Below are positions 1 to 64,000 of a stretch of 64,000 nucleotides of DNA, in pieces (position 1 is the stretch's first letter; each line of letters opens with the position of its first letter). Origin of the DNA: Leptospirillum ferrooxidans C2-3 (GTDB taxonomy: Bacteria; Nitrospirota; Leptospirillia; Leptospirillales; Leptospirillaceae); contig NC_017094.1 in NCBI RefSeq assembly GCF_000284315.1, positions 1,767,486 through 1,831,485 on the forward strand, read 5' to 3'. A model generated the notes under the pieces. That model saw nothing but the letters and a program-made list of their open reading frames with translations. It had not been told where the DNA came from and did no database searches. Position numbers and translations under genes: made by a program.

Positions 1-243
1 TTACCCCTCAAGGATACTTTTCTCAAGTGGATCCACGTGGACACCTTTTTTTCTGAGCCAATCGATTGTCGATTCAATCTCAGAAAGGTCTCCGACCAAC
101 TCAAGCTCCATCCATCCGGTTTTATCCGAAACATCCGCTCTGCGGATATTCGGAATGACCTGAAAGTTTTTGGAGATCTCGTAGATGATTGGATCCCGAA
201 CCCGGTCCTCGGGGAAGGTCAAATGAATTCGGAGTTGTGCCAT
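1..243 (-). CDS. Stand-alone NIL-domain protein
   Basis: An 80-residue protein made almost only of a NIL domain, the small ferredoxin-like fold also found at the C-terminus of MetN methionine-transporter ATPases. It opens MAQLRIHLTF and includes the pattern IRRADVSDKTGWMELELVGD. The ATG at 243 is chosen because it lies 4 bases after the stop of the sulfur-carrier gene and follows a G-rich stretch; a longer frame to 384 would overlap that gene deeply. It is the last gene of the metK-to-NIL operon visible here. Stand-alone NIL proteins recur beside threonine synthase and MoaD/MoeB genes, so a role in homocysteine or methionine sulfur supply is inferred. No catalytic residues are evident; it could bind methionine or serve as a scaffold. 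Confidence 0.75.
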   Translation of the reverse strand: MAQLRIHLTFPEDRVRDPIIYEISKNFQVIPNIRRADVSDKTGWMELELVGDLSEIESTIDWLRKKGVHVDPLEKSILEG

Positions 244-247
244 TAAA

Positions 248-526
248 CTAAGCCCCCCCGGCAATCGCCGGAATAATAGATACCTCGTCACCGGGAGAGA
301 TCGGAGTTGCCACACCCTCCCTGAATCGAATGTCCTCTTCATTGACATAAATATTGATGAACCGTCTAAGTTCACCGGACTCATCCATCATTCTTTCCCT
401 CATTGCCGGGAATCGCGTGATCAAATTGTCCAAGATCTCCTTTACGGATGTTCCTTCCTCCGAAAGCTCAGATTGCCCACCGGCAAGAGGCCTTAAGGGA
501 GTCGGTATGCGAACCAGTACAGACAT
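248..526 (-). CDS. MoaD/ThiS-family sulfur-carrier protein ending Gly-Gly-Ala
   Basis: A 92-residue beta-grasp protein with the MoaD-like layout: an N-terminal strand (VLVRIPTPLRPLAGG), a central helix (SVKEILDNLITRFP) and a C-terminal strand GDEVSIIPAIAGGA. Mature carriers end in Gly-Gly, which is adenylated by an E1-like enzyme and turned into a thiocarboxylate. Here one alanine follows the two glycines, as in the Wolinella HcyS precursor, whose terminal Ala is removed by a JAMM-type protease. The start has a strong ribosome site (AGGAGG, four bases before ATG) that overlaps the stop of threonine synthase. It lies between threonine synthase and the NIL gene, and the MoeB-like E1 is in the same operon. 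It is more likely a carrier for amino-acid synthesis than molybdopterin MoaD, because no other moa genes are in view. Confidence 0.85.
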   Translation of the reverse strand: MSVLVRIPTPLRPLAGGQSELSEEGTSVKEILDNLITRFPAMRERMMDESGELRRFINIYVNEEDIRFREGVATPISPGDEVSIIPAIAGGA

Positions 527-534
527 GAATCCTC

Positions 535-1812
535 CTAGGATTTCGGGTTGACGATCTGTCTAAAGGAAGACAGGTTGGGGTCGATACTGACCGGCTGGGA
601 CAAAGAACCTGCAAGAGCTTCCATGGTTTTAAGTCCATTTCCGGTTATATAAGCAACGGTTAGCTCATCCGGTCGTATGGCTCCCTTTTCTGCCAGCTTT
701 TTCAGGCAGGCCACAGTCACCCCTCCTGCAGTCTCGGCAAAGATACCTTCTGTTTCAGCAAGAAGTTTCATTCCGTCGATGATTTCCGAATCCGTGGCCT
801 GTTCAACCTGCCCACCTGACTTTCCAACAACATCAAGAGCATAAAATCCGTCGGCAGGATTTCCGATCGCCAAAGATTTGGCAATGGTATTTGGACGAAC
901 AGGAACAATGTGATTTTTTCCGGAAACATATGCCTGGTAAACAGGCGAACATCCCGATGCCTGGGCTCCATTGACCTTCAAAAGCGGATTTTCATCCACA
1001 AGGCCGAGGCGGGTAAACTCGTGAAAACCTTTCCAGATTTTTGTCAAAAGGGATCCCGACGCAATCGGAACAACAACTTGGTCCGGAACCCGCCACCCCA
1101 GCTGTTCAGCCGTTTCAAAAGCCAACGACTTGGAGCCTTCAGCATAATATGGGCGTATGTTGATATTGACAAAAGCCCATGGATATTCTGCGCCAATCTC
1201 GCTGCACAACCGGTTCACATCGTCATAGGTTCCCTTGACTGAAACGACCGTTGGCTTGTAAATCAGGTTACCTAAAACCTTTCCTGCTTCCAGATCATGT
1301 GGAATAAAAACAAAGCATTCCATACCGCAACTGGCAGCATGAGCTGAAACCGAATTGGCAAGATTGCCGGTCGAAGCACAGGCAATTGTTGTAAAACCTA
1401 ATTCCCTGGCTCTTGTAGTCGCCACCGCCACAACCCGATCCTTGAAAGACAAGGTCGGATGATTCACTGTGTCATTTTTAACGTATAGGTTTTTCAGGCC
1501 AAGAGCCCGACCAAGGCGATCTGCACGTACCAGTGGCGTCATACCGGCATGAAGTCCAGCCGTAGGCTCTCCAAGGACAGGCAACAGATCTTTGTATCTC
1601 CAGAGGGAAACTGGACCAGCCTCAATCGATTTTCGAGAGATCTTCCGTCCAATGACTTCATAATCATACTCAACTTCCAGGGGCCCAAAACAAAACTCAC
1701 AGACATGTATGGCTAAAAGCTCATATCTTCTGCCGCATTCACGGCATTTTAGCGCTTTCACGCCGGAATGGGCAGAAGGATCAGACTGGATTGGCACAGA
1801 CGGGTTGCTCAT
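535..1812 (-). CDS. thrC: Threonine synthase-family PLP enzyme with N-terminal zinc ribbon
   Basis: A 425-residue fold-type II PLP enzyme. Cys23, Cys26, Cys38 and Cys41 form an N-terminal zinc ribbon. The PLP lysine is probably Lys124 in PTLSFKDRV, and ASTGNLANS is the phosphate-binding loop. Threonine synthases convert O-phosphohomoserine to threonine. ATG 1812 is chosen over an upstream start at 1878 because GGAG lies 10 bases before it; it then overlaps the E1 gene by 32 bp. Its place between a sulfur carrier and its E1, in a metK/ahcY operon, raises the possibility that it, or a partner acting on the same phosphohomoserine, joins in homocysteine formation. That is inference; the sequence alone supports threonine synthase. 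Confidence 0.85.
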   Translation of the reverse strand: MSNPSVPIQSDPSAHSGVKALKCRECGRRYELLAIHVCEFCFGPLEVEYDYEVIGRKISRKSIEAGPVSLWRYKDLLPVLGEPTAGLHAGMTPLVRADRLGRALGLKNLYVKNDTVNHPTLSFKDRVVAVATTRARELGFTTIACASTGNLANSVSAHAASCGMECFVFIPHDLEAGKVLGNLIYKPTVVSVKGTYDDVNRLCSEIGAEYPWAFVNINIRPYYAEGSKSLAFETAEQLGWRVPDQVVVPIASGSLLTKIWKGFHEFTRLGLVDENPLLKVNGAQASGCSPVYQAYVSGKNHIVPVRPNTIAKSLAIGNPADGFYALDVVGKSGGQVEQATDSEIIDGMKLLAETEGIFAETAGGVTVACLKKLAEKGAIRPDELTVAYITGNGLKTMEALAGSLSQPVSIDPNLSSFRQIVNPKS

Positions 1813-2587
1813 AATCGTGAAGCTCCGTAATGGTTGGATTGTCACCGCAAACGGGACAACGGGGGTTTTTCCGGACACCCACTTTTCGAATAAGAACAGT
1901 CAAGGCATCGTAAGTTAAAAGATGGTTCGTCAGAAGGTCGCCTTTTCCCAAAAGGAACTTCAAAACTTCTGTGGCCTGAATTGAACCAATCACTCCGGCA
2001 ATAACACCGAGAACACCGGCCTCGGAGCATGTCGGGATAGCTCCAGCTGGTGGTGGTTCCCTGAAAATGCAACGATAACAGGCACTTTGTCCAGGAACAA
2101 TCGTCATCACCTGACCGGAAAATCGAAGGATGCCACCATGAACAAGGGGCTTTCCAGTGAGAACAGCCAAATCATTAATCAGAAATTTCGCCGAAAAATT
2201 ATCGGTACCATCCACAATGACATCATAAGGTTCAGCAATCTCCCGGGCATTTTCAGAACTCAGGAGTGCCTGATAGGTTTTCACCTCAACATCAGGGTTC
2301 AGCGCAATCATCTTTTCCGAAGCTGAAAGAACCTTGGGCCTGCCAACATCCTTGGAGTGATGGATCACCTGGCGTTGCAGGTTGGAAAGATCAACCACAT
2401 CCATATCCACTATTCCTATATGCCCGACCCCTGCAGCTGCCAGATAGAGGGCCACAGGGCTTCCAAGGCCGCCCGCCCCAATGATCAGGACTCTGGAGTT
2501 CAAGAGCTTTAGCTGACCACTCCCGCCCACTTCGGACAACAATATATGCCGGGAATACCGGTGTATCTGATCTTCTGTCATTTCCAT
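1781..2587 (-). CDS. moeB: MoeB/ThiF-family E1-like sulfur-carrier adenylyltransferase
   Basis: A 268-residue E1-like enzyme. The nucleotide-binding GAGGLG is at residues 37-42, followed by the acidic DMDVVDLSNLQRQ segment. Zinc cysteines are at 170/173 (CYRC) and in CPVC near residues 247-250. The conserved cysteine is Cys187 in PTCSEAGVLG. There is no C-terminal rhodanese domain, so it resembles MoeB, ThiF and HcyF. It would adenylate the C-terminal glycine of the sulfur carriers encoded at 248-526 and 3583-3786. The start follows GAGG with 8-base spacing. The symbol is a family label; the context favours amino-acid sulfur transfer over molybdopterin synthesis. Confidence 0.88.
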   Translation of the reverse strand: MEMTEDQIHRYSRHILLSEVGGSGQLKLLNSRVLIIGAGGLGSPVALYLAAAGVGHIGIVDMDVVDLSNLQRQVIHHSKDVGRPKVLSASEKMIALNPDVEVKTYQALLSSENAREIAEPYDVIVDGTDNFSAKFLINDLAVLTGKPLVHGGILRFSGQVMTIVPGQSACYRCIFREPPPAGAIPTCSEAGVLGVIAGVIGSIQATEVLKFLLGKGDLLTNHLLTYDALTVLIRKVGVRKNPRCPVCGDNPTITELHDYEQPVCANPV

Positions 2588-2647
2588 CGCAACATCCTCA
2601 TAAGCTTGATTTTGCCAAACGGCGGCAGAATCAAAACCAACGACACA

Positions 2648-3586
2648 CTAGAGGTTCAAATATTTTTCCATCGAAAAATATCGTTCAAAACTATCACAAA
2701 CAATTGTCACAACATGTGAGCCTGGAGGCAACTCTCCGGCCAAGCGAAGCGCCCCAACAACATTAGCACCTGAAGTGATCCCTGCCATTATCCCCTCTTC
2801 CTGAGAGAGACGTCTGGCCATATCAATTGCTTCACGATCTGAGATCTTCTCAATCCGATCAACAACAGATCGATTAAATGTCCTCGGCTCAAAACCGGCA
2901 CCGATTCCCTGTATCCGGTGAGGACCAGGAGACCCCCCTGAAAGGACTGGGGAAGCGGCTGGTTCAAGTGCCCATATCTTGAGATCCCTTTTTTTCTCCC
3001 GAAGATATCGTCCGACACCACTAATCGTGCCACCTGTCCCGACACCAGCAACGAATCCATCCGGAACCCGACCCAATTGGCGGAAGATTTCAGGACCTGT
3101 TGTACGGTAATGGGATTCAGGGTTTGAGGGATTCTCGAACTGTCTCGGCATAAAAAGACCTTTTTCGGATTTTTCCATCTCGGTGGCTTTTCCGATAGCG
3201 CCCACCATTCCTTCCCTTGATGGCGTTAAAAGGACTTCCGCCCCCAAAGCCTTGAGATGGGAAACCCTCTCTCCGGAGACACCTTCAGGCATAACGATGG
3301 TAATGGCATAACCTTTAAGGACAGCAATTTGCGCAAGGGCAATACCAGTGTTTCCGCTGGTTGCTTCAACAATGCGACCATCCTTGCCAAGTCGGCCATC
3401 CCGCTCAGCCTGCTCGATCATGAAAAGAGCCGGCCGATCCTTCACACTCCCGCCAAGATTTCTTGACTCAAGCTTGACCCACACAGTCCGGTCAAGACCC
3501 GCCGTCACCTTTGACAAGGGAAGAAGCGGTGTATTCCCGATCAACGCCAAAGGATTTCGAATAACGTCCCCTTCCGGAGAGGTCAC
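2648..3586 (-). CDS. cysK: Cysteine synthase (O-acetylserine sulfhydrylase family)
   Basis: A 312-residue PLP-dependent beta-replacement enzyme. PLP Lys49 lies in GGSVKDRPA, the substrate loop TSGNTG is at about 76-81, and GTGGTISGVGRYL binds the cofactor phosphate. The HRIQGIGAGF segment is typical of CysK. KDRPALFMIEQAE resembles the equivalent stretch of mycobacterial CysM, which uses O-phosphoserine and a thiocarboxylated carrier (CysO). The enzyme therefore shows features of both types, and its sulfur donor (sulfide or carrier) cannot be settled by reading. The start is GTG at 3586, whose first three bases overlap the TGA of the upstream ThiS-like gene (GTGA), so translation is probably coupled. 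Confidence 0.85.
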   Translation of the reverse strand: MTSPEGDVIRNPLALIGNTPLLPLSKVTAGLDRTVWVKLESRNLGGSVKDRPALFMIEQAERDGRLGKDGRIVEATSGNTGIALAQIAVLKGYAITIVMPEGVSGERVSHLKALGAEVLLTPSREGMVGAIGKATEMEKSEKGLFMPRQFENPSNPESHYRTTGPEIFRQLGRVPDGFVAGVGTGGTISGVGRYLREKKRDLKIWALEPAASPVLSGGSPGPHRIQGIGAGFEPRTFNRSVVDRIEKISDREAIDMARRLSQEEGIMAGITSGANVVGALRLAGELPPGSHVVTIVCDSFERYFSMEKYLNL

Positions 3587-3786
3587 AAGCCACCACCCAT
3601 AAAAAAGAGAATTTCAAGCTCATCATCTTCATTCAAAAGTGTAGAAGGCCATTCTTCACGCTCTACAATTCGGCCATTCAACTCCATTGAAACCAATTGA
3701 GGATCCAAACCCTCGATCTCAAGATAGGAGGACAAGGATGTTCCTTCAGGAACATCCTTGCGTTTTCCATTTACTAACATTCTCAT
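3583..3786 (-). CDS. ThiS-like sulfur-carrier protein ending Gly-Gly-Gly-Leu
   Basis: A 67-residue beta-grasp protein of ThiS type (MLVNGKRKDVPEGTSLSSYL ... VSMELNGRIVEREEW). The C-terminus reads ILFFMGGGL and then TGA. Functional ThiS proteins end in Gly-Gly; this one has an extra leucine. Thiocarboxylate formation would need that residue removed, or the protein is used another way. The ATG at 3786 is chosen because GAGG sits five bases before it and 8 bp separate it from the ahcY stop. The gene overlaps cysteine synthase by 4 bp, so the two are probably made together and the carrier may serve that enzyme. No thiazole-synthesis genes are nearby, which argues against a thiamine-only role. Confidence 0.8.
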   Translation of the reverse strand: MRMLVNGKRKDVPEGTSLSSYLEIEGLDPQLVSMELNGRIVEREEWPSTLLNEDDELEILFFMGGGL

Positions 3787-3793
3787 AGCAACC

Positions 3794-5098
<1,305 letters not shown>

Positions 5099-5127
5099 TC
5101 ACAAAGCATTCCATAAAAACTATCTGA

Positions 5128-6285
5128 CTAGCCTTTTCTTGCAGCCTCACGTCGAAGATTGTCCACCTGATCAAGCTTCTCCCATGTAAAATCTTCTTCG
5201 AGTCGACCGAAATGGCCATAAGAAGCCGTTTTTTTGTAAATGGGTCGGCGCAACTTCAGGTGATCAATGATTCCCTTTGGTGTCAGAGGAAAGATCTCCG
5301 CTACAATTTCAGCGATCCGGTCATCAGGAATGGTCGAGGTTCCCTGTGTTTCCACATGAATTGAAACCGGATCCGCAACTCCGATCGCATAAGCCAACTG
5401 AACTTCACAACGCGAAGCCAATCCTGCCCCCACAATATTTTTTGCTATATATCGGGCCATATAGCATGCAGAACGGTCGACCTTTGTCGGATCTTTTCCT
5501 GAAAAGGCTCCCCCTCCATGTCGCCCCCAACCACCATAGGTGTCAACGATAATCTTTCTGCCGGTCAACCCCGCGTCACCCATTGGACCACCGGTCACAA
5601 ATCTCCCTGTCGGGTTGATATGAAACGTCACGGTCTTTTCATCCAAAAGATTTTTTGGAATCACCGGTCTAATCACTTTTTCAATAATATCCCGACGAAT
5701 TTCCTCTTGTGTCACTTCAGGAGCATGTTGGGTTGAAACAACGATTGTCTCAACGCCTACTGGCTTAAATCCATCATACCGAAGCGAAACCTGAGCTTTT
5801 CCATCCGGACGAAGATAGGGGAGAAGCCCCGTCTTTCTCACATTGGAAAGCTGCCTTGTCAGCCTGTGTGCCAACAGAATTGGCATCGGCATCAGTTCTT
5901 CGGATTCATTGACCGCCATTCCGAACATCAACCCTTGGTCCCCCGCACCTCCAGTATCAACGCCCATAGAAATATCCGGACTTTGGGAGTGAACAGCTGT
6001 CAGGACAGAACAAGTTTTATAATCAAAGCCGAAAGAAGCATCCGTATAACCAATCTCTTTCACCGTTTCACGGACAATATCTTCATATTGGGTATTGTGT
6101 CGCGCAGTAATCTCTCCGGCTACAATGACAATACCAGTCGTTGTGAGTGTTTCACAGGCGACCCTTGCCATTGGATCCTGAGAAAGGATTGCATCTAAAA
6201 TTCCATCGGAGACCTGATCACATAATTTGTCTGGATGACCTTCCGTCACAGACTCGGAAGTAAATAGGTAAGGGGCACGCGCCAT
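5128..6285 (-). CDS. metK: S-adenosylmethionine synthetase
   Basis: A 385-residue methionine adenosyltransferase making SAM from methionine and ATP. The signature motifs are all present: [19 protein letters not shown] at the N-terminus, [10 protein letters not shown] in the middle and [16 protein letters not shown] near residue 250. The length is normal for the bacterial family. ATG 6285 is used because GGAG lies 5 bases upstream. It is the first gene of the sulfur operon and sits about 25 bases after an intrinsic terminator that follows a SAM-II-like aptamer, so its expression should fall when SAM is abundant. Confidence 0.97.
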
Positions 6286-6309
6286 TGGATCTCCTGTCAG
6301 AATCAAGCC

Positions 6310-6341
6310 AAAAAAAAACCCGGTGCACGAGCACAGGGTTT
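6310..6341 (-). terminator. Riboswitch-associated intrinsic terminator in the metK leader
   Basis: On the minus strand AACCC-GTGC pairs with GCAC-GGGTT around a TCGT loop, with one internal mismatch, followed by an uninterrupted run of about nine U. It lies between the SAM-II-like aptamer and the metK ribosome site, the position expected of an attenuator. Confidence 0.85.
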
Positions 6342-6366
6342 ACATGGAATCAAGCGTAAATACCTG
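6334..6366 (-). promoter_or_regulatory. Candidate antiterminator hairpin
   Basis: In the transcript CAGG-UA-UUUAC can pair with GUAAA-C-CCUG across a 12-base loop. This helix uses the 5' arm of the terminator (the CCCUG side), so the two hairpins exclude each other. Its upstream arm touches the last base of the aptamer's 3' AGUCC segment, giving a plausible SAM-dependent switch. The pairing is seen by eye, not energy-calculated. Confidence 0.55.
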
Positions 6367-6420
6367 GACTTTTAGCACTTTTTTTAGGTGGTTGCAACAG
6401 ACCTCAAATCAGTCCACCTT
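6363..6420 (-). promoter_or_regulatory. SAM-II riboswitch aptamer
   Basis: The minus-strand sequence has the hallmarks of the SAM-II (metA/metX-type) aptamer. P1 is AGGUGG/CCACCU. Its loop contains UGAUUU and ends in UUGCAA directly before the 3' strand of P1, and an A-rich linker leads to GCUAAAAG. The pseudoknot can form from loop GGUCU with AGUCC (four pairs around a U-U). These conserved blocks match, in order and spacing, the SAM-II fold known from structural work on the metX aptamer. It begins directly after the predicted transcription start of metK. SAM-II is known mainly from alphaproteobacteria. Confidence 0.85.
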
Positions 6421-6429
6421 GCACTTTCG

Positions 6430-6458
6430 ATCATAAAACGATACCAGCACCATGTCAA
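6430..6458 (-). promoter_or_regulatory. Sigma-70-type promoter of the metK operon
   Basis: TTGACA (perfect -35), 17-base spacer, TATGAT (-10). The expected start lies within a few bases of the 5' end of the SAM-II-like aptamer, which supports both calls. Confidence 0.85.
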
Positions 6459-6467
6459 TATCTTTAA

Positions 6468-6500
6468 GAAAAGAGGAAGCGTTTCGCTTCCTCTTTTCCA
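6468..6500 (-). terminator. Intrinsic terminator after icd
   Basis: A perfect inverted repeat (AAAAGAGGAAGC / GCTTCCTCTTTT) around a short loop, ending in a T-rich tail on the minus strand, just after the icd stop and before the metK promoter. It separates the two transcription units. Confidence 0.85.
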
Positions 6501-6527
6501 TAACAGCGGAAACAAAGGTCAAATCGA

Positions 6528-7778
6528 TCACATATTCCGGATGATCTCATCTCCAAATTCTGAGCATTTAAGCTCTGTGGAGCCTTCAAGCTGGCGAGCA
6601 AAATCATAAGTCACCCGCTTGTTGTGAACAGCCCCACGGAGACCCTTGAGAATCAGGTCAGCCACTTCATTCCAGCCCATGTAACGGAACATCATCTCAC
6701 CAGACAGAATCACCGCACCTGGATTAACCTTGTCCTGGTTTGCATACTTCGGGGCAGTTCCATGGGTTGCCTCAAATACGGCTGCGCCGGTTTCGTAATT
6801 GATATTTGCACCAGGAGCAATGCCGATACCTCCCACTTGGGCAGCAAGCGCATCAGAGAGATAATCTCCATTCAGATTCAGTGTTGCGATAACATCATAC
6901 TCATTGGCGCGGAGAAGAATTTTCTGAAGAAAAGCATCAGCAATCTCATCCTTGATCAGGAGCTTTCCAGCCGGAGCATTTCCACCACAATCATCCCAAC
7001 TGACTGTTTTATCTCCGAACTCATCCTTTGCAACTTCATATCCCCATTTACGGAAATAGCCTTCCGTAAACTTCATGATATTCCCCTTATGGACAAGGGT
7101 CACACTTTTGCGGTTATTGGCAAGAGCAAAACGGATAGCAGCACGCACAAGACGTTTTGTTCCTTCTTCCGAAACGGGTTTAATCCCGATGCTGGCTGTT
7201 TTTGGAAAACGGATTTTCTTCATGACACCAGCTTTTTCAAAAACTTTATAAAGCTCCTGAATGACAGGATCTCCAGTTGCCCACTCTATGCCAGCATAGA
7301 TATCTTCCGTGTTTTCACGAAAAATAACCATGTCGACGAGCTCAGGATGTTTCACCGGGCTAGGTGACCCGAACCAGGAAACAGGTCGGACACATGCATA
7401 GAGATCAAGTTCCTGTCGAAGTGCCACATTGATCGAACGAATACCGCCGCCTACAGGTGTTGTCAAAGGCCCCTTGATGGACATCTTAAACTCACGGTTA
7501 GCTGCAAGGGTATCTTCCGGAAGCCATGTATTGGGTCCGTATACTTCATTGGCTTTTTCACCGGCGTACACCTCAAACCACTCGACTTTTTTCTTTCCGC
7601 CAAATGCTTTCTTCACTGCAGCATCAAAAACGCGAACGGAAGCATTCCAGATATCCTGCCCAGTTCCATCGCCTGCAATAAAGGGAACGATCGGATTGTC
7701 AGGAACAACCAGCTTTCCATCTTTCATTTCAATCTTTTGACCATTTTTTGGGGGGATCAACTTCTGATAGGACGACAT
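6528..7778 (-). CDS. icd: Isocitrate dehydrogenase (NADP type)
   Basis: A 416-residue decarboxylating isocitrate dehydrogenase making 2-oxoglutarate, close to the E. coli Icd layout. Visible are the substrate segment with the regulatory-type serine ([17 protein letters not shown]), [28 protein letters not shown] and the cofactor loop [16 protein letters not shown]. In that loop the Lys-Tyr pair and the downstream Val point to NADP rather than NAD. AAAGGAG lies nine bases before ATG. It stands alone between its own terminator and a leader with two hairpins. In an autotroph running the reductive TCA cycle the enzyme could work in the carboxylating direction; the sequence does not decide. Confidence 0.97.
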
Positions 7779-7802
7779 ACCGCTTTACTCCTTTGTAAAG
7801 TT

Positions 7803-7885
7803 GGGATGATTGTTATCCATGCCGGAAAACAATCATGCATCCCGATTCTCGATTCATTCATTGTTTCGCCCTATTGCGAAACAAT
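7803..7885 (-). promoter_or_regulatory. Two hairpins in the icd leader
   Basis: Two inverted repeats lie upstream of icd. At 7860-7885 a perfect 10-bp stem (ATTGTTTCGC / GCGAAACAAT) encloses a 6-base loop. At 7803-7843 GGGATG..ATTGTT pairs with AACAAT..CATCCC, with a 4-base bulge. Neither has a U-tract, so they are not simple terminators; operator or leader-RNA roles are possible. No known riboswitch class is recognised. Confidence 0.4.
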
Positions 7886-9030
7886 AGAAACGAGTCGGAT
7901 GTTGATTTGACCGATTTAAATCTCAGCACGAATCGCAAACGCATCGCGCCTCTCTCCTTTTTATAAAAGGATTTAAACCCTTTCAGGCCATCCCATTCGA
8001 CCAAAAAATAGGAAGGGATAGAGCAGACTGGTCTTCCTGGAGATTGGGGCGAAAACTTCAAGTTTGCCGCTTGCGGAGCAGGATGCGACCACATTGCGAA
8101 GACATCTTCGGAATATCTCATTGGCGAAATCAGTCAACAAGTCTGGAGAGCATATTTTTAGGATTGATTCTTTTCAGGGATAACCTTCCAGAAACTCAAT
8201 TTTTCGCACATAATAACAGATCAAACATCTTTGAGAATATTCAGAAAGCACCAGAACACATCTTTTGAATACCCTACTCCCGTGATCCGCCATACCCAAA
8301 ACGTTGCCAATTCGCACGCATTGTATTTTTAGCGCATTATGAAAAATAATGCAATAGTAAAGGTCTTCAAAGCATTTTACAAAAGAGCGGACACTTAGGT
8401 ATCGCACAAAATCCAGACAAAAAAAGAGATTACACAAACACTCCCAACAGAACAGTATTCGCACATTCATGCTTTGCGACGAAAATGTATTCCAGATCAA
8501 TACCAAGAGAAGAATGCCAAAAACAAACATCTAACTTCATTCTCATCCATGCTGTTTATTTATTATTCTATTGATACTTAAACGATATATTCTACGCGGG
8601 AGAATCACTTTAACAATCCCAAAGACCTATGGCGGATTTTAGGCAGGAGGGTCTCATTAAAATAATGATCGGAATGGAATCGTAACGAATGGCCGACAAA
8701 GCAGAAGCAATTTCACTGTGGTGTGGGGAGGGCATGCATCCTTTAGCAAAATAAATCTTAGCGTCATATTTCATTTAAATATTTAAAATAAAACAGAAAA
8801 CATACGGATATTTTCAGCTTTTGAGGAGATACCAGCGAACAAACCATGTGATAAGGTTAAAAAACCTACTGGAAAAAGGTCTGTGCTTGAAATTAAAAAT
8901 AAAAATTGAGTTAGCAGAAAATCATGGGAGGGGGATAGTTAAAAAAAACTTTTTTCAAATATTCCATCCCGAGTAACGAAGAATATTCAATTGGAAATCG
9001 ATGGAGGATAAAAACATTCTGAAGTAAAAC
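7886..9030. other. AT-rich 1.1-kb stretch without convincing genes
   Basis: I see no credible coding region, RNA gene or repeat here. The longest frames (minus strand 8174-8530, 118 codons, very Cys- and Phe-rich; 7858-8121, 87 codons) have no ribosome site or recognisable domain. The last 450 bases are rich in A/T runs. It may be decayed sequence beside the tRNA gene, or hold an unrecognised small RNA. Confidence 0.5.
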
Positions 9031-9031
9031 A

Positions 9032-9107
9032 TGGTGGAGCTGAGGGGGATCGAACCCCTGACCTCAAGACTGCCAGTCTTGCGCGCTCCCAACTGCGCCA
9101 CAGCCCC
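9032..9107 (-). tRNA. tRNA-Ala (GGC anticodon), CCA encoded
   Basis: A full cloverleaf: 7-bp acceptor stem with the alanine-identity G3-U70 pair, D-arm GCGC/GCGC, anticodon stem CAAGA/TCTTG around CTGGCAG (anticodon GGC), and T-arm AGGGG-TTCGATC-CCCCT. The 3' CCA is encoded. It reads GCC and GCU codons. Confidence 0.96.
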
Positions 9108-9144
9108 ATAAGGATTTGAGAGATTTCACTCTTTCAACCCGCCA

Positions 9145-9173
9145 ATTCTAGCTTGAAAAATGGCTCTTGGCAA
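9145..9173 (-). promoter_or_regulatory. Promoter of tRNA-Ala
   Basis: TTGCCA, 17-base spacer, TAGAAT, placing the start about 30 bases before the mature tRNA 5' end. The -35 box lies inside the terminator hairpin of the upstream ATPase gene. Confidence 0.65.
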
Positions 9174-9180
9174 GAGCCAA
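9155..9180 (-). terminator. Intrinsic terminator after the P-type ATPase gene
   Basis: TGGCTCTTG/CAAGAGCCA stem with almost no spare loop, followed by TTTTT on the minus strand, 25-50 bases after the ATPase stop codon. Confidence 0.75.
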
Positions 9181-9205
9181 AGAATCCAAAACTTTCAGGA
9201 AAAGA

Positions 9206-11380
9206 TCACTGCATCAAAAACCTATTAAAAATAACGATTTTCAATCTGTACAAAATGATCATATATAGAAATGCCCCTAAAAACACTACAAATACAATCT
9301 GATTCGAAAGAGGTTTCATCAAAACGCCAAAATGGGCCAGAACCAGCGCGATCAATACATCAACAACAGAAGAAAGAATAAGCCATCTTCCAGGAAGAGA
9401 GTTTCCGGAAGGTCCCCTTTCCCTGATAGCATAGATAGTGGCCTGATTCCCAATAACAAGCGTTAAAAATGCAAGCGAACGAATGCTTCCAAGAGACAAA
9501 TGAAAAGCTTTCACCCCGAGAAAAAGGATGGTCGTTGAAAAAGTCAAAAAGATAAATGACAGAATCCCCCCCGTAATGGTCAAACCCTGTACATTCCAGA
9601 CATTGGGTCGTTTTGATCCTTCTACATTATCCGTACTCAGGGACATCGTGAGGAAGTCTCCTGTCAGTAAAATAATGACCATCAGAAGCGGGGTAAGGAC
9701 TGCGTGATGGGTCACAAGCAGACCTATTGCAAGAAACAACACCGTCACAACCTTTTTAACAATAGAGTTCAGCGTATACGTCTGAATCCTCTGGAAAATC
9801 CTTCTCCCTTCCAACACCGTTTCAACAATTCCCTCAAGACCGGGCCGGGTCAAGACGATTCCCGCAGCAGACTTCGCAACATCGGTCGCGGTCAACACAG
9901 ATATGCCCATCTGGGACTGGCTGAGAGCAGGTGCGTCATTGGCGCCATCTCCACACATTCCCACAATATGGCCGGCTTTCTGAAAAACTTTCACAAGGTT
10001 AAACTTGTCCTCCGGCAAGACCCCCGCAAAAACTCCGTAGGAGCCAGGTGAGTCATTTTCAGAAATCGTCTGACGGGGGTAAAGTTCCCCGGAAATACCA
10101 ACCTCCCTGGCAAGATGCAATGCGGTTTTTGGAGCATCACCCGTTACAAGGACCGTCCGTATACCTAAAAGAGAGAGCTCCTGAATCAATTTTGAGGAAT
10201 CATCTCTCGCAGGGTCGGTCAATACGACCAGCCCCTCAACTGATGACAAACCTAACTTCTCCATGGATACCGCCAGAACCCTGAAGCCTTCTGACTGCCA
10301 TTTCTCAGCCTTTATCAGAGCATCTTCAGAAAAAGCGCATTCGTTCAAGATTGCCCGGACAGCTCCTTTTTCGATGGAGATAACCTCTCCGGACTCGTCA
10401 GTCCAGATCGCCTTGGCGGTCTTTGTCTGAGGATCAAACGGAACAAACTGTGTCAACCTTGATCGATCCATATGGATATTGAGGCGCGCTGCTTCGTTAC
10501 AAATAGCAAGATCGACCGGATCCTGCCCTCCATCGTTACTGGCCATGGCTGCCATTTTGAGAACATCGTCCCCGGATGCTTTTCCAAATGGAACAACAGC
10601 AATGAGCTTCAGCTCATTTTTTGTTAACGTCCCTGTTTTATCAGCACACAGAATATCCATAGTAGCAGCTTCCTCCAAAGAGGAGAGTCTGGTTAAAAGG
10701 GCTCCTTTTCCGGCGAGAAGTCTCGCACCAAAAGACGCCGCCAAAGTAAAAGTTGCTGGCAACGCGACCGGAATGGAAGCGAGAAGGATTGTCAAAAGAA
10801 GTGGAAGCACTTCGGTTACCGGAATCGAATGATCGGCCCCCATCACAAAGAAAAAAATGGCTCCATTCACAAAGGTCAAATTTCTGACAACCTGCAATAT
10901 CGCTTTTTGCTCAGTACTTTCCACATAGGCTGTCTTGACGAGCTGAATCGTTTTTCCAAAGCGGGTATGAACACCTGTACTCATGACTTTTGCAAGAGCT
11001 TCACCACGACGAACAAGAGATCCGGAGTAACCGCTCTCTCCTGTTCCCACCTCTTTGGGAACAGATTCTCCAGTTAAGAGAGAAACATCGAGAAGGAGCT
11101 GCCCTTCAAGCAATACAATATCTGCGGGAACAACTGAACCCATCGTGATCCGGACAATATCTCCAGGAACAAGGATGGATGCGGATACTATGCTCCAGCT
11201 GTGATCTCGAAAGACCGATGCATTGACCGCAAGTTTTGACTGGAGTGCAGCGAGTGTTTTCTGTGCTTGCGTTTCCTCAAAGAACCCAAGAATAGCATTG
11301 AAAAGTAGAAGGACAAGAATAATAAATCCTTCCAGATACCTTTCCAGGAAAAACTCCAGAATAACCGCAAGTTCAAGCAT
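9206..11380 (-). CDS. P3A-type (plasma-membrane H+-ATPase-like) P-type ATPase, 5' end disrupted
   Basis: 724 residues from the first in-frame ATG. All P-type landmarks are present: LLTGESVPKE (actuator), CADKTGTLTKNE (phosphorylated Asp), VTGDAPKTA and CGDGANDAPALSQSQMGI (hinge), and six C-terminal membrane spans. The opening MLELAVILEFFLERYLEG is the start of membrane helix M1 in P3A proton pumps, which acidophiles use for pH homeostasis. The ATG at 11380 would therefore leave out the whole cation-ATPase N-terminal domain. That domain is encoded directly upstream in the same frame (see 11381-11532), so the normal start has been lost, probably through a one-base deletion. The gene lies downstream of hemN on the same strand and ends at a clear terminator. 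Whether a functional pump is made is uncertain. Confidence 0.85.
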   Translation of the reverse strand: MLELAVILEFFLERYLEGFIILVLLLFNAILGFFEETQAQKTLAALQSKLAVNASVFRDHSWSIVSASILVPGDIVRITMGSVVPADIVLLEGQLLLDVSLLTGESVPKEVGTGESGYSGSLVRRGEALAKVMSTGVHTRFGKTIQLVKTAYVESTEQKAILQVVRNLTFVNGAIFFFVMGADHSIPVTEVLPLLLTILLASIPVALPATFTLAASFGARLLAGKGALLTRLSSLEEAATMDILCADKTGTLTKNELKLIAVVPFGKASGDDVLKMAAMASNDGGQDPVDLAICNEAARLNIHMDRSRLTQFVPFDPQTKTAKAIWTDESGEVISIEKGAVRAILNECAFSEDALIKAEKWQSEGFRVLAVSMEKLGLSSVEGLVVLTDPARDDSSKLIQELSLLGIRTVLVTGDAPKTALHLAREVGISGELYPRQTISENDSPGSYGVFAGVLPEDKFNLVKVFQKAGHIVGMCGDGANDAPALSQSQMGISVLTATDVAKSAAGIVLTRPGLEGIVETVLEGRRIFQRIQTYTLNSIVKKVVTVLFLAIGLLVTHHAVLTPLLMVIILLTGDFLTMSLSTDNVEGSKRPNVWNVQGLTITGGILSFIFLTFSTTILFLGVKAFHLSLGSIRSLAFLTLVIGNQATIYAIRERGPSGNSLPGRWLILSSVVDVLIALVLAHFGVLMKPLSNQIVFVVFLGAFLYMIILYRLKIVIFNRFLMQ

Positions 11381-11532
11381 CCAGGGAACGGGTGACCAGA
11401 GTTTAGAAAAAATACGGGAGAAGAGTGGCTGGGAAAAATCGGCAGTAAGATTCGGGCCATGAATTTCAAGGAGGTGGGCTGCTTCTAACGAAGATAACCC
11501 GTCTTGCAGCCAATTTTGGCGGTTATCGGCAT
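11381..11532 (-). pseudogene. Displaced N-terminal segment of the P3A ATPase (frameshift)
   Basis: Read in the ATPase frame, this stretch encodes NWLQDGLSSLEAAHLLEIHG and then PNLTADFSQPLFSRIF, the typical P3A N-terminus running into M1 (SPVPWMLELA). There is no ATG, GTG or TTG in that frame before an upstream TGA at 11552-11554. An ATG at 11530-11532 lies one frame away. Adding one A to the AAAA run (minus strand, 11514-11517) would join it as MPITAKNWLQDGLSS. I infer a single-base deletion in this homopolymer, real or a sequencing error. Confidence 0.7.
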
Positions 11533-11654
11533 CAATCGGGATGGCAACCCCTCACTTTTGGAAACGTTCTTGCGGGGAAAGCAAAATAGAGCAAGAAGGG
11601 AGAGGGAGTCCCCCTCCATGATCTACCCCAATCAAACAGCTCTTCAGATTGCAA

Positions 11655-13055
11655 TCAAAGCGTTCGCGAAAAAAGAGGCCCTTTTGCAGAAACATTAAGA
11701 TAACGGTCAAATGTCATTGCAATATTTCGCATAAAAATTCTCCCTGTTGTTGTCAGGGTGATTTTTTCAGGAGTAATGATTAAAAGACCATCCTGCTGGA
11801 ACCTGTCTAGCTCCTCAATTTCTTTTGTGAAGACTTGATCGAAGTTCTTTCCAAAAGGATCTAGGACATTCTGACGGTTGATCTCAAGGTCACACATGAT
11901 TCGAGTAATGACCAGACGGCGCATCTCATCATCGAGAGAAAGCTTATATCCCCGATGAACAGGAAGATCCCCGGCCATAACAGCCTTCTGATAGTCCGGA
12001 AGACTTTTCAGGTTCTGGGAGTAAACATCCCCCACCATGCTGATTGCAGTGACTCCCATTCCGACCAGATCCGCTTCTGCCTTGGTCGTATATCCCTGAA
12101 AGTTTCGATAGAGAGAGTGCTCTTTTTGGGCTTTGGTCAATTCATCATCTGGCTTGGCAAAATGATCCATTCCGATAACAACGTAGCCAGCACCGGTGAG
12201 GCGATCCAAAATCATCGACATCAATGCAAACTTGACCTCTGGAGAAGGAAGGTCTTTCTCCTTGATCAATACCATGTGTTTCTTCAACCACGGAACATGC
12301 GCATAATTGAAAACAGCTATCCTGTCCGGAGACATGCGGATGACTTGATCAAGCGTCTGGGCAAACCCTTCAACCGTCTGAAATGGCAACCCATAGATCA
12401 GATCAATATTGATTCCATTAAAATTGAGCTTGCGGCACTCATTAAAAACACCCTCTGTCAAAGCTACGGGCTGAATCCGGTTGACGGCTGCTTGAACCTT
12501 GGGATCAAAATCCTGAACACCCATACTGATCCGGTTGACACCAAGATCGCGAATTGAAGCCAGATAATCATTAGATGCGTGTCTTGGATCAATCTCAACA
12601 GAGATTTCCCCTTGAGAATAATCCACATTGAACCATTTATTGATGTGAGAAAAAAGCAACCGATTTTGAGGGGGGGTCAGATTGGAAGGGGATCCACCTC
12701 CAAAATGTAGCTGAACCACTTTGCGTTTTTTGGAATATAAAGGACCGACAAGAGCCATTTCTGTTGCCAGAAGATCAATATAGTCAGCCGTCTTTCCTCG
12801 ATCTCTCGAAATAATGACACTGCATCCACAAAAATAGCAAAGGCTGTCACAAAACGGAAGGTGAAAATAGAGTGACAGAGGTTTATCTGGTTTTTTGGAC
12901 TGCCCCCTATTAATGGCATCCCTATAATTTTCAGCTGTAAAATCCGTTGTCCAGACAGGGGCTGTCGGATAACTGGTATAGCGTGGACCAGCCACATCAT
13001 ATTTTTTTAAAAGTTCGCGGCTAACCTGCGTGCCGGCCATCATATTCGGAGTCAT
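11655..13055 (-). CDS. hemN: Oxygen-independent coproporphyrinogen III dehydrogenase
   Basis: A 466-residue radical-SAM enzyme that converts coproporphyrinogen III to protoporphyrinogen IX without oxygen. The 4Fe-4S cysteines are Cys69, Cys73 and Cys76 (FCDSLCYFCGC), with the family's following cysteine. The HemN N-terminal motif KYDVAGPRYTSYPTAP and the GGGSPSNL stretch are intact, and the length matches true HemN rather than the shorter HemW. ATG 13055 follows GAGG with 6-base spacing; other in-frame ATGs lie just up- and downstream. It is 60 bp downstream of hemE and belongs to the cbiX-hemE-hemN run. Confidence 0.95.
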   Translation of the reverse strand: MTPNMMAGTQVSRELLKKYDVAGPRYTSYPTAPVWTTDFTAENYRDAINRGQSKKPDKPLSLYFHLPFCDSLCYFCGCSVIISRDRGKTADYIDLLATEMALVGPLYSKKRKVVQLHFGGGSPSNLTPPQNRLLFSHINKWFNVDYSQGEISVEIDPRHASNDYLASIRDLGVNRISMGVQDFDPKVQAAVNRIQPVALTEGVFNECRKLNFNGINIDLIYGLPFQTVEGFAQTLDQVIRMSPDRIAVFNYAHVPWLKKHMVLIKEKDLPSPEVKFALMSMILDRLTGAGYVVIGMDHFAKPDDELTKAQKEHSLYRNFQGYTTKAEADLVGMGVTAISMVGDVYSQNLKSLPDYQKAVMAGDLPVHRGYKLSLDDEMRRLVITRIMCDLEINRQNVLDPFGKNFDQVFTKEIEELDRFQQDGLLIITPEKITLTTTGRIFMRNIAMTFDRYLNVSAKGPLFSRTL

Positions 13056-13115
13056 TCTTGTCCTCATCAAAATCAGGCTACCCAATCAAACAGGAAGGGC
13101 AGGATCTTTTTTTCT

Positions 13116-14150
13116 TTAGGATTCCTGAACCAGTTTTACCAAATACTGAGCCATAGAAACAGATGTTTCCGGAAGGATCCCATGGCCCAGGTTAAAGATA
13201 TACCCTTTTCGTCCTTTCATTTCGGCAAGGATTCTGTGGACCTCCTTCTTCAATGCTTCAGATGTTCCCAGAAGACTGACAGGGTCAAGATTCCCCTGAA
13301 TGCCTTTCCCCTCCGGAATAATATTTCGCACCATTGGCAAAGAGACTCTCCAATCCACCGATATCACATCCGTACCCGCTTGAATCATGTCCGGAAGAAG
13401 TGCACAGCTTCCATTGACATACAAAAGTGAAGGAACCCCTTCCCGAGAAAGGGCTTCCACAATTTTTTTCGTATAGGGAAGGGCAAACTCGCGATAGTGA
13501 ACAGGATTCAGCGATCCTGCCCAAGTATCAAAAAGCTGATAAGCATGGATTCCGGCATCCACCTGCATTTTCAGATAATCAATAACGGTTTTTGTTGCGC
13601 GCTCAAGAAGAAGGTGCAGGGTATCAGGATCTTGGAACATCATTTTCTTCACCCGGCTGAAATCCTTTGAGATCTCCCCCTCAACCATATAGGTCGCCAG
13701 CGTAAAAGGTGATCCGGAAAAACCGATCAATGGAATTCGCCCATCAATTCGTCGATTGGACTCCTTGATTGCCTGTGCAACAAAACCCGTTTTCTCAAGT
13801 GGATCAGGTGTGCAAAGGGCTTCAACATCTTTGCGGGTTCGAACGGGAGATGGAAAAGAAGGTCCTTTCTTTTCGGAAAAGATCAACTCAAGTCCCATTG
13901 CCTCAACCGGAACCAGGATATCCGAGAAAATAATGGCCACATCGATTCCAAGCATATCGACGGGAAGAAGCGTTGCCGAAGCGGCAAGATCAGGGGTCTT
14001 GCAGAGATTAAGGAAAGTTGTATTTTTTCGAAGAGCCTGATATTCCGGCATATAACGCCCGGCCTGTCTCATGATCCAGATGGGTGGACGGGAAGTGGCC
14101 TCCCCTCGACATGCTTTTAAAAAGAGATCATTTTTAACGGAAGGGCGCAT
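13116..14150 (-). CDS. hemE: Uroporphyrinogen decarboxylase
   Basis: A 344-residue enzyme removing four acetate carboxyls from uroporphyrinogen III to give coproporphyrinogen III, the substrate of the adjacent HemN. The N-terminal PPIWIMRQAGRYMPEY and the internal GFSGSPFTLATYMVEG and FNLGHGILPET motifs are intact. ATG 14150 (MRPSVKND) has AGGA five bases upstream; an upstream ATG at 14201 would nearly reach the cbiX stop. It is transcribed after cbiX (56-bp gap) and before hemN. Confidence 0.96.
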   Translation of the reverse strand: MRPSVKNDLFLKACRGEATSRPPIWIMRQAGRYMPEYQALRKNTTFLNLCKTPDLAASATLLPVDMLGIDVAIIFSDILVPVEAMGLELIFSEKKGPSFPSPVRTRKDVEALCTPDPLEKTGFVAQAIKESNRRIDGRIPLIGFSGSPFTLATYMVEGEISKDFSRVKKMMFQDPDTLHLLLERATKTVIDYLKMQVDAGIHAYQLFDTWAGSLNPVHYREFALPYTKKIVEALSREGVPSLLYVNGSCALLPDMIQAGTDVISVDWRVSLPMVRNIIPEGKGIQGNLDPVSLLGTSEALKKEVHRILAEMKGRKGYIFNLGHGILPETSVSMAQYLVKLVQES

Positions 14151-14206
14151 TTTTTTCCTCTCGGTCTTGATACTGATTGGGATACCATTCATTATTGGCA
14201 AAACTT

Positions 14207-15085
14207 CTATGAACCACTACCCTCCAGAGACTCAAATCGCACAACAGGCCATCTTGGCATTGGAGTCCGTCCAAGATAAAGCAGACGGGTGATCTTTTTA
14301 GCCATGTGGGCGAGAAGAAGCGGATGATCTCCAAAAGCCGGGGTTATCAGGATCTCGCCATCATATCCGGTTCTCTCCTGGAACTGACTGGCCTGATGTC
14401 GAATCCTGTCCATCAGAACGCCCTCAAATAAAAATACGGGAACAATTAGCAATCGGTCGAAATCCGGCTTCAATTCGGCCATGACCGAAGCAAATCTGGG
14501 CTCTGTCACTCCGATGAAGGTGACTTTTGGATCTCCTCCCCTCCTGCGCTCCCATAAACGACGGGCTTGATAGTACAAGGAAGCATTTGCATTCGGATCC
14601 AGGCTTCCTCGCCCTATAAGAACAAGAGCCTCTTTCTTGTCTTTGTCTGCAGGGGGAAGAATATCCAGAAGAATATCGACAAGGACCTGGTCTATGCCCA
14701 AAGCCCACTCACGAATGACCCGCAACTCCGGAAAAAGATTTCTGGCTTCAGAAATATAGGAAGGGACATCACTTTTGGAATGACCTGCGTCAAAAAGGAG
14801 GTATGGAACCATCGCAATCCCCTCCACGTTCGAGGGAAATTCCCGGATGGAATCCAATACAGAAGGGGCCGCATGCTCGATGAACCCCTGCTTCAGATCG
14901 ACCCCGGGAAGCATTTTTTTGAGCATGGAAAAAGTTTGGCGAAAATGAATATTGCCCTTCTCTTCAGGACTTCCATGGGCAACAATCAGGACGCCCCACC
15001 CCTTTCCCGACAAATCTGCAGAAACAGGGCTCAGCAAATGGTTCGGTCCTGGTCGACAACTCTCTTTTGGGTTATGTTCGCTCAT
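14207..15085 (-). CDS. sirB: Sirohydrochlorin chelatase (CbiX/SirB family)
   Basis: A 292-residue protein with two CbiX-like halves. The first carries the catalytic-type His in VLIVAHGSPEEK and a second His in LFDAGHSKSDVP; the second half has GRGSLDPNAN and VPVFLFEGVLMDRI. Such class II chelatases insert Fe2+ (siroheme) or Co2+ (cobalamin) into sirohydrochlorin; which metal cannot be told here. The ATG at 15085 is chosen because a near-perfect promoter overlaps any longer form, and the expected transcription start falls on this ATG, giving a leaderless mRNA. It is first in a run with hemE and hemN, so one promoter may feed siroheme/cobalamin and heme branches. Confidence 0.85.
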   Translation of the reverse strand: MSEHNPKESCRPGPNHLLSPVSADLSGKGWGVLIVAHGSPEEKGNIHFRQTFSMLKKMLPGVDLKQGFIEHAAPSVLDSIREFPSNVEGIAMVPYLLFDAGHSKSDVPSYISEARNLFPELRVIREWALGIDQVLVDILLDILPPADKDKKEALVLIGRGSLDPNANASLYYQARRLWERRRGGDPKVTFIGVTEPRFASVMAELKPDFDRLLIVPVFLFEGVLMDRIRHQASQFQERTGYDGEILITPAFGDHPLLLAHMAKKITRLLYLGRTPMPRWPVVRFESLEGSGS

Positions 15086-15091
15086 GAAAAG

Positions 15092-15120
15092 ATTATAGGG
15101 TTGGCTTGAAGGAAGGTCAA
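15092..15120 (-). promoter_or_regulatory. Promoter of cbiX/sirB giving a leaderless transcript
   Basis: TTGACC, 17-base spacer, TATAAT, then six bases to the ATG of cbiX. Position +1 would be the A of the start codon. The outer base of the -35 box is also the first base of the insertion-sequence target repeat, so everything further upstream was replaced by the element. Confidence 0.75.
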
Positions 15121-15137
15121 TCAATCCAGACACTCAG
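15120..15137 (+). repeat. Left target-site duplication of the ISNCY-like element
   Basis: ATCAATCCAGACACTCAG, identical to the copy at 16521-16538. An 18-bp duplication fits the long duplications known for some ISNCY-type elements. Confidence 0.85.
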
Positions 15138-16520
15138 TGTAGGGAGCACATAATCTGTCCGGTTTTGTAGCGCAAGACTTGTCCGGTTCCATAATGGGTC
15201 CGAGGAGGAGCCAGAATGGACCGAACAAATGTGCTACAGGAGATCCGGAAGATGCGTTTTGAAGACACCTGGAATGAATGGAAGAAAGGATGCCTCACTC
15301 AGGAAGAGGCCGGCCGGATTCTCGGGATGAGTGAAAGGACCTTCCGGAGATATGTCCGGCGAGTCGAGGAGGAAGGGATCCAGGGGATTCTGGACAAACG
15401 ACTCACCCAGGCCTCATCGAGACGGGCCCCGGTCGATGAAGCCCTGGGACTGGTCGAAAAGTACCGGAGCCGGCATGATGGCTGGAACGTGAAACACTTT
15501 CACTTCTGGTACCGGAAAGAAGGCGGGAAACGGAGCTATACCTGGGTCAAGAAGACGCTTCAGGAGAACGGAGCGGTCCGGAAAGCTCCTGGCAAGGGGA
15601 AGCACCGGAAGAGACGGGAACGTGCGGCCTGGGAAGGGATGATGATCCATCAGGATGCCAGCAGTCATCCCTGGGTGTCCGGACAGATCTGGGATCTGGT
15701 GGTGACGATGGATGATGCGACCAATGAGCATTACAGCATGTTCTTTGTGGAGGAGGAGGGAACCGCATCCAGTCTTCAGGGGATACGGGAGGTGATCGGG
15801 AAAAAAGGGCTTCCTTCCTCCCTGTACACAGACCGGGGCAGCCACTACTGGGTCACGCCGGAAGCGGGAGGGAAGGTGGACAAGAAGAACCTCACCCAGT
15901 TTGGACGGGCGATGAAACAGCTGGGCATCGAAATGATTGCCGCCTACTCCCCCGAAGCGCGGGGACGCAGTGAACGGGCTTTCCGGACCCATCAGGAGCG
16001 TCTTCCCAAAGAGCTCGCCCTGGCGGGAATCACGACGATGGAAGCGGCCAACCGCTATCTGTCCGACGTCTATCTTCCAGCCTTCAATACCGAATTTTCC
16101 CATCGGGCCCCGGAGGAAGGATCGGCCTTCGTTCCCTGGACCGGAGACTCTATAGACGAGATCCTCTGTGAGCACCACGAACGGATTGTTGGCAACGACA
16201 ACTGCGTGTCTTTCGAAGGACGGACCCTTCAGATCCCTTCCGACCGGTACCGGCTCCATTACGTCCGGGCCACAGTCAAGATCCACCGGCATCCCGACGG
16301 ATCGCTCTCCCTGTTTCATGGACCCCGGAAGCTTTCCGACTATCCTGTCGAAAAACCGGAGATTCCAAAAACGAAAAAGGAACCACGAACCAAAGCTCCT
16401 TCGACCGGAATCCGCCCGGTCGAAGCTCATGTCTGAGAACGGGGAAACCCGGAGTTTTCAAATGAAAAAAAGCGGACAACTCATTTGCTATAAAACCGGA
16501 CAACTCTACTTGCTACTAAC
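15138..16520 (+). mobile_element. ISNCY-like insertion sequence (1383 bp), apparently intact
   Basis: The element is bounded by an exact 18-bp direct repeat and by imperfect terminal inverted repeats of about 50 bp. The left end begins TGTAGGGAGCACATAA; both ends contain TGTCCGGTTTT(G/A)TAGC followed by a second TTGTCCG. It carries one full transposase gene. The exact flanking repeats show a recent insertion. It sits between the CruF-like stop codon, which lies in the right repeat, and the cbiX promoter. Confidence 0.85.
15216..16436 (+). CDS. ISNCY-family DDE transposase
   Basis: A 406-residue transposase. The N-terminus is a helix-turn-helix (LTQEEAGRILGMSERTFRRY). The RNase H-like core follows, with acidic residues in VVTMDDATNEHYS and YTDRGSHYW and a conserved ARGRSERAFRTHQERLPKEL block that probably carries the catalytic Glu. 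Its length and conserved blocks match full-length ISNCY transposases, with no stop or shift. The leader of the element contains GAGGAGG 10 bases before the ATG. Its G+C-rich codon use differs from the AT-richer genes next to it. Confidence 0.9.
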   Translation: MDRTNVLQEIRKMRFEDTWNEWKKGCLTQEEAGRILGMSERTFRRYVRRVEEEGIQGILDKRLTQASSRRAPVDEALGLVEKYRSRHDGWNVKHFHFWYRKEGGKRSYTWVKKTLQENGAVRKAPGKGKHRKRRERAAWEGMMIHQDASSHPWVSGQIWDLVVTMDDATNEHYSMFFVEEEGTASSLQGIREVIGKKGLPSSLYTDRGSHYWVTPEAGGKVDKKNLTQFGRAMKQLGIEMIAAYSPEARGRSERAFRTHQERLPKELALAGITTMEAANRYLSDVYLPAFNTEFSHRAPEEGSAFVPWTGDSIDEILCEHHERIVGNDNCVSFEGRTLQIPSDRYRLHYVRATVKIHRHPDGSLSLFHGPRKLSDYPVEKPEIPKTKKEPRTKAPSTGIRPVEAHV

Positions 16521-16538
16521 ATCAATCCAGACACTCAG
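16521..16538 (+). repeat. Right target-site duplication of the ISNCY-like element
   Basis: Second copy of ATCAATCCAGACACTCAG. It contains the TGA (minus strand, 16535-16537) of the CruF-like gene, so the duplication preserved that gene's reading frame. Confidence 0.85.
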
Positions 16539-17350
16539 GATCGATCAACCTTATCGGAAGAGCGTAATGGGAATCGCCTCCAAAATACATTTTTAGTGAA
16601 AAAGACGATACTGAGCAAAACAGTAATCACGATCAGATCGGATAAAAACAAAAACAATTCACCCAAGTAAAGAGCAATGCCCAGATTGAACAGGAAAACG
16701 GAAAACCAGAGAAAAGTGGGTCCCCACCGATCAACTTCCAGCCAATGATCTGATTTTTGAATCGGGAGCTTGTGGATAGGAATTACAAAACTCACAATAC
16801 GCCAGGAAAACAAGATCATAGCCCCCAAAACAGCCCATCCTAAAAAATTGGCGAGGGGAACGCCAAAGTAACTTCCACCGTCCGGGTAATAATAAATTTG
16901 ACCTAGAAACCATCGATTCCCTCTCAGTGCAACAGGATCGATCACCATATCTATACCAAAAAACAGAAGATCCGCAAGAAATAAAACAGGCCAGACGAGC
17001 CTGACGGGCCAACTCAAAGCCTCTCTGATGGAAAGCCCCCAGACACGAACAACAACACCCAGGCTTGCGACCATTAAAAAAGAAAACGAAAGAAAGTCCA
17101 TAAAGGGAAGATGACCAATCCAAACTTCTCGATCATGCGTTGTCGGCAAGTAAGTGTAATGGCCAAAAGGGAACCACCCCATTGGCAACGATGAGCTCCA
17201 CTCACAAAAATAACTGAGAATAAAAGATAGGGCAAAGCGAGCACTCGCCCCCAATGTACCTACTTGTCGGAGAAGGAACCCAAACCCCAGAAACAGAAAA
17301 AAGAAAACATACCACCTGAACAGTAATGTCTTCAAAAAAAGAAGAATCAA
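16535..17350 (-). CDS. CruF-like carotenoid biosynthesis membrane protein (DUF422)
   Basis: A 271-residue protein with about seven hydrophobic spans. Family-typical motifs are PFGHYTY, GHLPFMDFLSFSFLMVASLG, IDMVIDPVALRGNRWFLG and YFGVPLANFLGWAVLG. These match the DUF422/CruF family, integral membrane hydratases acting on carotenoid end groups. The start is TTG at 17350, preceded by GGGAG at 6-base spacing; no earlier start exists before an in-frame stop. The PagL-like gene lies 128 bp upstream on the same strand. No other carotenoid genes are in the window, so the exact reaction is unknown. The stop codon lies within an IS target repeat. Confidence 0.7.
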   Translation of the reverse strand: MILLFLKTLLFRWYVFFFLFLGFGFLLRQVGTLGASARFALSFILSYFCEWSSSLPMGWFPFGHYTYLPTTHDREVWIGHLPFMDFLSFSFLMVASLGVVVRVWGLSIREALSWPVRLVWPVLFLADLLFFGIDMVIDPVALRGNRWFLGQIYYYPDGGSYFGVPLANFLGWAVLGAMILFSWRIVSFVIPIHKLPIQKSDHWLEVDRWGPTFLWFSVFLFNLGIALYLGELFLFLSDLIVITVLLSIVFFTKNVFWRRFPLRSSDKVDRS

Positions 17351-17478
17351 GAATATCTCCCTGAAAATCCGTTAAAAATATCGTCGCACGCATGAAAGAT
17401 TTCTAGTGAGCGGTATGCATTCCTGAAAAATCGATCTTTTCTGGGAACATTCGGGGAAATCCCCTATCCCCAAGCAGT

Positions 17479-18066
17479 CTAAGGAAATTTCAGGGGCACG
17501 GCATAATTGAGTAACACTTCATTTTCTCCAGGATTGGAGTGAGCAATGTCACTATTGGACAAATGACCGAATTTCAGACCAATCCGGTCGCCATTATCCA
17601 TTTGGTAAGAAAAGGTCATTTCCAGCCTGAACATAAACACACTTCCCAAAAATTTGCTATTGTTCTGATCATAACCTCCGATGCCACCCATCGGGGTCAA
17701 GATCCAGTGGGGAGAGAGCGCAATGTTAAAATAAATACCACCATATCCATCAACAGCACCATCACTATTAGCCAACAACCCCAAAGCATATCCAATTCCA
17801 TAAAAGGTCTTGCCTGACTGGTATTCAACGTCACCCTCCGCCGGAGAATGATCATACGAAGGATATCCGTACCTGTGTTCACTCGTTCCACCAACCAGAT
17901 TGAAGACACCTGCTCCCATATTCAGATAAGGGTTTTCATCACCAAGAATTTGGACGGCCGAAGCATCAATGGGGGAAAAAAGAGCGCTGATCAAGACTCC
18001 CAGGATGAAAACCTTCCAAGAGAAAAAGAATTGGGCACCAGAAATGGATAAATATTTTTCCAGCAT
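17479..18066 (-). CDS. pagL: PagL-like lipid A 3-O-deacylase (outer-membrane acyloxyacyl hydrolase family)
   Basis: A 195-residue protein with an N-terminal signal (VFILGVLISALFSPIDASA) and an alternating beta-barrel pattern. Near the C-terminus it has KFGHLSNSDIAHSNPGENE; His168 and Ser170 match the PagL catalytic His-x-Ser, and Glu181 may be the third member. PagL removes the 3-O-linked acyl chain from lipid A in the outer membrane. The final residues (YAVPLKFP) resemble PagL-type barrel ends. The ATG has no strong ribosome site. It may be co-transcribed with the CruF-like gene. Confidence 0.72.
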   Translation of the reverse strand: MLEKYLSISGAQFFFSWKVFILGVLISALFSPIDASAVQILGDENPYLNMGAGVFNLVGGTSEHRYGYPSYDHSPAEGDVEYQSGKTFYGIGYALGLLANSDGAVDGYGGIYFNIALSPHWILTPMGGIGGYDQNNSKFLGSVFMFRLEMTFSYQMDNGDRIGLKFGHLSNSDIAHSNPGENEVLLNYAVPLKFP

Positions 18067-18302
18067 ATCGATTTAATGCCCTCGATACTCAGCTCTTATT
18101 GGAAGGTCCGGATCTTGGAGAATGAATCTCAATATTTTTTCTCACATCATATCAGAAACAATTCAATGATCATGAAACAGGCTGAAGAGGAAAGAGGCTT
18201 TCCCAATATGCCCAGAAATAATCGAAAAAAATTGAATACCCATCCATTAAGACCTTTTTCTAGAGATGAACACTTTCTCTGTCGTTTACTTTCCCTTTTC
18301 TA

Positions 18303-18450
18303 ATGAACTCTCCCGCTCCTAAGCGCTTTGCGCTGTAGGAGGGGTTTCCGATCTCGCGAGCGGAAGTTCCTCTTTCGCCGAGGATGCGCGAAGGCGTTTG
18401 GTCCTTCGCGTCTTATCGTCCTCTCCGGAGGCTTTGACTTCGGACCGTTC
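18303..18450 (-). ncRNA. Probable TnpB guide RNA (omega RNA/reRNA)
   Basis: Placed by family knowledge. IS605 TnpB guide RNAs overlap the 3' end of tnpB and run out through the right-end hairpin, with the guide in the flanking DNA below about 18303. The hairpin is visible; transcript limits cannot be read. Confidence 0.4.
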
Positions 18451-19752
18451 CGGCCCTAGTGTTTTGAGTTTTCCGATCCCGCACCGCCGAATCGTCTTCT
18501 GCGGGACTTTCCCTTCCAGAAGAAGACGAATGCCCCTCTTGGCGATGACACGGCTGGCGTTGAGATCGGCGTTGTCCGCGAGTCCACAGCGCTGGCAGAC
18601 GAACCCGGCCTGGGAAGGCCGGTTGTCCGGATGAATGTGCCCGCACCGGGCGCATTCCTGCGAACTGAATTGAGGAGAGACCTTGATGACGAGCTTTCCG
18701 GATCTCCGGGCTTTGTAGGACAGGAGCACCACGAACAGACCCCAGCAGGACGACAGGATCGCCCAGTTGAGTCCGGCCTTGGCGCGGGCTCCGTTCCGGA
18801 CATTCCGTCCGGATTCGTCCTTTTTCGGCTCAGGGCTCCTCGTCATGTTTTTGACCTTGAGATCCTCAACAACGAAAAGGGTCCGGTCGGGATCGGACAC
18901 AAGGTCGCGGGTGGCCTTGTGGATCACGTCCTTGCGGACGTTCTTGGCATACTCGAAGGACCGGGCCAGGCGTCGTTTCGTCTTCTTCCGGTTCTGCGAC
19001 CCTTTTTGTTGCCGGGCGAGTTTTCGTTGCCAGCGTTTCCGTGTCCGTTCCTTTTTCTCCATCCGGGCCTTCTGGATGTCGGAAAAGTCGATCCTCCGGC
19101 CGGAGCTGGCCATCACCGGAATCGTCACGCCCCGGTCGAAGCCCAGGGTTTTGCCCTCAAGCTCTTCTTCCGAAAACATCCGGAGCCAGGAGACCGTGTC
19201 CTCCTCCTTCGGTTCCGGGAGTCCATCGTCCGAGGAGAAGGAGATGAACCACTTCCCCGCCTCGACCGAGACGTGAAGCGAGGCGGGACGGGAATACGGG
19301 GTCTGGGCCTTGAAGGACAGAACCCCGAGCGGGAATTTCTTTGTTCCCAGAATCAGTTCTCCGCATTGCGTTTCATCGTTGGTCTGGAAGGAGAACAGTT
19401 CGGAGGTGATCCAGACCGACTGCCGTCCGTCCTTCACCTTGAACGTGGGCCGCCGGGCCAGGCCGGAAAAGAAGCGGGCGTAGGCTTGTTTCCACCGGAC
19501 TGCCCCGTTGCGGAGGATCGGGGAGGGAACCTCCCGGAGCCAGGAGGTCTCCGGTCCGATGAACCGGGCGTACTCCTGGTCGACGGGAACGGGCGTTCCC
19601 GAAAGAGAGACCGCTTTTTTGGCGAAGGCCCGGTCATACCGGTCTTCGGACACCTTGGCGTTGTAAATGAACCGCTGGTGTCCGATCCATTGAAGCAAGA
19701 TCTTTTCTTGGGCGGGAGTGGGATACGCGCGGAAGCGCTTGCCGGTCTGCAT
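18319..19752 (-). CDS. tnpB: TnpB (RNA-guided nuclease of IS605 family)
   Basis: A 477-residue OrfB/TnpB protein with an N-terminal OrfB helix-turn-helix (RFRAYPTPAQEKILLQWIGHQRFIYN). The RuvC core has all three acidic residues in context: Asp in TLGFDRGV, Glu in VVEDLKVKNM and Asp in NADLNASR. A CARCGH...CQRCG zinc finger precedes the last. The tail is Arg/Lys- and Ser-rich, as expected where the guide RNA overlaps the coding end. TnpB cuts DNA at sites matching its guide and helps the element persist. No frameshift is seen. ATG 19752 lies 23 bp from the divergent tnpA start. Confidence 0.93.
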   Translation of the reverse strand: MQTGKRFRAYPTPAQEKILLQWIGHQRFIYNAKVSEDRYDRAFAKKAVSLSGTPVPVDQEYARFIGPETSWLREVPSPILRNGAVRWKQAYARFFSGLARRPTFKVKDGRQSVWITSELFSFQTNDETQCGELILGTKKFPLGVLSFKAQTPYSRPASLHVSVEAGKWFISFSSDDGLPEPKEEDTVSWLRMFSEEELEGKTLGFDRGVTIPVMASSGRRIDFSDIQKARMEKKERTRKRWQRKLARQQKGSQNRKKTKRRLARSFEYAKNVRKDVIHKATRDLVSDPDRTLFVVEDLKVKNMTRSPEPKKDESGRNVRNGARAKAGLNWAILSSCWGLFVVLLSYKARRSGKLVIKVSPQFSSQECARCGHIHPDNRPSQAGFVCQRCGLADNADLNASRVIAKRGIRLLLEGKVPQKTIRRCGIGKLKTLGPERSEVKASGEDDKTRRTKRLRASSAKEELPLARSETPPTAQSA

Positions 19753-19775
19753 GAGAGCATGATACCTTTACTTAC

Positions 19776-20222
19776 ATGGAAACTCAACCAAACAAGTCTA
19801 GTTCCAATGCCGTTTATTCTCTTAAGCTACACATTATCTTTGTGACAAAGTATCGGCGCAAGGTGCTCTCTCCGGATCTTCTGGAATATTTACAGAGCGC
19901 CTTCGGCGAGATCCTGTCGGACTGGCGATGCACCTTGCTGGAATTCGGAGGGGAAGCGGATCATGTGCATCTTCTGGCGGAGATCCACCCAGCCCTCAAC
20001 ATCTCCACACTGATCAACAATCTGAAAACGGCCTCGGCCAGACGGGTTCGCAATCGTTTTTCGGACCATCTGAAGCCATTTTACTGGAAGCCGTATTTCT
20101 GGCATCGGGCCTACTATGTGGGGAGTGTAGGCGCAGCGACACTGGAAACGGTCCGTCGCTATGTCGAAAGCCAAGGAACAACTGAAAAAGCGGGAAGAAG
20201 AAAAACAAAACCGCCCGCTTGA
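19776..20222 (+). CDS. tnpA: TnpA (IS200-type HUH tyrosine transposase)
   Basis: A 148-residue Y1 transposase with YSLKLHIIFVTKYRRKVLS at the start, the HUH metal-binding motif in ADHVHLLAEI and the catalytic tyrosine in VRRYVESQG. It cuts and joins single-stranded element ends at their subterminal hairpins. Length and motifs are complete, so the element may still move. It is divergent from tnpB. Confidence 0.93.
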   Translation: METQPNKSSSNAVYSLKLHIIFVTKYRRKVLSPDLLEYLQSAFGEILSDWRCTLLEFGGEADHVHLLAEIHPALNISTLINNLKTASARRVRNRFSDHLKPFYWKPYFWHRAYYVGSVGAATLETVRRYVESQGTTEKAGRRKTKPPA

Positions 20223-20275
20223 CCCCCTCTTGACCCATGGCCTAAGAAGGGGAATGCGCGGGCAAATATTCAAGT

Positions 20276-20595
20276 TTTTTTCAGCAAATAGCTTATAAAA
20301 ATTCTATTGAAACCACGAAACGATAAAGAGTCCGAACCATGAAAAGTCCTAAACAGGATTTTCTCGTCATATCGCCTATCGGAACGGGAAGAGCATTTGG
20401 AATGACTGGGATCAGATTCGTCAATCTTTAGGAAGAGGCAACACCCAACGAAACACAATCTCAATTCGGGCTAAGGCCGGTGGCTGTACTGCAGCGACCA
20501 AGGAGAATCAGAGCCCGTGGAATGAATCTGCTGGATCTATTCCATGAAAAAAGTCCCTTATCCTTTGATGTTTTGCCGGCAATATTTTCAGGATT
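20276..20595. other. 320-bp spacer without a recognised gene
   Basis: Between the IS605-type element and the hopanoid locus. Short frames are present but none has a ribosome site or a known motif; nothing else is recognised. Confidence 0.5.
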
Positions 20596-20985
20596 CTAGC
20601 TCCTCGAAACAAGAATAACCCCTGAAGTAATGAGTAGAACTCCGACCCACCGATTAAAGGAGACATGCTCTTTCAAAAAGATTCTGGCCATCATCGCGGT
20701 CAACACATATCCGAATCCTGTCATGGGGATGACCAGACTGACGGGAAGACGCTGGAGAAATCCCAATAGCATAATGTAGTAAATCGCCTGCAGAGAGACT
20801 CCAGCCCATACCCAAGGATTGACAATCGTTCCCCTGAAACGTTCCGCAGCAGATTCCCCTGAGCTTTTTCTTGATTCCCTCATTCCTTTTGAAAGAACGA
20901 TAAAACCGATATGTTCCAGAATCAAAGCCACTAAAAATCCTGAAAAAAATGTCCACCCTCCAATAGAAGCAATCGGTCCGTGCAT
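20596..20985 (-). CDS. Small DMT-superfamily (EamA/ArnE-like) four-helix membrane protein
   Basis: A 129-residue protein with four hydrophobic spans (near 8-27, 55-73, 78-98 and 105-125) and the PVSLVIPMTGFGYVLTAMMARIFLKEHVSFNRWVGVLLI pattern of one EamA half, the size of SMR/ArnE proteins. ATG 20985 follows GAGG at 5-base spacing. It is the last gene of the hopanoid run, 31 bp after hpnI. Since ArnE/ArnF-type proteins flip sugar lipids, a role in moving the HpnI glycosyl-hopanoid product across the membrane is a reasonable guess; a drug/metabolite exporter is the alternative. Confidence 0.7.
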   Translation of the reverse strand: MHGPIASIGGWTFFSGFLVALILEHIGFIVLSKGMRESRKSSGESAAERFRGTIVNPWVWAGVSLQAIYYIMLLGFLQRLPVSLVIPMTGFGYVLTAMMARIFLKEHVSFNRWVGVLLITSGVILVSRS

Positions 20986-21016
20986 AGCTTCCTCACTATA
21001 ATGAATAAGCATGATT

Positions 21017-22243
21017 CTATGACTGCCCTTTTGGAAATTCCATCAATTGCCCTCCCTTGAGAACGGAAAAACGCCTTCCCCGCCAGATGATCTGATGCCC
21101 AAAACTTGCAAAATAAAGCGCCAATGAAAGGATTTCCCTAATGAACAACAAATGTAATTGTCTTTTTCCAATTGGACGCGATACGAATCTTTTGGATAGA
21201 TCAGAGAGGATCAGCAGATGCGAACACCACAAAAACAGTGAAAAGATCAAAAGAAAAGGATCACCGGCCAATTCGAACAATACCCCTGAAGAGAATAGAA
21301 ATGGAAAAGGCCTTAATATGATGGAAAAAGAGTATCCAAGAGGACGACAGCTTCTATAGGTAATGACCCACCTTCTCTCTTGCTCCCAAAAGGAGCGCCA
21401 GCTTTGGTCCGGAATTTGTGCGTCAACAATATATCTTGACAAAACAATCCTAAAACCTTCCCTGAGGATCCCTTGCGCCAAATGAAAATCATCTGCCAAA
21501 AGATTCCGGATAGGGCCGAAACCGCCCATTTTCAAGAGTGCCTCCCTTCGCATCAGCATTGTTGGGCCATATGCAAAATCGATGGGAGCAAGCGCTGCTG
21601 CCAAGAGCCCTTGAGGAATCGCTTCGGTGTTCAACATGATAGAAGCCATTTGACTTGTTCCAGGACCTGTGGGGTTGCCGCGCTGAAAACATGTCACCAT
21701 ACCAATTTTAGGATCTTCAAGAGCTTCCCTCATGATCGAACGGAGATAATCCGCTCCAACCCTGATATCACTATCGTTCAAAAGGATATAAGGCGCATCA
21801 GGAAACAAGTTCTGCTCCATGAACAAAAACACATTGCTGATTTTCCGGTTCGTGCCTCTTGGTCCATCCACAATTTTGATGGAAACACAATCCGGGAAAG
21901 CAGAACACAATTCCTCAATGAGGGGGAGAACGGGGTCATCGATAGAACCAACAACAAAAACAATGGAGAAATGAGGATAATCCTGATGGATAAGCGAGAG
22001 GAAGTTTTCTCTGGCGCCAATGTCCAGACCGGCAACCGGCTTGATCATCAAAACATAAGGCCATATTGACGGATCAGAGAGAGTCTTTTTCTTGAAATGA
22101 CGATGGCCTGACCACCAGGCCAGACCATCGAAAAGAAGACCTATTCCCCCGAGAGAAAGGAGGATGAGAGAAAAATCAAAAACAAAAGGCGGCAATTTTG
22201 GCTCCGGGCTGAGCGCTGCGGGAAAGACAGCACCACAGCCCAA
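21017..22243 (-). CDS. hpnI: Hopanoid-associated glycosyltransferase HpnI
   Basis: A family 2 glycosyltransferase of the ceramide-glucosyltransferase-like HpnI type. An N-terminal membrane span (FDFSLILLSLGGIGLLFDG) is followed by the GT-A core with LLNDSDIRVGADYL (metal-binding Asp-x-Asp), FAYGPTMLMRREAL, ADDFHLAQ and the QERRW-type motif (QERRWVITYR), then C-terminal spans. HpnI adds N-acetylglucosamine to bacteriohopanetetrol in known hopanoid pathways. The frame opens with TTG at 22243; a TTG at 22195 has a better ribosome site (GGAG, 6 bases) and would give a 392-residue protein of more usual length. It follows hpnJ by 40 bp. Confidence 0.87.
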   Translation of the reverse strand: MGCGAVFPAALSPEPKLPPFVFDFSLILLSLGGIGLLFDGLAWWSGHRHFKKKTLSDPSIWPYVLMIKPVAGLDIGARENFLSLIHQDYPHFSIVFVVGSIDDPVLPLIEELCSAFPDCVSIKIVDGPRGTNRKISNVFLFMEQNLFPDAPYILLNDSDIRVGADYLRSIMREALEDPKIGMVTCFQRGNPTGPGTSQMASIMLNTEAIPQGLLAAALAPIDFAYGPTMLMRREALLKMGGFGPIRNLLADDFHLAQGILREGFRIVLSRYIVDAQIPDQSWRSFWEQERRWVITYRSCRPLGYSFSIILRPFPFLFSSGVLFELAGDPFLLIFSLFLWCSHLLILSDLSKRFVSRPIGKRQLHLLFIREILSLALYFASFGHQIIWRGRRFSVLKGGQLMEFPKGQS

Positions 22244-22283
22244 CCGTTTCAGATACTGTTGTCAGACCACAGGTGCAAATAAC

Positions 22284-23726
22284 TCAGGCAACCGAGGCCG
22301 GTGGAGTTTTAAGAGCTGCTTTCCTTTTAGAAAGGAAGCGAAAGTAAGCGACAGCTTCCCTAAAGATTTTCCGGGCTTCCTTGCCATCCCTCATTGCTCG
22401 CTTCAGAACTTTAAAAATATAGCTGGGACGATAATAGAAGCGCTGGTAAAACTTTGGAACGGCCATAAATATCTCTCTGGCACTGATTTCCGGGTAACTG
22501 ATATTGCAATTTTGAATTCCGTCACCATTCACCATATCGATTTCGCTCATATATCCTTTTTCCCTTGCAAGCTCAAAAAAATGTGTTCCGGGATAGGGAG
22601 AAGCCAGAGAAACCTGCAGTGTCTCTATATCCATCTCACAAGCGAAATCAATGGTTTTCTCTATTGTTTCAGGAGTTTCTCCTGGGAGACCAACAATAAA
22701 GGTTCCATGAATTGTCATACCAAGTTGATGGGCATTTTTCGTAAACTCCCTGGCCTGGTCAACACGGATGCCTTTTTTGACATTATTCAGGATTTGCTGG
22801 TCACCAGACTCATACCCGACAACCATCACCCGACAACCGGAATCCTTCATGATGCTAAGGGTCTCAAAATCAACATTCGCCTTGGAGTTACATCCCCAGG
22901 ACAGGTTAAATCGCTTCAGGGCATGAGAGAGTTCCCGCGTACGGTCCCGATATTCCGTAAGAGTATCATCATCAAAAAAGAGCTCCTGAATCCCCGGGAA
23001 GTTTTTCACAATGTACTCAACTTCCGAGATGACATTTTCCACAGATCGGGTCCGGTAGACATTCCCTGAAAAGGTCTGCGGCCAAAGACAGAATGTGCAC
23101 TTGCTACCACAACCCCTTCCGGTATAGATGGAAACGTAAGGATGCTTCATCCAGGGTATTTCATACAGGGAAATATCCAGATCCCTCTTGTAGACTTCGG
23201 AAGCAAACGGCAAAACATCAAGGTCTTCCAAGACCGCTCGATCCGGGGTAGCGTAAAACTTTCCATCCTTTCGAAAGTTGATCCCCAGAACCTCATCCCA
23301 AGGCTTGCCAGACGCTATCTCCGGAATTGCATAATCAAATTCTTCCCGGACAACGAAATCGATCACATTATCAGCCTTTAGCGTTATCTCCGGCAACACA
23401 CTCGGGTGTGGTCCGACAAAACCGACAATCATTGATGGATTGATGGCCTTGAAGCCTTTTGCCGTCGCAATGTCGTTATTCAGAGATGGGGTGCTTGTAT
23501 ATAAAATAACCATATCGAAGTCATTGGCCAAACGCAGAGTTTCCTTCACTCCCCACCCCATAGGAGGAGCATCCAGAACAAGGGAGTTTGGCATCATTCC
23601 TGCCGGATAGGTCAGCCAAGTCGGATACCAGAATGAGCGAACCTCTCTGGTTGCCTGATATCGTGCCCCCGCTCCCCCATCAAAATCCGAGAAGGAAGGA
23701 GGATTTAAAAATAATGTTCTAAGCAT
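22284..23726 (-). CDS. hpnJ: Hopanoid-associated radical SAM protein HpnJ
   Basis: A 480-residue B12-binding-domain radical-SAM protein. An N-terminal cobalamin-binding-like domain (about 1-180) is followed by the 4Fe-4S motif GCGSKCTFCLW near residues 204-212 and the barrel, with EELFFDDDT-like and VGYESGDQQILNNVKKG motifs. HpnJ is assigned to bacteriohopane polyol head-group modification; ring contraction to the cyclitol ether has been attributed to it. ATG 23726 has AAAGG six bases upstream. Its neighbours hpnI, ispH, hpnA and shc confirm the pathway. Confidence 0.92.
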   Translation of the reverse strand: MLRTLFLNPPSFSDFDGGAGARYQATREVRSFWYPTWLTYPAGMMPNSLVLDAPPMGWGVKETLRLANDFDMVILYTSTPSLNNDIATAKGFKAINPSMIVGFVGPHPSVLPEITLKADNVIDFVVREEFDYAIPEIASGKPWDEVLGINFRKDGKFYATPDRAVLEDLDVLPFASEVYKRDLDISLYEIPWMKHPYVSIYTGRGCGSKCTFCLWPQTFSGNVYRTRSVENVISEVEYIVKNFPGIQELFFDDDTLTEYRDRTRELSHALKRFNLSWGCNSKANVDFETLSIMKDSGCRVMVVGYESGDQQILNNVKKGIRVDQAREFTKNAHQLGMTIHGTFIVGLPGETPETIEKTIDFACEMDIETLQVSLASPYPGTHFFELAREKGYMSEIDMVNGDGIQNCNISYPEISAREIFMAVPKFYQRFYYRPSYIFKVLKRAMRDGKEARKIFREAVAYFRFLSKRKAALKTPPASVA

Positions 23727-23856
23727 CCGAAACCTTTCTTTTTTGGGGACTCTCCGGAACGGCTCAGAAAAAAGCGCCGGGAACGGTAACAGCCCCATAT
23801 CCTGTCTTTTGCATAATTTCTAAAAACACGAGGGAACAAGATCTATCCACAAAAAT

Positions 23857-24765
23857 TTAATGTGTGGAGATGAACTCTTCTTCTGCAGACTCACTGCGAT
23901 TGACCGTAACAGCATAGCCTCTCTCGCTCGAGATCTCGCCCAACCGTTCAATCACACCCTCAATCAACCAGTCCGGGGTGGATGCTCCTGCAGTCACACC
24001 GACCCGCTCGCTTCCGTTAAACCACTCCGGGTTGATATCCTTGGCACTGTCCACCAGGTAGGATTTTGGACAAAGACCGGCAGACACCTCCTGAAGACGG
24101 CGGGAATTGGCGCTTGTCGTGGAGCCGACAGTGATCATCACATCCATGTCGCCGGCAATCTCAAGAGCGGATGTCTGACGCTTTTCGGTCGCATCACAAA
24201 TGGTGTTGTGGACCTCGAGCTGGGGATATTTGACGGTCAGGAGGGCAAGGATCTCGTCAAAATACTTGATACTCTGAGTCGTCTGGGAAACCAATGCCAC
24301 CGGGCCGCTGACAACAGGAAGACGATCAATCTCTTCCGGTTTGTGGAAGATATGGATATGTTCCTTTGCCCAACCCTGGACACCCATCACTTCATCATGA
24401 CTCTCCTCACCCAAGAGGAGGATCGTGTAATTCTTGTCGGCAAGATTGCGGACGATGCGATGGATCTTTGAAACAAGAGGACAGGTTGTATCAACCACTT
24501 CAAGATTCTTATCCCGGGCTTCCTTGATGACATCGGGAGCGACACCATGTGCGCTGATGATCAGCGTGCCACGATCCACCTCAGAGACAGCATCGACCGA
24601 TTGCACTCCCCGGTTTGCCAAATCCTTTACGACATGGGTATTGTGAACAATTTCATGGAGAATGAAAACAGGGCCCACTGACTCTTCAGCAGACTTGTTC
24701 GCAAGTTTGATTGCAAGCTTCACACCAACACAAACTCCTGCATATTCCGGTAAAAATATATCCAT
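23857..24765 (-). CDS. ispH: 4-hydroxy-3-methylbut-2-enyl diphosphate reductase
   Basis: A 302-residue iron-sulfur enzyme, the last step of the MEP pathway, yielding IPP and DMAPP. The three cluster cysteines are in AGVCVGV near residue 12, VVDTTCPLV near 96 and HNTICDAT near 190. Catalytic-site residues are visible in HNTHVVKDL and SHDEVMG. ATG 24765 is preferred over the adjacent TTG because AGGAG lies six bases before it. Its place between hpnA and hpnJ ties isoprenoid supply to hopanoid production. Confidence 0.96.
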   Translation of the reverse strand: MDIFLPEYAGVCVGVKLAIKLANKSAEESVGPVFILHEIVHNTHVVKDLANRGVQSVDAVSEVDRGTLIISAHGVAPDVIKEARDKNLEVVDTTCPLVSKIHRIVRNLADKNYTILLLGEESHDEVMGVQGWAKEHIHIFHKPEEIDRLPVVSGPVALVSQTTQSIKYFDEILALLTVKYPQLEVHNTICDATEKRQTSALEIAGDMDVMITVGSTTSANSRRLQEVSAGLCPKSYLVDSAKDINPEWFNGSERVGVTAGASTPDWLIEGVIERLGEISSERGYAVTVNRSESAEEEFISTH

Positions 24766-24856
24766 CAATTTCTCCTGATTGTTAAAATGACCCTTGCCAA
24801 AAGCCGACTTTCGAACGGTTGTCAGACAACGGACAAGCTCTTCGACTCACTTCAGG

Positions 24857-25906
24857 TCAGCCCACTGAGCCCGGAAAGGTCCCGGCTCCCATATACTCTT
24901 CTTTTGAAAACCACACGACAGCATCTTCAAAAGCTTTTTCAACAGGAGTCAAGACGAGGCCCAACTCCCTAACAGCCCTATCTCCTGAAAAAAACATCAT
25001 TTTATGGGCCATTCGAGCCGCATCAAAAGGAACAAGCGGTTCACGGCCTGTCAAGAGGGAGATCCCCTCAGACACCACGGAAACGGGAAAAAGAAGAGAC
25101 CGGGGCATCTCTGCCTTCGGAGCCGGCACTCCCGTTATTTTTGCCAAAAGATGAAATATTTCGATCAACTGCATATTTTGATTCGCCAAAATGTATTTCT
25201 GCCCGGGAATACCCTTTTGTGCTGCCAGAAGATGGCCCCTGGCCACATCCCGAACATGGATGACATTGAGTCCTGTCCGAACATACGCCTTCATCATTTT
25301 GCGCATGTAATCCCGAACAATCCGGCCCGTTGGAGTCGGCTTGATGTCTCTCTCCCCGATTGGAGCACTGGGGTTGACGATCACAATGGGAAGAGATACT
25401 CCCCCATCATGCCCCCCTGCATAAGACAATACCAACTGCTCTGAGAGATACTTCGACAGCTTATATTCCCCGATCAGCGTTTTTGTGTCAACTTCCATCG
25501 TCTCATTGATCGGGATTCCATCCGTCCGAGTCCCCAGTGCGGCAACGCTCGAGCAATAGACAATCCTTTCAGGACGGCATATTCTGCAAGCTTCCAGCAT
25601 ATTTCGAGTCCCCTCAACATTGGTTTGAATGATCTCACCTTTCCGAGGGGTCCACAATCGATAATCTGCGGCTACATGATACAACTCCTGCATCCCGTCA
25701 AGAGCACGAACGAGAGACAGCGGATCAAGAAGATCACCCGTTACCCAGGAAACGGTCTCACTTTCTTCCGGCAGATTCCTTTTGTCACTGCCGTCTCTTA
25801 TCAAACACCGAATCGAGTAACCTTCCTCGATCAGCAATCTTGCCACATGCGAGCCGACAAAACCTGTCGCCCCCGTAACAAGGGCTGTTCGATTTCCTTT
25901 CGCCAT
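24857..25906 (-). CDS. hpnA: HpnA, NAD-dependent epimerase/dihydroflavonol-4-reductase-like
   Basis: A 349-residue short-chain dehydrogenase of the extended family. The N-terminal TGATGFVGSHVARLL nucleotide-binding motif is clear. The active site would be Ser in CSSVAALG with Tyr-x-x-x-Lys in GEYKLSKYLSEQL. HpnA genes are markers of hopanoid clusters; the substrate is not established but is thought to be a hopanoid side-chain intermediate. ATG 25906 is favoured over an adjacent GTG by GGAG at 5-base spacing. It is 91 bp upstream of ispH and appears to start the downstream half of the locus. Confidence 0.9.
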   Translation of the reverse strand: MAKGNRTALVTGATGFVGSHVARLLIEEGYSIRCLIRDGSDKRNLPEESETVSWVTGDLLDPLSLVRALDGMQELYHVAADYRLWTPRKGEIIQTNVEGTRNMLEACRICRPERIVYCSSVAALGTRTDGIPINETMEVDTKTLIGEYKLSKYLSEQLVLSYAGGHDGGVSLPIVIVNPSAPIGERDIKPTPTGRIVRDYMRKMMKAYVRTGLNVIHVRDVARGHLLAAQKGIPGQKYILANQNMQLIEIFHLLAKITGVPAPKAEMPRSLLFPVSVVSEGISLLTGREPLVPFDAARMAHKMMFFSGDRAVRELGLVLTPVEKAFEDAVVWFSKEEYMGAGTFPGSVG

Positions 25907-26033
25907 CACAACTCCTTCAAGATTTCATATTTTTTCAGGAGAGAACTCCTGTGATAAAATGAAAGGCAGTTTTCTACCATCATCGTCTCCTGACATTGTC
26001 CCACTTCAACCGACATTTTCTAAAGAGGTTTTT

Positions 26034-26708
26034 TTGATCGAGCAGATAACAGTCATCAGAAAGTTCCTCACCAGTTCCGCCCTTTTTTTAATCATTGCTT
26101 CCTGTACAACCGCTCCGGTCCCCCTGAAAGACCAGAGTGCATTGGATGCAGGCAAGATCGAACTTCCCGACACGGTTTTTCCATCCTCCGAACTGGAGTC
26201 CCAAATGGAACCTGTCCTGAAAAAAGACGGATTCGCATGGTCAGACCCCAGATACACCATCGGAAAGCATCTCATCAAGGGAGATGAAGTCTTCTGGTTT
26301 GACCAAAATCAAAAATGGCATATCACTCGCTACACCGCCCGTTTTTTTCCGAACGAATACACAATCAACCGTTACATGGTCAATTCCGCCAGGGATGTCC
26401 ACAAACTAGGAAAAACACAGACAACATCCATTGCAACATGTGTCTTTGACCGGCCAGCTTTTACTTTCAGACACTATAGCGATGTCTCGCTCCCCACTTT
26501 TTTCACAGACGGACTTCTGATGGGCACGGTCGACCTGTTTCTGTCACCCATCTCTTACCTCTCATGCACTCTCCTGGACAGCAACAAGCGAACCATTCAG
26601 GCGGTCACCAAACAAAATGACACGAAAGCCGAAGAGAGGATAAGAGAAACCCTTCAGAAGGGGAATCCGATACCGACAAACTCCACGGGACCCGCCTGGG
26701 TTGAATAG
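26034..26708 (+). CDS. Putative lipoprotein of unknown function
   Basis: A 224-residue protein, the only plus-strand gene in the hopanoid locus. From the TTG at 26034 (AGAGG upstream) it starts with a basic/hydrophobic signal ending FLIIASC, a lipobox, so the mature protein would be lipid-anchored at Cys. An ATG at 25959 in the same frame would put the signal 25 residues inward and has a poor ribosome site. The mature part has DEVFWFDQNQKWHITRYTARFFPNEY and a hydrophobic stretch near GLLMGTVDLFLSPISYLSCTLL. No family is recognised. Its last 55 bp overlap, convergently, the end of the HpnG/Omp gene. Confidence 0.6.
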   Translation: MIEQITVIRKFLTSSALFLIIASCTTAPVPLKDQSALDAGKIELPDTVFPSSELESQMEPVLKKDGFAWSDPRYTIGKHLIKGDEVFWFDQNQKWHITRYTARFFPNEYTINRYMVNSARDVHKLGKTQTTSIATCVFDRPAFTFRHYSDVSLPTFFTDGLLMGTVDLFLSPISYLSCTLLDSNKRTIQAVTKQNDTKAEERIRETLQKGNPIPTNSTGPAWVE

Positions 26709-28813
26709 CCTATATCGAGACGTCCGACCACATTTGGCTGGACAAGGGCCCGGAAACCGACACCAGGATTGATCGCATAAAGGGAAGGGTTGGTCAGTTC
26801 CCTTTGGTCATGAAAAACCTCTCCGACCCCCAAAAATGGTGCGATCTGCCATGAGCTGGTCACACCAAGCATCGTCATGTCAAAAGCCTGGATCCGCTCC
26901 TCAACATTGAAAATAGCTGCATCCAGGTCATAAAAACGGCCTGTACCAAATCCTTCGAGGGTATAGGCTCCTCCCAACATGCTTTGGGCATAAAAAGGAA
27001 TATTGGGACCATTCATCAGGTTGACCATCCCTCTTATCGCCAAGACATTCTGGTCATTATCTCCCTGGGGGATCCATGTTTTGTATTCCGCATTAAAACG
27101 GTCAAAGACACTGACCTCACCGGCCGTTTCATTCTGGTCAAGCTCGGCAAAGGCCCTCGCATATGTTCCGGTAGTTGGAATGAGGTGGTTATCCCTCGTG
27201 TCGTAAGTCAGGTTGGCCCGATGGGAAATGATGACAGGACTGTTCGAAATTCCGTTGACAGTTGGAAAAACTGTTCCGGAATATGGCATCCCGGGGATGA
27301 CTCCGGGTGATGCGCCATACTCCCTCAGTCGTTCCATAAACCAGGCCCTGATTTTTTGATGGTCAAGGTTGGCACCAATCGTTACATGAGCTGATGCCTC
27401 TGACAAAGTGTAGTTCGTCTGATTGCCGAATGAAGAATCAGGACCCAGTCCATAAAAACGGGCTGCCGGATTCTTGAAATCCTTCAGGCGGATATCCAGG
27501 ATGTATCTCCCATCTCCCATGGAAAGATCCCTGTAGTGAAATTCGTAAAAATTCCAGATGGAGTTGGACTGGAGACCGATCAGGTGCCATCTTTTAAGGT
27601 TGCCCTTGTAATAACGGTAATAACGTGCACCCACTTGAGTGCCCAGATAGGGATTGTATGTGATGGAAGGTGCGAGGATGGATGTAATCCGGCCACTTGG
27701 GAGTGCTGAAAGGATTGGAACGATCGTACCAATCGTAACCCCCGTATTATAACTGACACCAATGGCCGGCAAGGGGATCACCACCGTGTTTTGAGTCGGG
27801 CTGGTAAAGGAAAACGGAGAGGGAACACCAATTGGCAGTTGTGGAAAACTCTCACCATTGCCCGGGGCTAAAAACGGTCCCGTTCCGGGGGGACCTGACG
27901 AAGAAGGCGGGGGAAGGACAGGAATCGCATAAGAGTGGTTGGGATGGCTGATCAAAAAGAAAAGACACAAGCTCAATAATCGGAGAATCCTGAAGATGGC
28001 TTCCTTATTTTTCCCCTCTGAACCTTCTGTCAAGAGAACCCCAACCCTCTCGCCCAGATTGGCGAGACTTTTTCTCGCGACCTTCTGGGAAAATCCAAGC
28101 TTTATCAATGCCAAAAGCTTTGGAGGCGAAAGGAGCGCCCGAAAGAGGTTGGGGAGAAAAAGTTTTCCATTTTTTTGAACCAAATCTCCTAAAAATTCCG
28201 GCAAATATTCATCCGAGCCATCAAAGATGACCCTTGACGCAACAAAGTGGCAACCCCGGGAGTGAATGGCCCTCTCCCATGATCCTGTTTCCATATCGCA
28301 AACATCGGCCCCTGTTACCTGAAACAGCTCTTTTTTTTCATCAGGACTCCCCACTATCTGGGGAAGAGTAACGCCCCTTCCCAATGAGAATCCCAATATC
28401 CGCCCCATCTCTATCGAAGCAGGGAGATCAATCGTCTGAGCCATTGGAAGAGATTGGGAAATTCCCTTTTGAAGAGTCTCAATGGAGGAGAAAAAAAAGA
28501 CACTTCCCTTCTGGGCACGGATTGAAAGTCCTCCCCCAAACCCTGAAAGCAAAACAATATCTCCCGGGTTCAAAGAAGAGAGGAGTTCGTCATCATCCTG
28601 ATCTGGTGGCCCCATCCCAATGACTCTCAACCGGAAGAGCCCCTCCGATAGGATTTCTCCATTTTTCCTTTGAACTGATCGACCATGTCTTTTCAGTACA
28701 GGAATCAGCCCGGAAAGAAAGCACCGGGCTTCTTCCTCTAGCGGAGTCAGAATCAGAATGGGTCGGGAAGGGAAATCAAGATCCTGACTAGAAGAATGAG
28801 GAGAGAGGGGCAA
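26654..28813 (-). CDS. Fusion: HpnG-like nucleosidase plus Omp85-like outer-membrane barrel
   Basis: One open frame of 719 residues (TTG at 28813, GGAGGAAG upstream; an ATG at 28876 lies inside shc and has no ribosome site). Residues about 15-230 look like an HpnG-type phosphorylase/nucleosidase (PILILTPLEEEA near the start; GADVCDMETGSWE and VIFDGSDEYLPE later), the enzyme that removes adenine from adenosylhopane. Residues about 272-296 form a classic signal peptide (ILRLLSLCLFFLISHPNHSYA), then a Pro/Gly/Ser linker, then about 400 residues of barrel with the Omp85 trait GGAYTLEGFGTGRFYD and a C-terminal aromatic (GFPF). A signal peptide 270 residues inside a cytosolic enzyme is odd. An internal TTG at 28033 could start a separate secreted barrel. 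It overlaps shc by 26 bp. Confidence 0.8.
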   Translation of the reverse strand: MPLSPHSSSQDLDFPSRPILILTPLEEEARCFLSGLIPVLKRHGRSVQRKNGEILSEGLFRLRVIGMGPPDQDDDELLSSLNPGDIVLLSGFGGGLSIRAQKGSVFFFSSIETLQKGISQSLPMAQTIDLPASIEMGRILGFSLGRGVTLPQIVGSPDEKKELFQVTGADVCDMETGSWERAIHSRGCHFVASRVIFDGSDEYLPEFLGDLVQKNGKLFLPNLFRALLSPPKLLALIKLGFSQKVARKSLANLGERVGVLLTEGSEGKNKEAIFRILRLLSLCLFFLISHPNHSYAIPVLPPPSSSGPPGTGPFLAPGNGESFPQLPIGVPSPFSFTSPTQNTVVIPLPAIGVSYNTGVTIGTIVPILSALPSGRITSILAPSITYNPYLGTQVGARYYRYYKGNLKRWHLIGLQSNSIWNFYEFHYRDLSMGDGRYILDIRLKDFKNPAARFYGLGPDSSFGNQTNYTLSEASAHVTIGANLDHQKIRAWFMERLREYGASPGVIPGMPYSGTVFPTVNGISNSPVIISHRANLTYDTRDNHLIPTTGTYARAFAELDQNETAGEVSVFDRFNAEYKTWIPQGDNDQNVLAIRGMVNLMNGPNIPFYAQSMLGGAYTLEGFGTGRFYDLDAAIFNVEERIQAFDMTMLGVTSSWQIAPFLGVGEVFHDQRELTNPSLYAINPGVGFRALVQPNVVGRLDIGYSTQAGPVEFVGIGFPF

Positions 28814-30839
28814 AGGGTTGCTTCCTCCAGACGGCCACTTTCCCGGAAACCCGGGAAGCCCCTTCGAAATGGACATTCTGATAAAGGGCTAGCGCCCACA
28901 ACGGGAAGTAATCCCTGTACATGTTATAACGAAGATAAAAGACCCTCGCAAAACCGGTTCCCGTGTAGAGCGTTTCATTCCATCGACCATCAGGGCGCAT
29001 GTTTTCAAGGAGCCAGGAGATTCCCTTCCTGACCTGTGGATGATCCGCATGCTCTCCATGAATAAGCGCAATCAGTGCCCATGCTGTTTGTGAGGGGGTC
29101 GACTCTCCCACGCCAGCAGTTTCCTTTTTGGAATAGGAAAGACAGCTTTCACCCCATCCGCCATCGTCATTTTGATGATCAAGTAAAAAACTCATCGCAC
29201 GCTGGACCATGGAAGATTTCATATCGACACCCAATGCCCTAAAGGCGGAGATCACCGACCATGTCCCGTAAATGTAGTTGACTCCCCACCGACCATACCA
29301 TGAACCATCAGCTTCCTGTTCGCGACGCAAGTAGTCCAGTGCCCTGGCGACCGGTGGAAAATCAGGGCGATACCCATAAAGCCCCAAAAACTCCAGAACG
29401 CGTCCGGTCAGATCCGCAGTTGACGGATCAAGCAGTGCGCCATGGTCTGCAAAGGGAATATTGTTGAGAAAGAGGAGATCGTTGTCCTTGTCAAAAGAAG
29501 CCCATCCGCCATCTGTGCACTGCATTGCGAGAACCCACCTGGCCGCTCTCCTGACAACATCCTCGTACCCTTTGAAGCCATTTGTCCATTTGGCAAAATC
29601 CATCAGAATGACCGCGGTGTCATCCACATCTGGATAATAGTCATTTTCAAACTCGAATGCCCATCCACCTGGCTCAACACCTTTTACATGCACAGCCCAA
29701 TCGCCCACCGTTTTCACTTCTTTTCTCCGAAACCACTCAAGAGAACGGGAAATGGCCGGATGATCCGGAGAAACTCCGGCCTCAAAAAGGGCCCCAAGGC
29801 TGAGTGCCGTATCCCATATTGGAGAATGGCATGGCTGGACTGACTGCATATTGTCCCGGGAGAAAACCAGGTCATCAATGGAGGCGATGGCCCTTTTCAC
29901 AAGCGGATGATCGTCTGAATAGCCCGAAAGCCTAAGTGCAATGACGCTATTGGCCATTGCCGGATAAATCGCTCCAAGACCTCCCTCCCCCTTCATTCTG
30001 GGGATAAGCCATTCAACCGCTTTCGACAAAGCTTTTTTTCTTAAAAAGGAAGGTGGATGGCGATTCCAGTGCTGAATAAAGTAATCCAGCACAAAAAACA
30101 GATTTTTCCAGGACAAAACCTTCTTGTCCCAGGAATAACCAAAATGAACCTCTTCCATGGGCTTTAAAAAAAGTTCATCAATCCCTTGCCCGTGAGGAAT
30201 CGGAGTGACCGGCTTATAGTGATAGATGATCAACAACGGGATAATCACCGTTCTGGACCAATAGGAAATCGTATAGATCGAAAGAGGAAACCATTTTGGC
30301 AAAAGAATCATTTCACACGGCAGGGCAGGAATTCCCTTCCAGTCGTACTGTGCAAAAAGCGCCAGGATAATCCGCGTGAAGACATTTACGGTCGTAGCTC
30401 CGCCTCTTTCAAGAATCAATGCGCGGGCTTTTACAAGAGCCGGGTGGTCGGGGGAATAGCCCAGAAGTTTCAAGGCAAAATACGCTTTGACACTGGCACT
30501 GATATCAGCCGTCCCTCCAGTGAACAAAGGCCACCCACCATCAGCACCCTGAATGGAAAGAATGTACTCTGCTACCTCACGGAAAAAGACTTCATCCTTT
30601 CTCCCGAGAATAAACTGGAACATGACATATTCAGCTGGGATGGTGACATCTGCATCAAGAGGTTCGACCCAATATCCATCGGGATGCTGTCGATCAAGGA
30701 GAGATCTCGTGGCGTTCGCTATCGCCTCTTCAAGACGTTCCCGGAATCCCGGATCAGAGGCTTTCTCCGGTTTATCAAATATTTTTTCCTCAAACGGCAC
30801 TGAACTGTCCCCCGCCTTTGGGGAATAAACTCTTGCCAT
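28788..30839 (-). CDS. shc: Squalene-hopene cyclase
   Basis: A 683-residue class II triterpene cyclase turning squalene into hopene at the membrane. The catalytic Asp-rich motif appears as DVDDTAV near residue 405, and many QW repeats are visible (QGADGGWP, QCTDGGWASFD, QEADGSWYGRWG, QNDDGGWGES and others). Length is normal for the family. GGAGG lies nine bases before the ATG. It is the first gene of the hopanoid run, with a recognisable promoter, and overlaps the following HpnG/Omp gene. Confidence 0.97.
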   Translation of the reverse strand: MARVYSPKAGDSSVPFEEKIFDKPEKASDPGFRERLEEAIANATRSLLDRQHPDGYWVEPLDADVTIPAEYVMFQFILGRKDEVFFREVAEYILSIQGADGGWPLFTGGTADISASVKAYFALKLLGYSPDHPALVKARALILERGGATTVNVFTRIILALFAQYDWKGIPALPCEMILLPKWFPLSIYTISYWSRTVIIPLLIIYHYKPVTPIPHGQGIDELFLKPMEEVHFGYSWDKKVLSWKNLFFVLDYFIQHWNRHPPSFLRKKALSKAVEWLIPRMKGEGGLGAIYPAMANSVIALRLSGYSDDHPLVKRAIASIDDLVFSRDNMQSVQPCHSPIWDTALSLGALFEAGVSPDHPAISRSLEWFRRKEVKTVGDWAVHVKGVEPGGWAFEFENDYYPDVDDTAVILMDFAKWTNGFKGYEDVVRRAARWVLAMQCTDGGWASFDKDNDLLFLNNIPFADHGALLDPSTADLTGRVLEFLGLYGYRPDFPPVARALDYLRREQEADGSWYGRWGVNYIYGTWSVISAFRALGVDMKSSMVQRAMSFLLDHQNDDGGWGESCLSYSKKETAGVGESTPSQTAWALIALIHGEHADHPQVRKGISWLLENMRPDGRWNETLYTGTGFARVFYLRYNMYRDYFPLWALALYQNVHFEGASRVSGKVAVWRKQPFAPLSSFF

Positions 30840-30917
30840 AATAAAAAACCTCCAGAGAGCAGGTTAGAAAAACCCGGCACCCCTCTTTTCGCTAGAAATT
30901 CTTTGTCTAATAGGATC

Positions 30918-30946
30918 ATTCTACAGGTGCAACAGTCTGTCTGCAA
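30918..30946 (-). promoter_or_regulatory. Promoter of shc
   Basis: TTGCAG, 17-base spacer, TAGAAT, about 80 bases before the shc ATG. It is the best sigma-70-type site in this gap. Confidence 0.6.
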
Positions 30947-31011
30947 GAAATGCGTATAATATTGATCATTTTGTGAGAGAAAAACTCAGGAATGCGGGAG
31001 TTTCTTTCCCC

Positions 31012-32115
31012 CTACTTTCCGGAGTGCCGATAAAATGGCGTACGGATCAGCAAACCCCAAAAGAATCCGGAAAGGGAAAAAAGGGCAAGTCCCGAAAGAA
31101 GAGCCACAGGAAGCGGTGGAGAAACAGGTAGGGATCGAAGAACCCAATGAGTGTCCGCAAGTGATTTTCCCGAAGAGGTAGATGCCCAAAGGGATAAAAA
31201 ATATCGCCCGTCATCCGGCAAAAGGAAGAATGAGCCGGTTGCCCCAAGCGAAGCCGTTGCACCTTCAAAAACGGTCAGAGTGCGACCAAACTCCGTCCAG
31301 GAATCCATATGATGGCGAATTGTCAGATATCCGGGAGGTATGATCGTCCCCGGTGGGGAAAGAGCAATCGGAACAGCATCAATACGTCCTTCGGACTCTA
31401 GTGTGGAGGGCTCTTTTCCTGAAGGGGAATCCGATCCCATGGACATGATTGAGGTCTTCGAAGCTTGATGTGTGTGAAGTTCTGGATAGGGAATAAAAAT
31501 CAATCCAAGGGCCATCAATCCTGCCGCAATGAGTCCCATTTGAACTTTCCGTTGCATGTCTACCGGAATAAATGGCCTTTCCCCACCCAATATGGAAACG
31601 GCGAGCCGTCCAGAAGCCCAGGACAACCAAAGCGTCACAAAAATCAGGATGATATCGTCCCGATAGAGAGCCAGAGGAGCAATGACCGTCAGCAAAGACG
31701 AAAAAACCAGATCACCTGAATGATTGGAAAGCGTTACACGATAGACACCAGGATCCCATAGAGCCAACCGTATGCAAATTCCGCACGTGGAAATCTGAAG
31801 AGGAAGAGAGAGAACAACGCTTCCAGAATGCCAGTATCGGGTGCTTCCAAACGCGTTTTTTTCTTTGGTGATTTTCAAAAGAAGCTCGCTTCCGGAATCA
31901 GCCGGAAGATTGGCCCTTGCCACATTAAAGGAAAAAGAGCGCTGGGATTTGGGAGTCAGTGGAGAAAAATGGGATCCGGAAATATATGCCTGACGATAAA
32001 AATGAACAGAACTGACCAAAGAAAAAAGAATCAAGACCGAGAGAGCCAGAGGCAAAAAAATAAGCCTGAACTGCCGCCAAAAGCTGCGACGATGCTGTAT
32101 TGACCTGAAAGACAA
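31012..32115 (-). CDS. Membrane protein of unknown function
   Basis: A 367-residue protein, not recognised. It has an N-terminal span (FLPLALSVLILFSLVSSVHFY), a roughly 110-residue probably periplasmic stretch, two close spans near 150-210 (LIFVTLWLSWASGRLAV and GLIAAGLMALGLIFI), a second extracytoplasmic part rich in Ser/Pro, and a last span (VALLSGLALFSLSGFFWGLLI). TTG at 32115 is chosen because GGAGG lies six bases before it; ATG 32142 is possible but poorly served. It is last in a run TolC, TPR lipoprotein, this gene, suggesting a role in the same envelope process. Confidence 0.65.
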   Translation of the reverse strand: MSFRSIQHRRSFWRQFRLIFLPLALSVLILFSLVSSVHFYRQAYISGSHFSPLTPKSQRSFSFNVARANLPADSGSELLLKITKEKNAFGSTRYWHSGSVVLSLPLQISTCGICIRLALWDPGVYRVTLSNHSGDLVFSSLLTVIAPLALYRDDIILIFVTLWLSWASGRLAVSILGGERPFIPVDMQRKVQMGLIAAGLMALGLIFIPYPELHTHQASKTSIMSMGSDSPSGKEPSTLESEGRIDAVPIALSPPGTIIPPGYLTIRHHMDSWTEFGRTLTVFEGATASLGATGSFFLLPDDGRYFLSLWASTSSGKSLADTHWVLRSLPVSPPLPVALLSGLALFSLSGFFWGLLIRTPFYRHSGK

Positions 32116-32160
32116 ACAAGACCTCCAAAACACATTGAACACAATTTCCGGATCTGCTCT

Positions 32161-32703
32161 TTATTTTTCCGATTCGTTTAACTTCTGAAGATAGCTTTTA
32201 ATCAGGGCATCACCCGGATGATGATCATTGAGATCCTCAAAAAGAATTCGTCCTGCCTCAATATTTCCATCTTTGACTTCTACAATGGCAAGAAGAAGAC
32301 GGTACCCATGAAGCCATGGGTGACGTGGCAACATCCGAAAGAGAATTTTTTTTGCATTGGCAACATCCCCTTCCGCCAAATAAAGACGCGCCTTGTTCAG
32401 AAGAAGCCCCTGGTTGCCAGGGTCGATCATGAGGCCGCGATTCAGCATTTTTGCAGCGGAAGGGTAATGCCCCTCAAGAAAGTCGAGATAAGCGAGATCA
32501 TTCCAAAAAACGGTCTCGGTCGGATAGAGTCTGGTCCCTTCAAGAAGGGCTGCACGGGCCGCATCAATGTGATGCGAGCTTATATCCCTTGAGTACTCCT
32601 CCATGAGGGAGCGCTTCGACTCGGCACCTTTCGGAGCCGTTGCACATCCCTGGTCCGAAAGAAGGAGCAAGGCGAGGCAGATTGTAAAGATAACCTTTTT
32701 CAG
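32161..32703 (-). CDS. TPR-repeat lipoprotein, probable CTG start
   Basis: A 180-residue protein with a signal peptide (KKVIFTICLALLLL) ending at Cys20 in DQGCATAP, then about four TPR-like helical repeats (NDLAYLDFLEGHYPSAAKML, NKARLYLAEGDVANAKKIL and similar). No ATG, GTG or TTG precedes the signal in frame. The only codon placed after a strong ribosome site (GGGGAGG, then TTCG) is CTG at 32701-32703. The first TTG (32670) would cut the signal in half. It is a possible outer-membrane scaffold, between TolC and a membrane protein on the same strand. Confidence 0.7.
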   Translation of the reverse strand: MKKVIFTICLALLLLSDQGCATAPKGAESKRSLMEEYSRDISSHHIDAARAALLEGTRLYPTETVFWNDLAYLDFLEGHYPSAAKMLNRGLMIDPGNQGLLLNKARLYLAEGDVANAKKILFRMLPRHPWLHGYRLLLAIVEVKDGNIEAGRILFEDLNDHHPGDALIKSYLQKLNESEK

Positions 32704-32836
32704 CGAACCTCCCCATATGACTTACAGCCCTGAAACCATAACATTGAAACTTAGTCTCAAGACAAGATAAAAAATATTCCAACATCTGTCAATCGCACAG
32801 AATCCCAAAAAAGATCCAAGGAGAAGGTAAGTGGTT

Positions 32837-34213
32837 CTATTTTTGAGAAGAAAATAAGTTTTGAGTGGATAAGGTTCCACGGGCGTATTGAAAATCGAGG
32901 TATCCGACCATCAATTGGTATCGGGCCTGGATAACAGACTCGCGTGCTTGTCTCAAGGCAGCCTGGGCATCCATAACATCAACCGAATGAACAGAACCCA
33001 CCCGGTACGCCTCCGCGACCAGACTTTCGTTTTTCTCTGCATTCATTCGTTCGGTTCTCGCCTCCACCAATCTTTGAGTGGCATCACGAATTTCAAGGAT
33101 GGCCTTCTTCAGATCCGTGATGACCTTCAGGCGAACCGACCTTCGGGATTCGATGGAGGACGACAGATCGTAATGAGCCTGCGATATCTGATGCATCATC
33201 AGACCCCCCTCAAAGATGGGGATGTTCACAACTCCACCAAGATTCACTGTCGAATAGGGTGTGTTGTTGGGAGCATAGGGAATGGGAAGGCTTCCCTGTG
33301 GCATTGTAGCGGTAAAAGACTGAAAAAGACCTGTCACAGAGGGATAGTTTTGAGACTTGGCATTTTTCAGTGCCGACTGGGACATCCGGACCTGATCCAT
33401 TGCTTCGATCATTTCGGGCCTATGTTTCATTGCCTGAATGAGATCGGCTTGAAAATCGGGAGATGTTCCCTTGTTTGGGTCTACAAAAACATCTCCGGCA
33501 ACAAGCCGTTCCGATTTGGAGCGTCCCATGACTTCGGCAAGATCAATGCCGATCGACCTTGCCGCATCCTTGTCCCGGATCAACTGGAGCTTGTCCGATT
33601 CCACATTGACCTGAGCCCTTGTGACATCAAGGATGATCCCGGTTCCAGCATTAAAGCGGTACTTTGCACGGGCAAGCTGTTCCTCCGCATCGGCAAGATT
33701 TTCCTTGTCGGCCAAAACCTGGTGCTGGCTTGAAAGGAGGTTGAAGTAATCCGTCTCTGCGGCGCGGATGGTCTCCTGATAGATCTCGGCTTCCCGGCTT
33801 TTTTCGAGCTCAAACGCCCAACGGCTCTGTGAAACAAGAGAACCGGTCCTTCCGAAATCATAGATGGTCTGGGAAAGCGTAACGGTCAACAGATTCAGGT
33901 CGGCATAATTATACCCAGGAAACAGAAAAAAACCGAAGAAACTGTTCCCGTAAATTGTTTCAAAGCTTGCTGAAAGTTGAGGATAATAATTGGATTTTGA
34001 CGCCCCGATCCTTTCTTTCGCACTCTTTACACGATAGATCTCGGCCTTGAGATCAGGCCGGTTGGAGAGTGATTCCTGCACCGCCTCAACAAGAGACACC
34101 ATCTCATCCGATCCAAATGCAGGAGCAAGTGAGGTCCCGAACGGGAAAACTGCCTTCACTAAAACGCAAAAAAAAGCAACGGCTGAAATCGTTTTACGGA
34201 AACAGCTCTCCAC
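32837..34213 (-). CDS. tolC: TolC-family outer-membrane efflux protein
   Basis: A 458-residue protein with a signal peptide (ISAVAFFCVLVKAVFPFGTSLAPAFG) and the duplicated OEP domain: long helical stretches alternating with barrel strands such as LLTVTLSQTIYDFGRTG and STVNLGGVVNIPIFEGG. It would form the outer-membrane channel of a tripartite exporter. The GTG at 34213 is chosen because GGAGG lies upstream at usable spacing and the signal then starts at the N-terminus; the ATG at 34279 adds 22 residues with no ribosome site. It is divergent from the HlyD/ABC operon and is its likely partner. Confidence 0.88.
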   Translation of the reverse strand: MESCFRKTISAVAFFCVLVKAVFPFGTSLAPAFGSDEMVSLVEAVQESLSNRPDLKAEIYRVKSAKERIGASKSNYYPQLSASFETIYGNSFFGFFLFPGYNYADLNLLTVTLSQTIYDFGRTGSLVSQSRWAFELEKSREAEIYQETIRAAETDYFNLLSSQHQVLADKENLADAEEQLARAKYRFNAGTGIILDVTRAQVNVESDKLQLIRDKDAARSIGIDLAEVMGRSKSERLVAGDVFVDPNKGTSPDFQADLIQAMKHRPEMIEAMDQVRMSQSALKNAKSQNYPSVTGLFQSFTATMPQGSLPIPYAPNNTPYSTVNLGGVVNIPIFEGGLMMHQISQAHYDLSSSIESRRSVRLKVITDLKKAILEIRDATQRLVEARTERMNAEKNESLVAEAYRVGSVHSVDVMDAQAALRQARESVIQARYQLMVGYLDFQYARGTLSTQNLFSSQK

Positions 34214-34309
34214 GAACACCCTCCTCCAGCCCCATAACAACCTACCCAAAAAGTCCGACATATCGATTTCAAAGTCCATTCAATACAATTATTATGGCAC
34301 CATTTTCTT

Positions 34310-34328
34310 GGTTATAAAAAGCTTAACC
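34310..34328. promoter_or_regulatory. Inverted repeat between tolC and the ABC exporter operon
   Basis: GGTTA-(9)-TAACC sits midway in the divergent intergenic region. Symmetry and position suit a dimeric repressor such as TetR or MarR, but no regulator gene is nearby and five-base arms can occur by chance. Confidence 0.3.
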
Positions 34329-34395
34329 TTTTGGAGATTGTGGTATCATGCCACTTGGTTGCACCGAATCACAACCTTTCGCATGGAGTCCCGGC

Positions 34396-35298
34396 ATGTC
34401 CACCAAAAAACGGTTTCTTCTGGCAATTATCGTCCTCACCGCCATCATCCTTACAGTCTTCCACAAGAAAATCTTCCCCTCCGGAAACGTCACCCAAAAC
34501 AGCCTGACTCTTTATGGAAACATTGACCTGAGGGAAGTCCAGCTCGCCTTTCATGACACGGGGAGGATCAAAAAACTTCTCTATCTTGAAGGCTCCTCCG
34601 TCAAGAAAGGCGAGCTGATGGCGACGATGGATCCGATTCGTTATCAGGACATGGTGGATGCGGACAAGGCGACCCTCGCCCGGAACAAGATCCAGTTGAT
34701 CGACGCTCAAAGAACCTTTACCAGAGTCAAAAAGCTCGCACATGCCCAGTTCAACTCGGAACAGAAGCTTGACGACGCGACGGAAGCCCTTGATGCCGCA
34801 AAGGCATCGATCAGCCAGGCGGAGGCCCAACTTGCCTTTGATCAACGGCAACTCGTTGATACAAAGGTTTATGCACCTGTGGATGGGGTTGTACAGAACC
34901 GAATCCTTGAACCCGGCGACATGGCTTTCCCCTCCTCCCCAGTCTATACCATCGCACGATCCCACCCTCTCTGGGCCCGCGTCTATGTTGAAGAACCCGA
35001 GCTTGGCAAAGTCCATGAAGGCATGGGCGCTGACATTACCTCGGATTCATACCCCGGAAAAATCTATTCCGGTTATATCGGATATATTTCTCCGACATCG
35101 GAATTCACCCCCAAGGAGGTTCAGACACTCCACCAGAGAACAATCCTTGTCTATCGACTGCGAGTGTACCTGAGCTGCCCGACGACAGAACTCCGATTGG
35201 GAATGCCTGTCACTGTCACCATTCCGCTTCATTCCCCCAAATCTTCACCGGCAACATGTCCTGATGGTTCCCGACCGGATTTCTCCCCCCGTGGCTGA
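34396..35298 (+). CDS. ybhG: HlyD-family periplasmic adaptor (YbhG-like)
   Basis: A 300-residue membrane-fusion protein. An N-terminal anchor (KRFLLAIIVLTAIILTVFH) is followed by the first lipoyl half (GRIKKLLYLEGSSVKKGELMATMD), a helical hairpin (about 70-150), the second lipoyl half (DTKVYAPVDGVVQNRILEPGD) and the beta-barrel. It would bridge the ABC exporter and TolC. The ATG at 34396 has GGAG seven bases upstream and is preferred over the ATG at 34348. The 3' end overlaps the ATPase gene by 35 bp, so translation is probably coupled. Confidence 0.9.
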   Translation: MSTKKRFLLAIIVLTAIILTVFHKKIFPSGNVTQNSLTLYGNIDLREVQLAFHDTGRIKKLLYLEGSSVKKGELMATMDPIRYQDMVDADKATLARNKIQLIDAQRTFTRVKKLAHAQFNSEQKLDDATEALDAAKASISQAEAQLAFDQRQLVDTKVYAPVDGVVQNRILEPGDMAFPSSPVYTIARSHPLWARVYVEEPELGKVHEGMGADITSDSYPGKIYSGYIGYISPTSEFTPKEVQTLHQRTILVYRLRVYLSCPTTELRLGMPVTVTIPLHSPKSSPATCPDGSRPDFSPRG

Positions 35299-37057
35299 TA
35301 TCCCCACTTCCGAAGGACTGATCACCGTCAATGAGCTGACAAAAACATTTCCGTCTCCAAGAGGTATTGTTACAGCGCTCGACAAGATCAGCTTTTCCCT
35401 GAAAAAAGGTTCAATCACTGGTCTTATTGGTCCTGACGGTGCCGGAAAGACAACACTGATGAGACTTCTCTCAGGACTTCTCTGGCCGGACGGAGGAGAT
35501 ATCCGGATCATGGGAAACGACCCATCCAAAGCCCCCCTGTCAGTTCAGGGATCCTTGGGATATATGCCCCAGAAGTTTGGACTCTATGAGGATCTTTCCG
35601 TTCAGGAAAACCTGGATCTCTATGCCAATCTGCAGGGTGTACCGAAAGATCGCCGAAAAGAGCTTTACGCTCCCCTCCTGTCGATGACCGGTCTGTCTCC
35701 TTTTCAAAAACGTCTGGCCGGCCAATTATCGGGGGGGATGAAACAAAAACTGGGAGTTGCATGTTCACTGGTCCATCAGCCTCCGATTCTTCTTCTGGAC
35801 GAACCCACTGTAGGGGTTGACCCTGTATCCCGTCGAGAGCTCTGGGAAATTCTTCGAAAGCTCGTCAGTGAGTCAGGTGCCACCTTATTTGTAAGCACCT
35901 CCTACCTTGATGAAGCCGAGCGATGTGACGAAATCCTGATTCTCTACAATGGAAAAGTCCTTGGAAGTGGTCCCCCGGAATCCTTCCGGAAAGAGGTGGC
36001 TGGACGGGGATACCGTGCTGAAACGACCGGATCACTCAGGACCGTGGAACCTCAAATTTCGCTTCTTCCCGGAGTTGTTGACACGGTGCTTGAGGGATCG
36101 ACCGTCCGAATCGTCATGGATGGGGACACTCCTCCGATCTTTCCTGAGAATCTGGGGAAGATCATTCTGAAATCAGCCCCTCCCCGATTTGAAGATGCCT
36201 TTATGTCCCGGATCAAAAAAGTCACCAAAGAAAATGTCAAATCCATTTCGATCGATCGTCTTTACCAGAAGATGTCCAGAACGCAAGGCAATGATAGCGT
36301 GATATACGACGCCATTGAAGTCGAAAATCTTGATCGTTACTTTGACTCATTCAAAGCCGTGAACAATCTGACATTCCATGTCAAGAAAGGAGAAGTCTTT
36401 GGTCTTCTGGGAGCCAATGGGGCTGGAAAAACCACAACATTCCGGATGCTTGCGGGGCTTTTGGAACCGACGGCAGGAAAACTCATCGTAGCCGGTGAGG
36501 ATGTGCGAAAAGTGGCGGCACAGGCGAGAGGGAAGATCGGGTATATGGCTCAGAAATTTTCGCTTTACTCTCAGCTGACGGTTTTTCAAAATCTGATCTT
36601 TTACAGTAGCGCCTATGGTCTTTCCGGCACCCTGCAAAAAGAGAAAATCCAGGATTCACTGAACTTTTTTGAACTCGAACCCTATAAAAATGTCTCTTCC
36701 GGCATACTCCCGCTGGGTTTCCGACAAAGACTCGCCCTTTCCTGCGCACTGATTCACGAACCCTCAATTCTCTTTCTTGATGAGCCGACTTCAGGCGTTG
36801 ATCCCAATGCCAGAAGGGAGTTCTGGCATATCATCAATGCATTGGCTACAGTCGGAGTATCCGTTCTGGTGACAACGCACTTTATGGAAGAGGCGGAGTA
36901 CTGTGACCGACTGCTCATCATGGCACAAGGGGCACTTCTTGCCATGGGCAGTCCCGCCGAAATCAAGGAAAAGACAAGAACACCCCAAATCCCCGACCCC
37001 TCTCTTGAAGATGCCTTTGTGTCCCTTCTGTCTGAATTTCAAAAAAACACAGGGTGA
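35264..37057 (+). CDS. ybhF: ABC exporter ATPase with two fused nucleotide-binding domains (YbhF-like)
   Basis: A 597-residue protein with two ABC domains in tandem. The first has Walker A GPDGAGKTT (56-64), signature LSGGMKQKLG and Walker B ILLLDEPTVGVDP. The second has Walker A GANGAGKTT near residues 382-390, Walker B ILFLDEPTSGVDP and a degenerate signature LPLGFRQRL in place of LSGG, a known trait of YbhF-type fusions. It would drive the two permeases encoded directly downstream. The start at 35264 lies within the adaptor gene; a GTG nine codons later is an alternative. Confidence 0.92.
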   Translation: MVPDRISPPVADIPTSEGLITVNELTKTFPSPRGIVTALDKISFSLKKGSITGLIGPDGAGKTTLMRLLSGLLWPDGGDIRIMGNDPSKAPLSVQGSLGYMPQKFGLYEDLSVQENLDLYANLQGVPKDRRKELYAPLLSMTGLSPFQKRLAGQLSGGMKQKLGVACSLVHQPPILLLDEPTVGVDPVSRRELWEILRKLVSESGATLFVSTSYLDEAERCDEILILYNGKVLGSGPPESFRKEVAGRGYRAETTGSLRTVEPQISLLPGVVDTVLEGSTVRIVMDGDTPPIFPENLGKIILKSAPPRFEDAFMSRIKKVTKENVKSISIDRLYQKMSRTQGNDSVIYDAIEVENLDRYFDSFKAVNNLTFHVKKGEVFGLLGANGAGKTTTFRMLAGLLEPTAGKLIVAGEDVRKVAAQARGKIGYMAQKFSLYSQLTVFQNLIFYSSAYGLSGTLQKEKIQDSLNFFELEPYKNVSSGILPLGFRQRLALSCALIHEPSILFLDEPTSGVDPNARREFWHIINALATVGVSVLVTTHFMEEAEYCDRLLIMAQGALLAMGSPAEIKEKTRTPQIPDPSLEDAFVSLLSEFQKNTG

Positions 37058-37063
37058 TTAAAA

Positions 37064-38212
37064 ATGAGACAACCCACTCGTCACTCTTCTCTATCATTAA
37101 AAATAAACAGGATACGGGCACTTGTATATAAAGAATCTCTGCAGATTCTGCGAGATCCTTCAAGCCTTGCCATTGCCCTTGTCCTGCCCTTTGTCCTCCT
37201 TTTGATTTTTGGATATGGTGTTTCGCTCGATGCGAGCCATGTCCCCATTGCGGTTGTTCAGGACAGCCGGACTCCTGCATCAGAGGGGTTCATCGCAAGT
37301 CTCAGAAACTCCCATTGGTTTTCACCCAGGCCATACGCCAATATTCACGATGCCATAAGTGCTCTCAAACGTCAGGATGTGGAAGGCATTCTCTGGCTTC
37401 GGGAAAATTTTGGAAGGGGTATTGAATCGTTTCACAACGCACCCATCCACGTTGTCGTCGATGGAGTTGATGACAATACGGCAAGACTGGTCGAGGGCTA
37501 TCTGACCAATACATGGCAAACGTGGCTGACTCTTCGAAATCAGCGAGGGCGACTCGCCTCAACGCTACCAATAAGTCTTAAGGTCAGGATCTGGTTTAAC
37601 CCGGACAATAGAAGCCGGGATTTTCTCATTCCTGGTCTGATTGCTGTTATCATGACCCTGATCGGCGCACTTCTTACAGCCCTCGTCATCGCAAGGGAAT
37701 GGGAGAGGGGCACCATGGAAGCTCTCTTTGTCACACCTGTTTCCATTGGAGAAATCTTAATCGGAAAATTCATTCCCTACTTCATGTTGGGGATGAGCGG
37801 AATGGCACTGTCTGTCCTCATGAGCCGATTCTTGTTTGAAGTTCCGTTAAGAGGTTCGATTTTGACTCTGACCATCACATCATCTCTCTTTCTGACTTCT
37901 GCCCTCGGCATGGGGCTCCTTATCTCCACTGCAGCCAAAAACCAGTTTGTTGCCGGACAAATCGCCATTGTCTTTACATTTCTTCCGGCTTTTATCCTGT
38001 CCGGTTTTATATTTGATATCCATTCCATGCCCTCCTTCATCCAGGCCATTACCCATATCATTCCCGCAAGCTATTTCGTGACGATTCTCCAATCGGTTTT
38101 TCTTGCTGGAGATATTCCTGGGGTCATCATTCCCAACTCGGTCGCACTTCTCCTGTTCAGCATCTTTCTTTTCGCCCTGATTCGCCGCATCAGTAGAAAA
38201 AGGATTGAATAG
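37064..38212 (+). CDS. ybhS: ABC-2 type permease (YbhS-like)
   Basis: A 382-residue ABC-2 permease. One span near the N-terminus (LAIALVLPFVLLLIFGYGVSL) is followed by a large extracytoplasmic domain (about 60-175) and five further spans, with the family stretch REWERGTMEALFVTPVSIGEILIGK. It pairs with the next gene as a heterodimer. It starts 7 bp after the ATPase gene and ends in TAG whose last base begins the GTG of the next gene. Confidence 0.92.
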   Translation: MRQPTRHSSLSLKINRIRALVYKESLQILRDPSSLAIALVLPFVLLLIFGYGVSLDASHVPIAVVQDSRTPASEGFIASLRNSHWFSPRPYANIHDAISALKRQDVEGILWLRENFGRGIESFHNAPIHVVVDGVDDNTARLVEGYLTNTWQTWLTLRNQRGRLASTLPISLKVRIWFNPDNRSRDFLIPGLIAVIMTLIGALLTALVIAREWERGTMEALFVTPVSIGEILIGKFIPYFMLGMSGMALSVLMSRFLFEVPLRGSILTLTITSSLFLTSALGMGLLISTAAKNQFVAGQIAIVFTFLPAFILSGFIFDIHSMPSFIQAITHIIPASYFVTILQSVFLAGDIPGVIIPNSVALLLFSIFLFALIRRISRKRIE

Positions 38213-39327
38213 TGCAAAGAATCATAAGGATCCTACGACTTGTTCAAAAGGAGTTTCTGGCTCTTCTTCGTGACAAGAAAAGCCGGATGGTCCTGATTGT
38301 CCCTCCCACCGTCCAGCTGCTTGTCTTTAGCTATGCCGCAACGTTTGACCTGAATAACATTTCCTATGCCGTATGGAACGAAGACACCGGGATTTACTCA
38401 AGGCAGCTTCTTGCCAGGTTTTCCGGATCCCCAAACTTTAAACTTGTGGGGACAATCACACATGAGCAGGAAGTGGCCCCGTTAATCGACAACAGAAAGG
38501 TCCTGCTGGTTCTCCACATCAGAAGCGATTTCAGCCGGAACCTGCTTTCCTCAAATCCGGCAACGGTTGAAGCGCTTCTTGATGGTCGCCAGTCCAATAC
38601 CGCGATGATCCTTCTTGGATATGTCGAAACGATCGTCAACAACTACACAACAGACATTGCTACGGCAAGGGGAATTCCGACACCGATCGCTCCGATCACC
38701 TTGCGCGCCTGGTATAACCCGAATCTCAAGAGCCGCTGGTTCATTGTCCCCGGGATCGTCGGTCTTTTGACGCTTGTGGTGACTTTGCTCGTCACTGCAC
38801 TATCCGTCGCCCGGGAACGTGAAGAAGGGACCTTTGACCAGCTTCTCGTCACTCCACTGACTCCGTTCGAAATCATTTTGGGAAAGGTTCTTCCGGGATT
38901 TGTCATCGGTATGGTCGAAGCGACAGGGATCATCGTGCTGGCAGTGCTCATCTTCCACATTCCACTAAGGGGTTCCCTGGAAGCCCTTTACCTCGGTCTT
39001 TTCCTGTTCATTCTTTCAGGTCTCGGAGTTGGCCTGATGATCAGCTCCCTTGTTTCAACCCAACAGCAAGGTCTCCTGGGGGCGTTCCTTTTTCTTGTCC
39101 CATCGATCATTCTGTCGGGATTCGCAAGCCCTATTGCCAACATGCCGATTTTCATCCAGGATCTGACACTTTTGAATCCGCTCCGGTATTTTATGGTGAT
39201 CTTGAGAGAAGTTTTTCTTCAGGGTGCAGGGATTTCCATTTTATTACCGGAGTATTTGGCTCTTTTGGCCATTGGGCTCACAACCCTTCTACTCGCCAGC
39301 CACTTTTTCAGGAGAAGGCTTGGGTAA
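38212..39327 (+). CDS. ybhR: ABC-2 type permease (YbhR-like)
   Basis: A 371-residue ABC-2 permease like its neighbour: one N-terminal span, an extracytoplasmic domain and a C-terminal bundle containing REREEGTFDQLLVTPLTPFEIILGK. The start is GTG at 38212, overlapping the preceding stop by one base (TAGTG), indicating tight coupling. With the adaptor, the double ATPase, the partner permease and TolC it completes a tripartite exporter; relatives export drugs or cations, but the substrate here is unknown. Confidence 0.92.
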   Translation: MQRIIRILRLVQKEFLALLRDKKSRMVLIVPPTVQLLVFSYAATFDLNNISYAVWNEDTGIYSRQLLARFSGSPNFKLVGTITHEQEVAPLIDNRKVLLVLHIRSDFSRNLLSSNPATVEALLDGRQSNTAMILLGYVETIVNNYTTDIATARGIPTPIAPITLRAWYNPNLKSRWFIVPGIVGLLTLVVTLLVTALSVAREREEGTFDQLLVTPLTPFEIILGKVLPGFVIGMVEATGIIVLAVLIFHIPLRGSLEALYLGLFLFILSGLGVGLMISSLVSTQQQGLLGAFLFLVPSIILSGFASPIANMPIFIQDLTLLNPLRYFMVILREVFLQGAGISILLPEYLALLAIGLTTLLLASHFFRRRLG

Positions 39328-39343
39328 TCCTCCCAAAAACTGG

Positions 39344-39371
39344 TTTTACTTTTCCTTCAAAGGGAGTAAAA
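39344..39371. repeat. Inverted repeat between the exporter operon and the cytochrome gene
   Basis: TTTTACT...AGTAAAA arms with an inner CCTT/AAGG. It may act as a weak terminator for the exporter operon or be part of the cytochrome promoter region (its right arm contains a TAAAAT -10-like box). Confidence 0.35.
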
Positions 39372-39401
39372 TACTGCTATCCTTCTCAGAAAAGGCTAAA
39401 A

Positions 39402-39752
39402 ATGTTTAAAAAGGAGGTTAAAATTAAAAAAGCGGTGATTCTTGCGTCACTCTTTTCAGGACTTATCGTGACGACCACAGCCCAGGCAGATGATGCGCAG
39501 AAGATCATGGGGTCGCAGGACTGCGCCTCATGCCACAGCGTTGACCAAAAGCTGGTGGGCCCTTCATTTAAAATGATCGCAGATCGCTACCGAGGGAAAA
39601 AAGGAGTTGTCAAAGTTCTTGCACAAAAGATCATCACCGGAGGTGGAGGAAACTGGACCGCCGACACAGGCGGTATGGCAATGCCCCCTCATCCAGGTCT
39701 CCCCCTTCCCCAGGCCGAGGAAGTTGTCAAGTGGATACTGTCGCAAAAATAG
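39402..39752 (+). CDS. Periplasmic class I cytochrome c (c551/c552-like)
   Basis: A 116-residue protein with a signal peptide (KKAVILASLFSGLIVTTTAQA), one heme site C41-A-S-C44-H45 and a methionine ligand probably within GGMAMPPHPG near residue 95. Small cytochromes of this type carry electrons in the periplasm; in iron oxidisers they feed the terminal oxidase, which is inference here. ATG 39402 has only a partial ribosome site (AAAGG). A perfect AAGGAGG lies inside the frame and is followed five bases later by ATT (39423), directly before the KKAV signal, so the true start is uncertain. A terminator follows. Confidence 0.9.
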   Translation: MFKKEVKIKKAVILASLFSGLIVTTTAQADDAQKIMGSQDCASCHSVDQKLVGPSFKMIADRYRGKKGVVKVLAQKIITGGGGNWTADTGGMAMPPHPGLPLPQAEEVVKWILSQK

Positions 39753-39770
39753 ACGGAATTCGGTTGAAAG

Positions 39771-39813
39771 AAAAGCCCCAGAAAGCATAAAAAAGCTTTC
39801 AGGGGCTTTTTAT
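39771..39813. terminator. Bidirectional intrinsic terminator
   Basis: AAAAGCCCC-GAAAGC / GCTTTC-GGGGCTTTTT with an A-rich loop. T-runs on both strands suit the convergent cytochrome (plus) and transaldolase (minus) genes. Confidence 0.9.
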
Positions 39814-39823
39814 GTGAGGGGTA

Positions 39824-41047
39824 TTACGGTTTTGGAACTCCCGTTTTTTCCCATGTCCCGATCAATACTTTCATTTCATCTGCCCATTGCTGTGTTTCCG
39901 TAACTCCAGCAGGAGAAGGTCGGCCAGGGTTGATTGACTTGACCTTCTCCTGAATCGCCAGATTCAATGTCTCAAAAGACTGCTCGAATGCCTTGAGACC
40001 TTCCTCAAGAAGGGTTTGAAAAACCTGGTCACAAGAAACTCCAAAAGAGGCAAGCTCTTTGTAAAAGGACTGATCGCTTCCTTTTTTGTCCAACAGTGCC
40101 GGAGAAATCTTTCCATGGTCAACAAATGCCTTCAATGTTGCCATGGGTACGGTGTTTACCGTATCCGGAGCAATCAGCGAGTCCACATAGAGAACATCGG
40201 AATAGTCGGGATTTTTCGTGCCGGTCGATGCCCATAGAGGCCTTTGAAGATTTCCTCCCTTCGATGAAAGCTTTTGTGTAAACTCCCCCTTGAAGATCTC
40301 CTCAAATATCGCATAGATTGTGCGGCAATTTTCGATTCCCAGACGACCTTTCAAAGCATCTGCCTGCGGTTTTTTGAGATCGGAAAGTTTCCGGTCGACC
40401 ATTGTATCGATTCTGCTGACAAAAACACTCGCAACACTATGGACCCGGGAAATATCTCCACCTTTTTCAAGAAAGCGTGAGAGCCCCTTTACATAGGCCA
40501 TTGCCGCATTTCGATAGGCCTCCGGAGAAAACAGAAGGGTCACATTGATAGAAATGCCGATCGAAGTGAGCTCCTCGATGGCCGGCATCCCCTCAGGGGT
40601 TCCTGGAACCTTGACCATCAGGTTCGGATGATCAACAAGCGCATGCAGCAACTTCGCCTCGGAAATCGTTGCTTTTGTCTCCCGTGACAAAAGTGGGCTC
40701 ACTTCAATGGACACAAATCCATCACTTCCACCCGATTCCTTATGAAGAGGCAAGAAAAAGTCGCAAGCTCTCCGTATATCTCTCACCATCAAAAATCGAA
40801 CGATCTGCTCGGTTGAATAGCCTTTCCGGGAAAGGAGAGCTATCTCATTATCGTAGGAGGGACTTCCATTAATGGCCTTTTCAAAAATGGTCGGATTGGA
40901 TGTCATCCCCCTGATCCCGACCACTTCAATCAGGTTTTTCAAATCCCCGGAGTCCATCAGCTCCCGGCTGATGCTGTCAAGCCAAAGGCTCTGACCAAGC
41001 TTTGTTAATCCATCAAGTCGTAAAGACTTTTTACCTGTTGCCGTCAT
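39824..41047 (-). CDS. tal: Transaldolase
   Basis: A 407-residue transaldolase of the longer bacterial type. It opens with LGQSLWLDSISRELMDSGDL, has GMTSNPTIFEKAI, SIEVSPLLS, the Schiff-base lysine region LMVKVPGTPEGMPAI, and ASTGTKNPDYSDVLYVDSLI. It moves a dihydroxyacetone unit between sugar phosphates. ATG 41047 follows AAGGAGG by five bases; an upstream ATG at 41071 is poorer. It is the last gene after phosphoketolase (64-bp gap), ending at the shared terminator. Confidence 0.96.
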   Translation of the reverse strand: MTATGKKSLRLDGLTKLGQSLWLDSISRELMDSGDLKNLIEVVGIRGMTSNPTIFEKAINGSPSYDNEIALLSRKGYSTEQIVRFLMVRDIRRACDFFLPLHKESGGSDGFVSIEVSPLLSRETKATISEAKLLHALVDHPNLMVKVPGTPEGMPAIEELTSIGISINVTLLFSPEAYRNAAMAYVKGLSRFLEKGGDISRVHSVASVFVSRIDTMVDRKLSDLKKPQADALKGRLGIENCRTIYAIFEEIFKGEFTQKLSSKGGNLQRPLWASTGTKNPDYSDVLYVDSLIAPDTVNTVPMATLKAFVDHGKISPALLDKKGSDQSFYKELASFGVSCDQVFQTLLEEGLKAFEQSFETLNLAIQEKVKSINPGRPSPAGVTETQQWADEMKVLIGTWEKTGVPKP

Positions 41048-41111
41048 AGTGACCTCCTTTAAAGTTTTCAATCAATCGAAAAAATCTTTTTTTACCGGCC
41101 GTTTTCCAAAG

Positions 41112-43478
41112 CTAGAAAGGCCATTTCCAGTCGGTGATTTCCGGCCGGTCAAGACCTTCCTCCCTCGCATAGTTCAAGTGGTCGGTAATCTGATCCTTTA
41201 GCCACTCCTTGACATGGGCACCTGTGCATTGAAGGCGCGGAACCCGGTCGATAACATCGATCGCCAGATTGAAGCGGTCAATCTGGTTCGCAATCGCCAA
41301 TTGCAAAGGGGTGTTCAGTCCTCCCTGCTCCTTGTATCCGCGCACGTGAAGGTTCCCATGATTTTTTCTCCTGTAGGCCAATTTATGAATAAGTGACGGA
41401 TAACCATGGAAATTGAAGATGATTGGCTTGTCCATCGTAAAAAGGCTGTCAAAGTCCCTGTCCGAAAGTCCGTGCGGATGCTCCGATTCGGGCAGAAGCT
41501 TGAAGAGATCGACAACATTCACAACCCGGATCTTGAGATCCGGAAAATGCTCACGCAAAATGGCCACTGCAGCGATCGACTCGATCGTCACCACATCTCC
41601 GGCACTCGCCATGACCACATCCGGCACACTACCCGTATCATTTGAAGCCCACTCCCAGAGACCGACACCTTTTGCACAATGGCGAACGGCGCTGTCCATA
41701 TCCAGAAACTGGAGATGGGGCTGTTTATCCGCCACAATCACATTGATGTAATCAGTACTTTTCAGGCAGTGATCCGCCACCGACAAAAGACAGTTTGCAT
41801 CCGGAGGAAGGTAGACTCTTGTGACATAAGGGCTTTTGTTCGAGATGACATCAATGAACCCCGGATCTTCATGGGTAAAACCATTATGATCCTGACGCCA
41901 GACCGTTGAACTCAACAAAATATTCAACGAAGAAATAGGCGCACGCCAGGGAACCTCCGTCTTGCATTTTTCAAGCCATTTGGCATGTTGATTGACCATC
42001 GAGTCAATAATATGGGCAAAGGCTTCATAAGTGTTAAAAAAACCGTGCCGTCCCGTCAGGAGATATCCCTCGAGCCACCCTTCCAGGGTATGCTCGCTCA
42101 ACATCTCCATCACATGACCGTTTTTTGAAAGCTCGGAGCCGTCGGCATCTTCCGGAAGGATATCAGCCATCCAGGCTTTTTGGGAAGCTTCATAGACAGC
42201 GTTCAAACGATTCGAAGCGGTTTCATCAGGCCCCATCAAACGAAAATTGTCAGGGTTTTCACGAAAGACATCCCGGAAAAACTCCCCCAACACTGTGGTA
42301 TTTCCCAGATACTTTGTTCCTGGCTTGGAAAATGTGGCCTGATAGTTTCGATAATCGGGAAGTCGTAGCGGTTTTCTCAAAAGTCCACCGTTGGCAAGGG
42401 GATTCGCGCTCATTCGCTTGTTTCCTTTCGGGGCAAGATCCCTGAACTTTTGAAAAAGTTGACCGTTCTGGTCGAACAACTCTTCTGGCCTATAGCTGGA
42501 CAGCCATTCCGAAAGGATTTTCAAATGAGCGGGATTGCTCTCCACATCAAGGATAGGAACCTGGTGGGCCCTCCAGAAACCCTCAATCTTGTGGCCATCA
42601 AGAGTTTTTGGTGCAGTCCACCCCTTGGGTGTTCTTAAAATGATCATCGGCCAACGAGGGCGGCGACAATCCCCAGCGTCCCGGGCACGACGCTGGATCG
42701 AACGAATCTCCCGAATACACCGGTCGAGCGTTCTGGCCATCGTCCGATGCATCTCCATCGGGATATCCCCCTCCACAACATAAGGGGAATATCCATATCC
42801 GATAAAAAGACTTTTCAGCTCTGAAGGGGAAATGCGGGAAAGGATTGTTGGGTTAGCAATCTTGTACCCGTTGAGGTGAAGGATCGGAAGTACGGCTCCG
42901 TCTTGTGCCGGGTTCAAGAACTTGTTCGAGTGCCAGGAGGTGGCCAAAGGGCCTGTTTCGGCTTCTCCGTCACCCACAACAGCTGTCACGATCAGGTCCG
43001 GATGATCGAACGCCGCTCCAAACGCATGGGACAGGCTGTATCCGAGTTCCCCGCCCTCATTGATCGACCCGGGCAGTTCGGGAGTACAGTGGCTGCCTAC
43101 TCCGCCAGGACTTGAAAATTTTCGGAAAAACTGCCGGAGACCTTCGATATCCTGTCCACGATCCGGATAAACCTCGGAATAGGTCCCCTCAAGGTAGGCA
43201 TTGGCAAGGCTCGCAGGCGCTCCATGTCCAGGTCCACTGATATACATCATATTGAGATTCTGTTCGTGTATCAGCCGGTTGAGGTGGACCCAGATAAAAC
43301 TCTGTCCGGGATCGGATCCCCAGTGGCCCAGAAGGCGCCTTTTGATATGAGATGGTGCGAGAGGTTCCCTAAGAAGCGGGTTCTCCCTTAAATACAGCAT
43401 CCCGAGAGACAGATAGTTTGCCGCGCGCCAATAGCCATCAATACCTTCAAGATCCAAAGGACTCAACTCTTTTGCCAT
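41112..43478 (-). CDS. xfp: Xylulose-5-phosphate/fructose-6-phosphate phosphoketolase
   Basis: A 788-residue thiamine-diphosphate enzyme splitting xylulose-5-P or fructose-6-P to acetyl phosphate and an aldose phosphate. Family motifs seen are [29 protein letters not shown], the ThDP-binding [23 protein letters not shown], and [14 protein letters not shown]. The start has AAAGGAGG directly upstream. It lies between a dihydrolipoamide-dehydrogenase-like gene and transaldolase, so the operon can turn pentose and hexose phosphates into acetyl phosphate. No acetate kinase or phosphotransacetylase is in the window. Confidence 0.96.
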
Positions 43479-43566
43479 GACTCCTCCTTTAGGATTCCAT
43501 AAAACCCATAAAAGATCACTCAGAAAAAACGATTTCCTTCACACCGGTTTTATATCTCTGGGTTTT

Positions 43567-44946
43567 CTAGAAAAGAGACCTTGCTGCCTTGGAAATTCCC
43601 TCTGATGCCATTGGATGTTGGTCGGCAAAAGAAGCAAGGTCCATGGCTGACAGTCCGGCAGAAACGGCGAGGCCGATCTCCCCGATTAAATTTTCCGCAT
43701 CGATTCCGACGACATACCCTCCCAAAAGTTTCAGTGTTTCAGAATGGAAAAAAAGATGGATCCCACCGGCGGTTTCCCCAAAAATCTGGGCTCGAGAATC
43801 TTCCTCGAAGAAATACGTGGCTCTTTTAAAGGGGATAGAACGCTCCTTCAGGATTGATGGCGTCAATCCCACATAAGAAGCTGCCGGCAGGGTAAAAACC
43901 GTTGTTGGCACCGATCCAAAATCCATCCTGTCAGAAGCATGCTCTCCCCCCATGATCTGATGTGCGCAGACCAGAGATTGCCTGACCGCCGCATGAAAAA
44001 GGGGTGTTCTCCCATTCACATCCCCACACGCGAAAACATGAGGCACATTCGTTCTCATCCGGTCATCGACTTCAATTCCTCTGGGGCCCATAACAACCCC
44101 TGCCTCCCTCGCACCATCCGGGATGACCGGACGCCTCCCCGCCGCCATAAAAACCATCTCGGCGGAAATATCGACCTCCGTCTGATTGTGACGATATTTC
44201 ACTCTCTTTTTTCCCTCTGATTGAGATGTAACCGAAAGAACCTGTGCAGAAAGAACCGGAGTAATCAGGGAGGAAAGTTGGGGCACAAGCATTGAAACGA
44301 TTTCGGAATCAATTCCCGGAAGCAGTTGATCTCCAAGCTCAAGAACCGTAACAGATGATCCGAATGCCGCAAAGAATGTTGCCGTTTCAAGTCCAACATA
44401 GCCACCCCCGATCACAATCACCGAAGACGGACATGAATGAATGGCAGAATTCATTTTATAAAGATCATGGCTTGTCAGACACAAGTTGGCACCGGGGATC
44501 GGAGGAATAAAGACATCTGAACCGCTTGCGATCAGAATATGTTTTCCCCTAAACAGTCTTTCCCCATCATCGGTCAAAACGGAAATATCGTGCTTGGAAA
44601 CCATTTTGGCTTTCCCTTTCAAAAGGGAAAGCCCCGGAGTTCTGGATAATTCCCCGTCATGCTGCTGATAACGCACTTTTTGAACGGAATCCTTGTGGTT
44701 CATCATCCGCTCAAAATCGAGAACCAGATCACCCTTGAGTCCAAAGGAAGAAAATCGCCGTTGTCGCTCCCAATGTTCAGCAACCTCTCGAACAGATTTC
44801 GAGGGCACACATCCTTCAGCCAGACAATTCCCGCTCATCACTCCCTTGGAATCAACCATCAGGATCTTCAATCCCAAGCGTGCCAGTCTAAAAGCAGCAG
44901 GATAAGCTCCACCGCCAGCACCAATCGTGATCAGGTCATAATCCAT
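43567..44946 (-). CDS. Dihydrolipoamide dehydrogenase-like flavoprotein disulfide reductase
   Basis: A 459-residue class I pyridine nucleotide-disulfide oxidoreductase. FAD binding is at the N-terminus (GAGGGAYPAAFRLA). The redox pair is in SGNCLAEGCVPSK, the NAD-binding motif is VIGGGYVGLETATFFA, and the second FAD motif ends in VFACGDVNG. The C-terminal HPMASEG supplies the His-Glu couple. It fits dihydrolipoamide dehydrogenase but no 2-oxoacid dehydrogenase or lipoyl gene is near; mercuric-reductase-like or other disulfide substrates are possible. It is first in the operon with phosphoketolase and transaldolase. Confidence 0.85.
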   Translation of the reverse strand: MDYDLITIGAGGGAYPAAFRLARLGLKILMVDSKGVMSGNCLAEGCVPSKSVREVAEHWERQRRFSSFGLKGDLVLDFERMMNHKDSVQKVRYQQHDGELSRTPGLSLLKGKAKMVSKHDISVLTDDGERLFRGKHILIASGSDVFIPPIPGANLCLTSHDLYKMNSAIHSCPSSVIVIGGGYVGLETATFFAAFGSSVTVLELGDQLLPGIDSEIVSMLVPQLSSLITPVLSAQVLSVTSQSEGKKRVKYRHNQTEVDISAEMVFMAAGRRPVIPDGAREAGVVMGPRGIEVDDRMRTNVPHVFACGDVNGRTPLFHAAVRQSLVCAHQIMGGEHASDRMDFGSVPTTVFTLPAASYVGLTPSILKERSIPFKRATYFFEEDSRAQIFGETAGGIHLFFHSETLKLLGGYVVGIDAENLIGEIGLAVSAGLSAMDLASFADQHPMASEGISKAARSLF

Positions 44947-45252
44947 CTTATCCCCACCTTTTCCTCAACCCAAAAAATTCCGAATGAGCGATTCCCGAAA
45001 GCCCCCCCTTGATCATAGAGGAAAGATCACGAACTGAACACCAGTATAAGACTTGAGCATCAGAATCGGAAAATAATGATTTTTATGGTTCCCATTTCTG
45101 CCAGTCATGGATTAACCACCAATCGATGGAGGAAATGACTGTGCTTTGGGACAATGTCCTTGCCCTTAGACCCGACTAGCGTTAGAATGGATAAATTATG
45201 TTTGATCAGGAGAAAAGACAGTGACCATTTTTTTCGGAGCCGCAGAGCCCAG
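44947..45252. other. Divergent 300-bp intergenic region
   Basis: It separates the flavoprotein operon (minus) from the membrane-protein gene (plus). I see no clear terminator, repeat or RNA element; promoters for both sides are expected but none stands out. Confidence 0.4.
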
Positions 45253-45900
45253 ATGACTTCCTCACCGGCCACACCCCCCAAAAGAGATTCCAAAGAACAT
45301 GGTGAGCAGAGTCGCCATGCTTCAAAAAATATTGATTCTTCTGCCGCGCCAAACCCGAAGGATGGGCAAAGCCCATATCAGGAGTTGCCGGATGAGGCTT
45401 TCTTCCAGCCTTCAAAGCCAAGGGAGGAGCCTGGCTTTTCACCTACAGCGGTTGCCGTCTATATTGTTGTCGGTCTTTTATTGGTTGCCGGAATCGGCGG
45501 ATCGATCGTGGGACTCTCCGGAAAGCCCCTTTTTGGAAAACACAAGATTGTTTCGGAAAGAAGCATCAGTACCAGAACAACATTTCAAAGCATACAGGGT
45601 GTTGACTGGAACATGAACATCCAGATGATGCTTTCCCCTTCGGTGGCCTACTTCAAGATCCATCTGACAGGAAAATCACCAATCAAGTATCAGATTCTCG
45701 GAGCCCATTACAAAATTGGAAACGGATCAATCATTCCGCTGAAACTTCCTCCGACATACCTTCTGTTTGAGCCGATTGCTCCTGGTGAAACATCGGAAAG
45801 AACGTTGTGGCTGGGCGGCTCTCCTGTTGATTCGATTACCCTGGACATCAGAGTAGACGATGGCCATGAAGTGAAAAGCGCCAACCTGACCTTCGACTGA
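45253..45900 (+). CDS. Single-span membrane protein of unknown function
   Basis: A 215-residue protein with a 60-residue hydrophilic Ser/Pro/Lys-rich N-terminus, one span at about 65-87 (TAVAVYIVVGLLLVAGIGGSIVGL) and a roughly 125-residue C-terminal domain predicted to be extracytoplasmic and beta-rich (HKIVSERSISTRTTF to ANLTFD). No family is recognised. ATG 45253 is the likeliest start; in-frame ATGs at 45154 and 45187 have no ribosome site. It converges on the yggU end with a 4-bp gap. Confidence 0.6.
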   Translation: MTSSPATPPKRDSKEHGEQSRHASKNIDSSAAPNPKDGQSPYQELPDEAFFQPSKPREEPGFSPTAVAVYIVVGLLLVAGIGGSIVGLSGKPLFGKHKIVSERSISTRTTFQSIQGVDWNMNIQMMLSPSVAYFKIHLTGKSPIKYQILGAHYKIGNGSIIPLKLPPTYLLFEPIAPGETSERTLWLGGSPVDSITLDIRVDDGHEVKSANLTFD

Positions 45901-45904
45901 CCCA

Positions 45905-46195
45905 TTATACTGAGACAGCCCCCCTGACTCGCTCCATCAAATTCTCCTGTGAAATGGGGAACCCCACCTCCTTGTAACGGGCTGACAACCCTCGTTCAAT
46001 CACAAGAGACGATGGCGGAACAGAGAGTATCTTCCCCAGAAACTTCAAGAGATGTTGATTCGCTTGACCCTCAATGGCTCTTGAGGAAAGATCGATATGA
46101 AACTCTTCATTGACAAGATAGAAGCGGTCAGTTTTTTTGCCTGGATGGACCCTGACAAACAACCTTGAACTGTTTTGATCTTTCCGAGAGCTCAA
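45905..46195 (-). CDS. yggU: DUF167 (YggU) family protein
   Basis: A 96-residue protein with the DUF167 pattern: LFVRVHPGKKTDRF, AIEGQANQHLLKFLGKIL and IERGLSARYKEV. The function is unknown, but it is usually next to yggT and proC, as here. Its ATG overlaps the divIVA stop by four bases (ATGA). It is the last gene of the dcw-linked run. Confidence 0.88.
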   Translation of the reverse strand: MSSRKDQNSSRLFVRVHPGKKTDRFYLVNEEFHIDLSSRAIEGQANQHLLKFLGKILSVPPSSLVIERGLSARYKEVGFPISQENLMERVRGAVSV

Positions 46196-46704
46196 GAATC
46201 AGTCTCCGGCTCCCCCGTCCCCAAACTTCGGTCAGGATCCAGAAACAACCACTTTTCCTCAAGCTGGGAAAGTCCAGTCAAAAGCTTCTGGACATCTTGG
46301 CGGACACTTGAAAGCCCGAGTAACCACTCATCTCTTGTTCCCTCCATCTCCAGAACGGACCTCGCATGGACTGTTCTCGCCTCGTCAAGAATACGGGAAG
46401 CTTCCTTGCGAGCTTCCTCGATCATCGACTCGGACTCTCGACGGGCCGACTCCCTGAGTGACTCGGCTATTTGCTCGGCCTTTAAAAGAGTCGATCCCAA
46501 CAATGCTTCTTTTCCCGAAAGATCCCCTGAGCGGGCGGAAAATTCTGCAATTCTTTCTTCAAAACCACGCCGTTCATCCAGAAGCTCCGTCATTTCCGCT
46601 ATAACTTGGGCCAGAACAGCATCGACCTCCTTAGGCTCGTAACCACGAAAAGCCTTTGCAAACTCCATGTGCCTCAGTTCGTTGATACGATTATGGTCTA
46701 TCAT
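46192..46704 (-). CDS. divIVA: DivIVA-domain protein
   Basis: A 170-residue coiled-coil protein. The N-terminal DivIVA lipid-binding domain has INELRHMEFAKAFRGYEPKEVDAVLAQV, followed by a long heptad-rich helix (about 60-140) and an acidic tail. DivIVA proteins bind curved membrane and place division or growth proteins. ATG 46704 has GGAGG seven bases upstream; the adjacent TTG is less likely. It lies with yggT, proC, yggS and ftsZ, the order typical of Gram-positives and some deep-branching Gram-negatives. Confidence 0.88.
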   Translation of the reverse strand: MIDHNRINELRHMEFAKAFRGYEPKEVDAVLAQVIAEMTELLDERRGFEERIAEFSARSGDLSGKEALLGSTLLKAEQIAESLRESARRESESMIEEARKEASRILDEARTVHARSVLEMEGTRDEWLLGLSSVRQDVQKLLTGLSQLEEKWLFLDPDRSLGTGEPETDS

Positions 46705-46761
46705 CAAAGAACCTCCTCAGAAATGGAAACCAGACTTCATCCGTTAAGATCAGGCTCAATA

Positions 46762-46995
46762 TCAGTAGATAAAGTGCTGAAGAACCTGAATCAAAAAAAT
46801 AACGATCAACGGCGAGATATCCATTCCTCCTAGTTTTTCTGGAGGAACAAGTTTCCGGATCGGAGCCAGAACAGGCTCGGTCAACATCTCGAGGAACCTT
46901 ACAACAGGGTGGGACCGATCGGGAAGAACCCATGAAATCAGGGCGCGTATGATCACGATCCAGGAATATAAATAGAGAAGCCGGTAAAGCAGCAT
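46762..46995 (-). CDS. yggT: YggT-family membrane protein
   Basis: A 77-residue protein with two spans (LLYRLLYLYSWIVIIRALISWV and ISPLIVIFLIQVLQHFIY) around the conserved TEPVLAPIRKLVPP loop, exactly the YggT repeat unit. The function is uncertain; it is often linked to division-site genes. ATG 46995 is preceded by AAGGAGAGG; a TTG two codons earlier is possible. Confidence 0.9.
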   Translation of the reverse strand: MLLYRLLYLYSWIVIIRALISWVLPDRSHPVVRFLEMLTEPVLAPIRKLVPPEKLGGMDISPLIVIFLIQVLQHFIY

Positions 46996-47036
46996 TGACA
47001 ATCCTCTCCTTGATGAACTGCATATTGGTGCATAAA

Positions 47037-47900
47037 TCAGTTTTTGGCTCCGGCAGAGCCGGAGGGATCTCCAGATAACTGTCTGGACTTTTTCACTGTA
47101 GCCGAAATGGACTCAATGAATGCCCCTCTGACAGCCCTGTCTTCAAGACTTGCGATTCCTTCAATCGTTGTTCCACCGGGGGAAGAGACATACCCCTTCA
47201 GCTCTGAAGGAGAACACCCGGAAAGGAGGAGTGTTCCCGTTCCCAAAAACATCTGGGCCACCAGAAGAGAAGCTGTCTCCCTCTTGAGACCAAACAATAC
47301 CCCCGCATCGACAAGAGCGTCGCCAACGAGAGCCATAAGGCCCGGACCTGAACCCGCAAGAGCCGTCGCGATATCAAAATCCTTTTCCTCAAGAATGAGC
47401 GCTTTCCCCATCCGGGAAAAGAGGTCCAAGACAAGTCGTTCATCAGAAGACGTTGCCGTGGATCCCGGAGCAATCAGGGTCATGCCCTCTCCGGTTGTCA
47501 GTGCAAGATTAGACATGGTCCTGACCCATCGGAACTCCGGAGCATGCCGTTCAAGGAGTGCCAGAGTGATTCCTGCCATAACAGAAATCGCCAGAACAGG
47601 AGAAGAAAGGCGCTTCAGCTCTCCTGCCAATGATAAGAATCGGTCGGGCTTTACGGCCAGAAATATGATTTCAGGGAAACGTCCATTTTCAATGGCTTTT
47701 TCGACTGAAGAAAAGGTGGAAACAGCATAAAGGGAAGCAACCCGCTCCCTGGTGGCATCAGCCGGTTCAATGACCAGAAGATCTTTCTCCCGGCCCATCC
47801 CGGAAAAATACGCGTGAGCCCCTCTCAGAAAGGCTTCCCCCATTTTCCCGCATCCGATCACCCATATGGCCGAGGGGTTAGACAGGGTGTGATCTCCCAA
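47037..47900 (-). CDS. proC: Pyrroline-5-carboxylate reductase
   Basis: A 287-residue enzyme, the last step of proline synthesis. The Rossmann motif AIWVIGCGKMGEAFLRG is near the N-terminus, MSNLALTTGEGMTLI follows in the middle, and the C-terminal signature is VSSPGGTTIEGIASLED. No ATG lies near the Rossmann motif. TTG 47900 is chosen for AAGGAAG upstream and the right distance to the motif; CTG at 47885 is an alternative, and the frame runs open to 47981. It overlaps yggS by about 23 bp. Confidence 0.9.
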   Translation of the reverse strand: MGDHTLSNPSAIWVIGCGKMGEAFLRGAHAYFSGMGREKDLLVIEPADATRERVASLYAVSTFSSVEKAIENGRFPEIIFLAVKPDRFLSLAGELKRLSSPVLAISVMAGITLALLERHAPEFRWVRTMSNLALTTGEGMTLIAPGSTATSSDERLVLDLFSRMGKALILEEKDFDIATALAGSGPGLMALVGDALVDAGVLFGLKRETASLLVAQMFLGTGTLLLSGCSPSELKGYVSSPGGTTIEGIASLEDRAVRGAFIESISATVKKSRQLSGDPSGSAGAKN

Positions 47901-48621
47901 TGATTTCTTCCTTTCCAAACAGGATTGTTCCAAGGCGAACCTGTGTGGAGCCCGCCCGAACCGCCTCCAGATAATCTCCACTCATCCCCATGGAAAGAGT
48001 GTCCACCGTTGAACATTGTCCGGATAGCCAATCGAAAAGCCTCCTCCCCCCATCAAAGATCCGGATCGTCTCAGACAGGTCTCCCGAAGGAGATGGAGGA
48101 ACCCCCATAACGAGGAGTCCCTTGAGAACAAGTGACCCATACTTTGAAATCGCGTCCAAAAGGACAGGAAGGGAGTCAGGCGACACACCGCTTCGACCAG
48201 GGATCCCGGAGAGATCGAGCTCTACAAGTATATTCTGGAAAACACCATACTGAAGAGCCATTTGATTCAGGATTGGCAAAATATTCTCCCGGTCAACGCT
48301 TGAGATCAGGTTGACAGGAAAACCTTTGTCTTTTGTCGATCTTCGCTGAAGGGCCCCAATGAAGTGAAAAGGGATACCCTTTCCGGCATTGCCCAGTAGC
48401 GCAAGCCTTGCCGAGAGCTTTTCCCATCGGTTCTCCGCAAGGGGAAGATGCAAGGACGACATTGCAAGGAAATCATTATCGGATGCCGCCTTCGTTACTG
48501 CCACAACCTCCACGGCAGATGCATCTCCCCGAGCGGAGGACTCAACTGCGATCAGCTCACGAATCAGTCCGAGTCGAATGGAGAGAATCTCTTCTCGGGT
48601 CACGTTGCGGATTGAATCCAA
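47878..48621 (-). CDS. yggS: YggS/PROSC-family PLP-binding protein
   Basis: A 247-residue alanine-racemase-fold protein involved in PLP homeostasis. The PLP lysine lies in VVAVTKAAS near residue 44. Family blocks are AENRWEKL (usually GENR), HFIGALQRRSTKDK (usually HFIGHLQ), and MGMSGDYLEAVRAGSTQVRLGTILFG at the end, so it is somewhat diverged. The start is TTG at 48621 or GTG at 48603; neither has a strong ribosome site. It overlaps yfiH, as is common in this cluster. Confidence 0.88.
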   Translation of the reverse strand: MDSIRNVTREEILSIRLGLIRELIAVESSARGDASAVEVVAVTKAASDNDFLAMSSLHLPLAENRWEKLSARLALLGNAGKGIPFHFIGALQRRSTKDKGFPVNLISSVDRENILPILNQMALQYGVFQNILVELDLSGIPGRSGVSPDSLPVLLDAISKYGSLVLKGLLVMGVPPSPSGDLSETIRIFDGGRRLFDWLSGQCSTVDTLSMGMSGDYLEAVRAGSTQVRLGTILFGKEEIIGRSHPV

Positions 48622-49247
48622 TTGATCATGGAACGGCCACTCCTCAAGGATCCCTGTCTACGATGAGAGAAAAAAAGCTCAGGGTGACAGATCGTGCACA
48701 GATCGATCGAACCTGTCTGGCTCGAAGGAACTCCAGCAGAAGCGAGCTGGTGAAGAACCAGTCCAGGAAGGTCAAAATGGTTCGGATGTGCCTTCCGGCC
48801 CAAAAAGTCCGGATAGCGGGACAATGCTTCAGAATGAACCTCCGGACCGACCTCATAACAACAACGACCCGCTGATGGCCCCAGAACAACAAGAAGGTTG
48901 GAAGGTGGTACATTTCCCTCTTTTTTGAGGCGCTCAAGAGCTTCGGTGACAATTCCCCTTACCGCACCCCGCCATCCGGCGTGAACGGCGCTCACAACCC
49001 GCCCCCCCTTGTCGGCAAACAAAACAGGGAGGCAATCTGCCGTCCAGATCCCGATTCTTGTTCCCGGGGCCTCGGTCCATAGACCATCCGCCTCAAAAGC
49101 AGCGTCCCTGTTTTCATCCACCCTTCTTACATCCACCCCATGGACCTGACGGGCTGTTAGTGGCCTGCTCGCAGGATCCTTGGAAAGAGCAAGTCCAAAA
49201 CCATGTTCAATCCCGTATGAAGACAGGAGTGGATGGCGAAGGTACAC
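48600..49247 (-). CDS. yfiH: YfiH-family protein (multicopper-oxidase-like fold, purine nucleoside phosphorylase)
   Basis: A 215-residue DUF152/YfiH protein. Metal-site motifs are RQVHGVDV, TADCLPVLF, AVHAGWRGAVRGI and GPSAGRCCYEVG. Relatives act as purine nucleoside phosphorylase/adenosine deaminase, and E. coli YfiH has been tied to cell-wall precursor proofreading. GTG at 49247 is chosen because GGGGAG lies seven bases before it and its first base is the last base of the ftsZ stop (TAGTG). The ATG at 49271 would overlap ftsZ by 25 bp without a ribosome site. Confidence 0.9.
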   Translation of the reverse strand: MYLRHPLLSSYGIEHGFGLALSKDPASRPLTARQVHGVDVRRVDENRDAAFEADGLWTEAPGTRIGIWTADCLPVLFADKGGRVVSAVHAGWRGAVRGIVTEALERLKKEGNVPPSNLLVVLGPSAGRCCYEVGPEVHSEALSRYPDFLGRKAHPNHFDLPGLVLHQLASAGVPSSQTGSIDLCTICHPELFFSHRRQGSLRSGRSMINWIQSAT

Positions 49248-50428
49248 TAGGCATCTCCCCTCTTTCTCCATATGGCCGGAGTATCAATATGCGCCGGATC
49301 GAACTCTGCCTGATCCTCGCCATCATCCTTCTCACCAGGAAGCTTGTTGACCACAGGCGTCTGCCTCCTGAGGTAGGCGGGAATCGCCTGGAGTGCCTCA
49401 GGATCAATCTCCCCGGAAGAAGCCAAAGGTTCGGAGATCGGAAGTGTTTCGGACTCCGGAGGGTCAAAACCTGCCGCAATCACAGTGATATGGATAGCCT
49501 CCTGGGGAGACTCATCAACCACTGTTCCAAAAATGATATTGAGTCCCTTCTGACCTTCCTCCTGGATAAGATTTGAAGCTTCCATCACCTCATGGAGAGT
49601 CATGTCTGATCCTCCGCTGAAGTTCACCAGAACACCTCTTGCGCCCCTTATGGAAGCCTCTTCCAAAAGGGGACTGTTGATCGCGTTTCTGGCGGCTTCA
49701 ACGGCCCTCTTTTCTCCGGTCCCTGATCCGATTCCCATAACGGCACGGCCCATTTTGGACATCGTTGTCCGGACATCGGCAAAGTCCAGATTGATCAACC
49801 CGGGTTTCGTGATGATATCCGATATCCCCTGCACGCCCTGACGAAGGATATCATCTGCCGTCTTGAACGCATTTGTCAGGGGAACATCCTTGCCCACCAC
49901 AGACATCAGCCGGTCATTGGGAATAACGATCAGTGTGTCCGAATTTTTTTTCAGATCCGCCAGCCCTTTTTGGGCATTAGCCTCTCTCTTTGGCCCTTCA
50001 AAGGAAAAGGGCCTGGTAACGACAGCAACGGTGAGGGCTCCAAGCTCCATTGCAACCTGAGAAACAACTGGTGCCGCTCCGGTACCGGTCCCACCGCCCA
50101 TTCCCGCTGTGACAAAAACCATATCCGCACCCTTCAGGACATTCCGGATTTTGTCAATGTCCTCGAGAGCCGCTTTTCTGCCGATATCGGGGTTGGCTCC
50201 GGCACCAAGTCCACGGCTGGTTGCCCCGCCGATCTGGACCCTGTTTGCGGGAACCCTGTTCAATGCCTGAAGGTCCGTATTGACTGCAACAAACTCAACT
50301 CCCGACACTTCCGCCTGGATCATCGACAAAACAGCGTTGCATCCGCCTCCTCCGACTCCTACAACGATAATGCGAGCGTTCAAAAGACCGGACTGGTTAT
50401 AGTCGATCATCGGCTTCTGGTCTTCCAT
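49247..50428 (-). CDS. ftsZ: Cell-division protein FtsZ
   Basis: A 393-residue tubulin-like GTPase that builds the division ring. Seen are [10 protein letters not shown], the tubulin signature [12 protein letters not shown] near residues 107-118, and the T7-loop LINLDFADV. After the core, two segments resemble the conserved C-terminal peptide that binds FtsA: IPAYLRRQ (349-356) and the terminal [12 protein letters not shown], joined by an acidic linker. One copy is usual. It follows ftsA and overlaps the yfiH start by one base. Confidence 0.97.
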
Positions 50429-50506
50429 CAGAACGATCCTTTCACATATGTTTTCATACCCGGGAATCCGGCTTATCTCGAAAACAAAATCCCTTGGGGC
50501 TCTCCA

Positions 50507-51784
50507 TCAAATAATTTCCTTGATCCAGCTCCAGATGGAGCCAGCTGGCTTCTTCTCAGGAGGAGACAGGAGGACCTCCTGCTTTGGAGAATCCAATTCA
50601 GGAACCATCTCACCCCAATGATCCTTTGCGCAGAACAGAAGCCCCACCGCCGAAGAGTACTCCGGAAGAGATGCCCGATCCACCACTCCCTGAACACGGG
50701 ACTCCACAGACCCGAGGGTAATATGAAGGGGAGACAAAACCTTCCGGGCAATTTCAACCATCTGCGGCATATTGCTCACGCCTCCCGTCAGGACAACCCC
50801 ACGCTGAAGATACTGGATATCCACCTTCATCTCCTTGAGGCAGGCCACAACCCGCTCCAGAATCTCGACGAGCCTGGCCTCAACAATTTCGACAACCTCC
50901 CTGGAAGGCGCATCGAGAGCCTCAACAGCCCCTTCGGTCCCGTCGGGGCCTGGTTCGGCAGGAGAGAGTCTTGAAAGCGTCTGGATCTTGATCCTCTCGG
51001 CCTCTTCCTGGGAAACACGTCGAACAATAGCCAGATCCCGAGTCATATTGATGCCACCCAGAGGAATGACCCGCACCCCGACAATGGCCCCATTGACATA
51101 AACCGCAACATTGGTTGTTCCGCCACCGATATCGACCAAAACAACCCCAAGCTCTTTGTCATCCTCGGAAAGAACAACCCTCGCACTGGCAAGAGGATGA
51201 AGGATCAGATCACCATCCGATACCGAAAGCCCGGCCCGTTCGACTGTTCTCTTCAGGTTGGCAATGACCATTTCCGACCCTTTGATCACATGGACCGACG
51301 CCTCAAGCCGATTGCCGACCATCCCGATGGGATTGGGAATTCCGGAAAGGTCGTCTATTGTGTAGGATTTCGGAATAACGTGCAGGATTTCCGATACAGG
51401 CCGGTTCACCATTGAACGGGCTTCCTGCATGACCTTTTCTATATCCGGAAGCTGAACTTCCCGGTCCCTCAATGCCACGATCACACGCTGATCGGTCCCA
51501 ACCACTTCGCCACCGGCAAAACCGACAACAACCTTCTTCACCGGCCTTCCAACAACCCTGACCACCTGATCCAGCGCCCGGTTGATTGCAGATACAGCCT
51601 GCTGGACATCAACGATCGTCCCATTTCTGATAAAATTTCCTGTAGGAGCAACTCCCACAGAAACAATCTCGAACAAGTTGTCTTCGAGCGCATTTCCGAC
51701 GATCGCAACAACCTTCGTCGAACCGAGATCAAGAGCCGCATACAGAGACGTTTCCGGAAAATGTTGCGATTCCTTCAATTCCAT
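50507..51784 (-). CDS. ftsA: Cell-division protein FtsA
   Basis: A 425-residue actin-like protein that anchors FtsZ to the membrane. The N-terminal phosphate loop is AALDLGSTKVVAIVG, followed by VLVDIGGGTTNVAVY and VVLTGGVSNMPQM. It ends in a short hydrophobic/aromatic helix (GSIWSWIKEII) fitting the amphipathic membrane tether. ATG 51784 is preferred over 51844. It lies directly upstream of ftsZ. Confidence 0.95.
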   Translation of the reverse strand: MELKESQHFPETSLYAALDLGSTKVVAIVGNALEDNLFEIVSVGVAPTGNFIRNGTIVDVQQAVSAINRALDQVVRVVGRPVKKVVVGFAGGEVVGTDQRVIVALRDREVQLPDIEKVMQEARSMVNRPVSEILHVIPKSYTIDDLSGIPNPIGMVGNRLEASVHVIKGSEMVIANLKRTVERAGLSVSDGDLILHPLASARVVLSEDDKELGVVLVDIGGGTTNVAVYVNGAIVGVRVIPLGGINMTRDLAIVRRVSQEEAERIKIQTLSRLSPAEPGPDGTEGAVEALDAPSREVVEIVEARLVEILERVVACLKEMKVDIQYLQRGVVLTGGVSNMPQMVEIARKVLSPLHITLGSVESRVQGVVDRASLPEYSSAVGLLFCAKDHWGEMVPELDSPKQEVLLSPPEKKPAGSIWSWIKEII

Positions 51785-51903
51785 AAGAATACCACCCTCA
51801 TCATCATTACACTTTTCCCCACCGATTTCCCCAGAAAGAACCATCAGGACCGCTTATGATATCAACAACAAGACCGGGTGATTTTCTCACACCTTCAAAA
51901 TGA

Positions 51904-52770
51904 TCACAACTTTTTTCTGGGTGCATGTTTTCCTGAAAGAGCTTTCTCTTCCACTCGCTGTCTCAAAAGGATCATTTTTGAAAACCGAAGATCGATCCCA
52001 AGAACAGCCCCCCCTTCCCCCACATTCAGGTGGCCTCCTGGATCCATAGGGTGCGTCTTGAAGAATCTGGCGAGCATTCGGAATGGATCGCATGATTTTC
52101 CTTCCGGAAGAACCAGATAGTAAGAAGCATGGTCAGGAAGCATCCTGATTTCATGTTTCCCCAGAAAAACGAATGTCTTTCCTTCGGGAGCACCGTGATC
52201 CTGGCATTTCCGTTCTCTCCGGATCGTTTTGAGCACACGTTCACCATCCCCAAGCTTGAGTGGTGTCTGGAGAATGACCTCAGGAAGACTTCTGAAACGG
52301 GAAACGGACAACCCCGTCACAACTTTTCCTGTCGGAAGCAGATAGGGTAGGATTTTGGGTTGTCCCCATGGAAAAGAAGGCTGTCCGGGAGAAAATATTG
52401 TTGGAGGACGGAGAATCGCTTCAGGCTTCTGCAAATCAACAATAACGGAACCACCACCCCATGGCTGACGAACAAGAGCCGCAGTCCTGACCCAGGGATG
52501 ATGCAAGACCCATAAGCGAATTGTCTCATTCGATCCCATTCTGGAGATGGGATCTGGACCTATCCAGAAAGCCACCGACCGCTCTGATACAGCCACTCCC
52601 CCTTTCAGGACAAGATGAAAGGCTTTTGATGAAGTGCGGCGGTTCGGGGATGGCAGGAAGATCAGGATCGCGAGAAACAGGAAAAAGATGAGGACGAGAA
52701 TCCACCGCCCCTTCCCTCTCATACTACCCTTAAGAATTAAGGGAGCAGTGTTTGGGGCAGGATCACCCAT
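51904..52770 (-). CDS. ftsQ: FtsQ-like division protein (diverged)
   Basis: A protein of 288 residues (272 from a second ATG at 52722, which follows AAGGG). It has a short basic N-terminus, one span (WILVLIFFLFLAILIFLP) and a periplasmic part with a POTRA-like stretch (LWVLHHPWVRTAALVRQPW...SVIVDLQKPEAILRPP), as in FtsQ. Overall similarity looks weak; the assignment leans on position between ddl and ftsA. FtsQ links the early and late divisome. The C-terminal tail is long and basic. Confidence 0.7.
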   Translation of the reverse strand: MGDPAPNTAPLILKGSMRGKGRWILVLIFFLFLAILIFLPSPNRRTSSKAFHLVLKGGVAVSERSVAFWIGPDPISRMGSNETIRLWVLHHPWVRTAALVRQPWGGGSVIVDLQKPEAILRPPTIFSPGQPSFPWGQPKILPYLLPTGKVVTGLSVSRFRSLPEVILQTPLKLGDGERVLKTIRRERKCQDHGAPEGKTFVFLGKHEIRMLPDHASYYLVLPEGKSCDPFRMLARFFKTHPMDPGGHLNVGEGGAVLGIDLRFSKMILLRQRVEEKALSGKHAPRKKL

Positions 52771-52773
52771 CTT

Positions 52774-53721
52774 TTACTGTTTGAGTTGTGAAACGGGAGC
52801 ACTATCAAGACATGCCCCATTTAATATGCGGCAGACCAGGTCAGGGAAAGGAATTCCCATCCCCATGGCAATCTCGGGCAAAAGCGATGTTTTCGTCATT
52901 CCGGGAAGAGTATTCATCTCCAGAACAACGACATCCCCACTCGGCAGAAGGATTGTGTCAAGCCGCGCAACCCCCCTCAGATCCAAAAGATCCCAAGCCA
53001 CACTTGCCGCATGATGCAAGGCTTTTTCTTCCGGCTCTGTAACCGCAGCCGGAAAAAGATGGCGGGATCCGCCGGGCTGATATTTTGAGGAAAAGGTATA
53101 AAAAGGCTCTTTGGGATCAGGAACAACCTCAATAATGCCAATCGGTTCTCCGAACAAGAGACCCACCTGAATTTCGCGCCCGACAAGAAAAGGCTCCACG
53201 AGCACTTTAGAGGAATGCGACATCGCATCAGAAATGGCATCTCGAAGACATTCAGGAGAATCCACCTTCAAAATCCCGATCGATGAACCGGCTGACTCCG
53301 GCTTGACGATCACGGGATACGGAAAAGGAAGGGCCAGATCCCGGGGGAAATCTTTCGAGGAAAATTCAAGTGTTTCCGGCACGACAAGCCCTCCGGAACG
53401 AAACAGTTTCCTGGACACACTTTTGCTCATTCCAAGTGCGGACCCAAGGACTCCGGTCCCGGTATAGGGAATCTCCATCACTTCAAGCAATCCCTGAAGC
53501 GCTCCATTTTCCCCTTTTCCTCCATGAGTTGCCAGAAAGCAGGCATCAGGATGAAACTCCGATAGAAGCGCCGGCAGTCCTGGCCCGACTTCCATTCCCC
53601 TCGCAACCACTGAAAGGCTGGACAAAACAGACAGAACACCTTCGCCCGTCATTCTTGAAACTTCCGCCTCAGGAGAATCTCCTCCGTAAAGAACCGCTAC
53701 CCGACCGAACCTTGAAACCAC
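52774..53721 (-). CDS. ddl: D-alanine--D-alanine ligase
   Basis: A 315-residue ATP-grasp enzyme making the D-Ala-D-Ala dipeptide for peptidoglycan. Motifs include VLYGGDSPEAEVSRMTG, THGGKGENGALQGLLE, PVIVKPESAGSSIGI, LVEPFLVGREI and the C-terminal VLEMNTLPGMTKTSLLP. The start is GTG after AGGGG. It sits between murB and ftsQ as in many dcw clusters. Confidence 0.95.
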   Translation of the reverse strand: MVSRFGRVAVLYGGDSPEAEVSRMTGEGVLSVLSSLSVVARGMEVGPGLPALLSEFHPDACFLATHGGKGENGALQGLLEVMEIPYTGTGVLGSALGMSKSVSRKLFRSGGLVVPETLEFSSKDFPRDLALPFPYPVIVKPESAGSSIGILKVDSPECLRDAISDAMSHSSKVLVEPFLVGREIQVGLLFGEPIGIIEVVPDPKEPFYTFSSKYQPGGSRHLFPAAVTEPEEKALHHAASVAWDLLDLRGVARLDTILLPSGDVVVLEMNTLPGMTKTSLLPEIAMGMGIPFPDLVCRILNGACLDSAPVSQLKQ

Positions 53722-53780
53722 GAATCATCCCCTTGAAAATACCGTTGAACAATCGGTTGAAACACTCACGATGTGACAGA

Positions 53781-54674
53781 CTAAAACAGTGTTTGGACTT
53801 CCGGAACCAAAAGGAATCCCGTAAGAGTCTTGACCCTTTGGCGAACTTCCTCCATCAGGTCAAGAAATTCTGCTGCCGTTCCGTATCCTTCATTGACAAA
53901 AAAATTACAGTGCTTGCGACTGATGCTGATGCCCCCTTTCTGGACTCCCTTCAATCCGGAGATTTCGATAAGGTGGCCAGCATGGTCTGATTGGGGATTT
54001 CTGAAAACCGATCCCAGACTCGGTCGATCAAGAGGCTGACGTTCATTTCTTCTTATCAGGGATTCCTTCCCTTTCTCCTGCAAAACAGCAGGATCAGAAG
54101 CCTCTCCTGACAAAAGGACATCCAGAATCACCCCACACTCCGGAGCTTCACCCGAAAAAATCGAATGGCGGTAAGAAAAGTCAAGATCATCCCCTGAAAG
54201 GGTGGTAATAACACCCTCTGGTGAGACAACACGAACCTTCTTTACGATGCGGGAAAAATCCCCCTCCGGAGTACCAGCATTCATAGCGACACCACCCCCG
54301 ACTGTTCCCGGGATCCCGGCCATAAAAGAAAATCCGGACCGTCCGCTAAAAGCAGCCACTTTGGAGAGGTAAGGCATAGAAACACCCGCCTGGGCCAGAA
54401 AACTCCCATCCGGAAGAACCGTCAACACTGTCAGTCGTTTTGTACTAACGACCGTTCCCGACAGACCTGCGTCCGAAAAAAGAATATTCGAGCCTTTCCC
54501 AAAAAAACGCAGGGGAGAGGGCAGTGATCCCGATGCGACATCTGCCAGAATTCGAGAAAGATCATCAAAAGACTCAGGAAGAAAGAAATACTCCGCCGGA
54601 CCACCGATCCGGATCGTCGAATGCCTTGAAAGATTCTCTCTCCTGAGCCCCGTTATCGCCCCTGAATTTGTCAT
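53781..54674 (-). CDS. murB: UDP-N-acetylenolpyruvoylglucosamine reductase
   Basis: A 297-residue FAD enzyme reducing the enolpyruvyl group to give UDP-MurNAc. Typical stretches are STIRIGGPAEYF, FFGKGSNILFSDAGL, FMAGIPGTVGGGVAMNAG and, near the C-terminus, GSVFRNP (catalytic Ser) and KGGISISRKHCNFFVN. Its ATG overlaps the murC stop by four bases. Confidence 0.96.
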   Translation of the reverse strand: MTNSGAITGLRRENLSRHSTIRIGGPAEYFFLPESFDDLSRILADVASGSLPSPLRFFGKGSNILFSDAGLSGTVVSTKRLTVLTVLPDGSFLAQAGVSMPYLSKVAAFSGRSGFSFMAGIPGTVGGGVAMNAGTPEGDFSRIVKKVRVVSPEGVITTLSGDDLDFSYRHSIFSGEAPECGVILDVLLSGEASDPAVLQEKGKESLIRRNERQPLDRPSLGSVFRNPQSDHAGHLIEISGLKGVQKGGISISRKHCNFFVNEGYGTAAEFLDLMEEVRQRVKTLTGFLLVPEVQTLF

Positions 54675-56077
54675 GAAATTCGGCTGACACTCCTGACCAT
54701 GTCCAGATATTCCTGACCCAGGCTTGTAATATCTCCGGCTCCAAGGGTCAGAAGAACATCACCAGACCGAACAATCTCGGATAGGAATGCCGGCAACCGC
54801 TGGCGATCCCCTTCAAAAAGCACGCGATCAGCCCCCATTACCTTCTGAGTCTCTTCACAAAGGGATCTTCCGGTCACCCCGGGAATCGGCTTTTCTCCCG
54901 CGCCATAGACTTCAGTCAGTATCAGCAGGTTGGCCTTCAGGAAAGCGTGGGCAAAGCGGGACTGAAGATCTCTCGTCCTGCTGTAACGATGCGGCTGAAA
55001 AACAACCACAAGCCTTCTGTCGGGAAAGCTTTGTTTTGCAGCAGATAGAGTTGCCTCAATTTCCGTCGGGTGATGGCCATAATCATCAACAATCAGGACA
55101 CCCGACTCTTCACCCACTATAGTAAATCGTCTCCCGACTCCCCGGAATCGGGAGAGTCCTTCGCGGATTTCCGACATGGGCATTCCCAGTTCCCGCCCAA
55201 CACCAATGGCCGCAAGAGAATTAATGACATTATGACGGCCAGGAACTTCCAGTGAAAAAGATCCCCATTTCTCGCCATGTCCTTCCACCGAGAAGGTTGA
55301 GGAAAGACCATTCACCACAATTCCCTCGGCACCACCCACCACACGAATCATGGCATCTGGGCTCGCCCCATAAGTAATCACACGACGACTGACATTCCCG
55401 ATCAACTCCCTGACGCCAGGATCGTCTATGCAGGCAAAGACCTTCCCATAAAATGGAACATGATTCATGAACTCCAGAAACGCCGCCTTGAGACGATCAT
55501 AGGAACCATAAAAATCCATGTGCTCCTGATCGATGTTCGTAACGACGGAGATGATTGGCGGAAGCTTCAGGAAGGATCCATCGCTTTCATCAGCTTCTGC
55601 AACAAAAAAAGAGGATTTTCCCACTCTTGCATGAGCCCCGAAATGATGGACACGACCACCGACAACACATGTCGGATCCAAATTTCCGAGATAAAGGAGA
55701 GTCGAGATCATCGAAGTTGTTGTCGTCTTTCCATGAGAGCCGGCAACACAAACCCCGACAGTCCCTCTCATCAGCTCGCTCAGCATTTCTCCCCGATGGA
55801 CAATAGGAATACCCCGTTTCCGAGCCTCCTGAACCTCAGGGTTCTCCGAGGAAATAGCTGTTGAAACAACAACCGCATCCACATCGCCCACATTCTCGGC
55901 TCTTTGTCCAAGATAAACTGTGGCGCCAAGCTCCGAAAGCCTTCTGGTCAAATCTGTCTGGTAGCTGTCTGATCCCGTAACACGAAACCCCTTCGCCAAA
56001 AGAATTTCTGCAATGGGAGCCATCCCGTTTCCACCGATTCCCACTAAATGAAGCGATTTGACCATGTATCTAAGCAT
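54671..56077 (-). CDS. murC: UDP-N-acetylmuramate--L-alanine ligase
   Basis: A 468-residue Mur ligase adding the first amino acid of the stem peptide. Motifs are HLVGIGGNGMAPIAEIL, the ATP loop GSHGKTTTTSMI, EADESDGSFL, VTNIDQEHMDFYG and DDYGHHPTEIEATL. The ATG at 56077 follows GGGAG; an ATG at 56065 is also possible. It overlaps murB by four bases. Confidence 0.97.
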   Translation of the reverse strand: MLRYMVKSLHLVGIGGNGMAPIAEILLAKGFRVTGSDSYQTDLTRRLSELGATVYLGQRAENVGDVDAVVVSTAISSENPEVQEARKRGIPIVHRGEMLSELMRGTVGVCVAGSHGKTTTTSMISTLLYLGNLDPTCVVGGRVHHFGAHARVGKSSFFVAEADESDGSFLKLPPIISVVTNIDQEHMDFYGSYDRLKAAFLEFMNHVPFYGKVFACIDDPGVRELIGNVSRRVITYGASPDAMIRVVGGAEGIVVNGLSSTFSVEGHGEKWGSFSLEVPGRHNVINSLAAIGVGRELGMPMSEIREGLSRFRGVGRRFTIVGEESGVLIVDDYGHHPTEIEATLSAAKQSFPDRRLVVVFQPHRYSRTRDLQSRFAHAFLKANLLILTEVYGAGEKPIPGVTGRSLCEETQKVMGADRVLFEGDRQRLPAFLSEIVRSGDVLLTLGAGDITSLGQEYLDMVRSVSRIS

Positions 56078-56166
56078 ACACCTATTCTCCCTCGTTCAGT
56101 CAGGAACAGCCCCCACCACCACGGCGGCCAAGCTGCCCCCAAGCAATTGCCATTATGGATTAATTT

Positions 56167-57258
56167 TCAGGCATTGGAAAGATTTCCCCATATTGGTGAT
56201 AGCCGTTCCAACCATCGATCCACCATAACCGCCGGAGTATTGAGGCGGGCATTCTCCCCGGTTTTTGAAAGCAGGTCCGGATTGGACAATACATTGATCA
56301 AAAAATGGGAGAACCCTGATTCCTGGATAAGGGATTCTCTCCATATCCACCCACCCGAGCAGTTGGCGATGATTTCGGCATTTCGCCTCTGATGGTCACC
56401 AATAGCATGCGGATAAGGAATATAAACTGCCGGAGCGCCAGCTGCGGTGACCTCGGTCACGGTCATCGCTCCGGAACGGCAGATCACAAGAGATGCCGTG
56501 CGGTAATATTCCGGCAAGTTTTCCAGAAAGCCGCAGACATCAACCTCAAAAGGGGCCCCGTTGTATGCGGAGCGAGTCATCTCAAGCCATTTTTCTCCAC
56601 TTTGATGGACAACCGAAAAAGCGGGAACTCCGGGCTTCCCGTAAAGATCGGAGAGTATCCTTGGTATTCCTTCATTGAGAGCTCTGGCACCCTGGCTCCC
56701 CCCCACAACAACAATCCTTAGAGGCTCCCGGAATCGTTCAACTGAGCCAACATCAGGAATCCCCCGGACCGGAACGCCTCCATATGGAGCATCCTGGTGG
56801 ATTGTCGATATGATCTGGGCAAAGGGGGACAAGATCCTGTTCGACCAACCCGAAACCGCGTTGGGTTCAAGAAGGACTACCGGAACGCCAGAAAAACCGG
56901 CAGAAACAACCCATGGAATCTGGACATATCCTCCGGTACCGATCAAAAGATCGGGAGAAAATGCCCTGATCTGCAGACTGGCTTTCCTGATCGCTCCGGG
57001 AAGAATCCCCAGCGCACGAACTTTTTCACTCACCCCCTTTCCAGCAAAACCTGTTACTTTGAGTGGCGAGAAAGGAATGGAGCGATTCTTCGCCTGTCGT
57101 TCCTCAAGGCTATCAGGCGCACCAGCATAAAGGACCGCAACCCCCCTTTTCCGTGCTTCATCCAGAATGGTTATAGCAGGGATGACATGGCCCCCCGTCC
57201 CCCCACCCGTCACCAAAAGTCGTCGAACACGTTCAAGAGGGAACCTTTTAGCGGCCAT
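56167..57258 (-). CDS. murG: UDP-GlcNAc transferase MurG (lipid II synthesis)
   Basis: A 363-residue GT-B glycosyltransferase converting lipid I to lipid II at the inner membrane. It has LLVTGGGTGGHVIPAI at the N-terminus, LEPNAVSGWSNR, VVGGSQGARALNE, and the donor-site SGAMTVTEVTAAGAPAVYIPYPHA. ATG 57258 is chosen by family length and a GGAAG site; the frame is open much further up but overlaps ftsW. It overlaps ftsW by 11 bp. Confidence 0.96.
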   Translation of the reverse strand: MAAKRFPLERVRRLLVTGGGTGGHVIPAITILDEARKRGVAVLYAGAPDSLEERQAKNRSIPFSPLKVTGFAGKGVSEKVRALGILPGAIRKASLQIRAFSPDLLIGTGGYVQIPWVVSAGFSGVPVVLLEPNAVSGWSNRILSPFAQIISTIHQDAPYGGVPVRGIPDVGSVERFREPLRIVVVGGSQGARALNEGIPRILSDLYGKPGVPAFSVVHQSGEKWLEMTRSAYNGAPFEVDVCGFLENLPEYYRTASLVICRSGAMTVTEVTAAGAPAVYIPYPHAIGDHQRRNAEIIANCSGGWIWRESLIQESGFSHFLINVLSNPDLLSKTGENARLNTPAVMVDRWLERLSPIWGNLSNA

Positions 57259-58534
57259 GAACCGGAACTTCCGGATGAGTGATCGCCTCCCCGACAGGAG
57301 CTGTGGCAAGCTCACGGGCATCTTTCCCTGAGAATCTGGACACAGAAAGGATGATTCCCACACCGATCGCATTTGAAAGCAATGAAGAGCCACCAAAGGA
57401 CAGGAAAGGCAGAGGAATTCCCTTTGTCGGGAAGAGACCGGTTACAACGCCCATGTTGAAAATGGCCTCAACTCCGATTGACAGAGTAAATCCCTGTGCC
57501 AGAATCCTCCCCAAAAAATCCGGGGCTTTTCCGGCAATACTCATTCCCCTGAAAAAGATCAGCAGGAAAAAAAACAGGATCATGAGCGTTCCGATAAGCC
57601 CAAATTCTTCCCCCACCAACGCAAAGATAAAATCCGTCCCCGGCTCAGGAAGAATACCTCCCCCGACCCAGTCGTGGCCAAGCCCAAGCCCCGCAAGTCC
57701 TCCAGCCCCAAGCGCAACAAGAGACTGCCCTAGCTGGGTCGTAGCCGACGAAGCACTATGATGGGCCAGTGTGAAGTTATGGAATCGTTCAAGTGCATAG
57801 CGATGAAAAAACACAAATAACAAGGCGGCCGGAACGGTGATGCCAAGGATCTGGAACAATCTTTTCCATGAGAGACCGGCCAGAAAAAACATCGTTCCCA
57901 GAATCATGACCATAAATGCTGTAGAACCAAAATCCGGCTCTTTTAGCATCAGAGCGCAATAAATAGAGAGAGGAATACTGAAAATAAAGAGGGATTTCAA
58001 AGGAATCTCGAGGGGTCCAGACTGATCGGGAGAATCCTTGCGTTTCTGATACGCCTTGTTCAGAAGAACCGCAGCAAGAAAGATCATCGCATCGCGGGCA
58101 ATCTCGGAAGGCTGAAGAGTCAACCCTGGAAGATGTATCCAGCGCCTTGCCCCGTTCATCACCATTCCAACATGGGGAACATACAAAAGCATCAACAGAC
58201 CCAGTCCGGACATATAGACCAGAAACCGGTGGCGGGACCAGAAATGGTAGTCAATCTTTGAGGTCACAAGCATTACGGCAATGGCCAAAAGGGCCGATAT
58301 CATCTGCCGGTTAAAAAGGCGGAACGGTTGATTGGTGGCGATTGCAGCCGACATGACCATCCCGACTCCGACAAAGATCAAAAGGATCACACTGCAGATC
58401 AGGACAATGTCCATTTTTTGGGTCCGGTCAACACTGAAAGGGCCTGTTCCGTCCTGCCCATCCATTGTTTCAGTTTTTTCAGGGTCTTCTATCTTTTTCG
58501 GAACACCCGTATGGCAAGTTGAGTCCTGAACCAT
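57248..58534 (-). CDS. ftsW: Peptidoglycan polymerase FtsW
   Basis: A 428-residue SEDS-family glycosyltransferase with about ten membrane spans. Conserved stretches are NGARRWIHLPGLTLQPSEIARDAM, LKEPDFGSTAFM, ILPEPGTDFIFALVGEEFGLIG and GIPLPFLSFGGSSLL. The cytosolic N-terminus is about 40 residues and charged. ATG 58534 overlaps the murD stop (TGATG), with GGGGAGGGG upstream; the TTG one codon earlier is not needed. Confidence 0.96.
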   Translation of the reverse strand: MVQDSTCHTGVPKKIEDPEKTETMDGQDGTGPFSVDRTQKMDIVLICSVILLIFVGVGMVMSAAIATNQPFRLFNRQMISALLAIAVMLVTSKIDYHFWSRHRFLVYMSGLGLLMLLYVPHVGMVMNGARRWIHLPGLTLQPSEIARDAMIFLAAVLLNKAYQKRKDSPDQSGPLEIPLKSLFIFSIPLSIYCALMLKEPDFGSTAFMVMILGTMFFLAGLSWKRLFQILGITVPAALLFVFFHRYALERFHNFTLAHHSASSATTQLGQSLVALGAGGLAGLGLGHDWVGGGILPEPGTDFIFALVGEEFGLIGTLMILFFFLLIFFRGMSIAGKAPDFLGRILAQGFTLSIGVEAIFNMGVVTGLFPTKGIPLPFLSFGGSSLLSNAIGVGIILSVSRFSGKDARELATAPVGEAITHPEVPVHGR

Positions 58535-60141
58535 CAAGCCCCTCCCCTATAGACTCCGAGAGCTTCCCTCACCAGCATGGCAAAGGCATTTCCACGCTCT
58601 TCATACCCGTGGAACATGTCATAGCTTGAACAACCCGGCGAAAGAAGGACCGTGTCTCCCTCTCGCCCTTTCGATAAGGCGACATCGACAGCCATTTTCA
58701 TGCTTGAAACCGGAATCGTTTCACAAAAGGAGGAAAGGGACTTTGCAATCACCTCCCTTGACTCTCCAAGAACAATCAGCACCCTGACAAGATCCTTGAC
58801 CGGAGAGGCCAGTGGAAAATAGGAAGCACCCTTGTCACGTCCACCCATAATCAGGATCAGAGATCTTGCATCTGCATCATCTCCGCCCTTGTTCCCGCTC
58901 TTCACTGAAAACCCCTTAAGGGCCATCAATGTCGCATCCACATTTGTTGCCTTGGAATCATTGATGAAACAGATGCCATTTTTTTCTGCTATGACTTCCA
59001 TCCTATGGGGGAGCCCTCTGAATCCGGACAGACTTTCCAAAAGCAATGTCTTTTCTGGAAACGGCATATCTCCGGAGTCCTGGCCTCGAACTTTCCCAAT
59101 TTTTCGCTGCTCATTTAAAAAAATCAGCGTTCCCAAAAGACTGGCTGCAAGATTTTGGCGATTTCCAAGACCCGGCAAAGAAAAGCCGTCAAGCTGCCAT
59201 ATCTCTGTTTCTCCCTTTTGTCCGGGGAATCCCGAGACTCTTCCGGTCTTTCCGTCTTCCGATAGAAGAAAGACCGGAGCTTCTTCAACAGGAAGTTCCG
59301 GAGAGGCTCCTTTCCGGCTCGCAAAGAAAAAGGCCGGTCGACCGGGAGTTTTTCGGAGAGGGTAGAGTCCTGACTCCGGATCACCGTTGAACACAGTAAA
59401 ATGAGATGGTGAAATTCCTCGAAATGACTGCCACTTTGCCCGTCGATACGCTTCCTCTGAAGGATGGCGGTCAAGATGATCAGGAGTAATATTCAGAAAA
59501 AGATGGACAACAGGATCGAACCAGGATCTGACAGGACTCATGGTTTCTGCCTGAAAGCTCGATATTTCGACAACGCCAGCATCATACTCAGGAGACAACT
59601 CTTGTGCGATTCTCTTGCGTTCCGACAGAACCGCCTCCGAAAGGGGCGTACCAAAGTTCCCTCCGAGGAAAACCGATAGACCGCATGCTCTTAGAAAATG
59701 AGCCGCCAGTGCAGATGTTGTCGATTTTCCATTTGTTCCCCCCACGGCAAGAAGTGGAAAGGGAGAAAGTGCCGAAGCCCATTCCAGCTCTCCAATCACC
59801 CTGCTGTCATATTCAGGGACCGCAAGCCCTGACCACTTTTCAGGGGGAAGGCCCGGGCTGACAATCACCTTCGTGGCTGTTCCGAAGTCGAGCGGCTTCA
59901 GGATTTTTCCAAGGTCTAGATGAATGCCCTCTTTTGATAGCTGCTCCTTGAGGAGAGGAGAAAGACAGTCGATGTTCTCGTCCTTCAATGTCACATCCCC
60001 ACCAAGATAAACAGCCAGCCTGGCCGCAGCTATCCCTGATCGTCCCGCTCCAAGCACCATGACCTGTTCTTTTTCCTTGGGAGTCGCTTCTTCCTGATTG
60101 ACTGAAATCTTTGAAAGCATTCGTGTCTCCGAAACAGCCAT
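58534..60141 (-). CDS. murD: UDP-N-acetylmuramoylalanine--D-glutamate ligase, enlarged
   Basis: A Mur ligase adding D-Glu. VMVLGAGRSGIAAARLA, the ATP loop GGTNGKSTTSAL, NITPDHLDRHPSEEAY, INDSKATNVDATLMAL and LSPGCSSYDMFHGYEERG are all present. At 535 residues it is some 80-100 longer than usual. The extra sequence lies in the middle domain (ELPVEEAPVFLLSEDGKTG region), after the NEQRKIGKVRGQDSGD stretch and in GNKGGDDADARS. AAAGGGG precedes the ATG. Confidence 0.95.
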   Translation of the reverse strand: MAVSETRMLSKISVNQEEATPKEKEQVMVLGAGRSGIAAARLAVYLGGDVTLKDENIDCLSPLLKEQLSKEGIHLDLGKILKPLDFGTATKVIVSPGLPPEKWSGLAVPEYDSRVIGELEWASALSPFPLLAVGGTNGKSTTSALAAHFLRACGLSVFLGGNFGTPLSEAVLSERKRIAQELSPEYDAGVVEISSFQAETMSPVRSWFDPVVHLFLNITPDHLDRHPSEEAYRRAKWQSFRGISPSHFTVFNGDPESGLYPLRKTPGRPAFFFASRKGASPELPVEEAPVFLLSEDGKTGRVSGFPGQKGETEIWQLDGFSLPGLGNRQNLAASLLGTLIFLNEQRKIGKVRGQDSGDMPFPEKTLLLESLSGFRGLPHRMEVIAEKNGICFINDSKATNVDATLMALKGFSVKSGNKGGDDADARSLILIMGGRDKGASYFPLASPVKDLVRVLIVLGESREVIAKSLSSFCETIPVSSMKMAVDVALSKGREGDTVLLSPGCSSYDMFHGYEERGNAFAMLVREALGVYRGGA

Positions 60142-60153
60142 TGCTTATCCCCT

Positions 60154-61224
60154 TTAGCGAATTTTCAATGTACTAAGGCTGACCAAGGCAAGAACCAGAG
60201 CGACGATCCAGAATCGGACAATCAGTTTTGGCTCACTCACTCCCCCCAATTCAAAGTGGTGATGCAGGGGAGCCATTCTGAGAACTCTCTTTTTTCGAAT
60301 CTTGTAAGACGCCACCTGAGCAATCACCGAAAGTGCCTCTGCAACAAAAATGCCTCCGAGGATCAGGAGCAGGAGTTCCTGCCGGGTAATGATTGCCATC
60401 ATTCCAAGGGCTCCACCTAAAGCCAGGGCGCCAACATCCCCCATAAAAACAGATGCCGGATAGGCGTTGAACCATAAAAATCCCAGCGAAGCTCCGGCCA
60501 TGGCACCCGCAACAATAGAAAGCTCACCCGCTCCCGGCATTCCCGGCAACTCCAGATAATGAGCAAAGACCTGATTCCCCGTAAGATAGGAGATGATCAG
60601 AAAGGACATGGAAACAACGATGACCGGACCAATTGCCAGACCATCCAGGCCATCGGTCAGATTCACGGCATTTGATGTTCCGGAAATGACTCCGATTGCA
60701 AATGGCAGAAAAAAAATCCCGAGATCAGGATTGATCGCTTTAAAAAAAGGAATGATGATGCGCGTATCAGGAGAGGTTTCCACGAACCAGATCGACAGCA
60801 TCAGCCCCAGAACGGTCTGGAGCAAAAACTTTTGCCAGGCCAGAAGCCCCTTCGACTGTTTTCGGATGATCTTCAGATAGTCGTCCAGAAATCCAATGGC
60901 TCCGTTACCCAAAAGCGCCACCAGAACCATCCAGACAAACCTGTTCGAGAGATCAGCCCAAAGAAGAACCGGAATCATGATTCCTATGAGAATCAGAATC
61001 CCGCCCATCGTCGGGGTGCCCTTTTTTGAAAGATGGGATTGAGGACCATCATCCCGAACTTCTTGCCCAATCTGGAAACGAACAAGAAGACGGATCATGA
61101 AGGGACCGAAGAGGAGAACCAAGACAAGAGCTGACAGGGAAGCATATATCGTTCTGAACGTTATGTAGCGAAATAGATTGAAGGCAGAAAAATCATGATG
61201 AAAATAGTGAAGAAGATACAGCAT
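60154..61224 (-). CDS. mraY: Phospho-N-acetylmuramoyl-pentapeptide transferase
   Basis: A 356-residue integral membrane enzyme making lipid I, with about ten spans. Catalytic and conserved stretches include KKGTPTMGGILIL, GFLDDYLKI (Asp pair), NAVNLTDGLDGLA, FNAYPASVFMGDVGALALGG and APLHHHFELGG. The ATG overlaps the murF stop by one base (TAATG). Confidence 0.97.
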   Translation of the reverse strand: MLYLLHYFHHDFSAFNLFRYITFRTIYASLSALVLVLLFGPFMIRLLVRFQIGQEVRDDGPQSHLSKKGTPTMGGILILIGIMIPVLLWADLSNRFVWMVLVALLGNGAIGFLDDYLKIIRKQSKGLLAWQKFLLQTVLGLMLSIWFVETSPDTRIIIPFFKAINPDLGIFFLPFAIGVISGTSNAVNLTDGLDGLAIGPVIVVSMSFLIISYLTGNQVFAHYLELPGMPGAGELSIVAGAMAGASLGFLWFNAYPASVFMGDVGALALGGALGMMAIITRQELLLLILGGIFVAEALSVIAQVASYKIRKKRVLRMAPLHHHFELGGVSEPKLIVRFWIVALVLALVSLSTLKIR

Positions 61225-62684
61225 TACAACTCCAGTCCAAGGTGAAAAAACTCCGTCTCCAGGGCGGTACCTCTGGAAGCCTTGAGAAGAACAATATCTC
61301 CCGGAGCAATAAGACGATAACGATCATCCGGATCACCTTTACCGGTAATTCGATGGAGAAGCGATGGATTCCCCCCTGACGACACAAACCCTTCCAGAAA
61401 AGATTCAAAGTGGTTGCCCTTGAACCAGATGGCTCCCCAGGGAAGACGTGCCGCTTTTTGTCCCACATATCGATGCCACGACTCTGAGTCCTCCCCCAAT
61501 TCAAGCATCTCTCCGAGGATTCCCCATATTTTTCCGCCAGACCATTCTCCCCGGTGATAATTATCAACAAGGGAAAAAGCCGCTTCCATCGAAAGGGGAT
61601 TCGCATTGTAGTGGTCAAGAAGATAGAGAATTCCATTTTTGGACCTTAAAGGCTGCATCCTTCCTGATCCACCCTTGTAATCTCCGATGGCCTCTGACGC
61701 TTTACAAAGATCAGTCCCGAAAACTCCACATACCCCCATGGCAAGAAGCATATCCATGGCAAGCTCCGGGGAGGGAATTTCCATCTTGATCGAAAAATCA
61801 GTGGACTCAAAACTTCCCTGCAAGAAATATCCCGACTCCCTGAGACAAAAGGACCCTTCAAGAATCGTCATCGTTCTGTGGCCGATGGATGTTTCCGCAT
61901 CTTTCCCGGCCGCTGGGACACCATGACCATTCATACGGGTCAACACCAGATGGATCTTCCTTTTCTCGAGCAATGTTTGCTGCATAGGGGTCGCAAACTG
62001 TTTCCAAACATCTTCTGGCAAAATCAGGAATCCACCGTCCCGGATGGTTTCGATCAACTGGCTTTTTTCTTCCCATACACCGCGAAGCGTTCCGAGTGTC
62101 TCGAGATGTGAGGGGCCGATAGAGGTAATCACCAGACATTCCGATGAAACGACATCGCCAAAGTATCCGATATCTCCTCTTTTTCGGACACCGACCTCAA
62201 TGACAGCGTATGGTTCCGAGCTCTTCCATCCCCAAATGGTCAGGGGAACCCCAATCTCGTTATTTTCATTCCCGGAACTTGCCAGGACAGGCTCCCCAGA
62301 TGAAGACAAACCCAGGCGAATCAATTCTCTTGTAGTCGTTTTTCCGGCACTTCCCGTAAGAACAACCATCTTCCCGCCGTTTGCCCGTCTTTTTCGAAGA
62401 ATGACTCTCGCAAGATCAAGCATGGACTTTTGCGTGTTTTTCACTAATATCTGCGGAATCATTCCGGACATCGGTCTTTCGACAAGGGCTGCAGCTGCCC
62501 CCTTCTCCATCGCTTCCTGAAGATGGAAGTGGCCGTCAAATCGTTGCCCGCAAAGAGCAAGAAAAAGGTCCCCTCTTTTAATATTGCGACTATCTGTTGA
62601 CACTCCCCGGAAATCATCCGGGCAAGAGTCCACGTTATTGCACCAAGTTCCTTCGGTTGCCTCAAGAACCTCTGAAGAAGTCAT
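61224..62684 (-). CDS. murF: UDP-MurNAc-tripeptide--D-Ala-D-Ala ligase
   Basis: A 486-residue Mur ligase joining D-Ala-D-Ala to the stem peptide. Seen are GVSTDSRNIKRGDLFLAL, the ATP loop LTGSAGKTTTREL, NENNEIGVPLTI and DHYNANPLSMEAAF. ATG 62684 is chosen because GGAGG lies eight bases before it; a GTG at 62714, which overlaps the murE stop (GTGA), is the alternative. MraY follows directly. Confidence 0.95.
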   Translation of the reverse strand: MTSSEVLEATEGTWCNNVDSCPDDFRGVSTDSRNIKRGDLFLALCGQRFDGHFHLQEAMEKGAAAALVERPMSGMIPQILVKNTQKSMLDLARVILRKRRANGGKMVVLTGSAGKTTTRELIRLGLSSSGEPVLASSGNENNEIGVPLTIWGWKSSEPYAVIEVGVRKRGDIGYFGDVVSSECLVITSIGPSHLETLGTLRGVWEEKSQLIETIRDGGFLILPEDVWKQFATPMQQTLLEKRKIHLVLTRMNGHGVPAAGKDAETSIGHRTMTILEGSFCLRESGYFLQGSFESTDFSIKMEIPSPELAMDMLLAMGVCGVFGTDLCKASEAIGDYKGGSGRMQPLRSKNGILYLLDHYNANPLSMEAAFSLVDNYHRGEWSGGKIWGILGEMLELGEDSESWHRYVGQKAARLPWGAIWFKGNHFESFLEGFVSSGGNPSLLHRITGKGDPDDRYRLIAPGDIVLLKASRGTALETEFFHLGLEL

Positions 62685-62710
62685 CCAGACATCCTCCACT
62701 ATCCGGCGAC

Positions 62711-64000
62711 TCACAGATCGATCCCCAGAGCTTCTCTTGCAACCTCCCGATCATCGAAGTGATGTTTTATTTTTCCAAGAATCTGATAGTTTTCGTGGCC
62801 CTTACCGGCAATGACAACACTATCTCCGGGTCTGGCAATGGAAATAGCCCGGAATATCGCTCTTTTCCTGTCGGCAATACGCTCATACGGGGTTCCTGTC
62901 CCCTTGAGAGCCGGTTCAATCTCGTCAAGGATCCGCTCGGGATCCTCCGTTCTCGGATTATCTGAAGTCAGCATAACCATATCTGACAATCTTCCGGCTT
63001 TTTCACCCATCCGGGGTCTCTTCCCCCTGTCCCGATCCCCGCCGCATCCAAAAACAGTAATCACTTTTCCCTTGCATAATGGACGAACGGCGCCAAGCAA
63101 ATTCTCCAGGGCATCATCGGTATGGGCATAATCGACAATCACCGATATATTCCGATCCGACCGGATGACCTCAAACCGGCCAGGAACTCCATGTTGGGCA
63201 GAGATCCCCCTGGAGATCAGATCAAGAGGAATTTCGAGCGCAATAGAGCACCCAATCACGCCCATGATATTCATCAGGTTATAGTGGCCGGTCATTGGAG
63301 ATTCGATATGAAGATCACCTTTGGGGGTGCGGATCACCCCCCTGATTCCATCGATACCTATGGAAACATTTTTGGGAGAGATATCCGCATCTTGACTTTC
63401 GCCAATAATGATAGGGGTCCGTTTTTCCAAAACAAGTTCGGAGATGAGCCTTTTCCCCCAGGAGTCATCGCCATTGACAACACATATCGGATGGCTTCCA
63501 TCCGGATTTTGTCTGGAGAAAAGACGTTTTTTGGCTTGATAGTAGGACTCCATGTCAGGATGATAATCCAGATGATCTCGAGTCAGGTTGGTAAAATGCA
63601 CCACCGAAAAAGAAAGTCCTGAAACCCGTCCCTGATCAAGAGCATGGGATGAGACCTCCATGGACATGCCACGTAGCCCTTTCAACCAAGCCTCCCCCAA
63701 CAATCGGTGCAGATCCAGAATTCCCGGAGTCGTCTGGGTGGCTTCAACAACTTCATCGCCAATATCAAAAACAACAGTGCCAATCAACCCCGTGGGGATA
63801 CCAGACTGAACCATTACAGAACGGGTCAAAAAACTGGAAGTTGTCTTACCATTGGTGCCAGTCACAGCCACAACCTTCATCTTTTCCGAAGGATTCCCCC
63901 AGAAGGATGAGGCAACCCGTCCCATGGTATTGAGGAGATCATCGACAAAGACAACCGGCACGGAATGGAAAATTGCTTCGGTCAACCAGTTGGAACGAAT
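62711..64000 (-). CDS. murE: UDP-MurNAc-L-Ala-D-Glu--meso-diaminopimelate ligase (5'-truncated by window edge)
   Basis: At least 429 residues are visible; the frame continues past 64000, so the N-terminus is missing. Motifs are VTGTNGKTTSSFL, EVSSHALDQGRV, FTNLTRDHLDYH and DNPRTEDPERIL. The DNPR signature marks ligases that add meso-diaminopimelate, as expected for a Gram-negative wall. It is the first visible gene of the dcw run and overlaps the possible GTG start of murF. Confidence 0.96.
   Translation of the reverse strand: MRSNWLTEAIFHSVPVVFVDDLLNTMGRVASSFWGNPSEKMKVVAVTGTNGKTTSSFLTRSVMVQSGIPTGLIGTVVFDIGDEVVEATQTTPGILDLHRLLGEAWLKGLRGMSMEVSSHALDQGRVSGLSFSVVHFTNLTRDHLDYHPDMESYYQAKKRLFSRQNPDGSHPICVVNGDDSWGKRLISELVLEKRTPIIIGESQDADISPKNVSIGIDGIRGVIRTPKGDLHIESPMTGHYNLMNIMGVIGCSIALEIPLDLISRGISAQHGVPGRFEVIRSDRNISVIVDYAHTDDALENLLGAVRPLCKGKVITVFGCGGDRDRGKRPRMGEKAGRLSDMVMLTSDNPRTEDPERILDEIEPALKGTGTPYERIADRKRAIFRAISIARPGDSVVIAGKGHENYQILGKIKHHFDDREVAREALGIDL

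Follow-up and report, generated by a model that had tools for sequence, protein, structure and literature searches.

Genes and features at the metK leader

The window (the whole 64-kb stretch of Leptospirillum ferrooxidans DNA analysed here) was searched against Rfam, and the minus strand of positions 6200-6620 was read. A promoter, a SAM-II aptamer and an intrinsic terminator lie there in front of metK and a run of sulfur genes (Table 1). Besides a tRNA, the sole Rfam match in the window is to RF01726 (SAM-II long loops), with 44.6 bits against a GA of 44 and an E-value of 2.9e-5 (all Rfam, 64 kb) or 2.8e-7 (single genome). The margin of 0.6 bits over GA is thin, but the doubt is removed by the conservation of the element in relatives. 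An earlier note on this DNA, made from the letters alone, had recognized a SAM-II aptamer, an identity that is confirmed by the RF01726 score and by the presence of the expected motifs. The family that it suggested for a covariance search, RF00521 (SAM_alpha), scores 27.2 bits at the same place and does not reach its GA of 36; the correct family is RF01726. As expected of an RF01726 member, the aptamer is placed ahead of SAM/methionine genes, here the metK operon.

The promoter, previously described as near-consensus, indeed has 11 of 12 consensus matches (TTGACA-17-TATGAT) and is the top of 11 promoter-like sites in positions 1-8000 of the window, in a scan whose loose cut-off would give about 8 sites per 8 kb by chance. 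Promoter-like hexamers of a similar kind are found 5' of the aptamer in many relatives. A long hairpin, GAGGAAGCG-AAA-CGCTTCCTC (6497-6469, minus strand), with A and T runs on its flanks, separates the metK promoter from an isocitrate dehydrogenase-like gene and is probably the terminator of the latter.

The genes of the operon are closely spaced on a single strand, with phoB/phoR-like genes next (the latter by reading only). The operon is longer than the eight genes counted in the earlier note; past the window edge it continues with a second moeB and a JAB/Mec-type peptidase gene. The thiS-like ORF of 67 codons overlaps the GTG start of cysK and fills the interval between ahcY and cysK, so that there is no real gap in the operon at this point. 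An E1-like enzyme, a JAB peptidase and a sulfur carrier whose GG is followed by a C-terminal Ala make up a set similar to the protein-thiocarboxylate sulfur-transfer systems known in homocysteine or cysteine synthesis. The genes fit SAM and homocysteine metabolism, which supports the switch model proposed below. In family f7, the riboswitch and terminator precede not metK but Mec-cysM-thrC-tusA-carrier-moeB-NIL, which ties the switch to the pathway independently. The MetK of a Leptospirillum sp. relative is 98.5% identical to that of the window.

Table 1. Features of the metK leader and operon (positions in the window)
Feature	Position	Strand	Details
Sigma-70-type promoter	6430-6458	-	-35 TTGACA 6458-6453, 17-nt spacer, -10 TATGAT 6435-6430
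SAM-II aptamer, long-loop subtype (RF01726)	6362-6423	-	Rfam score; conserved in relatives
P1 hairpin	6386-6419	-	AGGUGG 6419-6414 with CCACCU 6391-6386; loop L1 6413-6392
P2 pseudoknot core	6375-6395	-	GCA 6395-6393 with UGC 6377-6375
P2 3' extension (P2a in PMC6061858)	6367-6403	-	GGU 6403-6401 with GUC 6369-6367
Conserved, putatively SAM-contacting strand GUGCUAAA	6371-6378	-	Assigned by SAM-V analogy; GUGCUAA invariant in 27/27 leaders
Switch strand AGUCCAGG	6363-6370	-	Half of P2 extension or half of antiterminator
Antiterminator (predicted)	6330-6370	-	AGU 6370-6368/GCU 6332-6330; CAGG 6366-6363/CCUG 6337-6334; linker helix UUUAC 6360-6356/GUAAA 6343-6339
Intrinsic terminator	6310-6341	-	Stem 6339-6331/6326-6318, U6335 x C6322 mismatch; could be prolonged by A6340/A6341 pairing into U tract 6318-6310
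metK	5128-6285	-	TIGR01034, 584.7 bits; ATG 6285-6283; Shine-Dalgarno AGGAG 6295-6291
ahcY, adenosylhomocysteinase	3794-5068	-	TIGR00936, 632.4 bits
thiS-like small ORF	3583-3786	-	By sequence reading
cysK	2648-3586	-	
moeB/thiF	1781-2587	-	
thrC	535-1878	-	
ThiS/SAMP-like sulfur carrier	248-526	-	End AIAGGA
NIL-domain ORF	1-384	-	

Aptamer, terminator and predicted antiterminator in 27 leaders

Read from the sequence, the aptamer motifs are P1, UGAUUU, UUGCAA, A7 and GUGCUAAAA; A7 comes after P1 and is followed by GUGCUAAAAGUCCAGG. In an alignment of 27 distinct leaders, UGAUUU, UUGCAA, UUGCAACCAC and GUGCUAA are invariant and the next A is conserved in at least 90%. The order of the leader parts is the same in relatives; hardly any change is seen in the aptamer core, the terminator or the U tract, and the linker is variable. 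By analogy with the SAM-V structure (PMC6061858), GUGCUAAA would contribute a U that contacts the adenine, an A in the triple at the sulfonium and an A that contacts the aminoacyl part. One aptamer (locus L015, genome G130) has GUGCUAAUU in place of the near-universal GUGCUAAAA, the altered base being one expected to contact the amino-acid end of SAM.

The helices differ in what they reveal by covariation. P1 shows a compensatory G-C to C-G change in family f7, and its inner five pairs are otherwise always paired. Together, P1 and the terminator stem are paired in 92.4% of cells, with 8 double-sided changed cells against a shuffled mean of 1.8, and their covariation score was reached by none of 500 shuffles. 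The P2 core (GCA/UGC) is paired in 100% of cells yet invariant, and is therefore uninformative on covariation. Of 19 distinct aptamers, 18 could form all three base pairs of the P2 extension (GGU/GUC, GAC/GUC, GGC/GCC), a weak and non-discriminating test because 85% of swapped pairs pass as well.

The terminator (6340-6310), AACCCUGUGC-UCGU-GCACCGGGUU followed by a U tract, sits between the aptamer and metK. It is joined to the aptamer by a short linker, and past the U tract come AGGAG and the metK ATG. The terminator noticed in the earlier note is confirmed. So is the proposal that its 5' arm can alternatively pair with the segment after the aptamer. When the nascent RNA was folded without the terminator 3' arm, stopping where the 5' arm ends, an antiterminator was the predicted fold in all 27 distinct leaders, AGUCCAGG pairing here with the 5' arm CCUGUGCU. 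The layout is common to 27/27: the SAM-site flank contributes two to three bases, which are paired to GCU (GC in f7), the next three to four bases of the tail pair with CCUG (CCC in genome G156), and the variable linker between them often folds too. The tail sequence varies by family (AGUCCAGG, AGGCCGGG, AGCUUGGG, AGUCGGG, AGAGCCAGG, AGUUCAG) with the pairing kept. At the level of sequence, this antiterminator is mutually exclusive with the terminator and overlaps the aptamer.

The antiterminator core has 3 double-sided changed cells against a shuffled mean of 0.6 (reached in 3/500). When its partner strand is shifted along, pairing falls from 86% to 8-60%. These counts come from leaders that share ancestry and are non-independent events. 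Shuffle tests on single leaders are mostly not significant (p about 0.02-0.6), as expected for segments so short, and the case therefore rests on recurrence across related sequences and on the site pattern. The argument is carried by the loss of pairing on shifting, by the varied tails that still pair and by U6335 in the 5' arm. In the terminator U6335 faces C or U in 17/27 leaders, all of them in the window's family (f1), and in the antiterminator the same position pairs with the tail in 23/27 (with a tail A in f1); family f7 carries C in the arm and G in the tail, both partners having changed together. The antiterminator therefore accounts for this arm base better than the terminator does.

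A putative transcriptional OFF switch

Judged from sequence and its conservation, the element is a genuine SAM-II long-loop riboswitch, and it very probably turns the metK-led sulfur operon OFF at the level of transcription. In the model we propose, RNA polymerase would start a few bases before P1. If SAM binds, the pseudoknot would hold GUGCUAAAAGUC and the adjoining AGUCCAGG would be unable to invade the terminator fully; AACCCUGUGC would then pair with GCACCGGGUU, leading to a stop in the U tract ahead of metK. If SAM is absent, AGUCCAGG and the linker would pair with the 5' arm CCUGUGCU once it is made and before the 3' arm exists, and with the antiterminator formed the polymerase would continue into metK and the sulfur genes that follow it.

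In every leader the terminator is the more stable of the two states (here -23.2 kcal/mol, versus -17.9 kcal/mol for the antiterminator). Since the terminator is favoured at equilibrium, the proposed switch must depend on co-transcriptional timing, and the antiterminator, which needs the 5' arm only, is able to form first. The same energies would suit a constitutive attenuator, in which the terminator yields a short RNA and sets a basal level only, and the aptamer mainly stabilizes that RNA. Terminated sRNAs do arise from the SAM-II leaders of Sinorhizobium meliloti, where the metA terminator comes without a predictable SAM-II-driven antiterminator (PMC9373788), and two g3 genomes have an orphan SAM-II and terminator with no met gene after them. 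However, the antiterminator is conserved and has bases in common with the SAM-site flank in 27/27 leaders, and the window's family retains a mismatch that weakens the terminator; both make this explanation improbable. For several g3 genomes, folding without constraints gives as its minimum a longer antiterminator, with the A tract and GUGC paired to GCAC and the U tract.

Less probable still is translational control, in which SAM binding would hide the ribosome-binding site of metK and the terminator would be incidental. Translational SAM-II and SAM-V riboswitches exist (PMC6061858), and Bacteroidota relatives of the same aptamer nearly always lack a terminator; yet the metK Shine-Dalgarno sequence lies past the U tract and some 70 nt away from the tail of the aptamer, with no conserved pairing to it seen, and terminators are present in 24/24 Nitrospirota leaders with pairs that covary. 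Hardly any weight can be given to the SAM-free fold of the earlier note, TGGACT (6411-6416) with AGTCCA (6365-6370) competing with P1, for which the window has a 6-bp match and many relatives a possible UGGA/UCCA, but which has zero double-sided changes and covaries no better than shuffles (157/500), loses the pair 6412-6369 in 19/27 leaders, and would break P1 where the antiterminator leaves it intact.

Distribution, expression platforms and known systems

Among 396 Nitrospirota genomes scanned, 25 have RF01726 at E <= 0.001. These include 18 of the 21 genomes of the window's family and members of four other Nitrospirota families, where aptamer and terminator occur together, mostly ahead of metK; the three genomes of the window's family with no match are incomplete assemblies (71-80%). 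The terminator-type platform, the site ahead of metK and the Nitrospirota host, all advanced by the earlier note, are supported. SAM-I (RF00162) is found in 9/396 genomes, only in families f4 and f10, and SAM-II was seen in none of these. In a MetK tree, the SAM-II-linked MetKs fall among the Nitrospirota MetKs, apart from those of Fermentibacteria, Spirochaetes and Bacteroidota, and the SAM-II label must have changed at least twice on the tree. Early presence with losses, or transfer inside the phylum, may account for this distribution. The idea that the riboswitch arrived along with a foreign metK was rejected, as the SAM-II-linked MetKs group with Nitrospirota MetKs.

Some copies are found away from methionine genes. 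A second SAM-II and terminator, with its own promoter-like sequence, is present at L108 (2460-2340, minus strand) and at L028/L062 (g3 genomes), where the next gene is a small ORF with no Pfam match and not a methionine gene; these copies are possibly orphan riboswitch RNAs or relics. Long-loop motifs with metK absent from the next 3 kb also occur in Entotheonella/Tectomicrobia and Acidobacteria (L031, L037, L058, L106, L036, L070).

The long-loop motif is also found before metK in Bacteroidota and Fermentibacteria, and platforms were compared in a census of 78 loci, a pattern scan of species genomes with phyla taken from record titles and a hairpin rule of our own definition. A terminator-like hairpin follows the aptamer in 24/24 Nitrospirota, 23/25 Fermentibacteria, 3/3 Acidobacteria and 1/1 Gemmatimonadota loci, and in 1/18 Bacteroidota, 0/3 Entotheonella/Tectomicrobia and 0/2 Spirochaetes loci. 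At Fermentibacteria loci, including L029, L033, L045, L081 and L097, the tail of the aptamer (AGCCGUC, for instance) is a match to the 5' arm of the terminator and could form 4-8 bp with the 3' arm, a geometry opposite to that in Nitrospirota; by eye, loop L1 (GAGGU/GAGGC) also matches ACCUC/GCCUC directly 5' of the terminator. We lean slightly towards the view that one SAM-II subtype is wired to transcription oppositely across phyla: the strand next to the SAM site would complement the 5' arm in Nitrospirota, and would mimic the 5' arm and pair with the 3' arm in Fermentibacteria, with Bacteroidota usually lacking a terminator. If true, the opposite wiring would mean that expression platforms were designed convergently around a single pseudoknot strand.

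The sensor is of a known type, and what is added here is the lineage and a conserved, detailed switching layout. A search of the open-access literature turned up no paper that reports SAM-II from Leptospirillum or Nitrospirota. Two premises of the earlier note need revision. The known range of SAM-II already extends beyond Alphaproteobacteria, since Weinberg et al. (2010, PMC2864571) described RF01726 in Bacteroidetes and marine samples, and it is metK-linked in Bacteroidota and Fermentibacteria. The premise of translational action fails as well, since transcriptional control is the mode already described for most SAM-II and is established in print (PMC9373788, PMC6061858). A riboswitch class first seen in Alphaproteobacteria would have been kept to regulate SAM synthesis in the family of this iron-oxidizing Leptospirillum, a family relevant to bioleaching, and genes for thiocarboxylate-type sulfur transfer (MoeB, ThiS-like carrier, Mec/JAB, NIL) would stand behind a SAM sensor. 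The parts worth following are the conserved antiterminator, a compact one in which the ligand-gated strand would also be the switching strand, and the contrast between phyla, with the Nitrospirota, Fermentibacteria and Bacteroidota leaders offering a natural comparison of one aptamer joined to different expression platforms.

Like other RF01726 members (PMC2864571), the leader has a covariance match above GA, P1, and the conserved loop and tail, and its relatives also stand ahead of metK; unlike the Bacteroidota copies found here, nearly always without a terminator, every Nitrospirota copy has one. With the SAM-II/metA element RF00521 (Corbino et al. 2005, PMC1273637) it shares a promoter directly 5' of P1, a pseudoknot that is predicted here and, as in many members of that family, an intrinsic terminator between P2 and the gene. 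The window copy falls below the RF00521 GA (27.2 versus 36), whereas the copies of families f7 (L109, 2048-2124) and f43 (L112, 1520-1596) pass it and bridge the two models; as the f43 copy passes both RF00521 and RF01726, the two Rfam models overlap in Nitrospirota. The S. meliloti metZ SAM-II (PMC9373788) is likewise predicted to terminate transcription on SAM binding, but it controls metZ in an alphaproteobacterium and not a metK operon. Finally, SAM-V (PMC6061858) has a SAM pocket of the kind assigned here, by analogy, to an H-type pseudoknot; unlike the switch proposed for metK, it is translational, its 2-bp 3' extension covering the Shine-Dalgarno sequence.
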